This document shows, piece after piece, positions 1-53,716 of a stretch of 53,716 bases of DNA. A program made the translations under genes and the position numbers. Within the stretch, counting starts at the first letter, position 1. The number at the start of each line of letters is the position of its first letter. Below the pieces are notes generated by a model, which was not told the origin of the DNA, searched no databases, and was given only the letters and a program-made list of their open reading frames with translations. The DNA comes from an uncultured Pelagibacteraceae bacterium. Its GTDB lineage: Bacteria > Pseudomonadota > Alphaproteobacteria > Pelagibacterales > Pelagibacteraceae. The stretch lies in the NCBI GenBank assembly GCA_902623975.1, contig CACNVR010000007.1, positions 1-53,716 of the forward strand. The letters are read 5' to 3'.

Positions 1-240
1 ATTTTGCCAAGGTGAATTATTTTTTGGAAATTCTTTTTCAATAATAATATGTTCGATTTTATCATTAAATTTTTCAAAATTTTTTTTTGAAAAATTAATA
101 TTTTTTGTTTTTCCCCTATGATCATATATCGACTCACATATTACAAATTTATCAACTACATCGTTTAAAATTGAAAATCTTAATTCCATTTGTAAATTTT
201 CTTGAAAAAAAGTTACACAATCAAAAATTTTTCTGCTCAT
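1..240 (-). CDS. Glycosyltransferase, GT17-like (5' part only, runs off the window)
   Basis: The first 80 codons are present; the rest lies beyond base 1. The ATG is at 240-238 and the frame is open to the window edge. The N-terminus (start MSRKIFDCVTFFQEN, then a DVVDKFVICES stretch and a Gly-Lys about 12 residues later) resembles the opening of GT17-family proteins (beta-1,4-N-acetylglucosaminyltransferase-like), which begin with a DCF-TFFNE motif and a 'DVVDKFV-VE' strand. It follows lepA by only four bases on the same strand, so it is probably the distal gene of the thrS-to-lepA block. A role in surface glycan synthesis is inferred from the family. Family call moderate; gene presence likely. 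Confidence 0.65.
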   Translation of the reverse strand, partial: MSRKIFDCVTFFQENLQMELRFSILNDVVDKFVICESIYDHRGKTKNINFSKKNFEKFNDKIEHIIIEKEFPKNNSPWQN

Positions 241-244
241 TATT

Positions 245-2050
245 TTAATCTTTATTTATTTTTAAAACACCAATAAAGGCTTCCTGAGGAATTTCAACTC
301 TTCCGAATTGTTTGGATCTAGCTTTACCTTTTTTTTGTTTCTCTAATAATTTTCTTTTTCTATCGGTTGCACCACCACCATGTATTTTGGTTAAAACGTC
401 TTTTTTAAAACCTTTAATTGTTTCTCTTGCAATAATTTTTCCCCCGATTGCTGCTTGTAAAGGTATCATAAAGTTATGTCTTGGTATTAAATCTTTCAAT
501 TTTTCACATACATCTCTTCCTGTTTTTTGTGCAAAATTTCTGTGTATCATCATTGCCAATGCATCTACAGGTTCTCCATTTACTAGTATACCTAATTTTA
601 CTAAATCTCCCTCTCTGTATCCAATAATTTCATAATCAAAACTTGCATAACCACTCGTCATGGATTTTATACGATCGTTAAAATCAAAAACTACCTCATT
701 TAAAGGGAGTTCATAATTTAATACAGCCCTATTTCCTGAATAACTCAAATTTGTTTGAATACCTCTTTTATCTTGGCATAATTTTATGATTGATCCCAAA
801 TATTGATCAGGTGTTATTACCGTAGCTTTTATCCATGGCTCCTCAATAAATTTAATGTAAGTTGGATCAGGAAGACTTGATGGGTTTTGTAAGTCAACAA
901 CACTATTATTATTTAAATTCACCTTATATACAACTCCAGGGGTCGTCGTAAGTAGATTAACATCAAACTCTCTTTCAAGCCTCTCTGTAATTATTTCAAG
1001 ATGAAGCAGTCCTAAAAAACCACATCTAAAACCTAAGCCTAAAGCGGATGAGGACTCAGCTTCAAATGAAAAACTTGAATCATTTAATTGTAATTTAGCC
1101 AAACCATCTTTAAGTTTTTGATACTCGGAACTATCAACTGGAAATAGTCCACAAAACACAACTGGTTTGCTTGGTTTAAATCCAGGCAATGCTTCGACTA
1201 TTGGTTTTGAAGCATCACAAATAGTATCTCCAACTTTTGTTTCTGATAAAACTTTTATTCCAGTAGTAATAAAACCAATTTCACCAGCATTTAATTCATT
1301 TACGTCTTTAGCTTTGGGTGTGAATACGCCAACTTTTTCGACAATATAATCTTGATTGGTTGATAACATCTTAATTTTCATATTTTTAGTAATTTTTCCA
1401 TTAATAACTCTTACTAATATTACAACCCCAAGGTATGTATCGTACCAACTATCTACCAATAAACATTTCAAATCCTGTTCTAAATTCCCTTTTGGTCCTG
1501 GTAATTGGTTTATTATTTGTTCCAATATCTCATCAATACCCTCTCCAGTTTTTCCAGAACAAGGAATGGCATTTTCAGTATCAATACCAATTACGTCCTC
1601 AATTTGTTTACTGGTTCTCTCTAAATCTGATGCTGGTAAATCAATTTTATTTAAGACTGGAATTATTTCATGATTTATATCTAAAGCTTGATAAACATTG
1701 GCTAGTGTTTGTGCTTCAACACCTTGGGTACTGTCAACAATAAGTATGGAGCCCTCACATGCATAAAGTGATCTGCTGACTTCATAACTAAAATCAACAT
1801 GTCCTGGGGTATCTATTATATTTAATATGTATTCTTTTCCATTTTTAGCTCTATAATTTAGTTTAACTGTTTGGGCTTTAATTGTAATTCCTCTCTCTCT
1901 TTCAATATCCATAGAGTCTAAAACTTGAGCTTTCATCTCTCTTTCTGTTAAACCACCACATTTGTGAATTATCCTATCTGCAATTGTTGATTTACCATGA
2001 TCAATGTGCGCAATTATTGAAAAATTTCTTATATTGTCGATAGTGTCCAT
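245..2050 (-). CDS. lepA: Elongation factor 4 (LepA), ribosome-associated GTPase
   Basis: A 601-residue protein, the normal length for LepA/EF4, a cytoplasmic translational GTPase that acts on stalled or assembling ribosomes. Visible motifs are the P-loop AHIDHGKST (residues 14-22), a DTPGHVDF G3 motif near residue 80, and NKID (G4) about 55 residues later. The EF-G-like domains follow, then the LepA-specific lysine-rich C-terminal domain with the [19 protein letters not shown] region. It starts with ATG just 7 bases after the pheT stop, so it is probably cotranscribed with the translation genes upstream. No truncation or odd residues were seen. Identity is very secure. Confidence 0.98.
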
Positions 2051-2057
2051 TTAAACA

Positions 2058-4463
2058 TTAAGATCGAATTTTTGCGCCAGTTTTATCTTCAACAGTCTTG
2101 ATTATCAAATTATTAATTTTTTCTAAATCATTCTCATTTAAAGTTTTTTCAGATGATTGTATCGTTACACTTATTGCTATCGATTTCTGATTTTCAGGAA
2201 TATTATCACCCTCATAAACATCAAAAACTTTAATATTTTTTATTAAACTTTCGTCTACATTTGAAATAGTATCTATCAAATCTTGGGCTTTTACCTCTTT
2301 GTTTATGATAAATGCGAAATCTCTCTCAGATTTTTGATAGTCTGAAAATGAAAATTTTTCTTTTAGATCTTTAAGGGTTTTCTTGGGTAATTCTAAATTT
2401 TCCATAAAGATCTCAAAACCAACTAAAGACTCTGTTTTAATATCAATTTGTTTTAAAATATTCGGGTGAATTTCTCCAAAATATGCAGCTATTTTATTTT
2501 TTTTATTATTTAAAAATAATCTTCCTGATTTCCCAGGGTGATAATAATTGGGTGTTTCATTATCGATAAAAAAATTTTCAGAGTTATAACCTGCTTCAAC
2601 TAAAGTTTGAACAACATCTCTTTTCACATCAAATACATCTACGTTTCTATCTTTTTCAATCCAAGATAATCTAGATTTTTTACCTGCTGACAAACCACAA
2701 ATTACCGTATTTTGTTCACCGGGATTAGAACCATTAAAAATAGGACCTATTTCAAATATTGATAAATCTTTAAAACCTCTGTCGAGATTTTTATTAATAT
2801 ATAATATTAAATTTGAAAAAATTGAATTCCTTAAAACTCCTAATTCTGAACTAATAGGATTAATAATTTTTATCTCTTTTTTTGTATCTCTAAAATAATC
2901 ATTATAACGTTTGTCTGTAAACGACCAAGTGATTGCCTCCAAATAACCTTTGGATGCAACTGATCTTTGTAAAAAATGGAATAATTTCTGATATTTATTT
3001 AAAGTAGATTTTTTTCTTTGTTTAATTGGCTCTATATACTTTATCTTTTCATAACCACTTATCCTAACCAACTCCTCAACGATATCTACTTCCTGTGAAA
3101 TATCTGGTCTCCATGAAGGAACAATTAATTCGAGTCTTTTCTTATCCTTTTTTACTTCAAAACCAAGATTCTCTAAAATTTTAATCATTTCTTTTAAAGA
3201 AATTTTAAAACCAGTTATTTTTTCAAAAATATTTGGGTCAAATTTAATCTTTTTTGTTTTGTAAGTTTCTATTTTTTGAATATCAATTTTGCTAATTTCA
3301 CCACCACAAATCTCTTTTATTAATTTTGCAGCTTTATTTAAACCATCTTCGATTGATAACGGATCTATACCTCTTTCAAATCTAAACTTTGCATCGGTAT
3401 CAAGATTTAATTTTTTTGCCGTATTTCTTATTGACCCCGGTTCAAAATAAGCTGACTCAAGTAATATATTTTTTGTATCGAATTCTGTACCAGATCTTGT
3501 ACCACCAATAATTCCTCCAAGTCCTAAAACACCTTTATTATCGCTAATAACACACATGCCACTCTCCAGCTTATAATTTTTATTATCAAGTGCTGTAAAC
3601 TCTTCTCCAGACTTAGAATTTCGAACAATTATACCCTTTTCAATTTTATCAGCATCATAAGCATGTAATGGTCGATTAATATCGAGCATAACATAGTTTG
3701 TAATGTCAACTATTGCTGAGATTGGTTTTTGACCAATAGAAATTAACTTATCTTTAAGCCATTTAGGACTTTCAGAATTTTTCACATTTGTTATCAAACA
3801 GCTTCCAAATGCAGTACATCCTTGAACTCTTTCCTTATTAATCTTTATTTTTAAGGTGTGTCTATTTTTTGAATAAATTTTTTTTTCCCCTAAATCTACT
3901 AACTTTCCAAAACCTGATGCAGCTAGATCTCTAGCTATTCCCCTAACTCCAAGACAGTCTGGTCTATTAGGTGTTATAGATAGATCAATAAGATTTGATT
4001 TTGATTTTGAAAAATAACTTTTACCAATATTTTTTCTAAATTCCTTGGTTAATTCAGTAATCCCATCACTTTCATCAGACAGATTTAATTCAGACTCTGA
4101 ACAAAGCATTCCGTAAGAAGTAACACCTCTTATTTTAGCGACTACTAATTTTGTCTTGGTTTTAGGAATAATAGCACCTGGAGGAGCATATATAGTAAGC
4201 AATCCTTCTTTTGCATTTTCTGCACCACATACAACTTTTTTAATTTCTTTCTTTCCAATATTTACGTCACAAACTTTAAGTCGATCTGCATTTGGATGTT
4301 TTTCAGTTTTTATAATTTCAGCTACTTTGAATAATTCATTATCACCAGAAAGACTTTCTACACTCTCTACTTCAAGACCAATATTGGTAAGTTGCTCTAA
4401 AAGGTTTTTTTCTTTTAGATTTGTCTTTAGATGATCTTTTAACCAATCAAATGTTATTTTCAT
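2058..4463 (-). CDS. pheT: Phenylalanine--tRNA ligase beta subunit
   Basis: An 801-residue protein, typical of bacterial PheT, which forms the alpha2-beta2 enzyme that charges tRNA-Phe. The N-terminal EMAP/OB-fold tRNA-binding domain (around residues 40-150, with the [11 protein letters not shown] motif) is followed by the B3/B4 editing domain, the B5 domain and a C-terminal ferredoxin-fold anticodon-binding domain (about residues 705-801, with [10 protein letters not shown]). The ATG overlaps the pheS stop codon by four bases (ATGA), which implies translational coupling that keeps the two subunits stoichiometric. It is intact and full length. Confidence 0.98.
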
Positions 4464-5527
4464 CGACTGAGACCTCTATAATTCGTAGGTACATCCAATG
4501 GATCAAATCCAAAATGATTCAACCATCGATAATCACAATCAAAAAAAGCTCTCAAGTCATTGATTCCATATTTCAGCATAGCAAGTCTATCTATCCCAAT
4601 ACCAAATGCGTATCCCTGAAACTTTGATGGGTCTACTTTAACATTTTTTAAAACATTGGGATGAACCATTCCACATCCTAAAATCTCTAACCATTTATTT
4701 CCTTCTCCTATTATAATTTTTCCATCTTTCATCTCGTATCCAATATCAACTTCAGCAGATGGTTCTGTAAAAGGGAAATGACTAGGTCTAAATCTCATCT
4801 TAATTTTATCTACCTCAAAAAACTCTTTGATAAAATAATTTAAACATCCTTTTAAGTGGCCCATATTAATGTCTTTATCTATATGCAAACCCTCAACTTG
4901 ATGAAACATAGGAGCATGAGTTTGATCACTATCCGATCTATAAGTTCTTCCCGGTGCGATAATTTTAAAAGGTGGTTTATTTTTGATCATAGTTCTGATT
5001 TGAACTGGAGATGTATGTGTTCGCAATAAATTTTGTTTTTTTTCATCTAGATAGAACGTATCATGCATATCCCTAGCAGGATGATTTTCAGGAGTATTTA
5101 AAGCTGTGAAATTATTATATTCATTCTCAACGTCTGGTCCTTCTTCAACGCTAAAACCTATTTCAGAAAAAATAGATGATATTTCATCGATCGTTTGTGA
5201 TACTGGATGAATTTTTCCTCGAACAAATGATCTTTCTGGTAATGTAATATCAATTTTTTCTTTTTCTAATTTCTCATTAATTTCAGCACTTTTAAGTTCA
5301 TTTGTTTTTGAATTTATTAAATCCTGGAGTTCATCTTTAATTATATTTAAGTCAAAGGCAAATTTTTTTCTCTCTGACTCTGCAATTGTTCCGATCTTTT
5401 TAAATTGAGTTGAAATTAATCCACTTTTTCCAAATAGATCAGATTTAATTTGGTTTATTTCTGAAATATCTAATTTTCCACTAAGCTTTGAAAGAAATTC
5501 ATCTTTTATTTTTTTAAGATCTGACAT
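4460..5527 (-). CDS. pheS: Phenylalanine--tRNA ligase alpha subunit
   Basis: The 355-residue catalytic subunit of phenylalanyl-tRNA synthetase. An N-terminal coiled coil of about 90 residues precedes the class II core. Motif 2 appears as [21 protein letters not shown], and motif 3 as the [15 protein letters not shown] segment near the C-terminus. It precedes pheT with a 4-base overlap, and rplT lies 43 bases upstream. Start chosen at ATG 5527 because [11 protein letters not shown] matches the family's N-terminal helix. Function is secure. Confidence 0.98.
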
Positions 5528-5570
5528 TTTTACAGATTATTTCTTCAGAGAAATAAAACAATAGCGAAGA

Positions 5571-5927
5571 TTAATTTAAAGCTGATTGAGCTTTTTGAAC
5601 GATAGTTTTAAAGGCTTCTGGGCTATCATAGGCTATCTCAGCTAGAATTTTTCTATCAATTTTTATTCCACATTTATTTAATCCATTAATAAACTTAGAA
5701 TATGTCAAACCTTCTGCTCTAACCCCAGCATTAATTCTTTGAATCCAAAGAGATTTAAAATCTCTTTTTTTATTTCTTCGGTCTCTGTAGGCATATTGCA
5801 TAGCTTTTTCCATTGCTTGCTTAGCAACTCGAATAGTGTTTTTTCTTCTACCCCACTGACCTTTAACAGCTTTCAAAACTTTTTTATGCTTAGCTCTACT
5901 TGTTACACCTCTTTTAACTCTTGCCAT
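5571..5927 (-). CDS. rplT: 50S ribosomal protein L20 (bL20)
   Basis: 118 residues, standard for bL20. The sequence starts [19 protein letters not shown] and carries the basic N-terminal extension that threads through 23S rRNA, followed by the globular part with [11 protein letters not shown] and KILAEIA. It binds 23S rRNA early in large-subunit assembly; in E. coli it also represses its own operon. It sits one base after the rpmI stop in the conserved order infC-rpmI-rplT. No leader resembling the known L20 autoregulatory structures was worked out here. Confidence 0.98.
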
Positions 5928-5928
5928 T

Positions 5929-6135
5929 TTAACCTCTTAAACTGTAAGGCATGTACGATTTTACAATTTTACCATCTTGTTTTGACATCGTAGTAGTACC
6001 TCTTAATTTTCTAATTTGGGAATTAGTTCTTTTTATCATGCCATGTCTCTTTCCAGCTTGGGCCATTATAACTTTTCCTCTTGCTGAGATTTTAAACCTT
6101 TTTTTTGCTGAGCTTTTTGTTTTTAATTTTGGCAT
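5929..6135 (-). CDS. rpmI: 50S ribosomal protein L35 (bL35)
   Basis: 68 residues, beginning [21 protein letters not shown], which is the bL35 signature; a basic large-subunit ribosomal protein. It lies 53 bases downstream of infC and is followed after one base by rplT. No strong Shine-Dalgarno was visible ahead of its ATG, so it may depend on coupling with upstream translation (inference). Confidence 0.97.
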
Positions 6136-6188
6136 AATTGGACGAGTTTATACAAAGAATGTTGAAAATTTACAACCTATATTAAAGC

Positions 6189-6734
6189 CTATAAAGGTTG
6201 AATTACCATTATCATTTGCTTTCCGTCAAACTTAGGGTGCAATTCGACCTTCCCAATATCTTTCATATCTTCTTTTATTTTTGTCATTAACTCATTTCCT
6301 AAATGTGAGTGTTGAAGTTCTCGTCCTTTAAATCTAATAGTGAATTTAACTTTGTCACCTTTTGCAATAAATTTTTTTGCATTTTTCACTTTAAATTCAT
6401 AGTCATGAGTTTCAGTTACCGGTCGCATCTTTATTTCCTTAAGAGCAATAATTTTCTGTTTCTTTTTTGCCAAGTTGGCTTTTTTTTGAGCATCGTATTT
6501 GTATTTGCCCATATCCATAATTTTACAAACTGGTGGATTGGCATTTGGAGCAATTTCTATCAAATCTAAACCTTGATTCTTTGCCATTACTATTGCTTCA
6601 TTGGTATTAATGATCCCAAGATTTTTACCATCGTTACCAATTACCTGAACTTCTGGGGATGAAATCCTATTGTTAGATCTTGGACCTTTGTCCTTAGTTC
6701 TTCTTTGAAAATAGTTTTGTTTAAAATCTACCAC
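6189..6734 (-). CDS. infC: Translation initiation factor IF-3
   Basis: 181 residues, normal for IF-3, which prevents premature 50S joining and checks the start codon and initiator tRNA on the 30S subunit. The N-terminal domain (RISSPEVQVIGNDGKNLG, then a helix with DLIEIAPNANPPVCKIMD) is joined by a lysine-rich linker to the C-terminal domain (RPVTETHDYEFK, KFTIRFKGRELQH). The chosen start is GTG at 6734, immediately after the thrS stop (TAA then GTG). In-frame ATGs further in would remove the N-terminal domain. A non-ATG start fits the family, since E. coli infC uses AUU as part of self-regulation, but whether that applies here is inference. Confidence 0.96.
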   Translation of the reverse strand: MVDFKQNYFQRRTKDKGPRSNNRISSPEVQVIGNDGKNLGIINTNEAIVMAKNQGLDLIEIAPNANPPVCKIMDMGKYKYDAQKKANLAKKKQKIIALKEIKMRPVTETHDYEFKVKNAKKFIAKGDKVKFTIRFKGRELQHSHLGNELMTKIKEDMKDIGKVELHPKFDGKQMIMVIQPL

Positions 6735-8651
6735 TTAGTTTGAAGATGCTTTGTTTAAAGCAGAGAATTTTTTTAAGAACGTTCTTAATTCCATATTTTC
6801 TTGTTTACTTGAATCCAATCTTCTAATGGTTACTGAGTTACTGTCAACTTCTTTTTTACCACAAATTAATAAAAGAGGTATTTTTGCTAAAGAATGATCT
6901 CTTATTTTATAATTTAGGTTATGTTTTTTTAAATCAACAATAGAACTTATACCAACATTTTTAATTTTTTTAGAAACTTCAATTGCATAATCATCAAATT
7001 CTTCAGAAATCGGTATTACAACAGTTTGGAGTGGTGAAATCCAGAAGGGAAATTTACCAGCATAATTTTCAATTAAAATTCCAATAAATCTCTCAAGAGA
7101 ACCGAACAAAGCTCTGTGTAACATTACAGGTACTTTTTTTCCTCCATCTTTGTCTACATATGAAGCACCTAATCTGCCAGGTAAATTAAAATCGACTTGT
7201 AGTGTGCCACATTGCCAATCTCTTCCAATTGCATCTCTTAAAACAAACTCAATTTTGGGTCCATAAAATGCACCTTCGCCTTTATTAATTGTGTATTCTA
7301 ATTTTGTAGCTTTAACTGCTTCTAAAAGTGCAGTTTCAGCTTTATCCCATACATTATCGTCACCAACTCTTAAACTTGGTCTATCTGAATACTTTAGAAT
7401 TACATTTTCAAAACCAAGATCTTTATAAATTTCTAAAATAAGATTAGTAACTGTTAAGCATTCTTCTGTTATTTGATCTTCCGTACAAAATATATGAGCA
7501 TCATCTTGTGTAAACGCCCTTACTCTTAATAAACCATGAAGAGCCCCTGATGGTTCATAACGATGAACTTTACCAAATTCTGACATTTTGAGTGGTAAGT
7601 CTTTATAACTTTTTAAACCTTGATTAAAAACCTCAACACAACCTGGGCAATTCATTGGCTTGATAGCAAACACTTTTTCGTCAGGAGTGGTTGAGGTATA
7701 CATATTCGCACCAAATTTTTCCCAATGCCCAGATTTTTCCCATAAAGTTCTATCTAAAACTTCAGGAGTATTTATTTCTTTATAGCCGGCAATATCTTGC
7801 TTCATTCTCATATAATCAATTAATTTTTGAAACAACGCCCACCCTTTTTCGTGCCAAAAAACTGACCCTGGACTCTCTTCTCTAAAATGAAACAAATCCA
7901 TCTCCTTGCCTAATTTTCTATGATCTCTTTTTTCAGCTTCTTCAAGTCTTTTTAAATAGTCATCCAAATCTTTTTTATTTGCCCAACTTGTTCCATAAAT
8001 TCTTTGAAGCATTTCATTCTTAGAATCTCCTCTCCAATATGCACCAGAGACCTTAGTTAATTTAAAAAATTTACCGACTCTACCTGTTGAGGATAAATGA
8101 GGCCCTCTACACAAATCATGCCATTTTCCATGGAAATATATAGAAACTTCTTCATCTTTAGGAATGCTCTTAATTAATTCTGCCTTATAGATTTCTCCTT
8201 TTTTTTTAAAGTGATGAATTGCTTTTTCTCTATCCCAAATTTCTTTTTTTGTTTTTTCATCTCGATCAACAATTTCTCTCATTTTTTCCTCAATCTTTTT
8301 CAAATCTTCTTCAGTAAAAGGTTCTTTTCTGGCAAAATCATAATAAAAGCCATTTTCAATTACTGGTCCTATTGTTACTTGCGTGCCTGGATACAATTCT
8401 TGAACTGCCATAGCCAAAATATGAGCTGTATCGTGCCTAATTGTCTCCAAACCTTCCTTATTTTTAGAAGTAAATATTTTTACAGAACAATCTTTTTCAA
8501 TTATGGAATCTAGATCTTTTAATTCTCCATTAATACTTATGACCATTGCTTGATTAGCAAGAGATTTGCTAATTTTTTGGGCCACTTCTAAACCAGTGAC
8601 TTTTTTTGGGAAGTCTAAGCTGTTTCCATCTGGTAATGTTATTATCGGCAT
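6735..8651 (-). CDS. thrS: Threonine--tRNA ligase
   Basis: A 638-residue class II synthetase. Domains in order: N-terminal TGS domain (about 1-62), the SAD editing domain with the zinc-type RHDTAHILA motif, the catalytic core carrying the CPGC zinc-binding cysteine segment (NCPGCVEVF) and MLHRALFGSLERF motif 3, and a C-terminal anticodon-binding domain (about 535-638). It charges tRNA-Thr in the cytoplasm. It abuts the glycosyltransferase stop upstream and the infC start downstream with no spacer, so the whole block is probably one transcript. Confidence 0.98.
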   Translation of the reverse strand: MPIITLPDGNSLDFPKKVTGLEVAQKISKSLANQAMVISINGELKDLDSIIEKDCSVKIFTSKNKEGLETIRHDTAHILAMAVQELYPGTQVTIGPVIENGFYYDFARKEPFTEEDLKKIEEKMREIVDRDEKTKKEIWDREKAIHHFKKKGEIYKAELIKSIPKDEEVSIYFHGKWHDLCRGPHLSSTGRVGKFFKLTKVSGAYWRGDSKNEMLQRIYGTSWANKKDLDDYLKRLEEAEKRDHRKLGKEMDLFHFREESPGSVFWHEKGWALFQKLIDYMRMKQDIAGYKEINTPEVLDRTLWEKSGHWEKFGANMYTSTTPDEKVFAIKPMNCPGCVEVFNQGLKSYKDLPLKMSEFGKVHRYEPSGALHGLLRVRAFTQDDAHIFCTEDQITEECLTVTNLILEIYKDLGFENVILKYSDRPSLRVGDDNVWDKAETALLEAVKATKLEYTINKGEGAFYGPKIEFVLRDAIGRDWQCGTLQVDFNLPGRLGASYVDKDGGKKVPVMLHRALFGSLERFIGILIENYAGKFPFWISPLQTVVIPISEEFDDYAIEVSKKIKNVGISSIVDLKKHNLNYKIRDHSLAKIPLLLICGKKEVDSNSVTIRRLDSSKQENMELRTFLKKFSALNKASSN

Positions 8652-9806
8652 TTAATTTAGTAGTCTTTTATACTCTGAATATGTAGAAAAACACATTTTT
8701 TCAACATTAAATTTTTTAATTATATTCTTTCTTCCCTCTTTACCCATTAAATCTAATGATGATTCATCCATTGTTAAAGCTCTTACAATTTTTTTACTTA
8801 AAGCTTTTGCGTTACCAGATTCGAATAAAAAACCAGTTTTTTCATCGATTATTGTTTCATTTGAACCACCTATATTACTAGCGATAATCAATTTTTTCAT
8901 TGATTGAGCTTCGACAGCAACTCGTCCAAAGGCTTCTGGTTCTACAGATGCAGAAACAACAATATCAGAAATTTTATATGCTAAGGCCATGTCTCTACAA
9001 TTATCAATAAACTTAACTTGATTTGTTAAATGATGCTGCTCTGTTAAGCGAATTAATTTTTTTTTGAATAAATCTCTTCCTTGATCACTGCCTAAAATAA
9101 CTGCATGAAAAGCCTCATAACCTAGTTCAACTTTAACTAAATTTATTGCTTCTATAAATAATTCTTGCCCTTTCCAATGTGTAAGTCTTCCGGGCATCAA
9201 TATAATCTTTTTTTCTTTATTAATTTTCCAATCTTTTAAAAGTTTTTTTTCATCACTTTCCAGCTTCGTAGAAGCATCAAAATAATCGATATTTATTCCT
9301 CTAAATATTACAAGAAATTTTTTGGAAGATTTCAAATATTCTGAATAATTTTCTTTAATATGAGAAAAAATAAAATTTGAACCTGCAATGATTAAGTCAG
9401 ATCTTACCATCACAGAATTATAAAATTTTTTTATCTTTCCACTAAAATTATATGTACCATGAAACGTTGTAACAAATTTTCTTCCTGTCAGTTTAGTGGC
9501 AATTAAACATGACCAAGCTGGGGCTCTACTTCTAGCGTGAACTATAGTGATATTAAAGCATAAAATAATTCCAACTAAGACTATACTATTAAGTAATATG
9601 AGAAATGGATTTTTACTTTTAACCGGCAATCTAATTATCTTCACTTTTTTTTTATCAACAAATTTTAATAAATCTCCTCCACTAGTAACAATAAAAGATT
9701 TACAGTTATTTTCAGGTAAGTAATGAGCAATATCATAACACCCAGTTTCAGCTCCTCCATAACCTAATTCAGGTATAACTTGCAAAACTTTTATATTAAA
9801 CGACAT
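8652..9806 (-). CDS. Glycosyltransferase family 4 (GT-B fold)
   Basis: 384 residues with the two-Rossmann GT-B plan. The N-terminal acceptor half opens IKVLQVIPELGYGGAETGCYDIA (glycine-rich loop). The C-terminal donor half contains LMPGRLTHWKGQELFIEAI and an E-x7-E motif in EPEAFGRVAVEA, typical of retaining GT4 enzymes. It is cytoplasmic or membrane-peripheral and transfers a sugar from a nucleotide donor; substrate unknown, with lipopolysaccharide or surface-glycan synthesis likely. It is the first gene of the minus-strand block ending at lepA and the GT17-like gene, so it shares a transcript with thrS. The promoter should lie in the 42 bp shared with the divergent hydrolase. Confidence 0.88.
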   Translation of the reverse strand: MSFNIKVLQVIPELGYGGAETGCYDIAHYLPENNCKSFIVTSGGDLLKFVDKKKVKIIRLPVKSKNPFLILLNSIVLVGIILCFNITIVHARSRAPAWSCLIATKLTGRKFVTTFHGTYNFSGKIKKFYNSVMVRSDLIIAGSNFIFSHIKENYSEYLKSSKKFLVIFRGINIDYFDASTKLESDEKKLLKDWKINKEKKIILMPGRLTHWKGQELFIEAINLVKVELGYEAFHAVILGSDQGRDLFKKKLIRLTEQHHLTNQVKFIDNCRDMALAYKISDIVVSASVEPEAFGRVAVEAQSMKKLIIASNIGGSNETIIDEKTGFLFESGNAKALSKKIVRALTMDESSLDLMGKEGRKNIIKKFNVEKMCFSTYSEYKRLLN

Positions 9807-9848
9807 ATAATTTGATTATATAATATTAGATTAAACTAATAAACTTTT

Positions 9849-10595
9849 ATGACTATTTTCAATTATTTCAAAATCACTAAACAAAGAAAAATCAGATATT
9901 TAAAAAATTCAAAGAAAGATGCAATTTACATTGTTTTTTTACATGGATTCATGTCAGATTTAGAGGGAAAAAAACCTAAAGCATTTCATGATTTTGCAAA
10001 AAAAAACAATCTTGGATTTTTAGCACTAGAATATTACGGTCATGGTAAATCATCAGGTAAATTCATTGATGGTAATATCTCTAGATGGAGCAAAGACGTA
10101 AATATATTAATTAAAAGAGTTGTAAAAAAAAATAAAATGATTCTAATTGGCTCAAGTATGGGTTCTTGGATTTCTTTAAATCAGTTTAAATATTTTAAAA
10201 AACAAATTATAGGCTTCTTAGGAATTGGTTCTGCTCCTGAATTTTTAGAGAATCTAATGTGGAAAAAGTTTTCAAAAAAAATGAAAAAAGAAATTAAAAA
10301 AAATGGAATTATTTATTTGAAACATGGCAAATATGAATATCCAATATCGTATCAACTTATTAAAGATGGAAGAAAAAATAAGATACTTCATAAAAAGATT
10401 ATTCATAATATAAAGATTGTAATGATCCATGGAAGCAAAGATGAGTCTGTCCCTGTTATTTATTCGAAAAAAATCTTAAAAATTTTTAAAACTGCAAAAA
10501 AAAAATTAATAGTAATTAAAAATGGTGATCATAGCCTTTCTTCACCAAAATATTTAAGTTTGATAAAAAAAGAACTCAAATTATTTATTAGCTAA
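9849..10595 (+). CDS. Alpha/beta hydrolase (serine esterase/thioesterase-like)
   Basis: 248 residues with a recognisable alpha/beta-hydrolase layout: FLHGFMSDLEGKK (oxyanion-hole loop), the nucleophile elbow GSSMGSW near residue 102, a candidate acid in HGSKDESVP and the catalytic His in NGDHSL near the C-terminus. It resembles the short ABHD10-like/BAAT-like esterases of alphaproteobacteria; substrate unknown. No signal peptide is seen. It is divergent from the GT4 gene, and its last eight bases overlap the end of gltB on the other strand. Very lysine-rich, as expected for an extreme AT-rich genome. Confidence 0.85.
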   Translation: MTIFNYFKITKQRKIRYLKNSKKDAIYIVFLHGFMSDLEGKKPKAFHDFAKKNNLGFLALEYYGHGKSSGKFIDGNISRWSKDVNILIKRVVKKNKMILIGSSMGSWISLNQFKYFKKQIIGFLGIGSAPEFLENLMWKKFSKKMKKEIKKNGIIYLKHGKYEYPISYQLIKDGRKNKILHKKIIHNIKIVMIHGSKDESVPVIYSKKILKIFKTAKKKLIVIKNGDHSLSSPKYLSLIKKELKLFIS

Positions 10596-13500
10596 CTTCT
10601 TTAATTTTTGGGCCGTAACTAATAGGGTGCTCAAGTTTATCTAACATTTCTTTAGGGCAAACTTGTATAAAATTTTGAATTTCTTCTTCATAGTTGTCAA
10701 TTATCTTTTTTGATAACTCTGATTTAGTTTCATAATAATGTTCTTGTACTAAATCTTTTAAATAACTTTTCCAATAATCTTGTTCAATATTTTGCCAAAC
10801 AACCGACTCTGAGTTTATTTTCTTTTCAAATTCTTTTGATTTATCATAAATAAACGCCATACCACCTGTCATACCAGCAGCAAAATTGTCTCCTACATTA
10901 CCTAAAATTACCGCTGTACCCCCAGTCATGTATTCGCAACCATTAGAATCACATCCTTCAATAACCGTAATTGCTCCAGAATTTCTTACTGCAAATCTAT
11001 CTCCTGCCTGACCTGCTGCAAAAAGTTTACCTGAGGTTGCTCCATAAAGGACTGTATTCCCAATAATTGTATTCTCATTTGAAATTAAGTTACTCTCATC
11101 TGGAAGCTTAATTGAAATTGTGGCTCCAGACAAACCCTTTCCAACATAATCATTAGCGTCACCTTTTAAATTAAGTTTTAGTCCTTTACATGCAAAAGCG
11201 CCAAATGATTGTCCTGCCGATCCTTTAAAATTTAAAGTTAAAAAGTTTTCATCTAATTTTTCATATCCATATTTTTTATATAAATGATAAGAAATCCTTG
11301 TCCCAACTGCTCTATTAGTATTTTTTATTAAAAATTCTTTATCAATAAATTCAGAATTATCTAAACATTTTTCTATCTCTGGCCATATTTCTTGATCAAG
11401 TGTATCAGGTACAGAATTAATTTCAGGTGTTTCACAATATCTTTTATTAATTCCAGGATCTGCTTGCACAAATAATGGATTTAAATCTAAATCATCCAAA
11501 TTAGGTGAAGCTTTGCTTACCTGCATTAATAAATCTGTTCTTCCAATTATTTCATTTAAGGATTTAAACCCTATTTCTGCCAAAATTTCTCTAACTTCTG
11601 ATGCTATGAATTTAAATAAATTAACAACTTTGTCTGGTGTACCAGAAAACTTTTCTCTTAATTTTTCATCCTGGGTACATACTCCAACAGGACAAGTATT
11701 TGAGTGACATTGTCTTACCATAATACAGCCCATTGCCACTAAAGCTGTTGTTGCTACACCATACTCTTCTGCTCCCATCATAGCAGCAATTACAACATCT
11801 CTTCCAGTTTTAATTCCACCATCAGTTCTCAATGTAACTTTATGTCTTAAGTTATTTAAAGTAAGAACTTGATTAGCCTCTGTCAGTCCCATTTCCCAAG
11901 GTATACCTACATATTTCACACTTGTTTGTGGTGTGGCACCAGTTCCACCATTATGTCCTGAAATTAAAATAATATCAGCTTTTGCTTTTGCTACTCCAGC
12001 AGCAATTGTTCCAACCCCAGATGATGCTACTAATTTAACACCAATCCTTGCTTTTGGATTTATTTGTTTAAGGTCGTAAATTAATTGAGCTAAATCCTCT
12101 ATTGAATAAATATCGTGATGTGGTGGTGGAGATATCAAGGTCACTCCCGGAGTAGAGTGTCTTAATTTTGCTATTTCGTCAGTTACTTTAAAACCAGGTA
12201 ATTGACCACCCTCACCAGGCTTAGCACCTTGAGCAATCTTAATTTCAATTTCATTACAATTATTTAGGTAATTAATAGTTACACCAAATCTTGCTGAAGC
12301 AATCTGTTTCACTCTTGAATTTGCGCTATCACCACTGTCTAAAATTTTAAATCTTTTTTCATCTTCACCTCCTTCTCCACTACATGAAGCACCTTTAATT
12401 CTATTCATTCCTATAGCTAATGTTTCATGAGCTTCTTTTGATAATGCACCGTGAGACATGCTTCCACTTCCAAATCTTTTTAAAATTTCTTCTATTGGCT
12501 CAACTTCAGACAGATCCACAGGTGGGCCTAATTTTTTTTTTCTAAAATTAATTAAATCTCTTAAATTTATTGGAGGTAAATTATATATTCCCTCAGCATA
12601 TTTTTTATATGTAGAATATGAGTTTGAACCTACTGCGCTTTGAAGTAGGTGGATTAATCTTCCTTGATATTGATGTGTTTCACCATTCTTTCTGTATCTA
12701 TAAATTCCTCCAATCGGTAGAACAGTGTCTGTATTTTCAAAAGCTTCTTTATGTATTTGACGAATTTTTTTTTCTATACCTGTTAGTCCTATACCTGATA
12801 TTTTTGATGTCACACCTGGAAAATAATCATTAACAATTGTTCTGCTTAATCCAACAGTTTCGAAATTACAACCTCCTCTATAAGAACTTAATACAGAAAT
12901 TCCCATCTTTGACATTATTTTCAGAAGACCGGCATTTACAGATCTTATATATCTCAACACACATTCATCAAAACTAAATTGACCAAATAATTTCTTTTCA
13001 TGTCTTTGATATAAACTATCAAATGCTAGATATGGATTGACTGTAGTAGCACCAACTCCAATTAATGTTGCAAATGAATGTGTATCTAGTGCTTCTCCAG
13101 ATTGAACATTTATTGAGACATAACCCCTCAGCTTTTTTTGAATTAAAAAGGTATTGATAGATCCAATACATAATAGCATGGGCATAGGCATCTTTTCAGA
13201 TGATAAATTTTTATCACTTAGTATTAATTGCGTTACACCTTGTCTAACTGCGATTTCAGCCTCTTTTTGTATTCTTTGGATGGCTGTAAATAAATTTTCC
13301 TCATTTGAAAAAGTACAATCAATCAATAATGAGTTTTTACCAAAAAAATTTATAAACTTATTAAATTGAGAATTTGACAATATAGGGCTGTTTAAAACAT
13401 AAATATTTTCTTTTGTTAAAGTATCAAAATCTAGGATGTTGCCCAAATTACCAAATCTAGTTTTTAGACTCATTACTTTGTTTTCTCTAAGAGAGTCAAT

Positions 13501-15093
13501 TGGTGGGTTAGTTACTTGGCTAAAGTTTTGTCTAAAATAATGATAAAGAGGTCTATATTTATCTGAAAGAACAGCCAAGGGAGTATCATCACCCATAGAG
13601 CCAGTTGCCTCTTTTGCATCCTCTGCCATAGGGTGTAAAATTAATTCTAAATCCTCAAGACTTATCCCAAAAGTATGTTGTCTTTTTCTTAAATCTTCAC
13701 CATTAAAATGATTTTTCTCATTAGAAATAGATAATTTTTCATCAAGATCTATTATTTGAGAATTAAAATGTTTGTATTCTTTCGCTAAAAAATCTTTGAT
13801 CTGATCGTTAGAAAAAACTTTGCCTTTCTCGATTCTAACTCCAATGATTTCACCAGGTCCCAATCTTCCTTTTGAAAGAATTTTTTTTTCATTTAATTCA
13901 ATCATTCCAGTTTCAGATCCAGCAAAAAGAAGTTTGTCTTTTGTGATCGCGTATCTCAAAGGTCTCAAGCCATTTCTATCATTCGCAGCAATTACCCATT
14001 CGTTATCTGTAGCAGCTAATGCAGCTGGTCCATCCCAGGGTTCCATAGTACTATTTAAAAAATTAAATAATTGCTGGTGATTTTTTGGAAGTGTTTTATT
14101 TTTTTTGGACCAAGCATCTGGAACTAACATCAATTTTGCTAAAGGTGCTGGTTGGCCTGATTTATTTAATAATTCAAATACGTTGTCTAAAGCGGCAGAA
14201 TCCGAAACACCTTTTTGTATTACAGGCTTTAAATTTTCAACATCACAAAAAAGAGGACTACTCATCTCTTGCTCGTGCACTTTCATCCAATTTTTATTTC
14301 CTTTATAAGTATTTATCTCTCCATTATGAGCGATGGCTCTAAAAGGTTGAGCCAAGCTCCAACTTGGTGCAGTATTGGTTGAAAATCTTTGATGAAAAAT
14401 TGCATACCTAGAAACAAATCTTTTGTCTTTTAAATCCAAAAAAAAATCTGAAATAGCTTCGGCTAAAAACATTCCTTTATAAATAATTGATTTAGAACTA
14501 ATAGAGCAAATATAAAAATTATTTAATGATAAATTAAAAGCTTTGTTTTCTATTTTTTTTCTAGTTTCATAGATTTTTCTTTCTAACTCTTTATCTAATA
14601 AATTTTGATTGTTAGACTTAAATAAAACTTGAATAATTTCTGGCATTGTTTGAAATGCTTTTTCACCTAAAACTTTAGGATTCACTGGGACTTGACGCCA
14701 ACCATAGATACTAAAATCATTTTTAGTTAATTCACTTTCAACAATCGTTTTGCAAGTCTCTTGTGATGAATAGTCATTTCTAGGCAAAAAAATCATGCCT
14801 ACACATATTTCAGAATTATCGTAATTGTGACCTGTGACTTCTATTTTTTCGATAAAGAAATCTCTCGGTATTTCCAAATGGATTCCAGCACCGTCTCCCG
14901 TTTTACCATCTGCATCTACTGCTCCACGATGCCATACTGCTTTTAAGGCCTCAATTCCAAACTCTACAATAGTTCTAGATTTTCTTCCCTCTGTTGATGC
15001 TATTAACCCAACACCACATGCATCATGTTCCATTTCTTTTGAGTAAACATGGTTTTTTGTAAGCAGCTCTAAATTTTTCTTATATTCTTTCAT
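10588..15093 (-). CDS. gltB: Glutamate synthase (NADPH) large subunit
   Basis: 1501 residues, full length for GltB, which makes glutamate from 2-oxoglutarate and glutamine-derived ammonia. A short propeptide precedes Cys26 (HDACGVGLIAS), the expected N-terminal nucleophile of the glutaminase domain after processing. The central and FMN-binding synthase domains follow (SGEGGEDE; GAKPGEGGQLPG; SGHNGGTGATP). The 3Fe-4S cluster cysteines are in CIMVRQCHSNTCPVGVC, and the C-terminal GXGXG beta-helix closes the protein. It overlaps gltD by one base (TAATG), so GltD is made first. Identity secure. Confidence 0.98.
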   Translation of the reverse strand: MKEYKKNLELLTKNHVYSKEMEHDACGVGLIASTEGRKSRTIVEFGIEALKAVWHRGAVDADGKTGDGAGIHLEIPRDFFIEKIEVTGHNYDNSEICVGMIFLPRNDYSSQETCKTIVESELTKNDFSIYGWRQVPVNPKVLGEKAFQTMPEIIQVLFKSNNQNLLDKELERKIYETRKKIENKAFNLSLNNFYICSISSKSIIYKGMFLAEAISDFFLDLKDKRFVSRYAIFHQRFSTNTAPSWSLAQPFRAIAHNGEINTYKGNKNWMKVHEQEMSSPLFCDVENLKPVIQKGVSDSAALDNVFELLNKSGQPAPLAKLMLVPDAWSKKNKTLPKNHQQLFNFLNSTMEPWDGPAALAATDNEWVIAANDRNGLRPLRYAITKDKLLFAGSETGMIELNEKKILSKGRLGPGEIIGVRIEKGKVFSNDQIKDFLAKEYKHFNSQIIDLDEKLSISNEKNHFNGEDLRKRQHTFGISLEDLELILHPMAEDAKEATGSMGDDTPLAVLSDKYRPLYHYFRQNFSQVTNPPIDSLRENKVMSLKTRFGNLGNILDFDTLTKENIYVLNSPILSNSQFNKFINFFGKNSLLIDCTFSNEENLFTAIQRIQKEAEIAVRQGVTQLILSDKNLSSEKMPMPMLLCIGSINTFLIQKKLRGYVSINVQSGEALDTHSFATLIGVGATTVNPYLAFDSLYQRHEKKLFGQFSFDECVLRYIRSVNAGLLKIMSKMGISVLSSYRGGCNFETVGLSRTIVNDYFPGVTSKISGIGLTGIEKKIRQIHKEAFENTDTVLPIGGIYRYRKNGETHQYQGRLIHLLQSAVGSNSYSTYKKYAEGIYNLPPINLRDLINFRKKKLGPPVDLSEVEPIEEILKRFGSGSMSHGALSKEAHETLAIGMNRIKGASCSGEGGEDEKRFKILDSGDSANSRVKQIASARFGVTINYLNNCNEIEIKIAQGAKPGEGGQLPGFKVTDEIAKLRHSTPGVTLISPPPHHDIYSIEDLAQLIYDLKQINPKARIGVKLVASSGVGTIAAGVAKAKADIILISGHNGGTGATPQTSVKYVGIPWEMGLTEANQVLTLNNLRHKVTLRTDGGIKTGRDVVIAAMMGAEEYGVATTALVAMGCIMVRQCHSNTCPVGVCTQDEKLREKFSGTPDKVVNLFKFIASEVREILAEIGFKSLNEIIGRTDLLMQVSKASPNLDDLDLNPLFVQADPGINKRYCETPEINSVPDTLDQEIWPEIEKCLDNSEFIDKEFLIKNTNRAVGTRISYHLYKKYGYEKLDENFLTLNFKGSAGQSFGAFACKGLKLNLKGDANDYVGKGLSGATISIKLPDESNLISNENTIIGNTVLYGATSGKLFAAGQAGDRFAVRNSGAITVIEGCDSNGCEYMTGGTAVILGNVGDNFAAGMTGGMAFIYDKSKEFEKKINSESVVWQNIEQDYWKSYLKDLVQEHYYETKSELSKKIIDNYEEEIQNFIQVCPKEMLDKLEHPISYGPKIKEVS

Positions 15094-16532
15094 TAAGCTA
15101 CTCTTGTCTTCTCAAATTCTTTTTTTTGCAAATAATCTTTAATTGATACAGCTGCATCTCTACCATCTTTAATTGCCCAAACAACTAATGACGCTCCTCT
15201 AACTATATCTCCAGCTGCAAAAACTCCTTCTAAATTTGTTTCCATTGTATCAAAATCTGTTTTTATTGTACCCCATCTTGTTACTTGCAATTCATGAGAA
15301 TCGAATAATAACGGTAAGTTTTCTGGATCAAAACCTAGAGCTTTTATAACCATGTCGGTCTTTATTTCAAATTCAGATCCCTCTTTAATCTCTGGTCTTC
15401 TTCTTCCGGAATCATCAGGTTCACCTAATTTAATTTTATCAACTATTAAACTCTCAATTTTATTTTTTCCTTTAAATTCTTTTGGACTGGATAACCAAAC
15501 AAACTGAACACCCTCTTCCTCAGCGTTAGCAACTTCTCTAGATGATCCAGGCATATTTTCTTTATCTCTTCTGTAAAGACATTTTACTGAATTAGCCTTT
15601 TGTCTTATAGACGTTCTTACACAGTCCATTGCTGTGTCTCCACCACCAATAACTACAACATCTTTTCCTTCAGCATTAAGAGTACCTTTGTCAAATAACT
15701 CTACTTTATCGCCTAAACCTTTTCTATTTGAAGCTGTCAAAAAATCCATTGCAGGAAAAATATTATCTAAGTCATTACCAGGCAAATCTATCTCTCTTGG
15801 TTTGTAAACACCAGTTGCTATCAAAATTGCATTATGTTTTTTTCTTAATTGTTCTAGTGTTGCATCCTTGCCTACCTCAAAGTTTTGAATAAATTCAATA
15901 CCACCATCTTTTAAAAGTTTAGTTCTTCTTTCGACAACATGTTTTTCTAATTTAAAATTTGGAATTCCGTAAATTAATAAACCACCCGCTCGATCATACC
16001 GATCATACACAGTTATTTTGTAACCATTTTTTCTTAATTGTTCTGCAGCTGCTAACCCCGCTGGACCTGCTCCGATTATTCCAACACTTTGATCTTTCTC
16101 AAACTTTACTGAAATAGGTTTTACCCAGCCTTTTTCCCAAGCACTGTCGGTAATATATTTTTCTACAGATCCAATTGTTACTGTACCGTGACCTGATTGC
16201 TCAATTACACAATTACCCTCGCATAATCTGTCTTGGGGACATATTCTTCCACAAACTTCTGGCATGTTATTAGTGCTTTGTGAAAGTTCATAAGCCTCTT
16301 TTAATCTTCCCTCAGAAGTTAGCTTAAGCCAATCTGGTATATTATTGCTTAAAGGACAGTGTACTTGACAAAAGGGAACTCCACATTGTGAGCATCTACT
16401 TGATTGTTCTTGTGCTTTTTGAGTAATAAAATCATCGTAAATTTCATTAAAATCATTTTTTCGACTATTAACTTTTCTTTTAGGTGGTGTTTGTTGACCT
16501 ATTTTAGTAAATTTAAGCATTTTATCATTCAT
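15093..16532 (-). CDS. gltD: Glutamate synthase (NADPH) small subunit
   Basis: 479 residues. It passes electrons from NADPH through FAD and two 4Fe-4S clusters to GltB. The N-terminal cysteine arrays CSQCGVPFCQVHC and CGRICPQDRLCEGNC are intact. The FAD-binding loop GAGPAGLAAAEQL and the NADPH-binding loop VVIGGGDTAMDC are both present, and the AAGDIVRGASLVVWAI FAD motif is near the C-terminus. Here the small subunit is promoter-proximal (gltD then gltB). The upstream region carries an inverted repeat at 16589-16611 that overlaps a candidate -35 box, suggesting transcriptional control of ammonium assimilation. Confidence 0.98.
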   Translation of the reverse strand: MNDKMLKFTKIGQQTPPKRKVNSRKNDFNEIYDDFITQKAQEQSSRCSQCGVPFCQVHCPLSNNIPDWLKLTSEGRLKEAYELSQSTNNMPEVCGRICPQDRLCEGNCVIEQSGHGTVTIGSVEKYITDSAWEKGWVKPISVKFEKDQSVGIIGAGPAGLAAAEQLRKNGYKITVYDRYDRAGGLLIYGIPNFKLEKHVVERRTKLLKDGGIEFIQNFEVGKDATLEQLRKKHNAILIATGVYKPREIDLPGNDLDNIFPAMDFLTASNRKGLGDKVELFDKGTLNAEGKDVVVIGGGDTAMDCVRTSIRQKANSVKCLYRRDKENMPGSSREVANAEEEGVQFVWLSSPKEFKGKNKIESLIVDKIKLGEPDDSGRRRPEIKEGSEFEIKTDMVIKALGFDPENLPLLFDSHELQVTRWGTIKTDFDTMETNLEGVFAAGDIVRGASLVVWAIKDGRDAAVSIKDYLQKKEFEKTRVA

Positions 16533-16569
16533 AATTTTTTCAAAATTTTAGGCAAAATATACATTGTAT

Positions 16570-16611
16570 TTATTAGTAAAAGAATTATTTAGGTCAAATA
16601 TACTGACCTAA
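16570..16611 (-). promoter_or_regulatory. Candidate gltDB promoter with overlapping operator palindrome
   Basis: An 8-bp perfect inverted repeat, TTAGGTCA-N7-TGACCTAA, lies at 16589-16611. Read on the minus strand, TTGACC (16597-16592) and TAATAA (16575-16570) are spaced 16 bp and would form a sigma-70-type promoter about 35 bp ahead of the gltD ATG. The palindrome covers the -35 element, the usual position for a repressor or class II activator. The cognate regulator is unknown; a nitrogen or redox regulator is only a guess. Confidence 0.5.
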
Positions 16612-16716
16612 TTTAACAAATATATAGCTTAAAATCTATTAAATTTATTTTTTGCATACCTAATATGATTAAATGGAAGTGTTTAAAATCAATATTTTTT
16701 AAGTTACGACACTTAT

Positions 16717-17484
16717 ATGTTTCAAGAATTTATAGAAATCCTAATTCTAGCCGCTGTTCAAGGAATATCTGAATTTTTACCTATAAGCTCCTCTGCTCAC
16801 TTAATTTTAGTTTCGAACTTTTACAGCTTTAAAACTAACTCATTATTGATTGATATAAGTCTTCATTTAGGCTCTTTGGTTGCAATCATATTTTACTTTA
16901 AGAAAGATCTATTTGATCTCAAGAATAACAAAAAACTTCTATATCTTATCCTTGTCGGCTCTATTCCACTGATTATTTTCGGCTATGTTTTACACGCTAC
17001 AGAACTTATTTATCATCTTAGAAATATGAAGATTATCGCAATAACAACTTTATTCTTTGCTTTTATCTTATTTTTTTCTGACCAACAAAAATCAAATAAA
17101 AATATATCAATGGATCTGAGTCTAAAATCAATTTTATTTATTGGTCTATTTCAAATACTTGCCCTAGTTCCAGGTGTAAGTAGAGCTGGAATAACTATAA
17201 CAGCTGCTAGGTTTTTAAAGTTTAATCGATTTGACTCTAGTAAAATTGCTTTTCTTTTATCTATACCTGCTTTAGCAGGAGCAAGTTTGCTTGGTTTAAA
17301 AGATGCATTGCAACAATCTATTGATTTCAGCCTCACGTTGATATTAGGGGTAATTTTTTCATTTATATTTTCGTTTATAACAATAAAATATTTTTTACAT
17401 TATATAAAAAAATTTTCCCTTAATGTTTTTGTGGCTTATAGAGTACTAATATCTTTTTTTATACTCTTTATAATATATTTCTAA
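16717..17484 (+). CDS. uppP: Undecaprenyl-diphosphatase (UppP/BacA)
   Basis: 255 residues and strongly hydrophobic, with about eight membrane segments. It dephosphorylates undecaprenyl diphosphate so that the lipid carrier can be reused for peptidoglycan. Both family signatures are visible: the QGISEFLPISSSAHLIL motif (residues 15-31) with the catalytic Glu, and PGVSRAGITITAARFLKFNR around residue 150 with the catalytic Arg. The length matches the family. It ends with a 4-base tail-to-tail overlap with the DMT transporter gene on the other strand. Confidence 0.96.
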   Translation: MFQEFIEILILAAVQGISEFLPISSSAHLILVSNFYSFKTNSLLIDISLHLGSLVAIIFYFKKDLFDLKNNKKLLYLILVGSIPLIIFGYVLHATELIYHLRNMKIIAITTLFFAFILFFSDQQKSNKNISMDLSLKSILFIGLFQILALVPGVSRAGITITAARFLKFNRFDSSKIAFLLSIPALAGASLLGLKDALQQSIDFSLTLILGVIFSFIFSFITIKYFLHYIKKFSLNVFVAYRVLISFFILFIIYF

Positions 17485-18371
17485 TACTGCTTTTTCATTA
17501 TTGGCAATAACTGGGATAATAGAACTCCACCTAGTATAAAGAAACATCCTAATATATTATTAATCCCTAATATCTGATTTAATAAAAACCAGGCTGCTAT
17601 GGTTGCAAAAACCCCTTCCAGAGAAAAAATAATTGCTGCAGGTGCTGGATCGATATTTCTTTGCGCATATATTTGCAAAACAAAAGCAAAACCACCAGAC
17701 AAAATTCCAGCATATAAAATTGAATCTATCTCATTCAATATATTTTTAAATACAAATTCCTCATAGATCGAACCAATTATAAAAGAAAAAAGTGCAACTA
17801 ATAATGTTTGTATAGCTCCTATTGTTAGAGGGGTATTGTATTTTGAAATTATCATCCCAGTAAATATTATATGTGTACTCCAAAACAAAGCTCCTAATAT
17901 TACAAGAGTATCTCCAAGTCTTACTGTTGCGTCATGAAAATTGGTAAGTAGATAACCACCAATTAAACATAAAACTACAGAAGGCCACACACTCCAATGT
18001 ATTGATTTTTTTTTAAATAGAAAAATTATTATTGGCACCATTGGTACATAAAAAATAGTGAAAAATGCTGCGTTAGCTACATCTGTATACAAAAGAGCAA
18101 CTTGTTGTAATGCTGAACCTAAAAAAAGTGATAATCCAATCAAAAAAGATAGTACAGTAAATGTTTTAAAGTCTAATTTAAACTCTGATTTAAATTTTTT
18201 TACCTCAAATAAAAATGCAAGAGGAACAATTGCCAAAAATCCAACAAAAAATCTTACAGCGTTGAAAGTGAAAGGTCCTATATTGTCCATACCTGTATCC
18301 TGGGCAATAAAAGTGGTTCCCCAAATAAATGTACATAATAATGCACTTAATAATGAGACTGTTTTTGACAT
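17481..18371 (-). CDS. EamA/DMT-family membrane transporter
   Basis: 296 residues with about ten predicted membrane helices arranged as two EamA repeats. The first begins LLSALLCTFIWGTTFIAQDTG; the second carries the WSTHIIFTGM segment and ends with a SLEGVFATIAAWFLLNQILG segment, a common EamA repeat feature. Drug/metabolite exporters of this family move amino acids or other small molecules across the inner membrane; the substrate cannot be read from sequence. It lies 8 bases after the aceF stop and could be the last gene of the aceE-aceF transcript. Confidence 0.88.
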   Translation of the reverse strand: MSKTVSLLSALLCTFIWGTTFIAQDTGMDNIGPFTFNAVRFFVGFLAIVPLAFLFEVKKFKSEFKLDFKTFTVLSFLIGLSLFLGSALQQVALLYTDVANAAFFTIFYVPMVPIIIFLFKKKSIHWSVWPSVVLCLIGGYLLTNFHDATVRLGDTLVILGALFWSTHIIFTGMIISKYNTPLTIGAIQTLLVALFSFIIGSIYEEFVFKNILNEIDSILYAGILSGGFAFVLQIYAQRNIDPAPAAIIFSLEGVFATIAAWFLLNQILGINNILGCFFILGGVLLSQLLPIMKKQY

Positions 18372-18379
18372 AATCTATT

Positions 18380-19639
18380 TTAGACTGCTAATTTGTAAGC
18401 AAAATTTTTTCCTAAATTTTCTTTTAACTCATTGTTAAAACGAGCGGCTTCTGCTCCATCAATAATTCTATGATCATAAGACAATGATAAAGGCAACATA
18501 GTTCTTGTAACGAATTTTCCATCAAAAAAAACTTGTTTTTTTTCAGATCTTCCAATTCCTAATATCGCAACTTCAGGAAAATTAATAATAGGTGTGAAAA
18601 ACGATCCTCCAATTCCACCTAGACTTGTTATTGTCATAGATCCACCAAATAATTCTTTTTTATCAATTTTAAGATTTCTGCATTGATCACTAAGATTTTT
18701 AAGTTCTGAACTTATAAGATTAATATTTTTATTGTCTGCATTTCTTAATTTAGGAACCATTAAACCATGCGGAGTATCAACAGCTATCCCAATATGATAA
18801 TATTTTTTGACAGTCATTTTTCCACCATCAATATCGTCGATAGAGCTATTAAAATTAGGAAATTTTTTCAATGAAGCGGTCAAAGCTTTGACAATAAAGG
18901 CTAAAGGTGTAATTTTTTTTCTTTCTCCAGTATATATATCAGTCAGCGATGTTCTAAATTCCTCCAGCTCTGTGATATCTGCCTCATCATGATTGGTAAC
19001 ATGAGGAATATTAGTCCAAGAATTCATCAAGTATTTTGATGATAATTTTTTAACTCTTGGTATATCTTTAATTTCTACTTCTCCAAATTCTGAGTGAGAG
19101 TATTCTTGTTTTGTTTTTTCATTACTTTTATTCTCATTATTAACTACGTTATTAGATTTCGAAGCTACAAATAATTTTATATCGCTCTCAATAACTCTAC
19201 CTTTGCGTTCACTACCTGCAACTTGATTAATATCTACCCCAAGCTCTCTTGCAAATTTTCGAACCTTTGGACTAGCAGACGATATATTTAAAACTTTATT
19301 TTGATTAGTTGATATTTTTTGAGTCTCTAATTTTATTTCTTGAGTTTTTTTAATCTCTTTTTTAATTTCTGGTTTTTTTTCAACCTTTTCCTGTACTTCG
19401 TTAATATTTTCTAAAATTAAGATTAAGTCACCCTCTGAAACTTTATCTCCCACCTTCGTTTTTAAAGTTTTAATTTTTCCATCAAAATTTGAAGGAATTT
19501 CTACGCTAGATTTGTCACTCTCTATTGTTATTAAAGGATCATTTTTTTTTAGAGTTTGACCCTCAGAAACTAAAACCTCAATCACTTCTACATCTTTGAA
19601 ATCTCCGATATTTGGTACTTTTATTTCAATTTCTGACAT
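18380..19639 (-). CDS. aceF: Pyruvate dehydrogenase E2, dihydrolipoamide acetyltransferase
   Basis: 419 residues. A single lipoyl domain (about 1-78, attachment Lys43 in ESDKSSVEIPS) is followed by a charged linker. The peripheral-subunit-binding domain (about 130-170, SPKVRKFARELGVDINQVAGSERKGRV) comes next, then the acyltransferase core with the catalytic SYDHRIIDGAEAARF motif near residue 390. It accepts the acetyl group from E1 and passes it to CoA. It overlaps aceE by one base (TAATG). Only one lipoyl domain is present here, and a very similar one is found on the E1 encoded upstream. Confidence 0.95.
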   Translation of the reverse strand: MSEIEIKVPNIGDFKDVEVIEVLVSEGQTLKKNDPLITIESDKSSVEIPSNFDGKIKTLKTKVGDKVSEGDLILILENINEVQEKVEKKPEIKKEIKKTQEIKLETQKISTNQNKVLNISSASPKVRKFARELGVDINQVAGSERKGRVIESDIKLFVASKSNNVVNNENKSNEKTKQEYSHSEFGEVEIKDIPRVKKLSSKYLMNSWTNIPHVTNHDEADITELEEFRTSLTDIYTGERKKITPLAFIVKALTASLKKFPNFNSSIDDIDGGKMTVKKYYHIGIAVDTPHGLMVPKLRNADNKNINLISSELKNLSDQCRNLKIDKKELFGGSMTITSLGGIGGSFFTPIINFPEVAILGIGRSEKKQVFFDGKFVTRTMLPLSLSYDHRIIDGAEAARFNNELKENLGKNFAYKLAV

Positions 19640-22600
19640 TATAATTTTGTTGGCATCGGTTTATTAATATCTATTTTGTATTTTTTGATTGCCTCTTTAG
19701 CGTACTTCGATGCTATAAGCTGTTCTTTAGCTAATACACTTAATCCATAAGTAGCAACATGTTCCTTATCAACTTCAAAAAAATTTCTTAAATTTTTTCT
19801 AGTGTCACTTCGTCCAAAACCATCTGTTCCTAATGAATAAAAACTTTTATTTATATAGGGTCTAATTTGATCTGAATTCATTCTCATGTAATCTGAAGCG
19901 GCCAAAATAGGTCCTTCCGTTTTACCTAAACATTTTTCAACATAAGACTTTTTTGGTTCTTTGTCTGGATTTAAAAGATTATATCTTTCTACTTCTAGAC
20001 CGTCTCTTCTTAACTCATTAAAACTTGTTACACTCCAAATTTCACTATCTATTTGATATTCTTTTTGTAATATTTCAGCGCCTGCAATCATTTCTCTTAA
20101 AATTGTACCAGATCCCAAAAATTGGATTTTAGTTTTTTTATATTTATTAAATTCTTTAATTTTATACATTCCTTTTAAAATTCCTTCTTCACAAGATTTA
20201 TCTTTGGGCATAGCTGGGTGAGGATAATTTTCATTCATAGTTGTAACGTAGTAGAAAATATTCTCTTTTTTTTCATGCATCCTTTTTAATCCATCTCTAA
20301 AAATAACTGCTAATTCATAATGGAAGGTTGGATCATATGATACACAGTTTGGAATTGTTGATGCCATAAGATGACTGTGACCATCTTGATGCTGCAGTCC
20401 TTCACCAGCTAAAGTTGTTCTTCCAGCTGTAGCTCCAATTAAAAATCCTCTAGACTGACTATCCGCACCAGCCCATGCAAGGTCTCCAACTCTTTGAAAT
20501 CCAAACATCGAGTAAAAAAGATAAATAGGTATCATTTCAATATCATGATTTGTGTATGAGGTTCCTGCCGCGATCCAAGAAGACATTGCGCCGGCTTCAT
20601 TAATTCCTTCCTCTAAAACTTGTCCGCTTTTTTCCTCTCTATAAGAACTTAATTGTGCAGAATCTTCTGGTTCGTATTTTTGGCCTTCGTGAGCATAAAT
20701 ACCAATCTTTTGGAAAAAACCTTCCATACCAAATGTTCTAGCTTCATCGGGGATAATTGGCACCAATCTTGGAGCAACATTTTTATCTCTTAAAAGATTT
20801 GTAAGCATTCGAACTAAAGCCATAGTAGTGGACATTTCTTTCTTTCCTGTGGACTCTTTCATGTTGTCAAAAATGTCTTTTGGTGGTGCCTTAATTGGTT
20901 TTGCATAGGTAGTTCTCTCTGGAATGAAACCACCTAATTGAAGTCTTTTTTCTTTAAGATACTTAATCTCAGGAGAGTTTTGATCTGGTTTGTAATATTC
21001 TATGTTTTTTACTTGTTGATCTGTAAGTGGTACATCAAACCTGTCTCTGTAATACATTAAATCATCTATATCTAGTTTTTTCGTTTGATGCGTAGTGTTG
21101 ACACTCTCTCCACTTTTTCCCATTCCATAACCTTTGATAGTCTTAGCAATCACAACTGTCGGGCTTCCAATATTTTTAGATGCTTTATCGTATGCGGCAA
21201 AAACTTTATGAGGATCATGGCCGCCTCTATTCAATCTCCAAATATCTTTATCTGAAAGACTAGAAACTAATTCATTAGTCTCTGGATATTTTCCAAAAAA
21301 TTTTTCTCTTACATAAGCTCCATCTCTCGCTTTCATAGCTTGATACTCACCATCGACTGTCTCGTTCATTGTTTTTACTAAATGACCTGTTTTGTCATTT
21401 GCTAACAATTGATCCCAATAAGAGCCCCAAATCACCTTGATGACATTCCATCCTGCGCCCCTAAAAATTCCTTCTAACTCTTGAATGATTTTTCCATTAC
21501 CTCGAACAGGTCCGTCCAATCTTTGAAGATTACAATTAACAACAAATATAAGATTATCTAGTTTTTCCCTTGCTGCTAAACCTATCGCACCTAGTGATTC
21601 TGGTTCGTCCATTTCTCCATCACCCAAAAATGCCCAAACCTTTCTGCCCTCATCTTTAATAAGACCCCTATTAATCAAATATTTCATATATCTGGCTTGA
21701 TAGATGGCTAGCATTGGTCCTAAACCCATTGAAACAGTTGGAAATTGCCAAAAGTTTGGCATTAACCATGGATGAGGGTAAGAAGACAAACCGCCTGGAT
21801 TGACCTCTTGCCTAAAACTATCTAATTGTTTTTCATTTAGTCTTCCTTCAAGAAATGCTCTTGCATACATACCAGGTGCACTGTGTCCTTGAAAATAAAC
21901 TAGATCTCCACCAAATTTATTATTTTTGGCTCTCCAAAAATGATTCATTCCAACATCGTATAAAGTAGCTGCAGATGCAAAAGTTCCTATATGACCCCCA
22001 AGTTCAGGAAATTTTTTATTTGCTCTCACTACCATCGCAGCAGCATTCCACCTTATTAAAGATCTTATCCTTCTTTCAATATTTTGATCACCATTTGATT
22101 TTTTTTCCTCACTTACAGGGATCGTATTTATATAAGGAGTATTTTGTGTATATGGAATATTAGCCCCTTCCATGTAGGCTTTATTGATAAGTTCCTTAAT
22201 TAAATAGTGGGCTCTATGATTTCCATCTTTTTTAATAACATCTGAAAGAGATTCCAACCACTCACTTGTTTCCAATGGATCAATATCTCCCTCATTCACA
22301 ACCTGTGTTATTACAGAATTTTCTTTTTCTGTTTTTTGAATTAGTTTTTTTTGCTCTTGGTTTTTTTTTAAGGAATCTTCAGCTTCTTGAATTAAATTCT
22401 CTGTGTTTTTTGGGACATCTTCTGGTTTTAAAGATATTTGATCAGAACTTGTAAAATGGAGGAGTAAATCACCTTTAGAAACTTTATCTCCTACTTTTAC
22501 ATCAATTGACTTTATTTTACCTGAAAAAGTTGACGGAATTTCTACACTAGATTTGTCACTTTCAATTGTAACAACAGGATCGTTTTTTTTTATTTCTTGT

Positions 22601-22677
22601 CCTTCTCTTACGAGTAATTCAATTACCTCAACATTTTCAAATTCACCGATATCAGGAACCAACAATTTTTCAGTCAT
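19639..22677 (-). CDS. aceE: Pyruvate dehydrogenase E1 (homodimeric type) with N-terminal lipoyl domain
   Basis: 1012 residues. Residues 1-76 form a lipoyl domain with Lys42 in ESDKSSVEIPS; residues about 77-130 are a charged linker; from about residue 131 (DIDPLETSEWLESL) the sequence is a complete AceE of roughly 880 residues, the usual E. coli-type length. The thiamine diphosphate motif GDG...N is visible (GDGEMDEPES at 352-361). The enzyme decarboxylates pyruvate and reductively acetylates lipoyl groups. An N-terminal lipoyl domain is unusual for homodimeric AceE. By eye it matches the E2 lipoyl domain at about 49 of 67 positions, suggesting duplication from aceF. The reading frame is continuous across the junction. 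Confidence 0.96.
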   Translation of the reverse strand: MTEKLLVPDIGEFENVEVIELLVREGQEIKKNDPVVTIESDKSSVEIPSTFSGKIKSIDVKVGDKVSKGDLLLHFTSSDQISLKPEDVPKNTENLIQEAEDSLKKNQEQKKLIQKTEKENSVITQVVNEGDIDPLETSEWLESLSDVIKKDGNHRAHYLIKELINKAYMEGANIPYTQNTPYINTIPVSEEKKSNGDQNIERRIRSLIRWNAAAMVVRANKKFPELGGHIGTFASAATLYDVGMNHFWRAKNNKFGGDLVYFQGHSAPGMYARAFLEGRLNEKQLDSFRQEVNPGGLSSYPHPWLMPNFWQFPTVSMGLGPMLAIYQARYMKYLINRGLIKDEGRKVWAFLGDGEMDEPESLGAIGLAAREKLDNLIFVVNCNLQRLDGPVRGNGKIIQELEGIFRGAGWNVIKVIWGSYWDQLLANDKTGHLVKTMNETVDGEYQAMKARDGAYVREKFFGKYPETNELVSSLSDKDIWRLNRGGHDPHKVFAAYDKASKNIGSPTVVIAKTIKGYGMGKSGESVNTTHQTKKLDIDDLMYYRDRFDVPLTDQQVKNIEYYKPDQNSPEIKYLKEKRLQLGGFIPERTTYAKPIKAPPKDIFDNMKESTGKKEMSTTMALVRMLTNLLRDKNVAPRLVPIIPDEARTFGMEGFFQKIGIYAHEGQKYEPEDSAQLSSYREEKSGQVLEEGINEAGAMSSWIAAGTSYTNHDIEMIPIYLFYSMFGFQRVGDLAWAGADSQSRGFLIGATAGRTTLAGEGLQHQDGHSHLMASTIPNCVSYDPTFHYELAVIFRDGLKRMHEKKENIFYYVTTMNENYPHPAMPKDKSCEEGILKGMYKIKEFNKYKKTKIQFLGSGTILREMIAGAEILQKEYQIDSEIWSVTSFNELRRDGLEVERYNLLNPDKEPKKSYVEKCLGKTEGPILAASDYMRMNSDQIRPYINKSFYSLGTDGFGRSDTRKNLRNFFEVDKEHVATYGLSVLAKEQLIASKYAKEAIKKYKIDINKPMPTKL

Positions 22678-22771
22678 ATTTTTACGTTTTATACACCATT
22701 AAAAAATAGATACTCTAATTTTAACACATTCTGCTCAATTTTTTGACACTCTTTACATAGATGCTTCAAAA

Positions 22772-22888
22772 ATGATAAAAAAGTTATTAAAAACACTTAT
22801 TCAACCCAAAGTTAGCACTTATATTGATGCTAAAATATGGATTCAAAAAATTTTATTAGAAGATAAGTACGGAAAAATTAATTCTTAA
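22772..22888 (+). CDS. Possible small ORF, 38 aa, no recognised family
   Basis: An ATG-started frame of 38 codons begins MIKKLLKTLIQPKVSTY and contains an amphipathic, mixed-charge second half (YIDAKIWIQKIL). It occupies most of the 200 bp between aceE and the thiolase gene and overlaps the thiolase stop by 11 bases on the opposite strand. There is no clear Shine-Dalgarno; TTGACA at 22743-22748 is the only promoter-like element nearby. Its amino-acid mix looks more like protein than random AT-rich sequence, but it could be noise. Function unknown. Confidence 0.3.
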   Translation: MIKKLLKTLIQPKVSTYIDAKIWIQKILLEDKYGKINS

Positions 22889-24047
22889 TTCTCTCAATAC
22901 AGAGAGCAATGCCCATGCCTCCCCCTATACATAAGGCTGCGCAACCTTTATCTTTCTTTTGTTTTTTCATTTCATGTATTAAAGTTACAAGTATTCTTGC
23001 TCCTGAGGCGCCAATTGGATGTCCAAGAGCAATGGCTCCACCGTTTACATTTACTTTCTTTTGATCAATACCTAATTCACGAATTACTGCGATACTTTGG
23101 GAAGCAAAAGCTTCGTTAATTTCAAATAAATTGATTTCTTCCAAACTCCATTTTGCTTTTTTTACTGCCTCGCGAATAGCTTTTATTGGACCTAGGCCCA
23201 TAAGAGCAGGATCAACTCCGATAGAAGCCCAAGATACTATTTTTGCTAGGGGTCTGATTGATTTTTTTTCTGCTAGATCTAAAGATGATAATAACAAAGC
23301 AGCAGCACCATCATTTATTCCAGATGAGTTACCTGCTGTAACACTTCCATTTTCTTGGAATACTGTTTTTAATTTTTTTAAATCTGAGATTTTTAAATTA
23401 ATTCTTGGATGTTCATCTTTGTCTAAAATATTTCCATCATGATTAATCTTTATTAACTCATCATAAAATCTATTATTATTAAGTGCTATCTCTGTTTTTT
23501 TTTGAGAATTTAAAGCAAATTCATCTTGCTCTTGTCTCGTTATATTAAATTTTTTTGCAACATTTTCTGCAGTTACTCCCATGTGGTAATTATTAAATGC
23601 ATCAATTAATCCATCATTGATCATTGTATCTGACAATCTATCTTCTGAAATTATTTTTTCATCTCTATAAAAAATAGAATGAGGAGCAATTGACATATTT
23701 TCTTGCCCACCAGAAATAACACTTAAAGACTCTCCTAATTTAATTGATTGATAGCCTGATATTACCGCCCTTAGACCAGAACCACAAACTTGATTAACTA
23801 TATGAGCTGGTTTTGAAATTGGTATACCTGCATTTATTGCAGCTTGCCTTGCTGGGTTCTGTCCAGCGCCTGCAGTTAATACTTGTCCCATTATTACCTC
23901 GTCTATCTCATCCTCCTTAAATTTAGATCTTTTTAAAACTTCTCTTATGACTATTGATCCAAGTTGATCAGATCTTATTTTCTTTAATGAGCCTTTATAT
24001 GAACCTATTGGTGTTCTAATTGCTTCTAAAATAACAACGTCAGTCAA
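22878..24047 (-). CDS. Acetyl-CoA C-acetyltransferase (thiolase)
   Basis: 389 residues. It condenses or cleaves acetyl-CoA and acetoacetyl-CoA and belongs to the biosynthetic/degradative thiolase II group (phaA/atoB-like). The acylated Cys is in VNQVCGSGLRAVISG (near residue 88), and the C-terminal catalytic His and Cys are in GGAIALGHPIGASGARI and CIGGGMGIALCIE. The only start giving the family N-terminus (TDVVILEAIRTPIG) is TTG at 24047; no ATG lies nearby, and AGG sits a few bases upstream. No partner hydroxybutyrate genes are in view, so pathway assignment (fatty acid, ketogenic or storage) remains open. Confidence 0.94.
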   Translation of the reverse strand: MTDVVILEAIRTPIGSYKGSLKKIRSDQLGSIVIREVLKRSKFKEDEIDEVIMGQVLTAGAGQNPARQAAINAGIPISKPAHIVNQVCGSGLRAVISGYQSIKLGESLSVISGGQENMSIAPHSIFYRDEKIISEDRLSDTMINDGLIDAFNNYHMGVTAENVAKKFNITRQEQDEFALNSQKKTEIALNNNRFYDELIKINHDGNILDKDEHPRINLKISDLKKLKTVFQENGSVTAGNSSGINDGAAALLLSSLDLAEKKSIRPLAKIVSWASIGVDPALMGLGPIKAIREAVKKAKWSLEEINLFEINEAFASQSIAVIRELGIDQKKVNVNGGAIALGHPIGASGARILVTLIHEMKKQKKDKGCAALCIGGGMGIALCIERIKN

Positions 24048-24131
24048 TTTAATACCTATTAAAATTTAAATTTGTCTTATAATTAAAATACACTAAGAAT
24101 TAATATACTATAATTAAATAAAATTATAAAC

Positions 24132-24208
24132 GCGCCTGTAGCTCAACTGGATAGAGCGCTTGGCTACGGACCAGGAGGTTCTGGGTTCGACTCCTAGCAG
24201 GCGCACCA
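24132..24208 (+). tRNA. tRNA-Arg (anticodon ACG)
   Basis: A 77-nt cloverleaf. The acceptor stem GCGCCTG pairs with CAGGCGC, followed by discriminator A and an encoded CCA. The D-arm is TAGCTCAACTGGATAGAGC-like, the anticodon loop CTACGGA gives ACG (position 34 expected to be edited to inosine), and the T-arm contains GGTTCGACTCC. It reads CGN arginine codons. An AT-rich leader with TATAAT-like sequence lies just upstream, between it and the divergent thiolase gene. Confidence 0.97.
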
Positions 24209-24224
24209 TAATGATGGATTTATT

Positions 24225-24323
24225 ATGTTTAAATGGTTATTAAAAGCCTCTCTACAAATGTCTGTTATATATTTCTTTATAATTATTTTTATAATTTTAT
24301 TAATTTTAACTTTTGTATTATAA
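24225..24323 (+). CDS. Possible small single-span membrane protein, 32 aa
   Basis: An ATG-started frame of 32 codons begins 17 bases after the tRNA-Arg CCA. The N-terminus MFKWLLKASLQM carries two lysines and is followed by about 18 uninterrupted hydrophobic residues (Ile/Phe/Leu/Val), ending at TAA. This fits a one-pass inner-membrane miniprotein with the N-terminus inside. It sits directly before the PaaI thioesterase (7-base gap) and could be translated from the same transcript. There is no good Shine-Dalgarno, and T-rich DNA can mimic hydrophobic peptide, so this is tentative. Confidence 0.35.
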   Translation: MFKWLLKASLQMSVIYFFIIIFIILLILTFVL

Positions 24324-24329
24324 AAATGT

Positions 24330-24734
24330 ATGTCCGAGAAATTTGAGCAAATTAGTTTAAAACCAGGTTTTATGAAACACAACGGTGGTGTTATGTTTAG
24401 GAATATTTCAAATACAGAATACGAATTTAAATCTAAGATTAATGAAAATCATTTAAATGCTGCTGGTATAACGCATGGTGGATACTTATCAGCACTAGTA
24501 GATGCAGGAGCGGGAACAGCAGCGCATCGATCGGTAGATAATGCTCCATGTGTAACTATTTCTTTAGATCTAAAATTTATTGGAGTATCTAAAATCGGGG
24601 ACGAGATAGTTGGTCATGTAAAAATTCTAAAAAAAACAAAAACATTAGTTTTTTTATTTTGTGAGCTAAAGTCTAATGATAAAATTATAACATCAGCTTC
24701 TGGTGTTTGGAAAATTTTAAAAATTAAACCTTAA
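24330..24734 (+). CDS. PaaI-family hotdog-fold thioesterase
   Basis: 134 residues with the hotdog thioesterase hallmark ITHGGYLSALVDAGAGTAAH (residues about 48-67), including the HGG loop and a catalytic Asp in LVDAG. Proteins of this family hydrolyse acyl-CoA thioesters, often aromatic or medium-chain, to recycle CoA. It is cytoplasmic with no signal sequence. It is convergent with the TRAP permease gene; the 15-bp gap holds no obvious terminator. Substrate not predictable. Confidence 0.88.
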   Translation: MSEKFEQISLKPGFMKHNGGVMFRNISNTEYEFKSKINENHLNAAGITHGGYLSALVDAGAGTAAHRSVDNAPCVTISLDLKFIGVSKIGDEIVGHVKILKKTKTLVFLFCELKSNDKIITSASGVWKILKIKP

Positions 24735-24749
24735 AACTTAATACATAAA

Positions 24750-25265
24750 TTAATCTTTTTTATTAAATTGCAAGAATAGCATAGGTAAAATTATTAAAAA
24801 TCCAACAATCATAGAGCCTGTTCCTGGAGCAACAAAAAATAAAGATCCTATACCTATGATAATCTGTTCATAACTTTTTAAATTTCTAAACCAATAACCT
24901 GAAAATGCGATTCCTATTAAAGCTATACCAATTAAAGTTCCAGCTAAAGTAATTAATAATTGATCTGTTTGAAACTCACCAGTTATCAACAACAATGAGG
25001 GTGAATAAACAAAAACAAAAGGCACTAATGCTTTGGCAATACCCAATCTAAATGCTGTATTCCCTGTTTTAAATGGATTTGATTTTGCTATACCAGAGGC
25101 TGCGTATGCAGCTAAAGCAACTGGAGGAGTAATATCAGCTAAAACTCCATAATAAAAAACAAAAAAATGTGCAACTAGTGGTTCAATACCTAGTTGGGCT
25201 AAAGCAGGCGCTGCGACCGCAACAAGAATAATATAGGTGGCTGTCGTTGGAATTCCAGCACCCAT
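24750..25265 (-). CDS. TRAP-TAXI fused permease, C-terminal fragment (downstream of a frameshift)
   Basis: 171 residues that correspond to the end of a DctM-type permease: MGAGIPTTATYIILVAVAAPAL followed by DITPPVALAAYAASGIA, both strongly conserved in TAXI-type fused permeases, and further membrane helices. It lacks its own plausible initiation region. The same frame stays open and protein-like upstream (SFEDLRLFFSLVLIAISCII) back to a run of nine A (+ strand) at 25325-25333. Removing one base there joins it to the gene at 25318-26763, giving a protein of about 670 residues, the normal length. Treat the two as one gene broken or slipped at the homopolymer. Confidence 0.85.
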   Translation of the reverse strand: MGAGIPTTATYIILVAVAAPALAQLGIEPLVAHFFVFYYGVLADITPPVALAAYAASGIAKSNPFKTGNTAFRLGIAKALVPFVFVYSPSLLLITGEFQTDQLLITLAGTLIGIALIGIAFSGYWFRNLKSYEQIIIGIGSLFFVAPGTGSMIVGFLIILPMLFLQFNKKD

Positions 25266-25317
25266 TATAATACAAGAAATAGCTATTAAAACTAATGAAA
25301 AAAATAATCTTAAATCT

Positions 25318-26763
25318 TCAAATGAAAAAAAAAGAAATTGGCCAAATATTCGAAAAAAAGTTACTTATATCTCCTGCGGTCTGAATAACAACAAATCCGA
25401 GTCTAAATCCCACGCCGGTTAGAGTAACTACACCAACAATTATACCTACACAAACAGCAGCAGCACCAACTGCTAAAGTATTTTTAGCTCCTGCAGCTAA
25501 ACAGAGCCATAGATCTTTTATATTAAGTCGATTATTTGGTTTAATAAAACCAATTACAATACATGAAATTATTCCATAGATAGCGGCAAAATCAGGCGTT
25601 CTTCCACTCAAAATAAAATAAACTAAAATGAACAAAGGTAAGAGAGATAACCAATTATCTTTAACCACTCCTAAAAAATTAGGCATCTCTTCTTGTGATA
25701 AACCTCTTAGCCCAAGTTTTTTTGCTTCTAAATGAACCATAATAAAAATTCCAAAATAATGAAGCAATGCTGGTATTAAAGCAGCTGCCAAAATATCTTT
25801 CAAAGGAATTTCTAAATACTCAACCATTATAAAAGCGGCAGCGCCTAAAATTGGCGGAGTAATCTGACCACCAGTGGAAGACGCGGCTTCGACAGCGCCG
25901 GAAAAATGAGAGGGATAACCAACTTTTTTCATAGCTGGAATAGTTAACGAACCTGTTGTTACTGTGTTTGCAATAGATGATCCAGATATAGTTCCCATAA
26001 ATGCCGATGAAAAAATAGCAACTTTTGCAGGACCTCCTGAAAATTTACCTGCTATCAGCATTGATAAATCTATAAATAATTTTCCTAAACCAACTCTTGT
26101 TGCTAAAACTCCAAAAAGTATGAATAAAAAGACATATTGAGCCATTACTCCAACAGCAACTCCGTAGACACCTTGATTTGTTATATAAATATGGTTTACA
26201 AAACCTAACCACGAGGTTCCCCCATGTTTAAGTGCACCAGGAGCATATGGACCAAATATGGCAAATAAAATAAAGATTATACTTATTAAAGGAAGTGTTG
26301 GCCCTACTGACCTACGAGCAGCTTCAAGTGTTAATATAATAAGTATGGAACCCATAAATACATCGATTGCCTGAGGATTGCCAACTCTCTGAGCTAAAAT
26401 TTCAGGTGGAAGTAAAGGTAAATATAAAGCAGAAGATACAGCTAGGAATGCTAATGTATAATCTAGTAGACTGACATTTTGAAAATAAAAAAAATTAAAT
26501 CTATTTTTTTCATTATAGACGTTGTTCCTTCTCCAACCAAAAAGTATAAAAACTAAACCAATGACATATGAAATATGAATACCTCTATGTAAAACTTCAC
26601 GGACTAATCCAAAACCTGAAGCCCAAAAATGGTACAACGACATCGAAACTAACAAAGTTATTATTACTAGGTCAAGTTTAGGACCTACTTTTCTAAATGA
26701 TAATTGAGGATCATATTTTTTTTCTAACTCCTCAAAATTAATATTTTCTTTTAAATTTTCCAT
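25318..26763 (-). CDS. TRAP-TAXI transporter fused permease (DctQM), N-terminal part, frameshifted
   Basis: 481 residues: a short cytoplasmic N-terminus, about four DctQ-like helices, then DctM-like helices with the conserved GSSIANTVTTGSLTIPAMKK and GGQITPPILGAAAFIMVEYL segments. The protein derails after TAGDISNFFSNIWPIS into FFFI-stop, exactly at the nine-A (+) run 25325-25333. The remaining helices are encoded in the next frame at 24750-25265. The permease should import carboxylates delivered by the TAXI binding protein encoded upstream. A terminator-like hairpin (26766-26793) lies just before its ATG. The shift could be a real mutation, slippage, or a sequencing or assembly error. Confidence 0.85.
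   Translation of the reverse strand: MENLKENINFEELEKKYDPQLSFRKVGPKLDLVIITLLVSMSLYHFWASGFGLVREVLHRGIHISYVIGLVFILFGWRRNNVYNEKNRFNFFYFQNVSLLDYTLAFLAVSSALYLPLLPPEILAQRVGNPQAIDVFMGSILIILTLEAARRSVGPTLPLISIIFILFAIFGPYAPGALKHGGTSWLGFVNHIYITNQGVYGVAVGVMAQYVFLFILFGVLATRVGLGKLFIDLSMLIAGKFSGGPAKVAIFSSAFMGTISGSSIANTVTTGSLTIPAMKKVGYPSHFSGAVEAASSTGGQITPPILGAAAFIMVEYLEIPLKDILAAALIPALLHYFGIFIMVHLEAKKLGLRGLSQEEMPNFLGVVKDNWLSLLPLFILVYFILSGRTPDFAAIYGIISCIVIGFIKPNNRLNIKDLWLCLAAGAKNTLAVGAAAVCVGIIVGVVTLTGVGFRLGFVVIQTAGDISNFFSNIWPISFFFI
25325..25333 (-). other. Homopolymer (A9 on +, T9 on coding strand) at the permease frameshift
   Basis: On the coding strand the frame reads CCA ATT TCT TTT TTT TTC ATT TGA through a nine-T run. 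With eight T it would read on as PISFFSFEDLRLFF into the C-terminal fragment. A second run of seven T (25353-25359) lies 20 bases upstream and could also account for the shift, but the eight-T version gives the smoother protein. Confidence 0.7.
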
Positions 26764-26765
26764 AA

Positions 26766-26793
26766 AAAACCCTGGATTAAAATCCAGGGTTTT
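26766..26793 (-). terminator. Intergenic hairpin between TAXI receptor and permease (terminator/attenuator-like)
   Basis: A perfect 12-bp stem, AAAACCCTGGAT / ATCCAGGGTTTT, with a 4-base loop. On the minus-strand transcript it is followed by a U run that leads straight into the permease ATG at 26763. It therefore looks like a Rho-independent terminator placed inside the operon, which would leave the binding protein made in excess over the permease, and it would also bury the region where the permease ribosome binding site should be. Confidence 0.7.
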
Positions 26794-26805
26794 ATTTATT
26801 AGTTT

Positions 26806-27813
26806 CTATTTGATTAGACCTGCTTCTTTATAAAATTTCTCAGCACCAGGATGTAAAGGAACACCAACTCCTGATAGAGCAGTATCTGGTGTGATAGTTT
26901 TTCCTTTAGCGTGACCAACATCCATTAATTTACGTGACTCTTTATTCCAAAGAGCTTTAGTAATATTATAGATTAATTGTTCATCTTCTTTTGCAGATGT
27001 AAACCACTGCGCACCAACTGCTACTGTACTAGTAGTTTTTACATTCTCATAAGTTCCCGAAGGAATATCACTTTGTGAGAAAAAACCATACTTGTCAGTT
27101 AATTTTTTTGCTCCAGCACCATCGATTGGAACAAGTTTTATTGGCACTGATGAAGCTAATTCAACAATAGCTCCCGTTGGATATCCAGCAACAACAAAAA
27201 TTGCATCAACTTTTTTATTTCTAAGAGCATCAGTTGCAGCATTACCTTTGAGAGCTTCTGCTTTTACATCTTTTTCTGACAAACCATTAGCTTCTAAGAT
27301 TAATAGAGCGTCAACATATGTTCCTGATCCAGGTTCATCTAAAGAAACTCTTTTACCTTTTAAATCCTTAACAGAATTTATTTTACTATTTTTTAGAGTC
27401 ACCAAATGAATATGCTCTTCGAACAATGCAGCAATAGTTCTTAGATCTTTAGCTGGTTCTTTGCCCTCCATTGTTCCTGTGCCAGTGTAAGCCCAGTATG
27501 CTACATCTGATTGAGCAAAACCAGAATTTCTTAATCCAGATAAAATAGCATTAACGTTATCTACTGAGCCTCTTGAAGATACAGCCGAAGCTATAAGCCC
27601 ATCTACTCCACAACTGCCGCCTTTTCCACATTCTCTAGATCCTGGAGGTTTTGAGATTGCATTAGCGATCATTCCTCCTACAGGATAATAAGTATATGCA
27701 GTTCCACCAGTACCAATTGTGAAAAAAGTAAGTTCTGACGAAATTGCTTTACCGACAAAACTAGCCGATAAAATTAAAACAATTGCGAAAGTTTGAAATA
27801 ATTTTTTAAACAT
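26806..27813 (-). CDS. TAXI-family TRAP transporter solute-binding protein
   Basis: 335 residues. An N-terminal signal peptide (MFKKLFQTFAIVLILSASFVGKAISS) is followed by the mature TAXI receptor: LTFFTIGTGGTAYTYYPVGGMIA, which is diagnostic of the family, then RGSVDNVNAILSGLRNSGFAQSDVAYWAY and a KVDAIFVVAGYP segment. It binds an organic acid in the periplasm and hands it to the fused permease. A CGKGGSC segment near residues 62-68 may form a disulfide loop. It has the strongest ribosome-binding site seen in the window (AGGAGG at 27821-27826), suggesting very high expression. Confidence 0.95.
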   Translation of the reverse strand: MFKKLFQTFAIVLILSASFVGKAISSELTFFTIGTGGTAYTYYPVGGMIANAISKPPGSRECGKGGSCGVDGLIASAVSSRGSVDNVNAILSGLRNSGFAQSDVAYWAYTGTGTMEGKEPAKDLRTIAALFEEHIHLVTLKNSKINSVKDLKGKRVSLDEPGSGTYVDALLILEANGLSEKDVKAEALKGNAATDALRNKKVDAIFVVAGYPTGAIVELASSVPIKLVPIDGAGAKKLTDKYGFFSQSDIPSGTYENVKTTSTVAVGAQWFTSAKEDEQLIYNITKALWNKESRKLMDVGHAKGKTITPDTALSGVGVPLHPGAEKFYKEAGLIK

Positions 27814-27820
27814 TTCTTCT

Positions 27821-27826
27821 CCTCCT
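27821..27826 (-). promoter_or_regulatory. Perfect Shine-Dalgarno AGGAGG for the TAXI receptor
   Basis: AGGAGG lies seven bases upstream of the ATG at 27813. Most genes in the window have little or no Shine-Dalgarno, so this one stands out and supports both the start choice and high-level translation of the binding protein. Confidence 0.8.
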
Positions 27827-28032
27827 ATTTTGTTAAATTAAAAAACTAAGGTAACATTATTAAAGTAAATATTTCAAATAAAGTTTAAGAGATTTTAATC
27901 TTATGCTAAAATGAAAATTATTTATTAAATGAGAACTTTTTGTCCTACGATTCGGTCATGTTTTAGTCTATTTTTGTTCTTTAACACCAACTATATCTGG
28001 TAGGTACAAAAAAGAGTATACTAAAGATAGAT
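27827..28032. other. Divergent intergenic region between TAXI receptor and helicase
   Basis: About 200 bp of AT-rich DNA that must hold the promoters of both the TAXI transporter (minus) and the helicase operon (plus). A TATACT box (28016-28021) sits just before the helicase ATG. No stable hairpin, recognised riboswitch or palindrome was found. A 24-codon frame at 27929-28003 has no supporting signals. Confidence 0.4.
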
Positions 28033-30507
28033 ATGAGTAAAAATAAAATTACGGCAGTTTTAGGTCCAACAAATACTGGAAAAACTCACCTTGCCATTGA
28101 GACAATGCTGTCATTCGAAAGTGGTATGATCGGTTTTCCACTTAGATTATTAGCTAGAGAAGTTTATGACAAAGTAATAAAAAAAGTTGGAACTGATAAG
28201 GTTGCATTAGTTACTGGTGAGGAAAAAATAATACCTGTAAATGCTAAATATTTTTTATGCACCGTAGAGTCTATGCCCATTGATAGACAGTTAGAATTCG
28301 TCGGTGTTGATGAGATTCAAATGTGTTCAGATCATGAACGAGGACATATATTTACTGATCGCTTACTTAATATGAGGGGAGAGAAATTAACTATGTTTAT
28401 GGGGTCAAATACCATCAAATATATTATTTCAAAATTAGATGATGATGTGGAGTTTATAAATAGAAATAGATTATCAAAACTTTCATATGCAGGTCATAAA
28501 AAAATTTCTAGAATTAACAGAAAAACAGCAATAATAGCATTTTCAGCTGAGGAAGTTTACGCAATAGCAGAATTAATTCGGAGACAAAAAGGTGGTGCAG
28601 CAATAGTAATGGGATCCTTAAGTCCAAAAACAAGAAATGCACAGGTTGAACTTTATCAATCAGGAGATGTAGACTTTTTGGTTGCTACTGATGCAATTGG
28701 AATGGGAATAAATATGGATCTTGACCATGTTTATTTTTCAAATTTAAAAAAATTTGATGGACGAAAATTAAGAAAACTTAATTTATCTGAAATAGGTCAA
28801 ATTGCGGGTAGAGCAGGTAGGTATTTAAATGATGGAAGTTTTGGTATTACTGGAGAGTGTAAAGAAATTAATGCTGAAGAGGTGAGTCTCATTGAAAATC
28901 ATAATTTTGAAGAAATTAAATCATTATTTTGGAGAAACTCCAATTTAAATTTTCAAAACGCTACTTCATTGATAAAATCTTTGGACGAAAAACCAAATAA
29001 AAACTGGTTACGAAAAATATACGAATGCGAGGACGAAAAAGCTCTTAAGTTTTTTTTAAGAGATAAAAATTCCCAAAATATAGAATTTAATCCAGAAAAA
29101 TTAGGTATCTTATGGGAGTGTTGTCAAATACCTGATTTTGTTAAAAAAACTTATGGTCATCATTACGAAGTGATTAAAAATGTTTTTAAATATTTAACCA
29201 CTAAAAAAGGTAAAATTACTAGTGATTATATGCGTCTACAACTGATAAAATTAGATAAATTAGATGGAAATGTAGATTCTTTATCAAATAGAATTGCAAA
29301 TGTGAGAACTTGGTCTTATGTTTCAAATAAAAATAATTGGGTAGAAAATCAAGACTATTGGATTGAAAAGACAAAATTACTAGAAGACAAACTTTCAGAT
29401 AGACTTCATAATGAGCTTACAAGAACATTTATCGATAAAAGAGCAAGTGTACTTGCTAGAGGACTAAAACAAGATATGGAATTTAAAACAAAAATTTTAG
29501 AAAATAATGACGTTATTATTGATGATCAATTTATTGGAAAAATTAATGGCCTTAAACTTATATTAGATTTAAAAAAGGGTGCTCCTGAAACTGATATTAA
29601 ATCTTTAAAAAAAGCTGCCAGACAAACAATTGGGCCCGAACTTGAAAAAAGAGTTCAAATTATTATTGATACTGGTTTAATAAATTTAGAAAATGATTTC
29701 AAAATTTATTGGAACAAATTTCCTATTTCAAAATTAACTCCTGGAAGAGACTATTTGAATCCAAATTTTGAGTTAATAATTGATGATGTTTTGGAAAAAA
29801 ATTATAAAGATAAATTAGCTTCTTTCTTAGAAAAATGGATAAAAATTAAAATTGATACTGTTTTAAAAAATCTTGTTGATTTAAAAAATCTTAAAGAAAA
29901 AAACTCTTCTATTAAAGCTTTAGCATATCAACTTTACGAAAATAATGGTGTTCTAAAAAGAGATCAGGTTTCAGAGTATCTTAAAGAATTAGGACAAAAT
30001 GAAAGAAAGATTTTACGAGATCTTGGAGTAAAATTTGGAAGATATCATGTATTTCTTTACAAATTAATCAAACCTGAAGCTGTTTCTTTAAGAACATTGT
30101 TGTGGAAAAATTTCAATCAAAAATATTTCGATCTTAAACCTCCAACCTTTGGTTTAAATTTCCTTGAAGACAGTAAAATTCAAAATAAAAATTTTATGTT
30201 ACTTTGCGGATTTGAAAAATTTAATAACTTTTATATAAGAATTGATATTTTGGAAAGATTATTTATGCAAATAATAAATTCAAAAGACGAAAAAGAAATT
30301 AAAGTCAAACCTGAAATGTTAAATTTATTAGGGTGTAATCAAGATAATTTTAAAAAACTTTTAAAAAATATGAACTATAGAGTATCAGAAAAAAACAATG
30401 AAATTTTTTTTAGGTATCTACCTAAAAAAAATGTCCAAAAAAATCTAAGTAAAAAAACAAGAAAAGAAAGTCCTTTTGGTATCTTAAAAAATTTAAATTT
30501 TAGTTAA
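28033..30507 (+). CDS. SUV3-like ATP-dependent RNA helicase
   Basis: 824 residues. The N-terminal helicase core shows Walker A GPTNTGKTHLA (residues 11-21), FPLRLLAREVYDKV, a DEIQMC motif II, GSLSPKTRNAQVELYQSGDVDFLVATDAIGMGINM (motifs IV-V) and QIAGRAGRY motif VI. This is the SF2 Ski2-like/SUV3 group, common in alphaproteobacteria, which unwinds structured RNA for decay or processing. The C-terminal 500 residues are charged and lysine-rich and less easily assigned. It heads a plus-strand set with the TerB-like, fdxA and carD genes. Confidence 0.9.
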   Translation: MSKNKITAVLGPTNTGKTHLAIETMLSFESGMIGFPLRLLAREVYDKVIKKVGTDKVALVTGEEKIIPVNAKYFLCTVESMPIDRQLEFVGVDEIQMCSDHERGHIFTDRLLNMRGEKLTMFMGSNTIKYIISKLDDDVEFINRNRLSKLSYAGHKKISRINRKTAIIAFSAEEVYAIAELIRRQKGGAAIVMGSLSPKTRNAQVELYQSGDVDFLVATDAIGMGINMDLDHVYFSNLKKFDGRKLRKLNLSEIGQIAGRAGRYLNDGSFGITGECKEINAEEVSLIENHNFEEIKSLFWRNSNLNFQNATSLIKSLDEKPNKNWLRKIYECEDEKALKFFLRDKNSQNIEFNPEKLGILWECCQIPDFVKKTYGHHYEVIKNVFKYLTTKKGKITSDYMRLQLIKLDKLDGNVDSLSNRIANVRTWSYVSNKNNWVENQDYWIEKTKLLEDKLSDRLHNELTRTFIDKRASVLARGLKQDMEFKTKILENNDVIIDDQFIGKINGLKLILDLKKGAPETDIKSLKKAARQTIGPELEKRVQIIIDTGLINLENDFKIYWNKFPISKLTPGRDYLNPNFELIIDDVLEKNYKDKLASFLEKWIKIKIDTVLKNLVDLKNLKEKNSSIKALAYQLYENNGVLKRDQVSEYLKELGQNERKILRDLGVKFGRYHVFLYKLIKPEAVSLRTLLWKNFNQKYFDLKPPTFGLNFLEDSKIQNKNFMLLCGFEKFNNFYIRIDILERLFMQIINSKDEKEIKVKPEMLNLLGCNQDNFKKLLKNMNYRVSEKNNEIFFRYLPKKNVQKNLSKKTRKESPFGILKNLNFS

Positions 30508-30511
30508 AAGC

Positions 30512-30916
30512 ATGTTTTTTAGTAATAAAAATAAAAAAGGAAATTTTGAAAAAATTGCAGCTTTGTTAATTCATGCTGCAAGAATTGACCAGGACTTTTC
30601 CAAAGATGAAGAAGAAATAATTGAAAAAACTCTCTTACAAATTGGTGTCAAAAAGGAAAACATCGAAGAAGTATTGCAAGAAGGAAAAAAAATAGAGTCA
30701 GATTCAAATCAAATATTAGAATTTACAAAAGAAATAAAAAGAATGAAAGATTCCGATAAATTAGAAATTATTAAATCATTATGGAAAATCATTTACTCAA
30801 ATAATGAAGCCGATATATATGAAACAGGTTTAATGAGAAGACTAGCGGGACTATTATACATTGACAGCAAAACTATGGGCGATATCAAAGAAGCTATCAA
30901 AAAAGAAAATATTTAA
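30512..30916 (+). CDS. TerB-like (tellurite-resistance-type) helical protein
   Basis: 134 residues, all-helical, with the TerB/DjlA-like pattern: [23 protein letters not shown] (an acidic metal-binding helix pair) and a second half with [35 protein letters not shown]. Cytoplasmic; no signal peptide. TerB proteins bind divalent cations and occur in stress-response or membrane-associated complexes, but no specific role is established for this short type. It starts 4 bases after the helicase stop and shares a TAATG junction with fdxA, so it is firmly in the operon. Confidence 0.82.
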
Positions 30917-31242
30917 TGACTTACTTGGTAAATGAAAAATGTATTAAGTGCAAATTAATGGATTGTGTTGAGGTATGTCCAGTTGACTGTTTTTATGAAG
31001 GTAAAAATATGCTTGTAATTAAACCTGATGAGTGTATAGATTGTGGCGTTTGTGAACCAGAATGTCCTGTTGATGCAATTGTTGCTGATACTGAGTCTGG
31101 AAGTGAGAAATGGTTAGAAATTAATAAAAAATATTCTGAAATCTGGCCAAACATAAACGAAAAAAAAGATCCACCGAAGGATCACAAAAAGTTTGAAAAT
31201 GAGCAAAATAAGTTTGAAAAATATTTTAAAGAAAACATTTAA
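30916..31242 (+). CDS. fdxA: Seven-iron ferredoxin FdxA
   Basis: 108 residues, the usual FdxA length. Cysteines of the 3Fe-4S and 4Fe-4S clusters are in [18 protein letters not shown] (residues 9-26) and [16 protein letters not shown]. The C-terminal tail with [14 protein letters not shown] is typical. A soluble low-potential electron carrier of unknown partner. It overlaps carD by 44 bases in a different frame; the fdxA-carD pair is common in alphaproteobacteria. Confidence 0.96.
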
Positions 31243-32065
31243 AAAAAAATCAAATAAAATAAAAAAGAAAAAAAATACAAAAAAAAGTACAAAAATAAAA
31301 AAGAAGATCATAAAAAAGAATCCTAGATTAAAAACAAAAAAAACCACCACATCAAAGACCTCTAAGGTATCAAACAAAGCTACAGAAAAAAAAAATGATA
31401 GCTTAAGAATATCTAAAATAAATGAGGTAAAACCTGAGATTATCAAAATCAAAAAACAAGCAACTGAAAAGAGAGAATATAAAATTAAAGATTTCGTTGT
31501 ATATCCGAAACATGGAGTAGGGCAAATCACAGAATTCAAAAAAATAAATATTGGTGGAATTGATGTTGAAACTTATGTAATAAAATTCGAGAAAGACAAA
31601 GCTAATGGGATGGTCCCAGTTAATAAACAGTCTCATTTGAGGCCATTATCTACTATAAACCAAGTTAATAAATGTATCTCAATACTAAAAAGTAAACCAA
31701 AGATAAAAAGGTCAATGTGGAGTAGAAGGGCACAAGAATATGAAGCAAAAATTTCTTCGGGAAAAGTGTATGAACTAGCAGAAGTTGTGAGAGATTTGAA
31801 TAAAGGCGATGACTTAATGGTTGATCAGTCTTACAGTGAACGTCAATTATTTGAAAAAGCATATGAAAGAATTTTGTCTGAATTTCAAATAGTGCTTAAC
31901 ATTTCCTTAGAAGATACACAGAAAAAATTGGATAAAGCCTTAAAAAGAAATTTAGAGAGTCAATCCAAAAACCCTACACCCCCACAAGGATCACCAAAAA
32001 CACAATCCTCAGAATTGTCTGAAGAAGAACCAATTTCAGATGCAGATGAAAATATAGAGGAATAA
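31199..32065 (+). CDS. carD: CarD-family transcriptional regulator with lysine-rich N-terminal tail
   Basis: 288 residues from ATG 31199 (a TTG six bases upstream is possible). Residues 1-93 are low complexity and about one third lysine. From about residue 95 a CdnL/CarD RNA-polymerase-interaction domain begins ([35 protein letters not shown]), followed by the helical DNA-contacting half ([30 protein letters not shown]). The last 30 residues are Pro/Ser/Glu-rich and acidic. CarD proteins bind the polymerase beta subunit and stabilise open complexes, notably at rRNA promoters. The basic tail is extra compared with the ~170-residue alphaproteobacterial form. No ATG exists between the fdxA stop and the CarD domain, so the tail is genuinely encoded. 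Confidence 0.9.
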
Positions 32066-32105
32066 AAAACGCCTCTCACACGTAAATCGTTATGAGAAGC
32101 GTTTT
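32066..32105. terminator. Bidirectional terminator between carD and the small basic peptide gene
   Basis: Stem of 13 positions with one mismatch: AAAACGCCTCTCA pairs with TGAGAAGCGTTTT, around a 14-base loop. On the minus strand the stem is followed by TTTTTTATT, a good U-tract for the gene at 32126-32203; on the plus strand it is followed by TTTTAAAT right after the carD stop. It can serve both convergent transcripts. Confidence 0.8.
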
Positions 32106-32125
32106 AAATAAAGAATACTAAGTTA

Positions 32126-32203
32126 TTATCTTCTTCTTCTTTTCTTAGCTTTTTTCTTAGCTTTTTTCTTAGCCTTCTTTGCTTTTTTTCTTCTCTTAGG
32201 CAT
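32126..32203 (-). CDS. 25-residue, extremely basic (Lys/Arg/Ala) peptide
   Basis: The peptide begins MPKRRKKAKK, contains repeated AKKK units and ends RRRR; 13 Lys and 6 Arg give 19 basic residues out of 25, with four Ala and no acidic or hydrophobic side chains apart from Met and Pro. GGGAG stands 8 bases before the ATG. A TTGACA-N17-TAAAAA promoter (32285-32257) lies upstream, a 9-bp hairpin falls in the 5' leader, and a terminator follows at 32066-32105, so it is a complete, independent unit. The composition is like histone H1 tails or tiny ribosomal proteins; binding to DNA or RNA is inferred. No homologue could be named. A 12-bp repeat (GCTAAGAAAAAA) underlies the AKKK units. Confidence 0.75.
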   Translation of the reverse strand: MPKRRKKAKKAKKKAKKKAKKRRRR

Positions 32204-32226
32204 CTTTAGCTCCCTTTTTTTAGTTA

Positions 32227-32247
32227 AACGAATCAATTTGATTCGTT
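32227..32247. promoter_or_regulatory. 9-bp perfect inverted repeat in the leader of the basic peptide gene
   Basis: AACGAATCA-ATT-TGATTCGTT, perfect over nine pairs with a 3-base loop. It begins about 3 bases after the expected transcription start and ends about 23 bases before the ATG (32203). It can be a protective 5' hairpin in the mRNA or an operator at the start site; sequence alone does not separate these. Confidence 0.55.
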
Positions 32248-32256
32248 ATTAGTTTA

Positions 32257-32285
32257 TTTTTATTTTTTTATGCAAGTTATGTCAA
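32257..32285 (-). promoter_or_regulatory. Sigma-70-type promoter for the basic peptide gene
   Basis: TTGACA at 32285-32280 (minus strand, perfect -35), 17-bp spacer, then TAAAAA at 32262-32257 as the -10. The predicted start near 32250 gives a leader of about 47 nt containing the inverted repeat and GGGAG. The perfect -35 is unusual in this window and suggests strong transcription. Confidence 0.6.
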
Positions 32286-32400
32286 TTCTTTAATTAAAGT
32301 TAAAAATTTGAAACAAAGTTAAAAAAAAATAAAAATTTTTATATTTTAAAGTGCAAAAAAGTTAATATTTATGCGCATTATAATCAAATAATTATTTAAA
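32286..32400. other. AT-rich spacer downstream of the acyl-CoA ligase gene
   Basis: About 115 bp between the ligase stop (32401) and the small-peptide promoter. It is nearly all A and T with a GCGCAT interruption near 32372. No open frame, tRNA or clear terminator for the ligase gene was recognised; the ligase transcript may read on into the small gene. Confidence 0.35.
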
Positions 32401-34143
32401 TTAATAAAGTTTTTCTAAATCTTCTTTGTATTTTTCTAAAATTTTTTTTCTTTTTAGTTTTAAAGTTGGTGTTAACATACCATTTTCAATTGTAAATTCT
32501 TCATTAATTAGTTTAAATTTTTTAACTTTCTCTACTAAAGCTAAACTTTTATTTAAATTTTCTAAGTATAACTCAATTTTTTTTTGATTTTCTTTACTCT
32601 CGCTTACAATTAGAGCAACCAAATAAGTTTTTTTATCTCCATAAACAAAACTTTGTTTTATATTTTCATTTAAGCATAATAAATTTTCTATTTTTGATGG
32701 TGAAATATTATCACCACCAAGATTAACAATTATTTCTTTTTTTCTATCAGTAATTTTTAAATTGCCGTCTTGAGTAATTTCACCAATGTCACCAGTATGC
32801 AACCAGCCATTTTTGATAATTTCATCTGTTTCTTTTTTCATATTCCAATAACCCAGCATAACATTTTCACCCTTTACCAATATTTCACCGTCATCTGCAA
32901 TTTTTACTTCATTTGTTTTAAAAGGTGGACCTACTGTCTCAATTTTTATTTTGCCAGGAATATTACAACTGACAACAGGAGATGTTTCTGTTAACCCGTA
33001 TCCTTGTAGAGTTGGTAAACCTATAGAATTCAAAAATTCACCTATTTTTTGATCTAAAGCACCACCACCAGAAACAAAGGCTTTTAATCTGCCTCCAAAC
33101 TGATTTTTGATTTTTTTTCTAACTAACCCCTCACACAAAAAATTGACCATTTTTTCCTTAAAATTTAATTTTTCTTTATTCAAATTTTTAGTTCCGAGTA
33201 GAATAGTGTTATCAATCAATTTTTTCTTAAAACCTTTTTGTTTTGAAAAATTAAGAGAAATCTTGTTGTATAAATTTTGATAAAATCTTGGGACAGCTGT
33301 CATAATAGTAGGTTTTGCAACAGCTATATTTGGTAATAATTTTTCTAAACTTTCCGCATAGTAAATTTTTGCCCCAAGAGATATTTGCACGTATTGAACA
33401 GTATGTTCATATGAGTGAGATAACGGAAGCCAAGTTAAAAAAACTGGTTTTTCATTTTTAACTAAAGTATATAAAATTTCTTGTGCTCCTTCGCAATTTG
33501 ATAAAATGCCCCCATGACTAAGCATAACTCCTTTTGGGTTACCTGTCGTACCTGATGTATATATTATACAAGCAATGTCATTTCTCTGAATTTCTTTATT
33601 GTATTGATTGTTAAATTTGACAATATCTTTTGCATCCAACAAAACCTTAGTAAAAATTTCTTCAAAAGATTTTATATTTTTATCAAATCTATCAATTGAA
33701 ATTAATGTTGTATCTTTTTTAATAAACTTTTTAATTTTTTCGAAATGAGTATTGTTCGAAACAATACACACTTTGGGATTACAATCATTAAATATATATT
33801 TATAGTCTTCCTCAGAATAAGTTGTAAAAAGTGGAACTGTCACACCACCAGCGTCCATAATTGTTAAGTCAGAAATTAACCATTCGGGTCTATTTTCAGA
33901 CAACAAAACACATCTATCACCTTTGGAAATAATTTTTTTAAGATAATTCGATAAAATTCTTACTCTGATATTAATCATACCCCAAGAGTAAGATGAAGGA
34001 CCAGGTAATATCTTATCGTCTTGTTTTTTTTGTTTTAAAGAAATTAAAAAAACTTCTTTCATTTTTTCAAAATCATTTGAAGTAATTTGTTCAAATTTTT
34101 TAAAAAAAAGTTCGACCAAGCTATTTATTTGTCTTAATTCCAT
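32401..34143 (-). CDS. AMP-forming long-chain acyl-CoA synthetase-like protein
   Basis: 580 residues of the ANL adenylating superfamily. The P-loop-like motif is IIYTSGTTGNPKGVMLSHGG (around residues 193-212), the A5 region is GYGLTETSPVV, and the hinge/A8 region is LHTGDIGEITQDGNLKITDRKKEII, followed by a small C-terminal domain ending in KLKRKKILEKY. It most resembles FAA/ACSL-type long-chain fatty-acid--CoA ligases: WLPLSHSYEHTVQ is characteristic. It is expected to activate fatty acids at the inner membrane. It is a single gene flanked by tRNA-Leu upstream and the small-peptide gene downstream. Confidence 0.9.
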   Translation of the reverse strand: MELRQINSLVELFFKKFEQITSNDFEKMKEVFLISLKQKKQDDKILPGPSSYSWGMINIRVRILSNYLKKIISKGDRCVLLSENRPEWLISDLTIMDAGGVTVPLFTTYSEEDYKYIFNDCNPKVCIVSNNTHFEKIKKFIKKDTTLISIDRFDKNIKSFEEIFTKVLLDAKDIVKFNNQYNKEIQRNDIACIIYTSGTTGNPKGVMLSHGGILSNCEGAQEILYTLVKNEKPVFLTWLPLSHSYEHTVQYVQISLGAKIYYAESLEKLLPNIAVAKPTIMTAVPRFYQNLYNKISLNFSKQKGFKKKLIDNTILLGTKNLNKEKLNFKEKMVNFLCEGLVRKKIKNQFGGRLKAFVSGGGALDQKIGEFLNSIGLPTLQGYGLTETSPVVSCNIPGKIKIETVGPPFKTNEVKIADDGEILVKGENVMLGYWNMKKETDEIIKNGWLHTGDIGEITQDGNLKITDRKKEIIVNLGGDNISPSKIENLLCLNENIKQSFVYGDKKTYLVALIVSESKENQKKIELYLENLNKSLALVEKVKKFKLINEEFTIENGMLTPTLKLKRKKILEKYKEDLEKLY

Positions 34144-34147
34144 AAAA

Positions 34148-34232
34148 TGGTGGGCGAAGAGAGAATCGAACTCTCACTTCTTGCGAAACACGATTTTGAG
34201 TCGTGCGCGTCTACCAGTTCCGCCATTCGCCC
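34148..34232 (-). tRNA. tRNA-Leu (anticodon CAA)
   Basis: 85 nt including an encoded CCA. The acceptor GGGCGAA pairs with TTCGCCC, with discriminator A. The D-arm has the GGCGGAACTGGTAGACGC leucine pattern, the anticodon stem CACGA/TCGTG encloses CTCAAAA (anticodon CAA, reading UUG), a short variable arm follows, and the T-loop is GTTCGATTC. It lies between the acyl-CoA ligase gene and the divergent yqaA-dsbB-coq7 set. Confidence 0.97.
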
Positions 34233-34291
34233 TTATTTGTTTAATATTTTATTAAATAGTATAAGAACTAAAATTATATTAAAACCAAAAA

Positions 34292-34888
34292 ATGTTTAAT
34301 ACCCTTTACAAAAAATGTTTACATTTTGCAGCACATAAAAGTTCTAAGTATTACTTGGCTTTAGTTTCATTTATTGAAAGTTCATTTTTTCCTATCCCTC
34401 CAGATGTAATGTTAATACCGATGGTTATTTCAAAACGAAATAATTTCATCGAGATTTTTCTTATAGCTACAGTATTTTCCGTACTAGGTGGAATAATTGG
34501 TTATTATATCGGAGTATTCTTTTTTGAACTGGCAATACAAATAATGAGTTTTTACGGTTACGAGAATGAGCTTGATCAAATCAAAAAAAATTTATTAAAT
34601 AATGATGGATTTTATGCTTGGCTTGGCGTCCTTTTTTTAGCCGGCTTTACTCCTCTGCCATATAAAGTTTTTACTATTGCTAGCGGTTTAATAGAATTTA
34701 ATATTGTTATTTTTATCTTAATAAGTTTCATTTCAAGAGGTTTACGTTTTTTTATTGTATCATACTTATTCTACAAATTTGGAAATCTCTTCACACAGTT
34801 TATGGAAAAAAATGGATCAAAGTGGTTTACTACAATAGGTATTTTGATTGTGGTAATTTGTTTAATAATTTATTTTATACTAAAATAA
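34292..34888 (+). CDS. YqaA-like membrane protein (VTT/DedA superfamily)
   Basis: 198 residues with about five membrane helices. ESSFFPIPPDVMLIPMVIS (residues 30-48) and a second re-entrant-type segment, LFLAGFTPLPYKVFTIASGLI, match the YqaA branch of the VTT/DedA superfamily, members of which are implicated in lipid-carrier flipping and membrane homeostasis. It is followed one base later by dsbB and then coq7. Molecular substrate unknown. Confidence 0.88.
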   Translation: MFNTLYKKCLHFAAHKSSKYYLALVSFIESSFFPIPPDVMLIPMVISKRNNFIEIFLIATVFSVLGGIIGYYIGVFFFELAIQIMSFYGYENELDQIKKNLLNNDGFYAWLGVLFLAGFTPLPYKVFTIASGLIEFNIVIFILISFISRGLRFFIVSYLFYKFGNLFTQFMEKNGSKWFTTIGILIVVICLIIYFILK

Positions 34889-34889
34889 A

Positions 34890-35396
34890 ATGTTAAATCT
34901 TAAAATAGAAAGTTATCTAAAAATAATTTTTCTTATAAGTTTATTTTCCCTTATATCAGCATTCTTTATTGAGTATATTTTAGGTCATCAGCCATGTAAC
35001 CTTTGTCTAATAGAAAGAATACCTTATTCATTAGCTATAATTCTGATAATCCTAAATTATATTTTCAAAAAAAATGAGCAATTTATAATTTTGTTGCTAG
35101 TTCTAATTTTTTCTTTTTCATCAATAATTTCATTTTATCATTTTGGTATTGAAGAAGGTTTTTTTAACGAATCTGCTGTTTGTAGCCTAAAAAACTCGTC
35201 TGATATCATTTCCAAAGAAGAAATTTTAAAACAGCTGCAGGAAAAAGCTATAAGTTGTAAAGATGTGACATTTAGAATTTTTGGATTATCACTAACAACA
35301 TTTAATATTGTAGTAAGTTTATGTTTAACTATTTTATTAATTAAAGTTTATAAAAATTATGGAAAGCTCAAAAAAAAAAGTAGAGGAATTTATTAG
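34890..35396 (+). CDS. dsbB: Disulfide bond formation protein B
   Basis: 168 residues and four membrane helices. The first periplasmic loop has the redox pair in LGHQPCNLCLIERIPY (CxxC plus the conserved quinone-binding Arg). A second cysteine pair lies in the long loop (AVCSLKN and AISCKDVTF). DsbB reoxidises DsbA and passes electrons to ubiquinone. It fits its neighbour coq7, which makes ubiquinone. The 3' end overlaps coq7 by 38 bases in another frame. Confidence 0.93.
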   Translation: MLNLKIESYLKIIFLISLFSLISAFFIEYILGHQPCNLCLIERIPYSLAIILIILNYIFKKNEQFIILLLVLIFSFSSIISFYHFGIEEGFFNESAVCSLKNSSDIISKEEILKQLQEKAISCKDVTFRIFGLSLTTFNIVVSLCLTILLIKVYKNYGKLKKKSRGIY

Positions 35397-35889
35397 AGTT
35401 GATCATGCTGGTGAGCGAGGAGCTGTCAAAATATACGAAGGTCAATTATTAGCATTAAACACTTTAGTCAAAAATGAAAGTTTGAAAAAAACTATCGAAG
35501 AAATGAAGATTCATGAAAAAGAACATTGTGAATTTTTTGAGAAAGAAATACAGAAAAGAAATATTGAACCAACAAAATTTTTACCATTGTGGGATTTGTT
35601 AGGTGTTGGTCTTGGATTTGGTTCGACACTTCTTGGTAAAAAAGCAGCTATGCTTTGTACAGCTTCTGTTGAAGAAGTAATTGATGAACACTATCAAAAT
35701 CAGATAAATCAATTAGGATCAAATGAAAAAAATTTAAAAAAAAAGATTATAAAATTTAGAAAGGACGAATTGCACCATAAAGACATAGCTTATGAAAAGG
35801 GTGCTACCAAAAAAGGTTTATACTCAATAATGGATAAAATTATTAAAACTGGATCTAAATTAGCAATTAATATTTCTGAAAAAATTTGA
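35359..35889 (+). CDS. coq7: Demethoxyubiquinone hydroxylase (Coq7/UbiF-type di-iron)
   Basis: 176 residues. The di-iron ligands appear as FIRVDHAGERGAVKIYEGQL (first Glu), MKIHEKEHCEFF (ExxH), SVEEVIDEHYQNQ, and FRKDELHHKDIAYE (ExxH), all at family positions. It hydroxylates 5-demethoxyubiquinone in ubiquinone synthesis. The ATG at 35359 is inside dsbB; the preceding overlap and the family N-terminus support it. It complements ubiE and ubiB at 45-47 kb. Confidence 0.95.
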   Translation: MESSKKKVEEFIRVDHAGERGAVKIYEGQLLALNTLVKNESLKKTIEEMKIHEKEHCEFFEKEIQKRNIEPTKFLPLWDLLGVGLGFGSTLLGKKAAMLCTASVEEVIDEHYQNQINQLGSNEKNLKKKIIKFRKDELHHKDIAYEKGATKKGLYSIMDKIIKTGSKLAINISEKI

Positions 35890-35892
35890 GTT

Positions 35893-36462
35893 TTAAGCTT
35901 CTAACTCAACATCCCAATATAAGTAATCCATCCAACTTTTATGCAAATAGTTAGGAGGAAAATTTTTTCCATTACGATGAAGATCTTCAGTAGATGGTTG
36001 AAAAGGATATTGATTTAACTTCATTCCAGACAATTTAAGTAATTTTCCACCTTTCTTAACATTGCATGCAGAGCATGCTGTGACTACGTTGTCCCAGTTT
36101 GTTTCGCCACCCTTAGACCTTGGCAGCAGATGATCAAATGTTAACTCTTCGCTACTTCCGCAATATTGACAAGAAAATTTATCTCTTAAAAAAACATTAA
36201 ATCTAGTAAAACTTGGTTTTGATTGGGGAACTATGTAATCTTTTAAAGCTATAACGCTTGGTAATTGCATACTAAATGAAGGACTCCTTACAACTCGTTC
36301 ATAACTACTTACTATAATTACCCTATCTAAAAAAACTGATTTAACAGTATCTTGCCATGACCAAAGAGAAAGAGGGTAATAACTTAAAGGTCTATAGTCA
36401 GCATTAAGAACTAAAGCTGGACATTTTTCTAGAGATACATTTTGTTCAATAAAGCTATTCAT
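35893..36462 (-). CDS. HNH endonuclease family protein
   Basis: 189 residues. The HNH domain is in the centre: CQYCGSSEELTFDHLLPRSKGGETNWDNVVTACSACNVKKGGK, with the two CxxC zinc knuckles and the D-H-L-P-R-S-G-G-x4-N active site. The N-terminal part (CPALVLNADYRPLSYYPLSLWSW) is typical of a chromosomal HNH type that is widespread in alphaproteobacteria and not tied to mobile elements. The biological role is unknown. It is convergent with coq7, separated by three bases. Confidence 0.92.
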   Translation of the reverse strand: MNSFIEQNVSLEKCPALVLNADYRPLSYYPLSLWSWQDTVKSVFLDRVIIVSSYERVVRSPSFSMQLPSVIALKDYIVPQSKPSFTRFNVFLRDKFSCQYCGSSEELTFDHLLPRSKGGETNWDNVVTACSACNVKKGGKLLKLSGMKLNQYPFQPSTEDLHRNGKNFPPNYLHKSWMDYLYWDVELEA

Positions 36463-36500
36463 AAATTAATTCTAACTTAAAAAAAAAACTATTTCAACGC

Positions 36501-37160
36501 TTAGAAATTATTTAATTTTTTTTTTATATAGTTTAATGCAATACTTGATGCTTCGATAGGAATATGATGGTCGCAGTTTTTAATTAAATAAGTTTGAATT
36601 TTAATATTGTTTCTTATAAAAAAGTCTTTAGCTTCTAATAAAAAATTAGGTGAAACAACTTGATCAGAGTCACCATGAATTAGTAAAATATCTGTAAAAA
36701 CTTTTTTTCTAGAACTCAAATCTTCTTGACTTATAATTTTTCCAGAAAAACCCACAACACAATTAAATTTTTCCTCAGATGTAAGACCAATGTTAATACT
36801 CATCATACAGCCCTGACTAAAGCCAGATAAACAAATATTATCATTACTTAACTTATAGTTTTCTTTAATTTCATCAATAAATTTATTCAGCTTATGTTCT
36901 GCTTTCATTGATTGTTCTAAAATATATTTTGGGTCATCATTAGTTAAATCAAACCACTGGAACCCTGATGGATTAATAGAACAAGTTTCATGACCATTTG
37001 GACAAATAAATATTGTATTTGGTAAATGTCTTTTCCAATTTAATGACAACATGCTTATATCTTTTCCATCTCCGCCATATCCATGGAGAAGAATAATAGC
37101 ATTTTTTATTTCTTTATCATCTGCTGGTTTAATGATAGTTGTATCTAGACAAAATGTCAT
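36501..37160 (-). CDS. Phospholipase/carboxylesterase family hydrolase
   Basis: 219 residues. HGYGGDGKDISML near residue 26 is the oxyanion segment, GFSQGCMMSI holds the nucleophile Ser, LLIHGDSDQVV has the Asp and NCDHHIPIE the His. This matches the esterase/acyl-protein-thioesterase group (Abhydrolase_2). No signal peptide is present, so it is probably cytoplasmic. It is divergent from the HIG1-like gene, with 49 bp between. Confidence 0.9.
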   Translation of the reverse strand: MTFCLDTTIIKPADDKEIKNAIILLHGYGGDGKDISMLSLNWKRHLPNTIFICPNGHETCSINPSGFQWFDLTNDDPKYILEQSMKAEHKLNKFIDEIKENYKLSNDNICLSGFSQGCMMSINIGLTSEEKFNCVVGFSGKIISQEDLSSRKKVFTDILLIHGDSDQVVSPNFLLEAKDFFIRNNIKIQTYLIKNCDHHIPIEASSIALNYIKKKLNNF

Positions 37161-37209
37161 AGTTTATGATTTATGTTTTTTTATTTTTAAAACACCCTAC
37201 AATATAATT

Positions 37210-37413
37210 ATGATATCTGGAATATTAGTAAAAATACTATCTGTAATTTTGTTAATTACAGTAGGGGTGGTTCTTATTCTTGGTATTGGGACTTTATTTA
37301 AAGGTGGAGAAACTAGTAAAAAATATTCTAACAAATTAATGCAATTGAGAGTTTTATTACAATTTATTGCTATAGTTGCCTTGGTAAGTTTTGCTTATTT
37401 TTTTAAAAATTAA
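37210..37413 (+). CDS. HIG1-domain (twin transmembrane) protein
   Basis: 67 residues from ATG 37210. Two hydrophobic helices flank a basic loop with the family-like GTLFKGGETSKKYSNKLMQLRVLLQF segment, the HIG1 hallmark (G-x-x-x-F-x-G, then N-x-L-M-x-x-R). Alphaproteobacterial and mitochondrial HIG1 proteins associate with cytochrome c oxidase. An upstream frame without ATG extends further but would include the esterase region, so the short start is preferred. It overlaps the TlpA-like gene tail to tail by four bases. Confidence 0.85.
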   Translation: MISGILVKILSVILLITVGVVLILGIGTLFKGGETSKKYSNKLMQLRVLLQFIAIVALVSFAYFFKN

Positions 37414-37916
37414 TTATAATTACTTAACCACTCAATAAAATTTTTATTTTTAAAATCAGTAGAACCAATGATCCTGGCAAATTCTAATCCATTTTTATTC
37501 AACAAAATTGAAGTTGGTATTCCTCTTAATCCAAATTTTTTAGATATTGTTATTGGGGAGCCAAAAAATAAGTCTAAGTTATTTATTTCTAAATCTTTAA
37601 AAAATTCTGAAGCTTTTTTCAAATCTTCTTGACCAATATTAATTGGAAAAATTTTAAGATTGTCTAAATTTTCATGAACTTGTAATGAGTCTAGAGATGG
37701 CATTTCTTCTCTACATGGAGCACACCATGTTGCCCAAAAATTCAACAGAACCAAATTTCCCTTAAAATCTCCCAAATTGAATTGTTTATTTTTAACGTCC
37801 GTAAACGTTAAATCATCATATTTTTTTAACTCTTTGTTGATAACAAGATTTTTTATGTCAATTTCTTCAGCAAAAGAATTAGATATTATAAAAATAAATA
37901 TTATTAAAAATCTCAT
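37410..37916 (-). CDS. TlpA/ResA-like periplasmic thioredoxin
   Basis: 168 residues. The N-terminal signal peptide (MRFLIIFIFIISNSFAEE) is followed by a thioredoxin fold with the redox site FWATWCAPCREEMPSL near residue 60 and the cis-Pro region RGIPTSILLN. TlpA-like proteins keep cysteines reduced in the periplasm, e.g. for cytochrome c or oxidase copper-site assembly. It is divergent from argH by 24 bp; tlpA beside argH-lptM-lysA is a familiar alphaproteobacterial arrangement. Confidence 0.92.
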   Translation of the reverse strand: MRFLIIFIFIISNSFAEEIDIKNLVINKELKKYDDLTFTDVKNKQFNLGDFKGNLVLLNFWATWCAPCREEMPSLDSLQVHENLDNLKIFPINIGQEDLKKASEFFKDLEINNLDLFFGSPITISKKFGLRGIPTSILLNKNGLEFARIIGSTDFKNKNFIEWLSNYN

Positions 37917-37940
37917 ATTAAATAGGTATAATTAATTATC

Positions 37941-39332
37941 ATGACTAAAAATAAAAACAATAAGACAATATGGAGAACAAGGATTAAAAAAAATACTTCT
38001 TCTATATTTCAAAAAGTTGGGAGTTCTATCGATATTGATAAAAGACTTTATAAAGAGGATATTCATGGATCTATCGTGCATGTTGAGATGCTTTTCAAAC
38101 AAAAAATTATAACTTTTAAAATAAAGAATAAAATAATTTATGGATTAAAAAAAATAGAAAAAGAAATTTTAAATAAAAAATTTGAATTTAATAAAGCATA
38201 CGAAGATATTCATATGAATATTGAAAAGAGACTTTTTGAAATAATTGGAGAAGAAGCTGGTTATATTCACACTGCTAGATCAAGAAACGATCAAGTAATC
38301 ACTGATTTTAAAATTTGGATTAAATCTGCAACAAGAGAGATTGATATCATCTTAAATAAGGTAATTAATAGCACTATAAAATTAGCAGAAAAAAATATTT
38401 ATACTGTAATGCCAGGCTTTACACACTTAAAAAACGCACAGGCCATTTCTTTTGCACATTATCTTATGGCCTATATTGAGATGTTTTCTAGAGATAAAAA
38501 AAGATTCTATAATAATCTTAATAGCTTAAATGAAAATCCTCTTGGTGTTGCTGCACTAGCAGGAACCACTTTTAATATTGATAGAAACTACACCACAAAA
38601 AAACTTGGTTTTAAACAACCTACAAATAATTCAATAGATACAATTTCAGACAGAGATTTTGTTTTAGATTTTTTATATTCTGTAGCAGTGTGCTCAACAC
38701 ATATTTCGAGAATAACAGAAGAGCTAATCATTTGGAACTCTGAGGGTTTTAATCTAATAACTTTGTCTGACAAAATTGTTACTGGATCATCAATGATGCC
38801 ACAAAAAAAAAATCCTGATTTATTAGAATATTTGAGAGGAAAAACTGGTAATGTGTATGGAAATTTATTCTCTATGCTAACAATATTAAAAGGATTGCCT
38901 TTATCATATTTCAAAGATCTTCAAGATGATAAAGAAATAGTTTTCAAATCTTATGATACTTTATTGAATTGTTTAAAAATATTAGATGAGATACTTAAAA
39001 ATATTTACGCAAATAAAAAACAAATGTTAGAGCTGGCAAATATTGGTTACATAACTGCAACTGATCTTGCTGATTATTTAGTTAAATATCACTCGATGTC
39101 TTTTAGAAGTGCTTATCAAAAAACTGCTGAAATAGTAAATTTAGCAGAAAAAAAGAAAAAAAGACTTAATGAACTTAACATTAATGAACTAAAAAAAATT
39201 GAGCCCAAACTAACAAATGATGTTTTAAAAGTCTTTGATTTAGAGAATTCTGTGAATTCTAAGAGATCATTTGGAGGAACATCTTTTGATAATATTAAAA
39301 AAATGATAATGAAATATAAAAAACATAAATGA
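37941..39332 (+). CDS. argH: Argininosuccinate lyase
   Basis: 463 residues, standard length. It splits argininosuccinate into arginine and fumarate in the last step of arginine synthesis. The family signature GSSMMPQKKNPDLLEYLRGK (near residue 279) and HTARSRNDQV (near 110) are intact, with catalytic His in PGFTHLKNAQ. Its stop overlaps the lptM ATG (ATGA), so lptM and lysA follow on the same transcript. Confidence 0.98.
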   Translation: MTKNKNNKTIWRTRIKKNTSSIFQKVGSSIDIDKRLYKEDIHGSIVHVEMLFKQKIITFKIKNKIIYGLKKIEKEILNKKFEFNKAYEDIHMNIEKRLFEIIGEEAGYIHTARSRNDQVITDFKIWIKSATREIDIILNKVINSTIKLAEKNIYTVMPGFTHLKNAQAISFAHYLMAYIEMFSRDKKRFYNNLNSLNENPLGVAALAGTTFNIDRNYTTKKLGFKQPTNNSIDTISDRDFVLDFLYSVAVCSTHISRITEELIIWNSEGFNLITLSDKIVTGSSMMPQKKNPDLLEYLRGKTGNVYGNLFSMLTILKGLPLSYFKDLQDDKEIVFKSYDTLLNCLKILDEILKNIYANKKQMLELANIGYITATDLADYLVKYHSMSFRSAYQKTAEIVNLAEKKKKRLNELNINELKKIEPKLTNDVLKVFDLENSVNSKRSFGGTSFDNIKKMIMKYKKHK

Positions 39333-39460
39333 TAAAAAATATTTTTTTTATACTTGCAATAATTTTAATAATTTTTTCTTGTGGGAAAAAAGGTGATCCC
39401 AAATATAAAGACTCAAATAATAATGTTTCAATTGAGATTATTCTTTTAAGTAAAGTTTAA
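39329..39460 (+). CDS. lptM: Small lipoprotein, LptM (YifL)-like
   Basis: 43 residues. The signal sequence MIKNIFFILAIILIIFSC ends in a lipobox-like IFSC, followed by the family hallmark CGKKGDP. In E. coli, LptM (YifL) is an outer-membrane lipoprotein that assists LptD disulfide maturation; the position between argH and lysA matches the widely conserved context. The ATG overlaps the argH stop by four bases and its TAA overlaps the lysA ATG by one base (TAATG). The tail after GDP is short and Asn-rich. Confidence 0.85.
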   Translation: MIKNIFFILAIILIIFSCGKKGDPKYKDSNNNVSIEIILLSKV

Positions 39461-40674
39461 TGCAATATATAAAAAAAAAACTTAAAATAGAGAATATTTA
39501 TGTAGAAAATATTGCAAAAAAATACAGTACTCCTACTTATTGCTATTCATACAAACTTTTGAAAGAAAATATAAATAGATTTAAAAGAAACTTTAAATCA
39601 TTTTCACCTCTAATTTGTTTTTCAGTTAAATCTAACAATAATTTAAGTTTATTAAGAGAAATAAAAAAATTTGGTTTTGGTGCTGATGTGGTATCGATTG
39701 GAGAGCTAATGATAGCTTTAAAAGCTGGAATTAATCCAAAAAAAATAGTTTTTTCTGGAGTAGGTAAAACACCAGAGGAAATAAAACATGCTATTAACAA
39801 AAAAATACTTTTAATAAATGCAGAGTCTAAAAGTGAAATTAAGGAAATTGATAAAATTGCAAAATCCGTTAATAAAAAAGTTCAAATTGGGGTCAGATTA
39901 AATCCTGACACTAACGCAAAAACTTTAAATCAAATTTCTACTGGCAAAAAAGACGATAAATTTGGTGTAAATAAAAAAACATTAATTGACATAATAAATT
40001 TTTGTAATAATTCAGAAAATCTTAAATTAAAATGTCTTAGTGTTCATATAGGAAGTCAAATTCTGGATTATAAACCTTATGAAAAAATGCTTGCAGTTCT
40101 CAATAAAATTTTGAATGAAAGCAAACATAAATTTGATTTTATTGACTTGGGTGGTGGTATGGGAATTTCTTATGACAAAAAAAGTAAGAAACTTGATTAC
40201 AAAAAATATAATAATGCTATCAAAAAATTTTTAAAAAAACATAAAAGTAAGATAATTTTTGAACCTGGAAGATCAATAGTAGGAAACATAGGTTTTTTAG
40301 TTTCTAAAGTAATCTATATAAAGAAAAGTGAAAAAAAGGATTTTATCATCCTGGATACAGCTATGAATGATCTTATGCGTCCTGCTTTGTATGGTGCTGA
40401 ACATAAAATTCTACCATCAATTAAAAGCAACCAAAAATCAGTGAAGATTTATGAATTTGTTGGGCCAATATGTGAAAGCACTGATAAGTTTTCTGTCATT
40501 AAAAATTATCAAATTCTAAAAGAAAAAGATTTAATCATAATATGTGATGTTGGTGCTTATGGGATGTCTTTAAGTTCTAACTATAACTTAAGACCAAAAC
40601 CTATTGAATTATTAATTAAAGGATCAAAAATAAAAGTAATCAAAAAAAGACAAAAGGTTAAAGACTTACTTTAA
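39460..40674 (+). CDS. lysA: Diaminopimelate decarboxylase
   Basis: 404 residues, a type III-fold PLP enzyme making lysine from meso-diaminopimelate. Motifs: CFSVKSNNNLSLL (PLP lysine, near residue 58), SVHIGSQI, the glycine-rich DLGGGMGI loop, EPGRSIVGN, and GPICESTDKF with the conserved Cys. It starts from ATG at 39460, coupled to lptM. Full length. Confidence 0.97.
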   Translation: MQYIKKKLKIENIYVENIAKKYSTPTYCYSYKLLKENINRFKRNFKSFSPLICFSVKSNNNLSLLREIKKFGFGADVVSIGELMIALKAGINPKKIVFSGVGKTPEEIKHAINKKILLINAESKSEIKEIDKIAKSVNKKVQIGVRLNPDTNAKTLNQISTGKKDDKFGVNKKTLIDIINFCNNSENLKLKCLSVHIGSQILDYKPYEKMLAVLNKILNESKHKFDFIDLGGGMGISYDKKSKKLDYKKYNNAIKKFLKKHKSKIIFEPGRSIVGNIGFLVSKVIYIKKSEKKDFIILDTAMNDLMRPALYGAEHKILPSIKSNQKSVKIYEFVGPICESTDKFSVIKNYQILKEKDLIIICDVGAYGMSLSSNYNLRPKPIELLIKGSKIKVIKKRQKVKDLL

Positions 40675-40686
40675 ATTTGAAAAGTA

Positions 40687-41388
40687 ATGATTAAAAACTT
40701 TGTATTCTCAATTTTCTTTTTTAGTGGAATAATTCTAATATCAATTATTTTTTTACCTTCTTTTTTTTTACCTCAAAAGATTGTCTTATTTGGTGGTAAA
40801 TTAATGGGGTATTGGACAGGTTTTTGTCTAAAAATTTTTCTATCAACAAAAATTGTGATTAAAGGTGAGAATAGTATAGTCAAAGATAAGAATTTTTTTA
40901 TCGCCGCATCTCATCAATCAATGTTTGAAACATTTTACCTACAAACCATTTTTAACTCCCCTGTATTCATTCTCAAAAATGAGTTACTACTTATACCTAT
41001 ATTTGGTTGGTATCTAAAAAAAATTGGGTCTATATCAATAAAAAGAAATAAGGTTACCAAAGATAATTTAAGTTTTTTTAGTGATATTCTCAATATAACT
41101 CAAAATTCAAAACGGCCATTAATAATCTTTCCACAGGGGACCAGAGTGTTACCAAATGAAAGACCACCATTTAAAAAAGGAGTGTCAAGAATTTACGAAG
41201 AATTAAAAATTCATTGTCAACCAGTAGCAATTAACTCTGGTTTTGTTTGGCCAAAAAAAGGATTAAAACAAAGCCAAAAAACAATAACTATTACAATTCT
41301 TAAACCAATACCTCCTGGCCTTGCTAAGGATGAATTTTTAAAAACTTTAGAAATTGAGATTTATAGAGAACTTGATTCTTTAAACTAA
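40687..41388 (+). CDS. plsC: 1-acyl-sn-glycerol-3-phosphate acyltransferase
   Basis: 233 residues with two N-terminal hydrophobic segments and the PlsC catalytic block: AASHQSMFETF (HX4E rather than the commoner HX4D) around residue 76, and FPQGTR near 150. It acylates lysophosphatidate to phosphatidate at the inner membrane. The HX4E form is seen in some alphaproteobacterial enzymes, so activity is still expected. It ends with a 4-base tail overlap with dnaN. Confidence 0.92.
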   Translation: MIKNFVFSIFFFSGIILISIIFLPSFFLPQKIVLFGGKLMGYWTGFCLKIFLSTKIVIKGENSIVKDKNFFIAASHQSMFETFYLQTIFNSPVFILKNELLLIPIFGWYLKKIGSISIKRNKVTKDNLSFFSDILNITQNSKRPLIIFPQGTRVLPNERPPFKKGVSRIYEELKIHCQPVAINSGFVWPKKGLKQSQKTITITILKPIPPGLAKDEFLKTLEIEIYRELDSLN

Positions 41389-42497
41389 CCTTTCATCGGC
41401 ATGACCACATATATACTGTCAAAATCACTAGGATCTTTTATTAAAGCTGGTGAACCAGTATCATTAAAAAAAATTTCAATACTATCTCCATCTAGTTGTG
41501 AGGCAACATCTATCAAATATCTAGAATTAAAACTTATTTCTAGATCATGATCAAAATTAACTACAAGTGTTTCTTTTCCATCTCCACTATTAGTGTTATT
41601 TACAGACAGGTTTAAAGTTTCTTTTTTTAAATTAAATTTTACTCCATCTTTTTTATCGAGCGACACTGAAGCAACTCTATCCACTGAACTTAAAAAAGGT
41701 TTAAGATCTACCTGTAATTTTTTTTGATTATTTTTTGGAATAACTTGAATATAATTTGGGAATTTACCATCTATCAATTTTGAAATCAAAATACTATTAC
41801 TCAGCTCAAACTTAATTTTAGATTTGATATTTGAAATTTTAACATCACCATCATAGTTATCTAAAAGTGAACATAATTGAAATATTGTTTTTTTTGGCAA
41901 GATTATAGGCTCAAATTCAATTTTTTCTTCTAATCTTATTTTTGATATTGACATCCTATGGCTATCCGTAGCAACCGCAGTTAAATATATTTTGTCTTCA
42001 ATTTCGTTTTGGTGAATATATATTCCACTTAAATAATGTCTTGTTTCATCATTTGAAATAGAAAATTTACATTTATTAAGGAGCTTCAAAAATTGTTTTG
42101 ATTTTATCGAAAATTCATTTTTACTAAAATTTTCATCAGTCAATGGAAACTCTGAGGCATTAATACAATTTAGATTAAAAATAGATTTTTCAGATTCTAG
42201 ATGAAGTTTATTTGATTCATTTAATTTAACATTAATTTTTTTACCTGAGGAAAATTTCCTTACAATATCATACATAATTGATGAGGTTGTTGTAGTTTTT
42301 CCTTCTTCTAAAACTTCAATATTATTAAGTTTATGAATAAATATAAGATCTAAATCTGTGGCTGTTATAGTTAAAGATGAATTCTCAGCTTGAAGTAAAA
42401 TATTAGATAAAATAGGAAGTGTGCTTCTTTTTTCTATAACGCCTTGACAATAATTTAATGCTTGTTGTAAATCCTGTTGGTTAACGTTAAATTTCAT
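41385..42497 (-). CDS. dnaN: DNA polymerase III beta subunit (sliding clamp)
   Basis: 370 residues in three clamp domains. It starts MKFNVNQQDLQQALNYCQGVIEKRSTLPILSNILL and ends YVVMPMKG, the typical beta-clamp terminus. It tethers the replicative polymerase to DNA. The ATG lies 11 bases inside dnaA, so the two are translationally coupled in the order dnaA-dnaN. Confidence 0.97.
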   Translation of the reverse strand: MKFNVNQQDLQQALNYCQGVIEKRSTLPILSNILLQAENSSLTITATDLDLIFIHKLNNIEVLEEGKTTTTSSIMYDIVRKFSSGKKINVKLNESNKLHLESEKSIFNLNCINASEFPLTDENFSKNEFSIKSKQFLKLLNKCKFSISNDETRHYLSGIYIHQNEIEDKIYLTAVATDSHRMSISKIRLEEKIEFEPIILPKKTIFQLCSLLDNYDGDVKISNIKSKIKFELSNSILISKLIDGKFPNYIQVIPKNNQKKLQVDLKPFLSSVDRVASVSLDKKDGVKFNLKKETLNLSVNNTNSGDGKETLVVNFDHDLEISFNSRYLIDVASQLDGDSIEIFFNDTGSPALIKDPSDFDSIYVVMPMKG

Positions 42498-43905
42498 TTT
42501 CTTTATTATTATACAAAATCTGATTTTTAAGCTTATTTATATTATCAACCATTTCCGGATCCTTTTCTTTAAGTTTCTCAATAGTTTTAACAGAATGTAT
42601 TATCGTCGTATGATCTCTATTTGAAAATTCACGTCCTATTTCTGGTAAAGATTTAGAAGTTAAAATTTTTGATAAGTATATTGCAGTTTGTCTTGGTCGC
42701 ACTAAGTATCTAGATCTTCTTGAAGATAGCATTTCATTTTTACTAATTTTGAAAAATCTACATACTAATGTTTGAATTAAATCTATCGTAATTTTATTTT
42801 CGACAATGTTTAACAAGTCTTTTAATACCACTTTTGTTTCAGCTAAATTTGGTAATTTATTGTAAATACGAGAAAATGAAATTATTCTATTAATGGCACC
42901 AACTAACTCTCGTATACTAGCAGATATTTCTGTACTTATAAATTCCTCAAGTTCTTTAGAAATTTTTACCTGATCAGGATATAGTTGACTCAAATCCTCT
43001 ACTTTTTTTTTTACAATTTTTTTTCTTAATTCGTAATCTGGTTTTTGGATATCCACAACCAAACCACCAGAAAACCTAGATTTTATTCTTTCTTGTATTC
43101 TTGACAATTTATTTGGTGCTCTATCTGCAGATACAATAATCTTAGAACCTTTTTCTAATAATGAATTAAAGGTATGGAAAAACTCTTCTTGCATAGCCTC
43201 TTTACCAGTCATAAATTGTATATCATCAATCAATAGAACATCTGTATTTCTGAAATGTTCTTTGAATTTCACCATATCATTTGCTTTAATTGATTTCACA
43301 AATTGATACATAAATCTTTCAGCAGAAATGAACATTATCTTATTACCTTTTTTTAATTCATGACCAATGCTATTTAAGAGATGGGTTTTTCCCATACCTA
43401 CCCCTCCATAAATGTAGAGAGGATTATAATTCGAAACATTTTCTGACACTTTTAATGATGCCTCATAAGCAAGTTTGTTACTAACACCCGTTATAAAATT
43501 TTCGAATCTTTTGTTTGGATCAATCCGATTGTATTGAAGATATGAGTCTTTTATAAAAGAAATATTCTCTTTATTCTCAGAGTTTTTTAAGCTTTTATTA
43601 CTTTGATCATCTTTTAGATTTTGATCGATTATTTTAAATTCAATCCTTATGATCTCTTTTTTGTGATTTCTTATAGTTTGTAAAATTTGATCTAAATATC
43701 TTGAAGTAATCCAATCTCTAATAAATCTTGTAGGAACTGATAACAAAAGATAATTATTAAATTCCTCAACCAAACCAATTTTCTTTAACCAGCTTTCGTA
43801 AATCTCTAAACCTAGCTTATTTTTCATTTCAGATTGAATTAAATTCCAATCAAATTTTTCAGAATTCGTATTGTTTATGTTTTTATTTTTATAAGAATTG
43901 TTCAT
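42487..43905 (-). CDS. dnaA: Chromosomal replication initiator DnaA
   Basis: 472 residues. Domain I (WNLIQSEMKNKLGLEIYESWLKKI) precedes an Asn/Lys-rich linker. The AAA+ domain has Walker A GGVGMGKTHLL and Walker B LLIDDIQFM. Domain IV carries the DNA-recognition helix with the DHTTIIHS signature (near residue 445). It opens the replication origin. No Shine-Dalgarno is obvious ahead of the ATG. Neighbouring rpsT-mutM is a common dnaA neighbourhood in this class. Confidence 0.98.
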   Translation of the reverse strand: MNNSYKNKNINNTNSEKFDWNLIQSEMKNKLGLEIYESWLKKIGLVEEFNNYLLLSVPTRFIRDWITSRYLDQILQTIRNHKKEIIRIEFKIIDQNLKDDQSNKSLKNSENKENISFIKDSYLQYNRIDPNKRFENFITGVSNKLAYEASLKVSENVSNYNPLYIYGGVGMGKTHLLNSIGHELKKGNKIMFISAERFMYQFVKSIKANDMVKFKEHFRNTDVLLIDDIQFMTGKEAMQEEFFHTFNSLLEKGSKIIVSADRAPNKLSRIQERIKSRFSGGLVVDIQKPDYELRKKIVKKKVEDLSQLYPDQVKISKELEEFISTEISASIRELVGAINRIISFSRIYNKLPNLAETKVVLKDLLNIVENKITIDLIQTLVCRFFKISKNEMLSSRRSRYLVRPRQTAIYLSKILTSKSLPEIGREFSNRDHTTIIHSVKTIEKLKEKDPEMVDNINKLKNQILYNNKENEI

Positions 43906-44175
43906 TTTTAAGAGGAACTTCAGTTAGAACCATAATACATTTATTGCAACAAATAATTTTAATTTGATGAAAAAAAATAAAATCTACGATTGTGTAAAAA
44001 ATTTTTTATACGAAAGAAAAAAAATTTTAAAAAAAAATTATTTCCTAATAAATAAAATTTATAATTGAATATTAAATTAAAAAAAATTTACTAAATCTAA
44101 ATATTGTAATTTGTAGATACTGTGTCATATATAATGCGTATGCTTTCAGTTGAATCAACTCAAAGTATAACAAAA
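43906..44175. other. 270-bp AT-rich region between dnaA and rpsT; no convincing origin elements
   Basis: The dnaA promoter must lie here. I looked for DnaA boxes (TTATCCACA and near variants) on both strands; the nearest matches, around TTGTGTAAA (43992-44000) and TGTGTCATA (44121-44129), each differ at two or more positions. There are long A/T runs that could unwind, but no 13-mer array. A 33-codon, lysine-rich frame at 43967-44068 looks like chance. So this region is not supported as oriC from the sequence alone. Confidence 0.5.
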
Positions 44176-44436
44176 TTAGATAGATGATATTCTCTTTGTA
44201 ATTCTTGAAACGTTTCGTGAAGCGTTTTGTTTTTTAATTATGCCTGTTTTAGCAACTTTCATTAGTTCAGAATTCAACTTGGGTAAGAATTTAAGTGCTT
44301 CCGATTTCTTTTTATCCATAATAAGTAAATTCATTTTTTTTAACGCATTCTTATATCTACTTTTACGTGCTTTATTGACATGAGTTTGTTTTGAAATTCT
44401 TCTAATTCTCTTGATTGCAGATTTTGTATTTGCCAT
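44176..44436 (-). CDS. rpsT: 30S ribosomal protein S20 (bS20)
   Basis: 86 residues starting MANTKSAIKRIRRISKQ, the exact S20 N-terminus. A longer frame from 44508 would add 24 non-homologous residues overlapping mutM and is not used. S20 is an early-binding 16S rRNA protein. No Shine-Dalgarno is apparent (CCCCTGCGCAT precedes ATG). It follows mutM by 50 bp on the same strand. Confidence 0.96.
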   Translation of the reverse strand: MANTKSAIKRIRRISKQTHVNKARKSRYKNALKKMNLLIMDKKKSEALKFLPKLNSELMKVAKTGIIKKQNASRNVSRITKRISSI

Positions 44437-44486
44437 ATGCGCAGGGGTATAACTTGAGAATGAATATTGGTCAATCAAATAATCAA

Positions 44487-45350
44487 TCATTTTTGACAAA
44501 TATTGCAAAAAAAAGTTGATCTATTCGAAAAAAATTTTTTTTCAATAATGCCCTTACACTTAACTCTCCTACAATTAAGACCTTCTCTTTCATAAACTCT
44601 AAAATGTTTTTGGAAATTACCTTTATGCCCATTAATATTTTTAAAATCTCTTATACTAGATCCACCTTTCTTAATTGCATTTAGAAGAACTTTACGTGAA
44701 TTTACAATAATTTTCTTTAACTCTTTTTTTTTTAATAAATTTACTTTTACTGATGGATTTATTTTACAATAAAATAGAATCTCACTAGCATAAATATTTC
44801 CTATCCCTGAAACAAAATTTTGATCAAGCAATAAGTCTTTAATGCTTTTAATTCTATTTTTGCAATAAAGATAAATATATTCTTCATTAAATTGTGAGTC
44901 AAAAGGCTCTGGACCCAAATTAAAAAATCTTTTTTTTAATAAATCATTGTTCCTAATTATTTGAAAGAAACCAAACCTTCTTGGATCATTATAGATAAGT
45001 TTTAAATTTCTAAATGAAATTTCTACATGATTATGTTTGTGAGGTAATTGAGGCGAACTATAGAAACTTGTGTTAGTTAAAAAATTTTTATCCTTGTTTT
45101 TAATTAAATGTATCGTACCAGACATTCCAAGATGTAATAAAATATTACTGTTGTCAGATAATTTAAAAATTAAGTATTTTGCAAATCTTTTAATTCTAAT
45201 TATTTTCTTTTCTCTTAGAAAAATTTCAAAATTAGGAGGGATTTTAAATCTTAAATTTCTGTTTCTAACTAATACTTTTTTTACCTTTTTTTCTAAAATC
45301 TTTTTATTTAAGGATTGTCTAACAATTTCTACTTCTGGTAATTCTGGCAT
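44487..45350 (-). CDS. mutM: Formamidopyrimidine-DNA glycosylase
   Basis: 287 residues. The catalytic N-terminus MPELPEVEIVRQSL (Pro2 Schiff base, Glu3), DPRRFGFF, the helix-two-turn-helix region with NFVSGIGNIYASEILF, and a C-terminal zinc finger with C-x4-C (CRRVKC) and CNIC. It removes oxidised purines such as 8-oxoguanine. The C-x4-C spacing in the first knuckle is known in alphaproteobacterial Fpg. It is divergent from ubiE by 31 bp. Confidence 0.96.
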   Translation of the reverse strand: MPELPEVEIVRQSLNKKILEKKVKKVLVRNRNLRFKIPPNFEIFLREKKIIRIKRFAKYLIFKLSDNSNILLHLGMSGTIHLIKNKDKNFLTNTSFYSSPQLPHKHNHVEISFRNLKLIYNDPRRFGFFQIIRNNDLLKKRFFNLGPEPFDSQFNEEYIYLYCKNRIKSIKDLLLDQNFVSGIGNIYASEILFYCKINPSVKVNLLKKKELKKIIVNSRKVLLNAIKKGGSSIRDFKNINGHKGNFQKHFRVYEREGLNCRRVKCKGIIEKKFFSNRSTFFCNICQK

Positions 45351-45381
45351 TTAATACTATATTCATCATATAATTTATTTT

Positions 45382-46086
45382 ATGCAACAGAATCTACAAA
45401 ATAAAAAAAACCTTGTACAAGATGTTTTTGATCAAGTTTACAACCAATATGATTTAATGAATGATTTTATGTCTATGGGTATTCATAGGTTGTGGAAAAA
45501 AAATTTAATTAACATAATGAACCCATCAAAAAATCAAAAACTAATTGATGTTGCATGTGGCACAGGGGATATAGCAAATCTTTTTTTAAAATATATTGGA
45601 GAATCATCAGATATAACTTGTGTTGATCCTAATAAAAGCATGATTTTAAAGGGAAAAAAAAAACTAAGTAAACATAAAAATTTAAATTGGATTGAGGCAC
45701 CAGCTGAAAATTTACCACTATCTAATAATCTATTTGATTTTTATACTATAAGTTTTGGTTTAAGAAATACAAAAAACTTAGATAAAGCTTTAAAGGAAGC
45801 CCATCGAGTTCTCAAACCAGGTGGTAGATACTTATGTCTAGAATTTTCAAAAATACAAAACTCCAATTTAAATTTTCTTTACAAAAATTATTCAAAGTTC
45901 ATTCCTTACATTGGAAAACTTATTGTTGGAAAAAAAGAACCTTATGAGTATTTAGTAAAAAGTATAGAAAATTTCGTTAATCAAGATGAATTAATAGATT
46001 TAATGAAAAAAAATAACTTTAAAAAATGTTCTTACAGAAATTTATCTGGTGGAATAGTCTCAATACATAGTGGGTGGAAAATTTAA
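45382..46086 (+). CDS. ubiE: Ubiquinone biosynthesis C-methyltransferase UbiE
   Basis: 234 residues, class I SAM methyltransferase. Motifs DVFDQVYNQYDLMNDFMSMGIHRLWK, the SAM loop DVACGTGDIANLF, FGLRNTKNLDKALKEAHRVLKPGGR, all diagnostic. It methylates the benzoquinone ring in ubiquinone synthesis. Its TAA overlaps the ubiB ATG (TAATG). Confidence 0.97.
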   Translation: MQQNLQNKKNLVQDVFDQVYNQYDLMNDFMSMGIHRLWKKNLINIMNPSKNQKLIDVACGTGDIANLFLKYIGESSDITCVDPNKSMILKGKKKLSKHKNLNWIEAPAENLPLSNNLFDFYTISFGLRNTKNLDKALKEAHRVLKPGGRYLCLEFSKIQNSNLNFLYKNYSKFIPYIGKLIVGKKEPYEYLVKSIENFVNQDELIDLMKKNNFKKCSYRNLSGGIVSIHSGWKI

Positions 46087-47654
46087 TGATAAAAAAATTT
46101 ATTACATTATTCAAACTTGGGAGAAAAGTTTCTAAATCGGACATTCTTAGTATTTTATCAAAATTTAAAAAACCTCCATTAGCTGTGAAAGTATTATTTA
46201 AGATTTTATCATTTTCTTTTTCTTCAGATCGACAAATTGATCTAAATAAAAATGTCGGGGAAAGGTTATCAAGCTCTTTAGAACAAATGGGAACAACTTT
46301 TATAAAACTTGGTCAATTTTTGGCTACAAGGCCAGATATAATTGGAGAGGAACTTTCACAAAAACTTGAAAACCTTCAAGATAAATTGCCACCGTTTTCA
46401 CTAACTGAAGCAAAAGAAATAATTAAAAATGATTTGGGTCAAAATACTTATAATTCTATAATCAATTTAAGTGAACCTGTTGCAGCTGCTTCCATAGCTC
46501 AAGTACATAAAGCACAAATTAATGATAATGGAACTATCAAAGATGTAGCTATCAAAATTTTAAGACCTAATATCAAAAAAATTTTTAATGAAGAAATAGA
46601 CGCAATGATGCTTTTTGCTTTTTTAGTAGAGTCATCCATAAAAAAAACAAAAAGACTTAAGCTAGTTGAGGTAGTTTTTTTGTTAAAAGAAATTACAAAC
46701 CTCGAAATGGATTTAAGATTCGAAGCAGCTGCTGCCAATGAGTATGCTGAGAATACTAAAAATGATATTGGTTTTAGAGTTCCTCAAATCTATTGGAATT
46801 TCACCAGTGAAAATGTAATGACTTTAGATTGGGTCGATGGAGTATCTATAAGGGAAACTGAAGAATTAAAAAATAAAAATTTTAATACAAAAAAAATTGC
46901 GGAAGATATAATTCAGAATTTTTTAAGACACGCTGTAAGAGATGGATTTTTTCATGCCGATATGCACCAAGGAAATATATTTATAGATAATAATGGACAT
47001 ATTGTGCCTATTGATTTTGGAATAATGGGAAGATTGGACAAAATGAGTAAAAGATTTCTTGCTGAGATATTATTTGGTTTTATTCAAAGAGATTACCGTA
47101 AAGTTGCTGAAGTACATTTAATAGCAGGCCTTGTACCTAAAGAAGTACCTATTGACGATCTTGCTCAAGCTTTACGATCTATTGGTGAACCAATTTTTGG
47201 ACAAGCAGTAAAAGATATCTCTGGTGGCAAATTATTAAAACAATTATTTGATGTGACTGAAAAATTTAATATGCAAACCCAACCTCAACTTTTAATGTTA
47301 CAGAAAACGATGGTTGTTGTTGAGGGTGTAGCAAGAAAATTGAATCCTGAAACAAACATTTGGACTACATCAAAACCTGTTCTCGAAAATTGGCTTAAGG
47401 AAACAAAAGACCCTATGACAAAAATAAACGAAACACTACAAACTACATCTGAAGTAATTAAAAGATTACCAGAATTTCCTGAAATTATGGATAAAGCAAA
47501 TCAAGCTCTCACTTATCTCGCAAGTGGACAAATACCACAAAACTCTAACTCATACACTGCTTTAAATACACAAAAATCTGAAATGATTGCTTTTAGAAAT
47601 CAGTCAATAATTGGTATAATAATACTTGTAATTTTCGGTCTAATAATATTTTAA
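46086..47654 (+). CDS. ubiB: Ubiquinone biosynthesis regulatory protein kinase-like UbiB
   Basis: 522 residues from ATG 46086 (a GTG 12 bases upstream inside ubiE is less likely). The ADCK/ABC1 features are KxGQ in FIKLGQFLATRPD, the alanine-containing AAASIAQVHKA loop, RHAVRDGFFHADMHQGNIF and PIDFGIMGR. A C-terminal hydrophobic anchor (SIIGIIILVIFGLIIF) ends the protein. It is an atypical ATPase needed for ubiquinone synthesis at the membrane. Confidence 0.96.
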   Translation: MIKKFITLFKLGRKVSKSDILSILSKFKKPPLAVKVLFKILSFSFSSDRQIDLNKNVGERLSSSLEQMGTTFIKLGQFLATRPDIIGEELSQKLENLQDKLPPFSLTEAKEIIKNDLGQNTYNSIINLSEPVAAASIAQVHKAQINDNGTIKDVAIKILRPNIKKIFNEEIDAMMLFAFLVESSIKKTKRLKLVEVVFLLKEITNLEMDLRFEAAAANEYAENTKNDIGFRVPQIYWNFTSENVMTLDWVDGVSIRETEELKNKNFNTKKIAEDIIQNFLRHAVRDGFFHADMHQGNIFIDNNGHIVPIDFGIMGRLDKMSKRFLAEILFGFIQRDYRKVAEVHLIAGLVPKEVPIDDLAQALRSIGEPIFGQAVKDISGGKLLKQLFDVTEKFNMQTQPQLLMLQKTMVVVEGVARKLNPETNIWTTSKPVLENWLKETKDPMTKINETLQTTSEVIKRLPEFPEIMDKANQALTYLASGQIPQNSNSYTALNTQKSEMIAFRNQSIIGIIILVIFGLIIF

Positions 47655-47662
47655 TTTATAAA

Positions 47663-48862
47663 ATGAATAATTTAAACAACAAAAAAATTTTACTAATAAT
47701 TTGTGGAGGAATAGCTGCTTATAAAAGTCTTGAGGTAATAAGACTTTTAAAAAGAAATGGTGTAATTATAAAAACAATTCTTACTAAGCGCGGTGCTGAA
47801 TTTGTAACTCCTCTTTCAATTACTTCATTATCTAATTCAAAAGTTTATCAAGATCTTTTTAGTATGGAAAATGAATTAGAGATGGATCATATAAATCTTT
47901 CAAGATGGGCTGATGTTATCTTAATTGCACCTGCAACTGCTAATACTATTTCAAAGCTTGCAAATGGAAATTCTGATGATTTAGCATCTACAGTTGCTCT
48001 TGCCTCAAACAAAAAAATTTTTATTGCTCCAGCAATGAATGTAAGAATGTGGGAACACGAATCTACAAAACAAAATATAACTAAACTAAAATCTTATAAT
48101 TATGAATTAATTGGCCCAGAAATTGGAGATATGGCATGTGGTGAATACGGCGAAGGAAAAATGTCTGAACCAATAAGAATAGTAGATGAATTAGAAAACT
48201 ATTTTAAAAGTTTAAAAAAAAACAATAAGTTAAAAGCAATTGTAACTGCAGGACCTACTCGTGAATACATTGATCCAGTAAGATTTATTACTAATAAATC
48301 AAGTGGAAAACAAGGATATAAGATTGCAAAATCATTATCAAACAAAGGATTTGATACAACCCTGATTTCTGGACCAACAAATTTGGAAATAAGTGATAAT
48401 ATTAATTTAATTAAGGTTGAAACTGCTGAAGAAATGTTTCAGTCAACACTTAATAACTTGCCTGCTGATGTTGCAGTATTTTCTGCGGCAGTTGGTGATT
48501 ACAAGTTAAAAAATACTTTTAAAGAAAAAATTAAAAAAAAAGATAATCTAAATTTAGAGTTAGAGAAAAATATAGATATTCTAAATTACATTTCTAATCA
48601 TAATTCTTTGAGACCTAAGCTTGTAATTGGATTTGCTGCAGAAACAAATAATTTAGAGAAATATGCTAATGAAAAACTAAATGAAAAAAATTGTGATTGG
48701 ATAATTGCAAATGATGTATCTAATAAGAAAATTGGATTTGATTCAGATTTTAATGAAGTGTCAATTTTTTATAAAAATAAAGATTCAGAAAAACTTAAAT
48801 ATAAAACTAAATCTGAAATTTCAGATGAAGTCGCAGAAAAAATTATTAATCATTTAAATTAA
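47663..48862 (+). CDS. coaBC: Phosphopantothenoylcysteine decarboxylase/ligase
   Basis: 399 residues, bifunctional. The N-terminal flavoprotein CoaC half has GGIAAYKSLEVIRLL, the DHINLSRWADVILIAPATANTISK region and the APAMNVRMW loop. The CoaB half begins with VTAGPTREYIDPVRFITNKSSGKQGY (near residue 194) and FAAETNNLE. It carries out two steps of coenzyme A synthesis. It overlaps dut by one base (TAATG). Confidence 0.96.
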   Translation: MNNLNNKKILLIICGGIAAYKSLEVIRLLKRNGVIIKTILTKRGAEFVTPLSITSLSNSKVYQDLFSMENELEMDHINLSRWADVILIAPATANTISKLANGNSDDLASTVALASNKKIFIAPAMNVRMWEHESTKQNITKLKSYNYELIGPEIGDMACGEYGEGKMSEPIRIVDELENYFKSLKKNNKLKAIVTAGPTREYIDPVRFITNKSSGKQGYKIAKSLSNKGFDTTLISGPTNLEISDNINLIKVETAEEMFQSTLNNLPADVAVFSAAVGDYKLKNTFKEKIKKKDNLNLELEKNIDILNYISNHNSLRPKLVIGFAAETNNLEKYANEKLNEKNCDWIIANDVSNKKIGFDSDFNEVSIFYKNKDSEKLKYKTKSEISDEVAEKIINHLN

Positions 48863-49299
48863 TGATTAAAGTTTTAATCAAAAAATTAAGTCCCGCTGTT
48901 CAATTACCCGCATATAAAACTAGTGGTGCATCTGGTATGGATTTGATGGCTTTTATAGAAAAACCAATTAATTTAGAACCAGGCAAATCTTGCCTTATTT
49001 CAACCGGCTTATCGGTTGCATTTCCCAAAGAATATGAAATTCAAATTAGACCAAGATCTGGCTTAGCAGCAAAAAATAATATTAGTGTTTTGAATACACC
49101 CGGAACTATTGATAGTGATTATAGAGGAGAGATTAAAATTATTTTATTTAATCACGGTAGTGAAAATTTTATAATTAACAACAAAGATAGAGTTGCTCAA
49201 ATGATATTAACTCCAATTATTAAAATGGAATTGGAAGAAACAAAAGAACTTCCAGAGTCTATAAGAGATGATGGAGGTTTTGGATCAACTGGTAAATGA
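48862..49299 (+). CDS. dut: dUTP diphosphatase
   Basis: 145 residues, trimeric dUTPase. All five motifs are visible: ASGMDLMAF (1), PRSGLAAKNNI (2), LNTPGTIDSDYRGEIKI (3), NKDRVAQMIL (4) and RDDGGFGSTGK (5, C-terminal). It removes dUTP and supplies dUMP. Its TGA overlaps the next ATG (ATGA). Confidence 0.97.
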   Translation: MIKVLIKKLSPAVQLPAYKTSGASGMDLMAFIEKPINLEPGKSCLISTGLSVAFPKEYEIQIRPRSGLAAKNNISVLNTPGTIDSDYRGEIKIILFNHGSENFIINNKDRVAQMILTPIIKMELEETKELPESIRDDGGFGSTGK

Positions 49300-50033
49300 A
49301 AAATAGTTTAAATAAGTCTCAAGTAGAAAGATTTTCAAGACAATTAATTTTAAAAAATATTGGTGCTAAAGGACAAAAAAAAATTATGTCCTCCAAAGTT
49401 TTAATTGTTGGAGTCGGTGGTTTAGGGTGTCCTGCGGCAGAAAATTTAGTAAGAGCTGGTATTGGTACTATAGGTTTAATAGACAATGATATTGTTAATC
49501 TATCAAATATTCATAGACAAACTTTATTTAATTCTAAAGATATTAAAAAAACAAAAGTTAGTGTAGCAGCAAATAAACTAAGAAAAATAAATCCACTAAC
49601 AAAAATTAAAACTTACAAATCAAGACTCAACGAAAAAAATATTGATAAGATAATTAAAGATTATGAAATCATAATTGATGGTTCTGACAATTTTAAAACT
49701 AAATTCTTAATTAATGATTACTGTATGAAATTTAGAAAAAAATTAGTGACTGGTGCTATAAGTAAGTTTGATGGTCACATATTTACATTTGATTTTAGAA
49801 ATAAAAAAACAGCATCGCTGAAAAATTTTTATCAAGAAAAAGAGATTTCTGATGACATTTTAAATTGTGAATTTGAAGGTGTGCTTGGTACGACTGCATC
49901 GATAGTAGGAATTACCCAAGCAAATGAAGCTTTAAAAATGATAATGGAAATTGGTCAAAACTTAAAAAACCAAATATTGATTATAGATTTATTGAACCTA
50001 AATTTTAGAAAAGTTAAATTTAAAAAAAAATAA
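49296..50033 (+). CDS. ThiF/MoeB/HesA-family adenylyltransferase lacking zinc-site cysteines
   Basis: 245 residues. The nucleotide loop GVGGLGCPAAENLVRAG (near residue 36), IGLIDNDIVNLSNIHRQTLF with the Arg finger and NGSDNF-like IIDGSDNFKTKFLIND indicate an E1-like protein that adenylates a ubiquitin-fold carrier (ThiS/MoaD type). The two CxxC zinc knuckles of MoeB/ThiF are missing: only a lone Cys in LNCEFEGVLG remains and the C-terminal zinc segment is cut short. Partner and pathway uncertain; a shared sulfur-carrier role is an inference. Confidence 0.85.
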   Translation: MKNSLNKSQVERFSRQLILKNIGAKGQKKIMSSKVLIVGVGGLGCPAAENLVRAGIGTIGLIDNDIVNLSNIHRQTLFNSKDIKKTKVSVAANKLRKINPLTKIKTYKSRLNEKNIDKIIKDYEIIIDGSDNFKTKFLINDYCMKFRKKLVTGAISKFDGHIFTFDFRNKKTASLKNFYQEKEISDDILNCEFEGVLGTTASIVGITQANEALKMIMEIGQNLKNQILIIDLLNLNFRKVKFKKK

Positions 50034-50476
50034 TGAAAAAATTTTTTTTTTTTATATTTATTTGGCTTTTATTTCCTTCTTATGTTGTTTCAGAAGAAAT
50101 TTTTCTTTCTTTAAAAAAAGATAAAGTAAACGTAAGATATGGTCCAAGTTTTGAGTCACCAGTTAAGTATATATATAAAAAAATTAATTTACCATTAAAG
50201 CAAATTGATAAAAAAGAAAATTGGAGAAGAATTATAGATTCTAAAAATAATAGTGGATGGATACATTGGTCCCAATTAAAAAAAAATAATTCAATAATTC
50301 TTTTAGAAGACAAAATTTTATTTAAAAATTCCTCCAATTTTTCAAAACCAATAGCAAAAATTAAAGAAGGTAGACTTCTAATAGTCCAAAAATGTGACGG
50401 TGAATGGTGTAAAGTCAAAACCCAAAAAATCAAAGGTTGGGTTAAAATAGATAAAGTTTGGGGTTTAATTAATTAA
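50033..50476 (+). CDS. Exported SH3-domain protein (two bacterial SH3 repeats)
   Basis: 147 residues. A signal peptide (MKKFFFFIFIWLLFPSYVVSEE) precedes two SH3b units: VNVRYGPSFESPVKYIYKK...WRRIIDSKNNSGWIHWSQL and ILFKNSSNFSKPIAKIKEGRLLIVQKCDGEWCKVKTQKIKGWVKIDKVWG. Such proteins are periplasmic and may bind peptidoglycan. It is joined by TAATG to the ThiF-like gene and overlaps the DUF3501 gene by 8 bases at its 3' end. Function unknown. Confidence 0.85.
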   Translation: MKKFFFFIFIWLLFPSYVVSEEIFLSLKKDKVNVRYGPSFESPVKYIYKKINLPLKQIDKKENWRRIIDSKNNSGWIHWSQLKKNNSIILLEDKILFKNSSNFSKPIAKIKEGRLLIVQKCDGEWCKVKTQKIKGWVKIDKVWGLIN

Positions 50477-51062
50477 AATCTGCTGACAGTGATTTCACTG
50501 TTGCTTCATTTAATTTTGTTGAATGTGAATATTCATTATGATTAATTCCAATTTCAATTAGTGATGAATTCGATTTAAAGTTTTTTATTTGTTCATCATT
50601 GAATTTAAAGTGTATAAATTGAACCGATGAAGCTTTTCCTTCTGCTGAGGTTCTGTCAACGTCTTCCTCTGGAACAGCATTAATTAAATCTCCCTCAACT
50701 TTCATATAAACTTTTTCTTCTATTCCACCTACTTTGCTTAAAAAAGCTGCTCTAGAAACGGGATTGTCAATTTCAAACATAAGTGTTGCTGTAAGTTCTT
50801 TTCCATTTGGTACTAAAGGATTGTAAGCTGATAGCTCATCTTTTAATTGTTCATCGCCACCTTTTTCAATATAAAGCATCTCTTGAACTTGAGCTAACAT
50901 TGTTTCATAGCTCTCAAAATAAAACGTTGCGTAAGGCCCTAAAGGAATTCTTCTATCTTTTTTGAATTCAACAATACTTTTTCTTAATTCTTTTCTTTGT
51001 TTTGTATAGACATCTAGAGGCATGATGTCTTCTTTTTGTATTAATCTTTTTTCTTTTGACAT
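50469..51062 (-). CDS. DUF3501 family protein
   Basis: 197 residues. The YFESYETMLAQVQEMLYIEKGG segment and the PNGKELTATLMFEIDNPVSRAAFLSKVGG region match the DUF3501 family, usually found beside an Fe-S oxidoreductase and rubrerythrin, as here. Soluble; no catalytic motif known. It begins three bases after the Fe-S gene, so the pair is one transcript. The family's function is unestablished; a redox or iron-stress role is inferred from context. Confidence 0.88.
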   Translation of the reverse strand: MSKEKRLIQKEDIMPLDVYTKQRKELRKSIVEFKKDRRIPLGPYATFYFESYETMLAQVQEMLYIEKGGDEQLKDELSAYNPLVPNGKELTATLMFEIDNPVSRAAFLSKVGGIEEKVYMKVEGDLINAVPEEDVDRTSAEGKASSVQFIHFKFNDEQIKNFKSNSSLIEIGINHNEYSHSTKLNEATVKSLSADFN

Positions 51063-51065
51063 ATT

Positions 51066-52397
51066 TTACAAATTATAACTTTTAGCCATTAATTCGATAG
51101 GATGTAGTGCCTCATCATTTGAGATATTTGTATCTGCTTCTAATTGTTTTAAATGTTTGCCTGCTAACGGACAATCTGAAGCCATATATTTATTATTTTT
51201 AGTCTTTATTTGTCTAGCTGTAGGTCTTCCAACTTTAATTGCTAAATCGTGTGTTTCTTTCATAACACCAAAAGTTCCTCCGTGACCAGCACACCTTTCA
51301 ACTACGTCAATTTTTATATTAGGAATTAATTTTAACATGTCTCTGGCCTTAATACCCATATTTTGAGCTCGTGCATGGCACGCATGATGAACAGTAACCC
51401 CACCATCTATTTCTTGTAAACCATCAGCTAATCCCTCATTGCTAGATATATCAACTACGTATTCATCAATATCCATTACATTAGCTGACAATTTCTTTAT
51501 ATTTTCATCGTTAGGGAGCAAAAGCGGCCATTCAAATTTTAACATTAAACCACAACTAGCTGTTAGAGTGACCACTTTGTAACCTTTGTCTATCCATTCT
51601 ATTAAATTTTTTGAAACTTTTTTGGCTTGTTCAACTACTTTTGGTAAATCTGCTTGTTCTAGGAACGGCATTCCACAACATCCAGGATATGACTCTTGAA
51701 CCTCAACTCCATTTTTCTTCAATACTTTTAGTGCCGCAACACCTGTATTTTTTTTATTGAAATTTACAAAACAAGTTGAATAAATCACAACTTTTCTGTC
51801 ACTTTTCTGACTTTCGAGATTTATTTTGTTAATATTTTTTTTAAAAAAATTAGAAAAAGTTTCTGAATTATATTTTGGAAGTTGAACTCTAATATCTATA
51901 CCTGCAATTATTTCTAATACTTTTCTGAAGAATTTATTTTTAATATTAGACAACCAATTAATTAAACCTGAAAACATCACACCGATTTTAGAATTTCTAT
52001 CTATTTCTGCTAATTGTTTAGGAACATTAGGTAATGTACCTTTCTTCTTTTGTGCCACTCTATATCTCAGCATTAAGTGAGGAAAATCTAGATTAAAATC
52101 ATGTGGAGGTACGTAGGGACATTTGGTCATAAAACACATGTCACATAATGTACATGCGTCTACAACTGGAGCAAATTGATCACTCGATAAGCTTTCTACG
52201 TCTTCGTTTTTTGACTCATCAATCATGTCAAAAAGTTTTGGAAACGAGTCACAAAGATTAAAGCATCTTCTGCAACCATGGCAAATATCAAACACTCTTC
52301 TCATCTCAGAGTCTAATTTTTCTGGATTCGAAAAATCTGGACTCTCAAAATCTATTGGATGTCTTATAGGGGCTTCTGTACTTCCTTCTTTACTCAT
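51066..52397 (-). CDS. GlpC/HdrD-like Fe-S oxidoreductase with two CCG domains
   Basis: 443 residues. Two 4Fe-4S motifs are at the N-terminus: CHGCRRCFNLCDSFP (near 40) and CTLCDMCFMTKCPYVPP. Two cysteine-rich CCG-type domains follow: YPGCCGMPFLEQ and CAGHGGTFGVM (the second lacks the CCG doublet). Soluble, no membrane helices; probably a redox partner of DUF3501 and rubrerythrin, substrate unknown. Its promoter region (52398-52514) contains a palindrome and a TATAAT box very near the ATG. Confidence 0.9.
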   Translation of the reverse strand: MSKEGSTEAPIRHPIDFESPDFSNPEKLDSEMRRVFDICHGCRRCFNLCDSFPKLFDMIDESKNEDVESLSSDQFAPVVDACTLCDMCFMTKCPYVPPHDFNLDFPHLMLRYRVAQKKKGTLPNVPKQLAEIDRNSKIGVMFSGLINWLSNIKNKFFRKVLEIIAGIDIRVQLPKYNSETFSNFFKKNINKINLESQKSDRKVVIYSTCFVNFNKKNTGVAALKVLKKNGVEVQESYPGCCGMPFLEQADLPKVVEQAKKVSKNLIEWIDKGYKVVTLTASCGLMLKFEWPLLLPNDENIKKLSANVMDIDEYVVDISSNEGLADGLQEIDGGVTVHHACHARAQNMGIKARDMLKLIPNIKIDVVERCAGHGGTFGVMKETHDLAIKVGRPTARQIKTKNNKYMASDCPLAGKHLKQLEADTNISNDEALHPIELMAKSYNL

Positions 52398-52409
52398 ATA
52401 ACTAAATAC

Positions 52410-52449
52410 ATTATAAAACTAAAACAATTGAAACCGTAATTACAGTTTC
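52410..52449 (-). promoter_or_regulatory. Candidate promoter and palindrome upstream of the Fe-S oxidoreductase
   Basis: GAAACCGTAATTACAGTTTC at 52430-52449 is a 20-base palindrome with a single mismatched pair. A TATAAT box (minus strand, 52415-52410) lies 15 bp downstream, so the palindrome would cover the -35 region. The predicted transcription start is only a few bases before the ATG (52397), implying a nearly leaderless mRNA. The regulator is unknown. Confidence 0.45.
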
Positions 52450-52514
52450 GTTACACCAATCCTTAATTGTTTTCACAACTTGCTTCACTAATTTTAGTAA
52501 ATTTAAAAAATTTT

Positions 52515-52539
52515 TTAGTGGGCGATAAACGCCCACTAA
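52515..52539 (-). terminator. Rho-independent terminator of rubrerythrin
   Basis: A 10-bp perfect stem around GTGGGCG/CGCCCAC with a 5-base ATAAA loop, 9 bp after the rubrerythrin stop. On the minus strand it is followed by AAAAAATTTTTT. It separates rubrerythrin from the Fe-S/DUF3501 pair, which have their own candidate promoter. Confidence 0.8.
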
Positions 52540-52548
52540 TAAAATATA

Positions 52549-52965
52549 TTAGCTAATAGATTCTAAAGTTTTTTGGAATTTACCAGCGTGAGATTTTTCA
52601 GCTTTTGCTAATGTTTCAAACCAATCAGCAATCTCCTCAAATCCTTCTTCTCTAGCAGTTTTTGCCATACCTGGATACATGTCTGTATACTCATGTGTTT
52701 CACCAGCTACAGCAGACTCTAAATTCGCTTTTGTTTCGCCTATAGGTTTGCCAGTTGCAGGGTCACCTACTTGCTCCAAATACTCAAGATGTCCATGTGC
52801 ATGACCTGTTTCACCCTCAGCAGTTGATCTAAATACTGTAGCTACATCATTGTAACCTTCAATATCAGCTTTTTGAGCGAAATATAGATATCTTCTATTT
52901 GCTTGACTCTCACCTGCAAATGCAGCTTTTAAGTTTTCTTCTGTTTTAGTTCCTTTTAATGACAT
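52549..52965 (-). CDS. Rubrerythrin-family di-iron protein (no rubredoxin domain)
   Basis: 138 residues, the ferritin-like erythrin domain alone. Iron ligands appear in LKAAFAGESQANRRYLYFAQKA, AEGETGHAHGHLEYL (ExxH), a central Glu-rich ETHEYTDMYPGMA segment and LAKAEKSHAGKF (ExxH). The C-terminal rubredoxin CxxC pair of classical rubrerythrin is absent, so electrons must come from another protein. It reduces peroxide or handles iron. It has AAGGAG before the ATG and is preceded by a TTGACT/TATATT promoter embedded in TTCTAAA repeats. Confidence 0.93.
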   Translation of the reverse strand: MSLKGTKTEENLKAAFAGESQANRRYLYFAQKADIEGYNDVATVFRSTAEGETGHAHGHLEYLEQVGDPATGKPIGETKANLESAVAGETHEYTDMYPGMAKTAREEGFEEIADWFETLAKAEKSHAGKFQKTLESIS

Positions 52966-52981
52966 TGTGATCTCCTTATTA

Positions 52982-53027
52982 TTCTAAAAATATAATGATT
53001 CTAAACTATAAGTCAATAGTTTAGAAT
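52982..53027 (-). promoter_or_regulatory. Rubrerythrin promoter inside TTCTAAA/TTTAGAA repeats (candidate Irr operator)
   Basis: A perfect 12-bp inverted repeat, ATTCTAAACTAT-N6-ATAGTTTAGAAT, lies at 52998-53027. The minus-strand -35 TTGACT (53016-53011) is in its centre and the -10 TATATT (52994-52989) follows after 16 bp. A third half-site, TTCTAAA, is at 52982-52988, at the transcription start. TTCTAAA/TTTAGAA resembles Irr (ICE) half-sites as I recall them, and irr itself is the adjacent upstream gene. Confidence 0.65.
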
Positions 53028-53065
53028 AATTATAATAAAGATCTTAAATAATTGATATTAAATGA

Positions 53066-53494
53066 TTAATTTTGATTTTGATTATCACTCGCAACTTTAA
53101 TTAAAACTTCGACTGAATTAATTTTCTTACCAGTGATATTTTTTTTTATATTAACCTCTTCAATTAAATCATTATGACAATCAATCAGCTCGTTTGTATC
53201 TTCATCAAAGAAATGATGGTGATTGGTAATATTGGTATCAAAATAACTTTTGTCACTATTAATTGAGATTTCTTTCAAGTAACCCTTATTTTTAAAAGCA
53301 TGAACTGTATTATAGACAGTAGCTAAGGAAATTTTTTCATTTAATGACTTTGAAATAATATTTGAAAGATCATTAATGGTAAAATGAAAGGTTTCGTCTC
53401 TATCAAACAACACTTCACAAATTTTAAGTCTTTGTTTTGTGGGTCTCAATCCCGATGCTCTCAATTTGTCAATAAATTCGATGTTTTTTGCCAT
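53066..53494 (-). CDS. irr: Fur-family iron/heme-responsive regulator Irr
   Basis: 142 residues. The winged helix (SGLRPTKQRLKICEVLFD ... ISLATVYNTVHAFKNKGYLKEI) is followed by the dimerisation half with the HHH motif in NHHHFFDEDTNELIDC, which replaces the classical Fur HHHDHxxC pattern and indicates the Irr subgroup. Irr senses heme status and controls iron genes in alphaproteobacteria. One TTCTAAA half-site (53510-53516) lies in its own promoter, shared with divergent fabA, suggesting autoregulation. The N-terminal heme regulatory motif of Bradyrhizobium Irr is absent, as in most relatives. Confidence 0.9.
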   Translation of the reverse strand: MAKNIEFIDKLRASGLRPTKQRLKICEVLFDRDETFHFTINDLSNIISKSLNEKISLATVYNTVHAFKNKGYLKEISINSDKSYFDTNITNHHHFFDEDTNELIDCHNDLIEEVNIKKNITGKKINSVEVLIKVASDNQNQN

Positions 53495-53509
53495 TGTTAA
53501 TTATAATAA

Positions 53510-53516
53510 TTCTAAA
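53510..53516. promoter_or_regulatory. Single TTCTAAA half-site in the irr-fabA intergenic region
   Basis: ATTCTAAACTTTA at 53509-53521 repeats the left arm of the rubrerythrin operator (ATTCTAAACTATA) with one difference. It lies 16 bp upstream of the irr ATG. It supports, but does not prove, Irr control of irr. Confidence 0.4.
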
Positions 53517-53568
53517 CTTTATGTATATTATAATTGACTAAAATCAAGTATTAAGGTGGTCAAATTCT

Positions 53569-53716
53569 ATGAAAAAAAACTCCTATTCTTATGATGAGCT
53601 AATAAATTGTGGAAATGGGGATCTTTTTGGACCTGGAAATGCGAAATTACCACTTCCTCCAATGCTTATGTTTGATAGAATTACAGATATTAATGATGGC
53701 AATGGTGCTTTTAATA
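53569..53716 (+). CDS. fabA: 3-hydroxyacyl-[acyl-carrier-protein] dehydratase FabA (5' part only)
   Basis: The first 49 codons are present, open to the right edge. The N-terminus ([35 protein letters not shown]) is the characteristic FabA opening, with [12 protein letters not shown] the conserved strand before the catalytic His. FabA dehydrates and isomerises C10 intermediates for unsaturated fatty acids. Irr-fabA divergence is common in alphaproteobacteria. AAGGTGG lies a few bases upstream of the ATG. Confidence 0.93.

Follow-up and report, generated by a model that had tools for sequence, protein, structure and literature searches.

The question raised by this locus is whether the rubrerythrin gene that adjoins irr in a SAR11 bacterium is controlled by the product of its neighbor, and which signal such control would serve. 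Surveys of marine microbes often find SAR11 to be the most numerous group, but no genetic system was available for it (PMC2864753), so that its regulation is hard to study. The window analyzed here, 53,716 nucleotides in all, is one contig from a 1.03-Mb SAR11 (Pelagibacteraceae) genome with 85% completeness. Within it, irr (53066..53494, minus strand) encodes a Fur-family regulator of the Irr lineage with 142 aa, predicted to bind all three of the boxes described below, and the predicted regulated gene is rubrerythrin (rbr; 52549..52965, minus strand; 138 aa; Pfam Rubrerythrin, 107 bits). The diiron four-helix domain of rubrerythrin is present; the C-terminal rubredoxin domain is absent from this protein, whose 138 aa match positions 3-145 of the 194 in the NCBIfam model, and over nearly its full length it matches solved rubrerythrins of 140-144 aa as well as sulerythrin, so that its closest matches are sulerythrin and short rubrerythrins. 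Genes for a CCG cysteine-rich Fe-S protein (51066..52397, minus strand) and a DUF3501 protein (50469..51062, minus strand) travel with rubrerythrin. A terminator-like hairpin (52515..52539, minus strand), directly 3′ of rubrerythrin, splits rbr from the CCG gene, even though these genes travel together.

The rbr promoter is sigma-70-like (52989..53016, minus strand), with TTGACT followed after 16 bp by the −10 TATATT (52994-52989). A preliminary description of this promoter had placed a 12-bp perfect inverted repeat on its −35, and we confirmed both the repeat and its position: the arms ATTCTAAACTAT (52998-53009) and ATAGTTTAGAAT (53016-53027) enclose a 6-bp centre over which TTGACT (minus strand, 53016-53011) sits, and a repeat search lengthened the arms to 19 bp at 95% identity (52991-53009 and 53016-53034). 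The same arm is also present, as had been claimed, in the irr promoter (53510-53516). The claim that an array of TTCTAAA half-sites constitutes the operator had to be replaced. By comparing the rbr and irr promoters, we found that the specific unit is an asymmetric 16-bp box of the 7-1-7 Fur type, TTTAGAATNATTATAA, which is used in pairs, and that the inverted repeat consists of the inner halves of two such boxes, A and B. Box B (53020..53035, plus strand) is an exact copy of the 16-bp putative operator, TTTAGAATAATTATAA, directly upstream of the rubrerythrin −35; box A (52990..53005, minus strand; TTTAGAATCATTATAT, 1 mismatch) spans the spacer between the −35 and the −10, with its outer end overlapping TATATT. 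The two boxes thus lie in opposite orientation on either side of the −35, with their centres 31 bp apart. Another exact box, TTTAGAATTATTATAA (53501..53516, minus strand), is found 7-22 bp before the irr ATG. We note that irr and fabA diverge from a common gap of ~75 bp (window 53495-53568), and that the irr box could affect fabA too. The third half-site proposed near the start site is indeed there (TTTAGAA on the minus strand, 52982..52988, reading TTCTAAA on the other strand), but it is found downstream of box A in only 3 of 80 rbr loci and, not being conserved, is probably incidental.

Half-site counts turned out to be uninformative. Abundance of the half-site at random sites had been named in advance as a result that would speak against an operator, and TTTAGAA occurs 60 times in the window compared to 43 expected, such that the half-site is weak evidence alone. 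With the full box, exact matches to TTTAGAATNATTATAA in the whole genome number two, at rbr and irr, and 1-mismatch matches number three, namely box A and two sites (C1:88950 and C9:9546) that we rejected as operators, since both are inside open reading frames. When as many as two mismatches were allowed, we obtained 69 matches in this genome, no excess over the 78 of the reversed control; thus, only near-exact sites are informative in a genome scan. Exact boxes occur in 81 of 99 genomes of the same genus, the window's own included (125 hits compared to 23 for the reversed control), and four of the 18 genomes without one (G003, G097, G162 and G190) have boxes with 1-2 mismatches.

We assessed conservation of the boxes at 110 SAR11 irr loci, made up of the 30 best (own genome included) and the 80 best from two overlapping collections; with the overlap removed, 103 of the 110 are distinct, 76 of them with rbr. 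The gene next after irr is rbr in 80 of the 110 loci. In every one of these 80, the irr box is kept with 0-1 mismatch (60 exact; 76/76 distinct loci), and rbr is preceded by one or more boxes with 0-2 mismatches (an exact one among them in 65; again 76/76 distinct), although most of these loci are from close relatives and do not amount to 80 independent cases. The irr box was also found with 0-1 mismatch in 26 of the 30 loci without rbr (106/110 overall), while in the other four it has more than one mismatch, a result that counts against the operator model. In the gap between irr and its target, an opposite-strand box with 0-2 mismatches is present in 107 of the 109 loci that have at least 60 bp of sequence, a few of these 107 being box A read from the other strand. 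With box B as the anchor, a forward box (0-2 mismatches) occurs at a start offset of exactly +30, corresponding to centres 31 bp apart, in 56 of the 107 loci; taken together, the remaining offsets between 15 and 60 account for 7. In the remaining 51 loci, box A has more than two mismatches, which again counts against the model. TTGACA or TTGACT lies between the boxes in 106 of the 107.

Our main finding lies beyond the rbr promoter segment (52982-53027) whose coordinates the preliminary description gave: by comparison of these loci, the peroxide enzyme behind the conserved putative operator is one that has been exchanged several times within SAR11. In 28 of the 110 loci, among them L028, L097 and L170, the gene next after irr is katG, encoding a catalase-peroxidase; the remaining 2 of the 30 loci without rbr end at a contig edge, with the box still there. 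The one KatG that we tested by profile scored 1213 bits with the NCBIfam KatG subfamily (cut-off 981), and the others were assigned by their 82-99% identity to it. At least one box with 0-2 mismatches is present in the katG promoter in 28 of 28 loci, often as the same A/B pair, and where there is a single box it is again found just downstream of a TTGAC(A/T) motif. In none of the 110 irr loci do rbr and katG occur together, and the accompanying genes follow the same division: CCG is beside rbr in 80/80 loci and beside katG in 0/28, and DUF3501 is present in 57/80 rbr loci and 0/28 katG loci, the sequence of the other 23 rbr loci ending within 1.5 kb of rbr, too short to reach DUF3501. Searches of genomes gave similar results. 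We found no katG in 21 rbr genomes, which are 85-100% complete. A search of 24 genomes for rbr found it in a single rbr-locus genome; the other 23 include both katG-locus genomes and genomes in which no Irr was detected.

We mapped the rbr/katG label onto a tree built from 141 columns, with 85 non-redundant SAR11 Irr proteins plus 11 outgroup rows. Many forks of this tree are open; parsimony counts 7 changes of the label, and at least 4 of them are forced by starred branches. Moreover, the KatG of L028 is 97% identical, in the part compared, to the KatG of L170, while the corresponding Irr proteins are only 62% identical; such near-identical KatG beside dissimilar Irr points to transfer of katG into the slot. 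Because the unrelated KatG occupies the same place with the same kind of box, the controlled function would be peroxide removal rather than rubrerythrin as such, and the katG replacement appears to be the stronger sign that peroxide defence is controlled. We met no report of a katG/rbr exchange in the parts of the literature covered by our searches. As a separate observation, genome G236 keeps a box (L191:1513-1528), and the gene next after its irr matches the Pfam aspartyl/asparaginyl hydroxylase family; neither rbr nor katG is found after irr within that stretch (L191).

The pairing of irr with rubrerythrin is not limited to SAR11. The classical Irr element, ICE, has the consensus TTTAGAANNNTTCTAAA, and Irr regulation is said to have been predicted across the class by Rodionov in 2006. 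We searched alphaproteobacteria class-wide with NCBIfam IrrA, which gave 127 of 240 genomes above the cut-off, and took the 30 top-scoring loci and 20 further ones (15 below the cut-off and 5 above). In 26 of the 30 top-scoring loci and 7 of the 20 further loci, rbr is within 700 bp after irr. ICE with 0-3 mismatches is present in 25 of these 33 irr-rbr gaps, all outside the window's family, compared to 0.38 expected from shuffling; the eight gaps with more than 3 mismatches are L204, L205, L209, L210, L215, L231, L247 and L252. Thus, Irr control of a neighboring rubrerythrin is probably old in the class. A SAR11-like box upstream of irr was not evident in the class-wide loci, with best matches of 2-8 mismatches. 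The SAR11 box is probably a modified ICE, in which one half keeps TTTAGAA and the other reads TTATAA; the boxes of the window do not have both palindromic halves of ICE intact, the changed half being TTATAA or TTATAT. At box A the TTATAA half overlaps the −10, which may be a reason for the change. In the portion of the literature that our searches reached, we met no report of the irr-rbr ICE or of Pelagibacter sites.

We also looked for members of a wider regulon. With a slightly looser pattern, TTTAGAAYNATTATAA, and as many as one mismatch, eight near-complete genomes gave 78 hits, the irr locus included, compared to 99 for the reversed control. Canonical ICE with as many as one mismatch was below its reversed control in all nine genomes searched, although the reversed pattern differs in word make-up and we claim no depletion. 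In a sample of exact boxes sought away from irr, 18 places were fetched, and 15 of these plus one other were examined. Of the 16, 12 are off the irr locus: three share a gap between peroxiredoxin and MBL-fold genes, three fall within open reading frames, and the others are isolated cases. The shared gap separates a divergent 1-Cys peroxiredoxin from an MBL-fold gene that is hydroxyacylglutathione hydrolase/sulfur dioxygenase-like, and the box in front of the peroxiredoxin is in some loci shared with that gene. An unselected search of 59 genomes gave 25 loci with a close peroxiredoxin, 4 of which have a box (0-2 mismatches) in the gap; two more genomes were found through the box itself (L185, L186, L187 and L311-L314 are the loci with this box). 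The peroxiredoxin box appears to be lineage-specific rather than general, and no close relative of this peroxiredoxin was found in the window's genome, 85% complete (best E 3.9e-4). Elsewhere, we noted four ICE-like palindromes within ~145 bp in a stretch (L287, G026:C1:76167-76312) with no open reading frame of at least 80 aa.

The protein encoded beside the boxes is of the Fur-family fold by its sequence (Pfam FUR, 78 bits; cut-off 23.1), and its best family is NCBIfam IrrA, at 131 bits, below the cut-off of 150; it scored 119.5 bits with FeRespRegIrr (cut-off 170) and 61 bits with the best PerR models. A divergent fabA lies within 200 bp of irr at 158 of 158 SAR11 irr loci, a count in which some genomes appear twice. 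The HxH haem motif reads HHH in the window's Irr and in 77 of the 85 non-redundant SAR11 rows; one of the remaining rows has HYH, and 7 gave no hit to the search expression. By eye, we saw no haem regulatory motif at the N terminus. All five ligands of a PerR-type regulatory metal (H37, D85, H91, H93 and D104) are present, and the positions aligned to C96 and C99 of the PerR structural Zn site are D and T. Since the other alphaproteobacterial Irr rows that we aligned share these five, they are not PerR-specific, and the residues are compatible with haem sensing and with Fe(II)/peroxide sensing alike.

From these comparisons, we consider it probable that the boxes are operators of the adjacent Irr-lineage protein, which would repress its own gene and would also occlude the promoter of the neighboring peroxidase gene. 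One Irr dimer would bind the irr leader just before the start codon, resulting in autorepression. At rbr, two dimers would flank the −35, bound to the same face of the DNA at a distance of about three helical turns, and since box A overlaps the spacer and the −10, bound Irr should exclude RNA polymerase. Irr would be released by the availability of haem or iron, by peroxide, or by both.

Published expression data bear upon the signal. In Ca. P. ubique, iron chelation increased rbr mRNA 1.57-fold, with no significant change in Irr protein, and irr mRNA clusters with stationary phase (PMC2864753). The increase in rbr, though small, speaks against the simplest haem model, because a repressor that is active at low iron predicts a fall. 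Sulfur limitation resulted in 0.17-fold rbr mRNA and 2.24-fold protein (PMC5069961). The Irr of Rhodobacter sphaeroides binds the promoters of mbfA and ccpA, both tied to oxidative stress, and deletion of irr in this organism raises peroxide resistance; the Irr-bound mbfA is also up ~1.5-fold at low iron, and ~9-fold with peroxide (PMC3413700).

We considered a variant of the Irr reading that differs in the signal, in which the Fe(II)-loaded protein represses, and either peroxide or loss of iron releases it, such that rbr and katG would be induced by peroxide. PerR of Bacillus subtilis and its relatives has a 7-1-7 box, TTATAATNATTATAA, represses itself and has peroxide-scavenging targets. The SAR11 box is nearly this box; the targets are irr itself and a peroxide enzyme, with the 1-Cys peroxiredoxin added in some lineages; the PerR ligands are in place; and rbr rises upon iron chelation (PMC2864753). 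Nevertheless, the ligands do not discriminate, as they are common to other alphaproteobacterial Irr rows, the HxH motif is retained, and PerR models score no higher than 61 bits compared to 131 for IrrA. Unlike the B. subtilis protein, moreover, the SAR11 protein is of the Irr lineage by both score and gene order, and it lacks Cys at the two aligned zinc-site positions. Leptospira PerRA and PerRB are also Fur-family peroxide regulators, and here too the comparison is of 61 bits on the SAR11 Irr with 131 for IrrA. We regard a PerR-like signal as possible but rather doubtful.

The increase in rbr at low iron (PMC2864753) would also be obtained if Irr activated rbr under this condition instead of repressing it, and Irr is able to activate, depending on the position of ICE (reviewed in PMC7762939). 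However, box A covers the spacer and the −10 and box B abuts the −35, which is an occluding arrangement, and the single-box katG loci again have their box just downstream of TTGAC(A/T). Activation is therefore unlikely.

Less likely still is a reading in which the boxes are bound by Fur rather than Irr, so that rubrerythrin would be coupled to free iron. In favor of Fur, the box is of Fur-family type, the window's genome has two further Fur-family genes, one at 141 bits, and a Fur target would be expected to rise with iron chelation as rbr does (PMC2864753). (The third Fur-family gene of this genome, at L202, G000:C9:11413-11763, scores weakly, at 31 bits.) To set against this, we compared 16 family members in which no Irr orthologue was found, 12 of which have a weaker Fur-family match. 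In these 16 genomes, TTTAGAAYNATTATAA gave 3 exact hits compared to 4 for the reversed control; since a Fur-family match occurs in most of them without any excess of the box over the control, Fur is an unlikely binder. Furthermore, exact boxes are concentrated at irr and its neighbor, and irr-rbr gaps elsewhere have ICE, the Irr element. Near the three exact boxes in genomes where Irr was not detected (L320-L322), we searched for katG, irr and fabA and did not find them.

The katG promoters provided a comparison at the same gene. The box is missing from seven katG promoters in whose genomes no Irr was detected (best matches of 4-5 mismatches), whereas equally distant KatG genes (~53%) beside irr (L162, L166, L167, L168 and L178) have boxes with 0-1 mismatch. 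There is one counter-case: an eighth such katG, in G170, which has no Irr match, does have a 1-mismatch box (L323). However, an exact box lies next to fabA where a contig ends (L177), which suggests that a break in the assembly removed the irr of G170. Taken together, these results make Irr the likely reader of the box. The Irr-type control of rubrerythrin that the preliminary description had predicted is thus well supported by comparison (boxes at 80/80 loci, ICE in 25/33 outer gaps, and no excess of boxes where Irr was not found), although not in the form of a half-site array. Its proposed link from peroxide handling to heme status is not supported in the same way: the HxH motif occurs together with all five PerR-type ligands, and the increase in rbr at low iron (PMC2864753) runs against simple repression by Irr.

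That AT-rich promoter sequence merely resembles an operator by chance is scarcely credible: SAR11 is AT-rich and matches with two mismatches or fewer are no commoner than the reversed control (69 compared to 78), but exact matches are confined to the locus, the boxes have a preferred spacing, and their conservation extends to 103 distinct loci and persists where the target gene has been exchanged.

Comparable systems are known from other bacteria. In Bradyrhizobium, Irr and ICE control bfr and the rubrerythrin-like blr7895, and both this system and that of R. sphaeroides (mbfA and ccpA) resemble the SAR11 locus in having an Irr-lineage regulator, an ICE-like operator in the promoter, and targets that are ferritin-like or peroxide-related proteins (PMC3413700). 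Unlike these systems, the SAR11 target is a stand-alone rubrerythrin, or katG, adjoining irr; the box is asymmetric, with a TTATAA half, and often paired 31 bp apart; and irr itself has a box, with no wider regulon above background. The near-identical box, predicted self-repression and peroxide-scavenging targets are instead shared with B. subtilis PerR.

Tentatively, and with less confidence than we place in the operators themselves, we suggest that the Irr iron regulon has shrunk in SAR11 to a nearly single-purpose peroxide switch, comprising irr and its neighbor and occasionally a peroxiredoxin, in which the neighboring slot would be a repeatedly exchanged cassette (rbr/CCG/DUF3501, or KatG from other SAR11 lineages) behind conserved operators. 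The signal of this switch may be Fe(II)/peroxide, as for PerR, instead of haem. The distribution of these enzymes has been described at a larger scale: katG is common to most offshore SAR11 genera (PMC12636525), and rubrerythrin was present in 4 of 28 SAR11 members of a Pacific gyre set (PMC11366302). The locus offers a small, testable circuit for peroxide defence in SAR11, and it makes the signal of Irr testable. In our data, one slot under predicted operator control holds either katG or rubrerythrin and never both, and the question of who keeps a catalase, on which Black Queen arguments turn, thereby becomes a question of gene exchange at a single locus.
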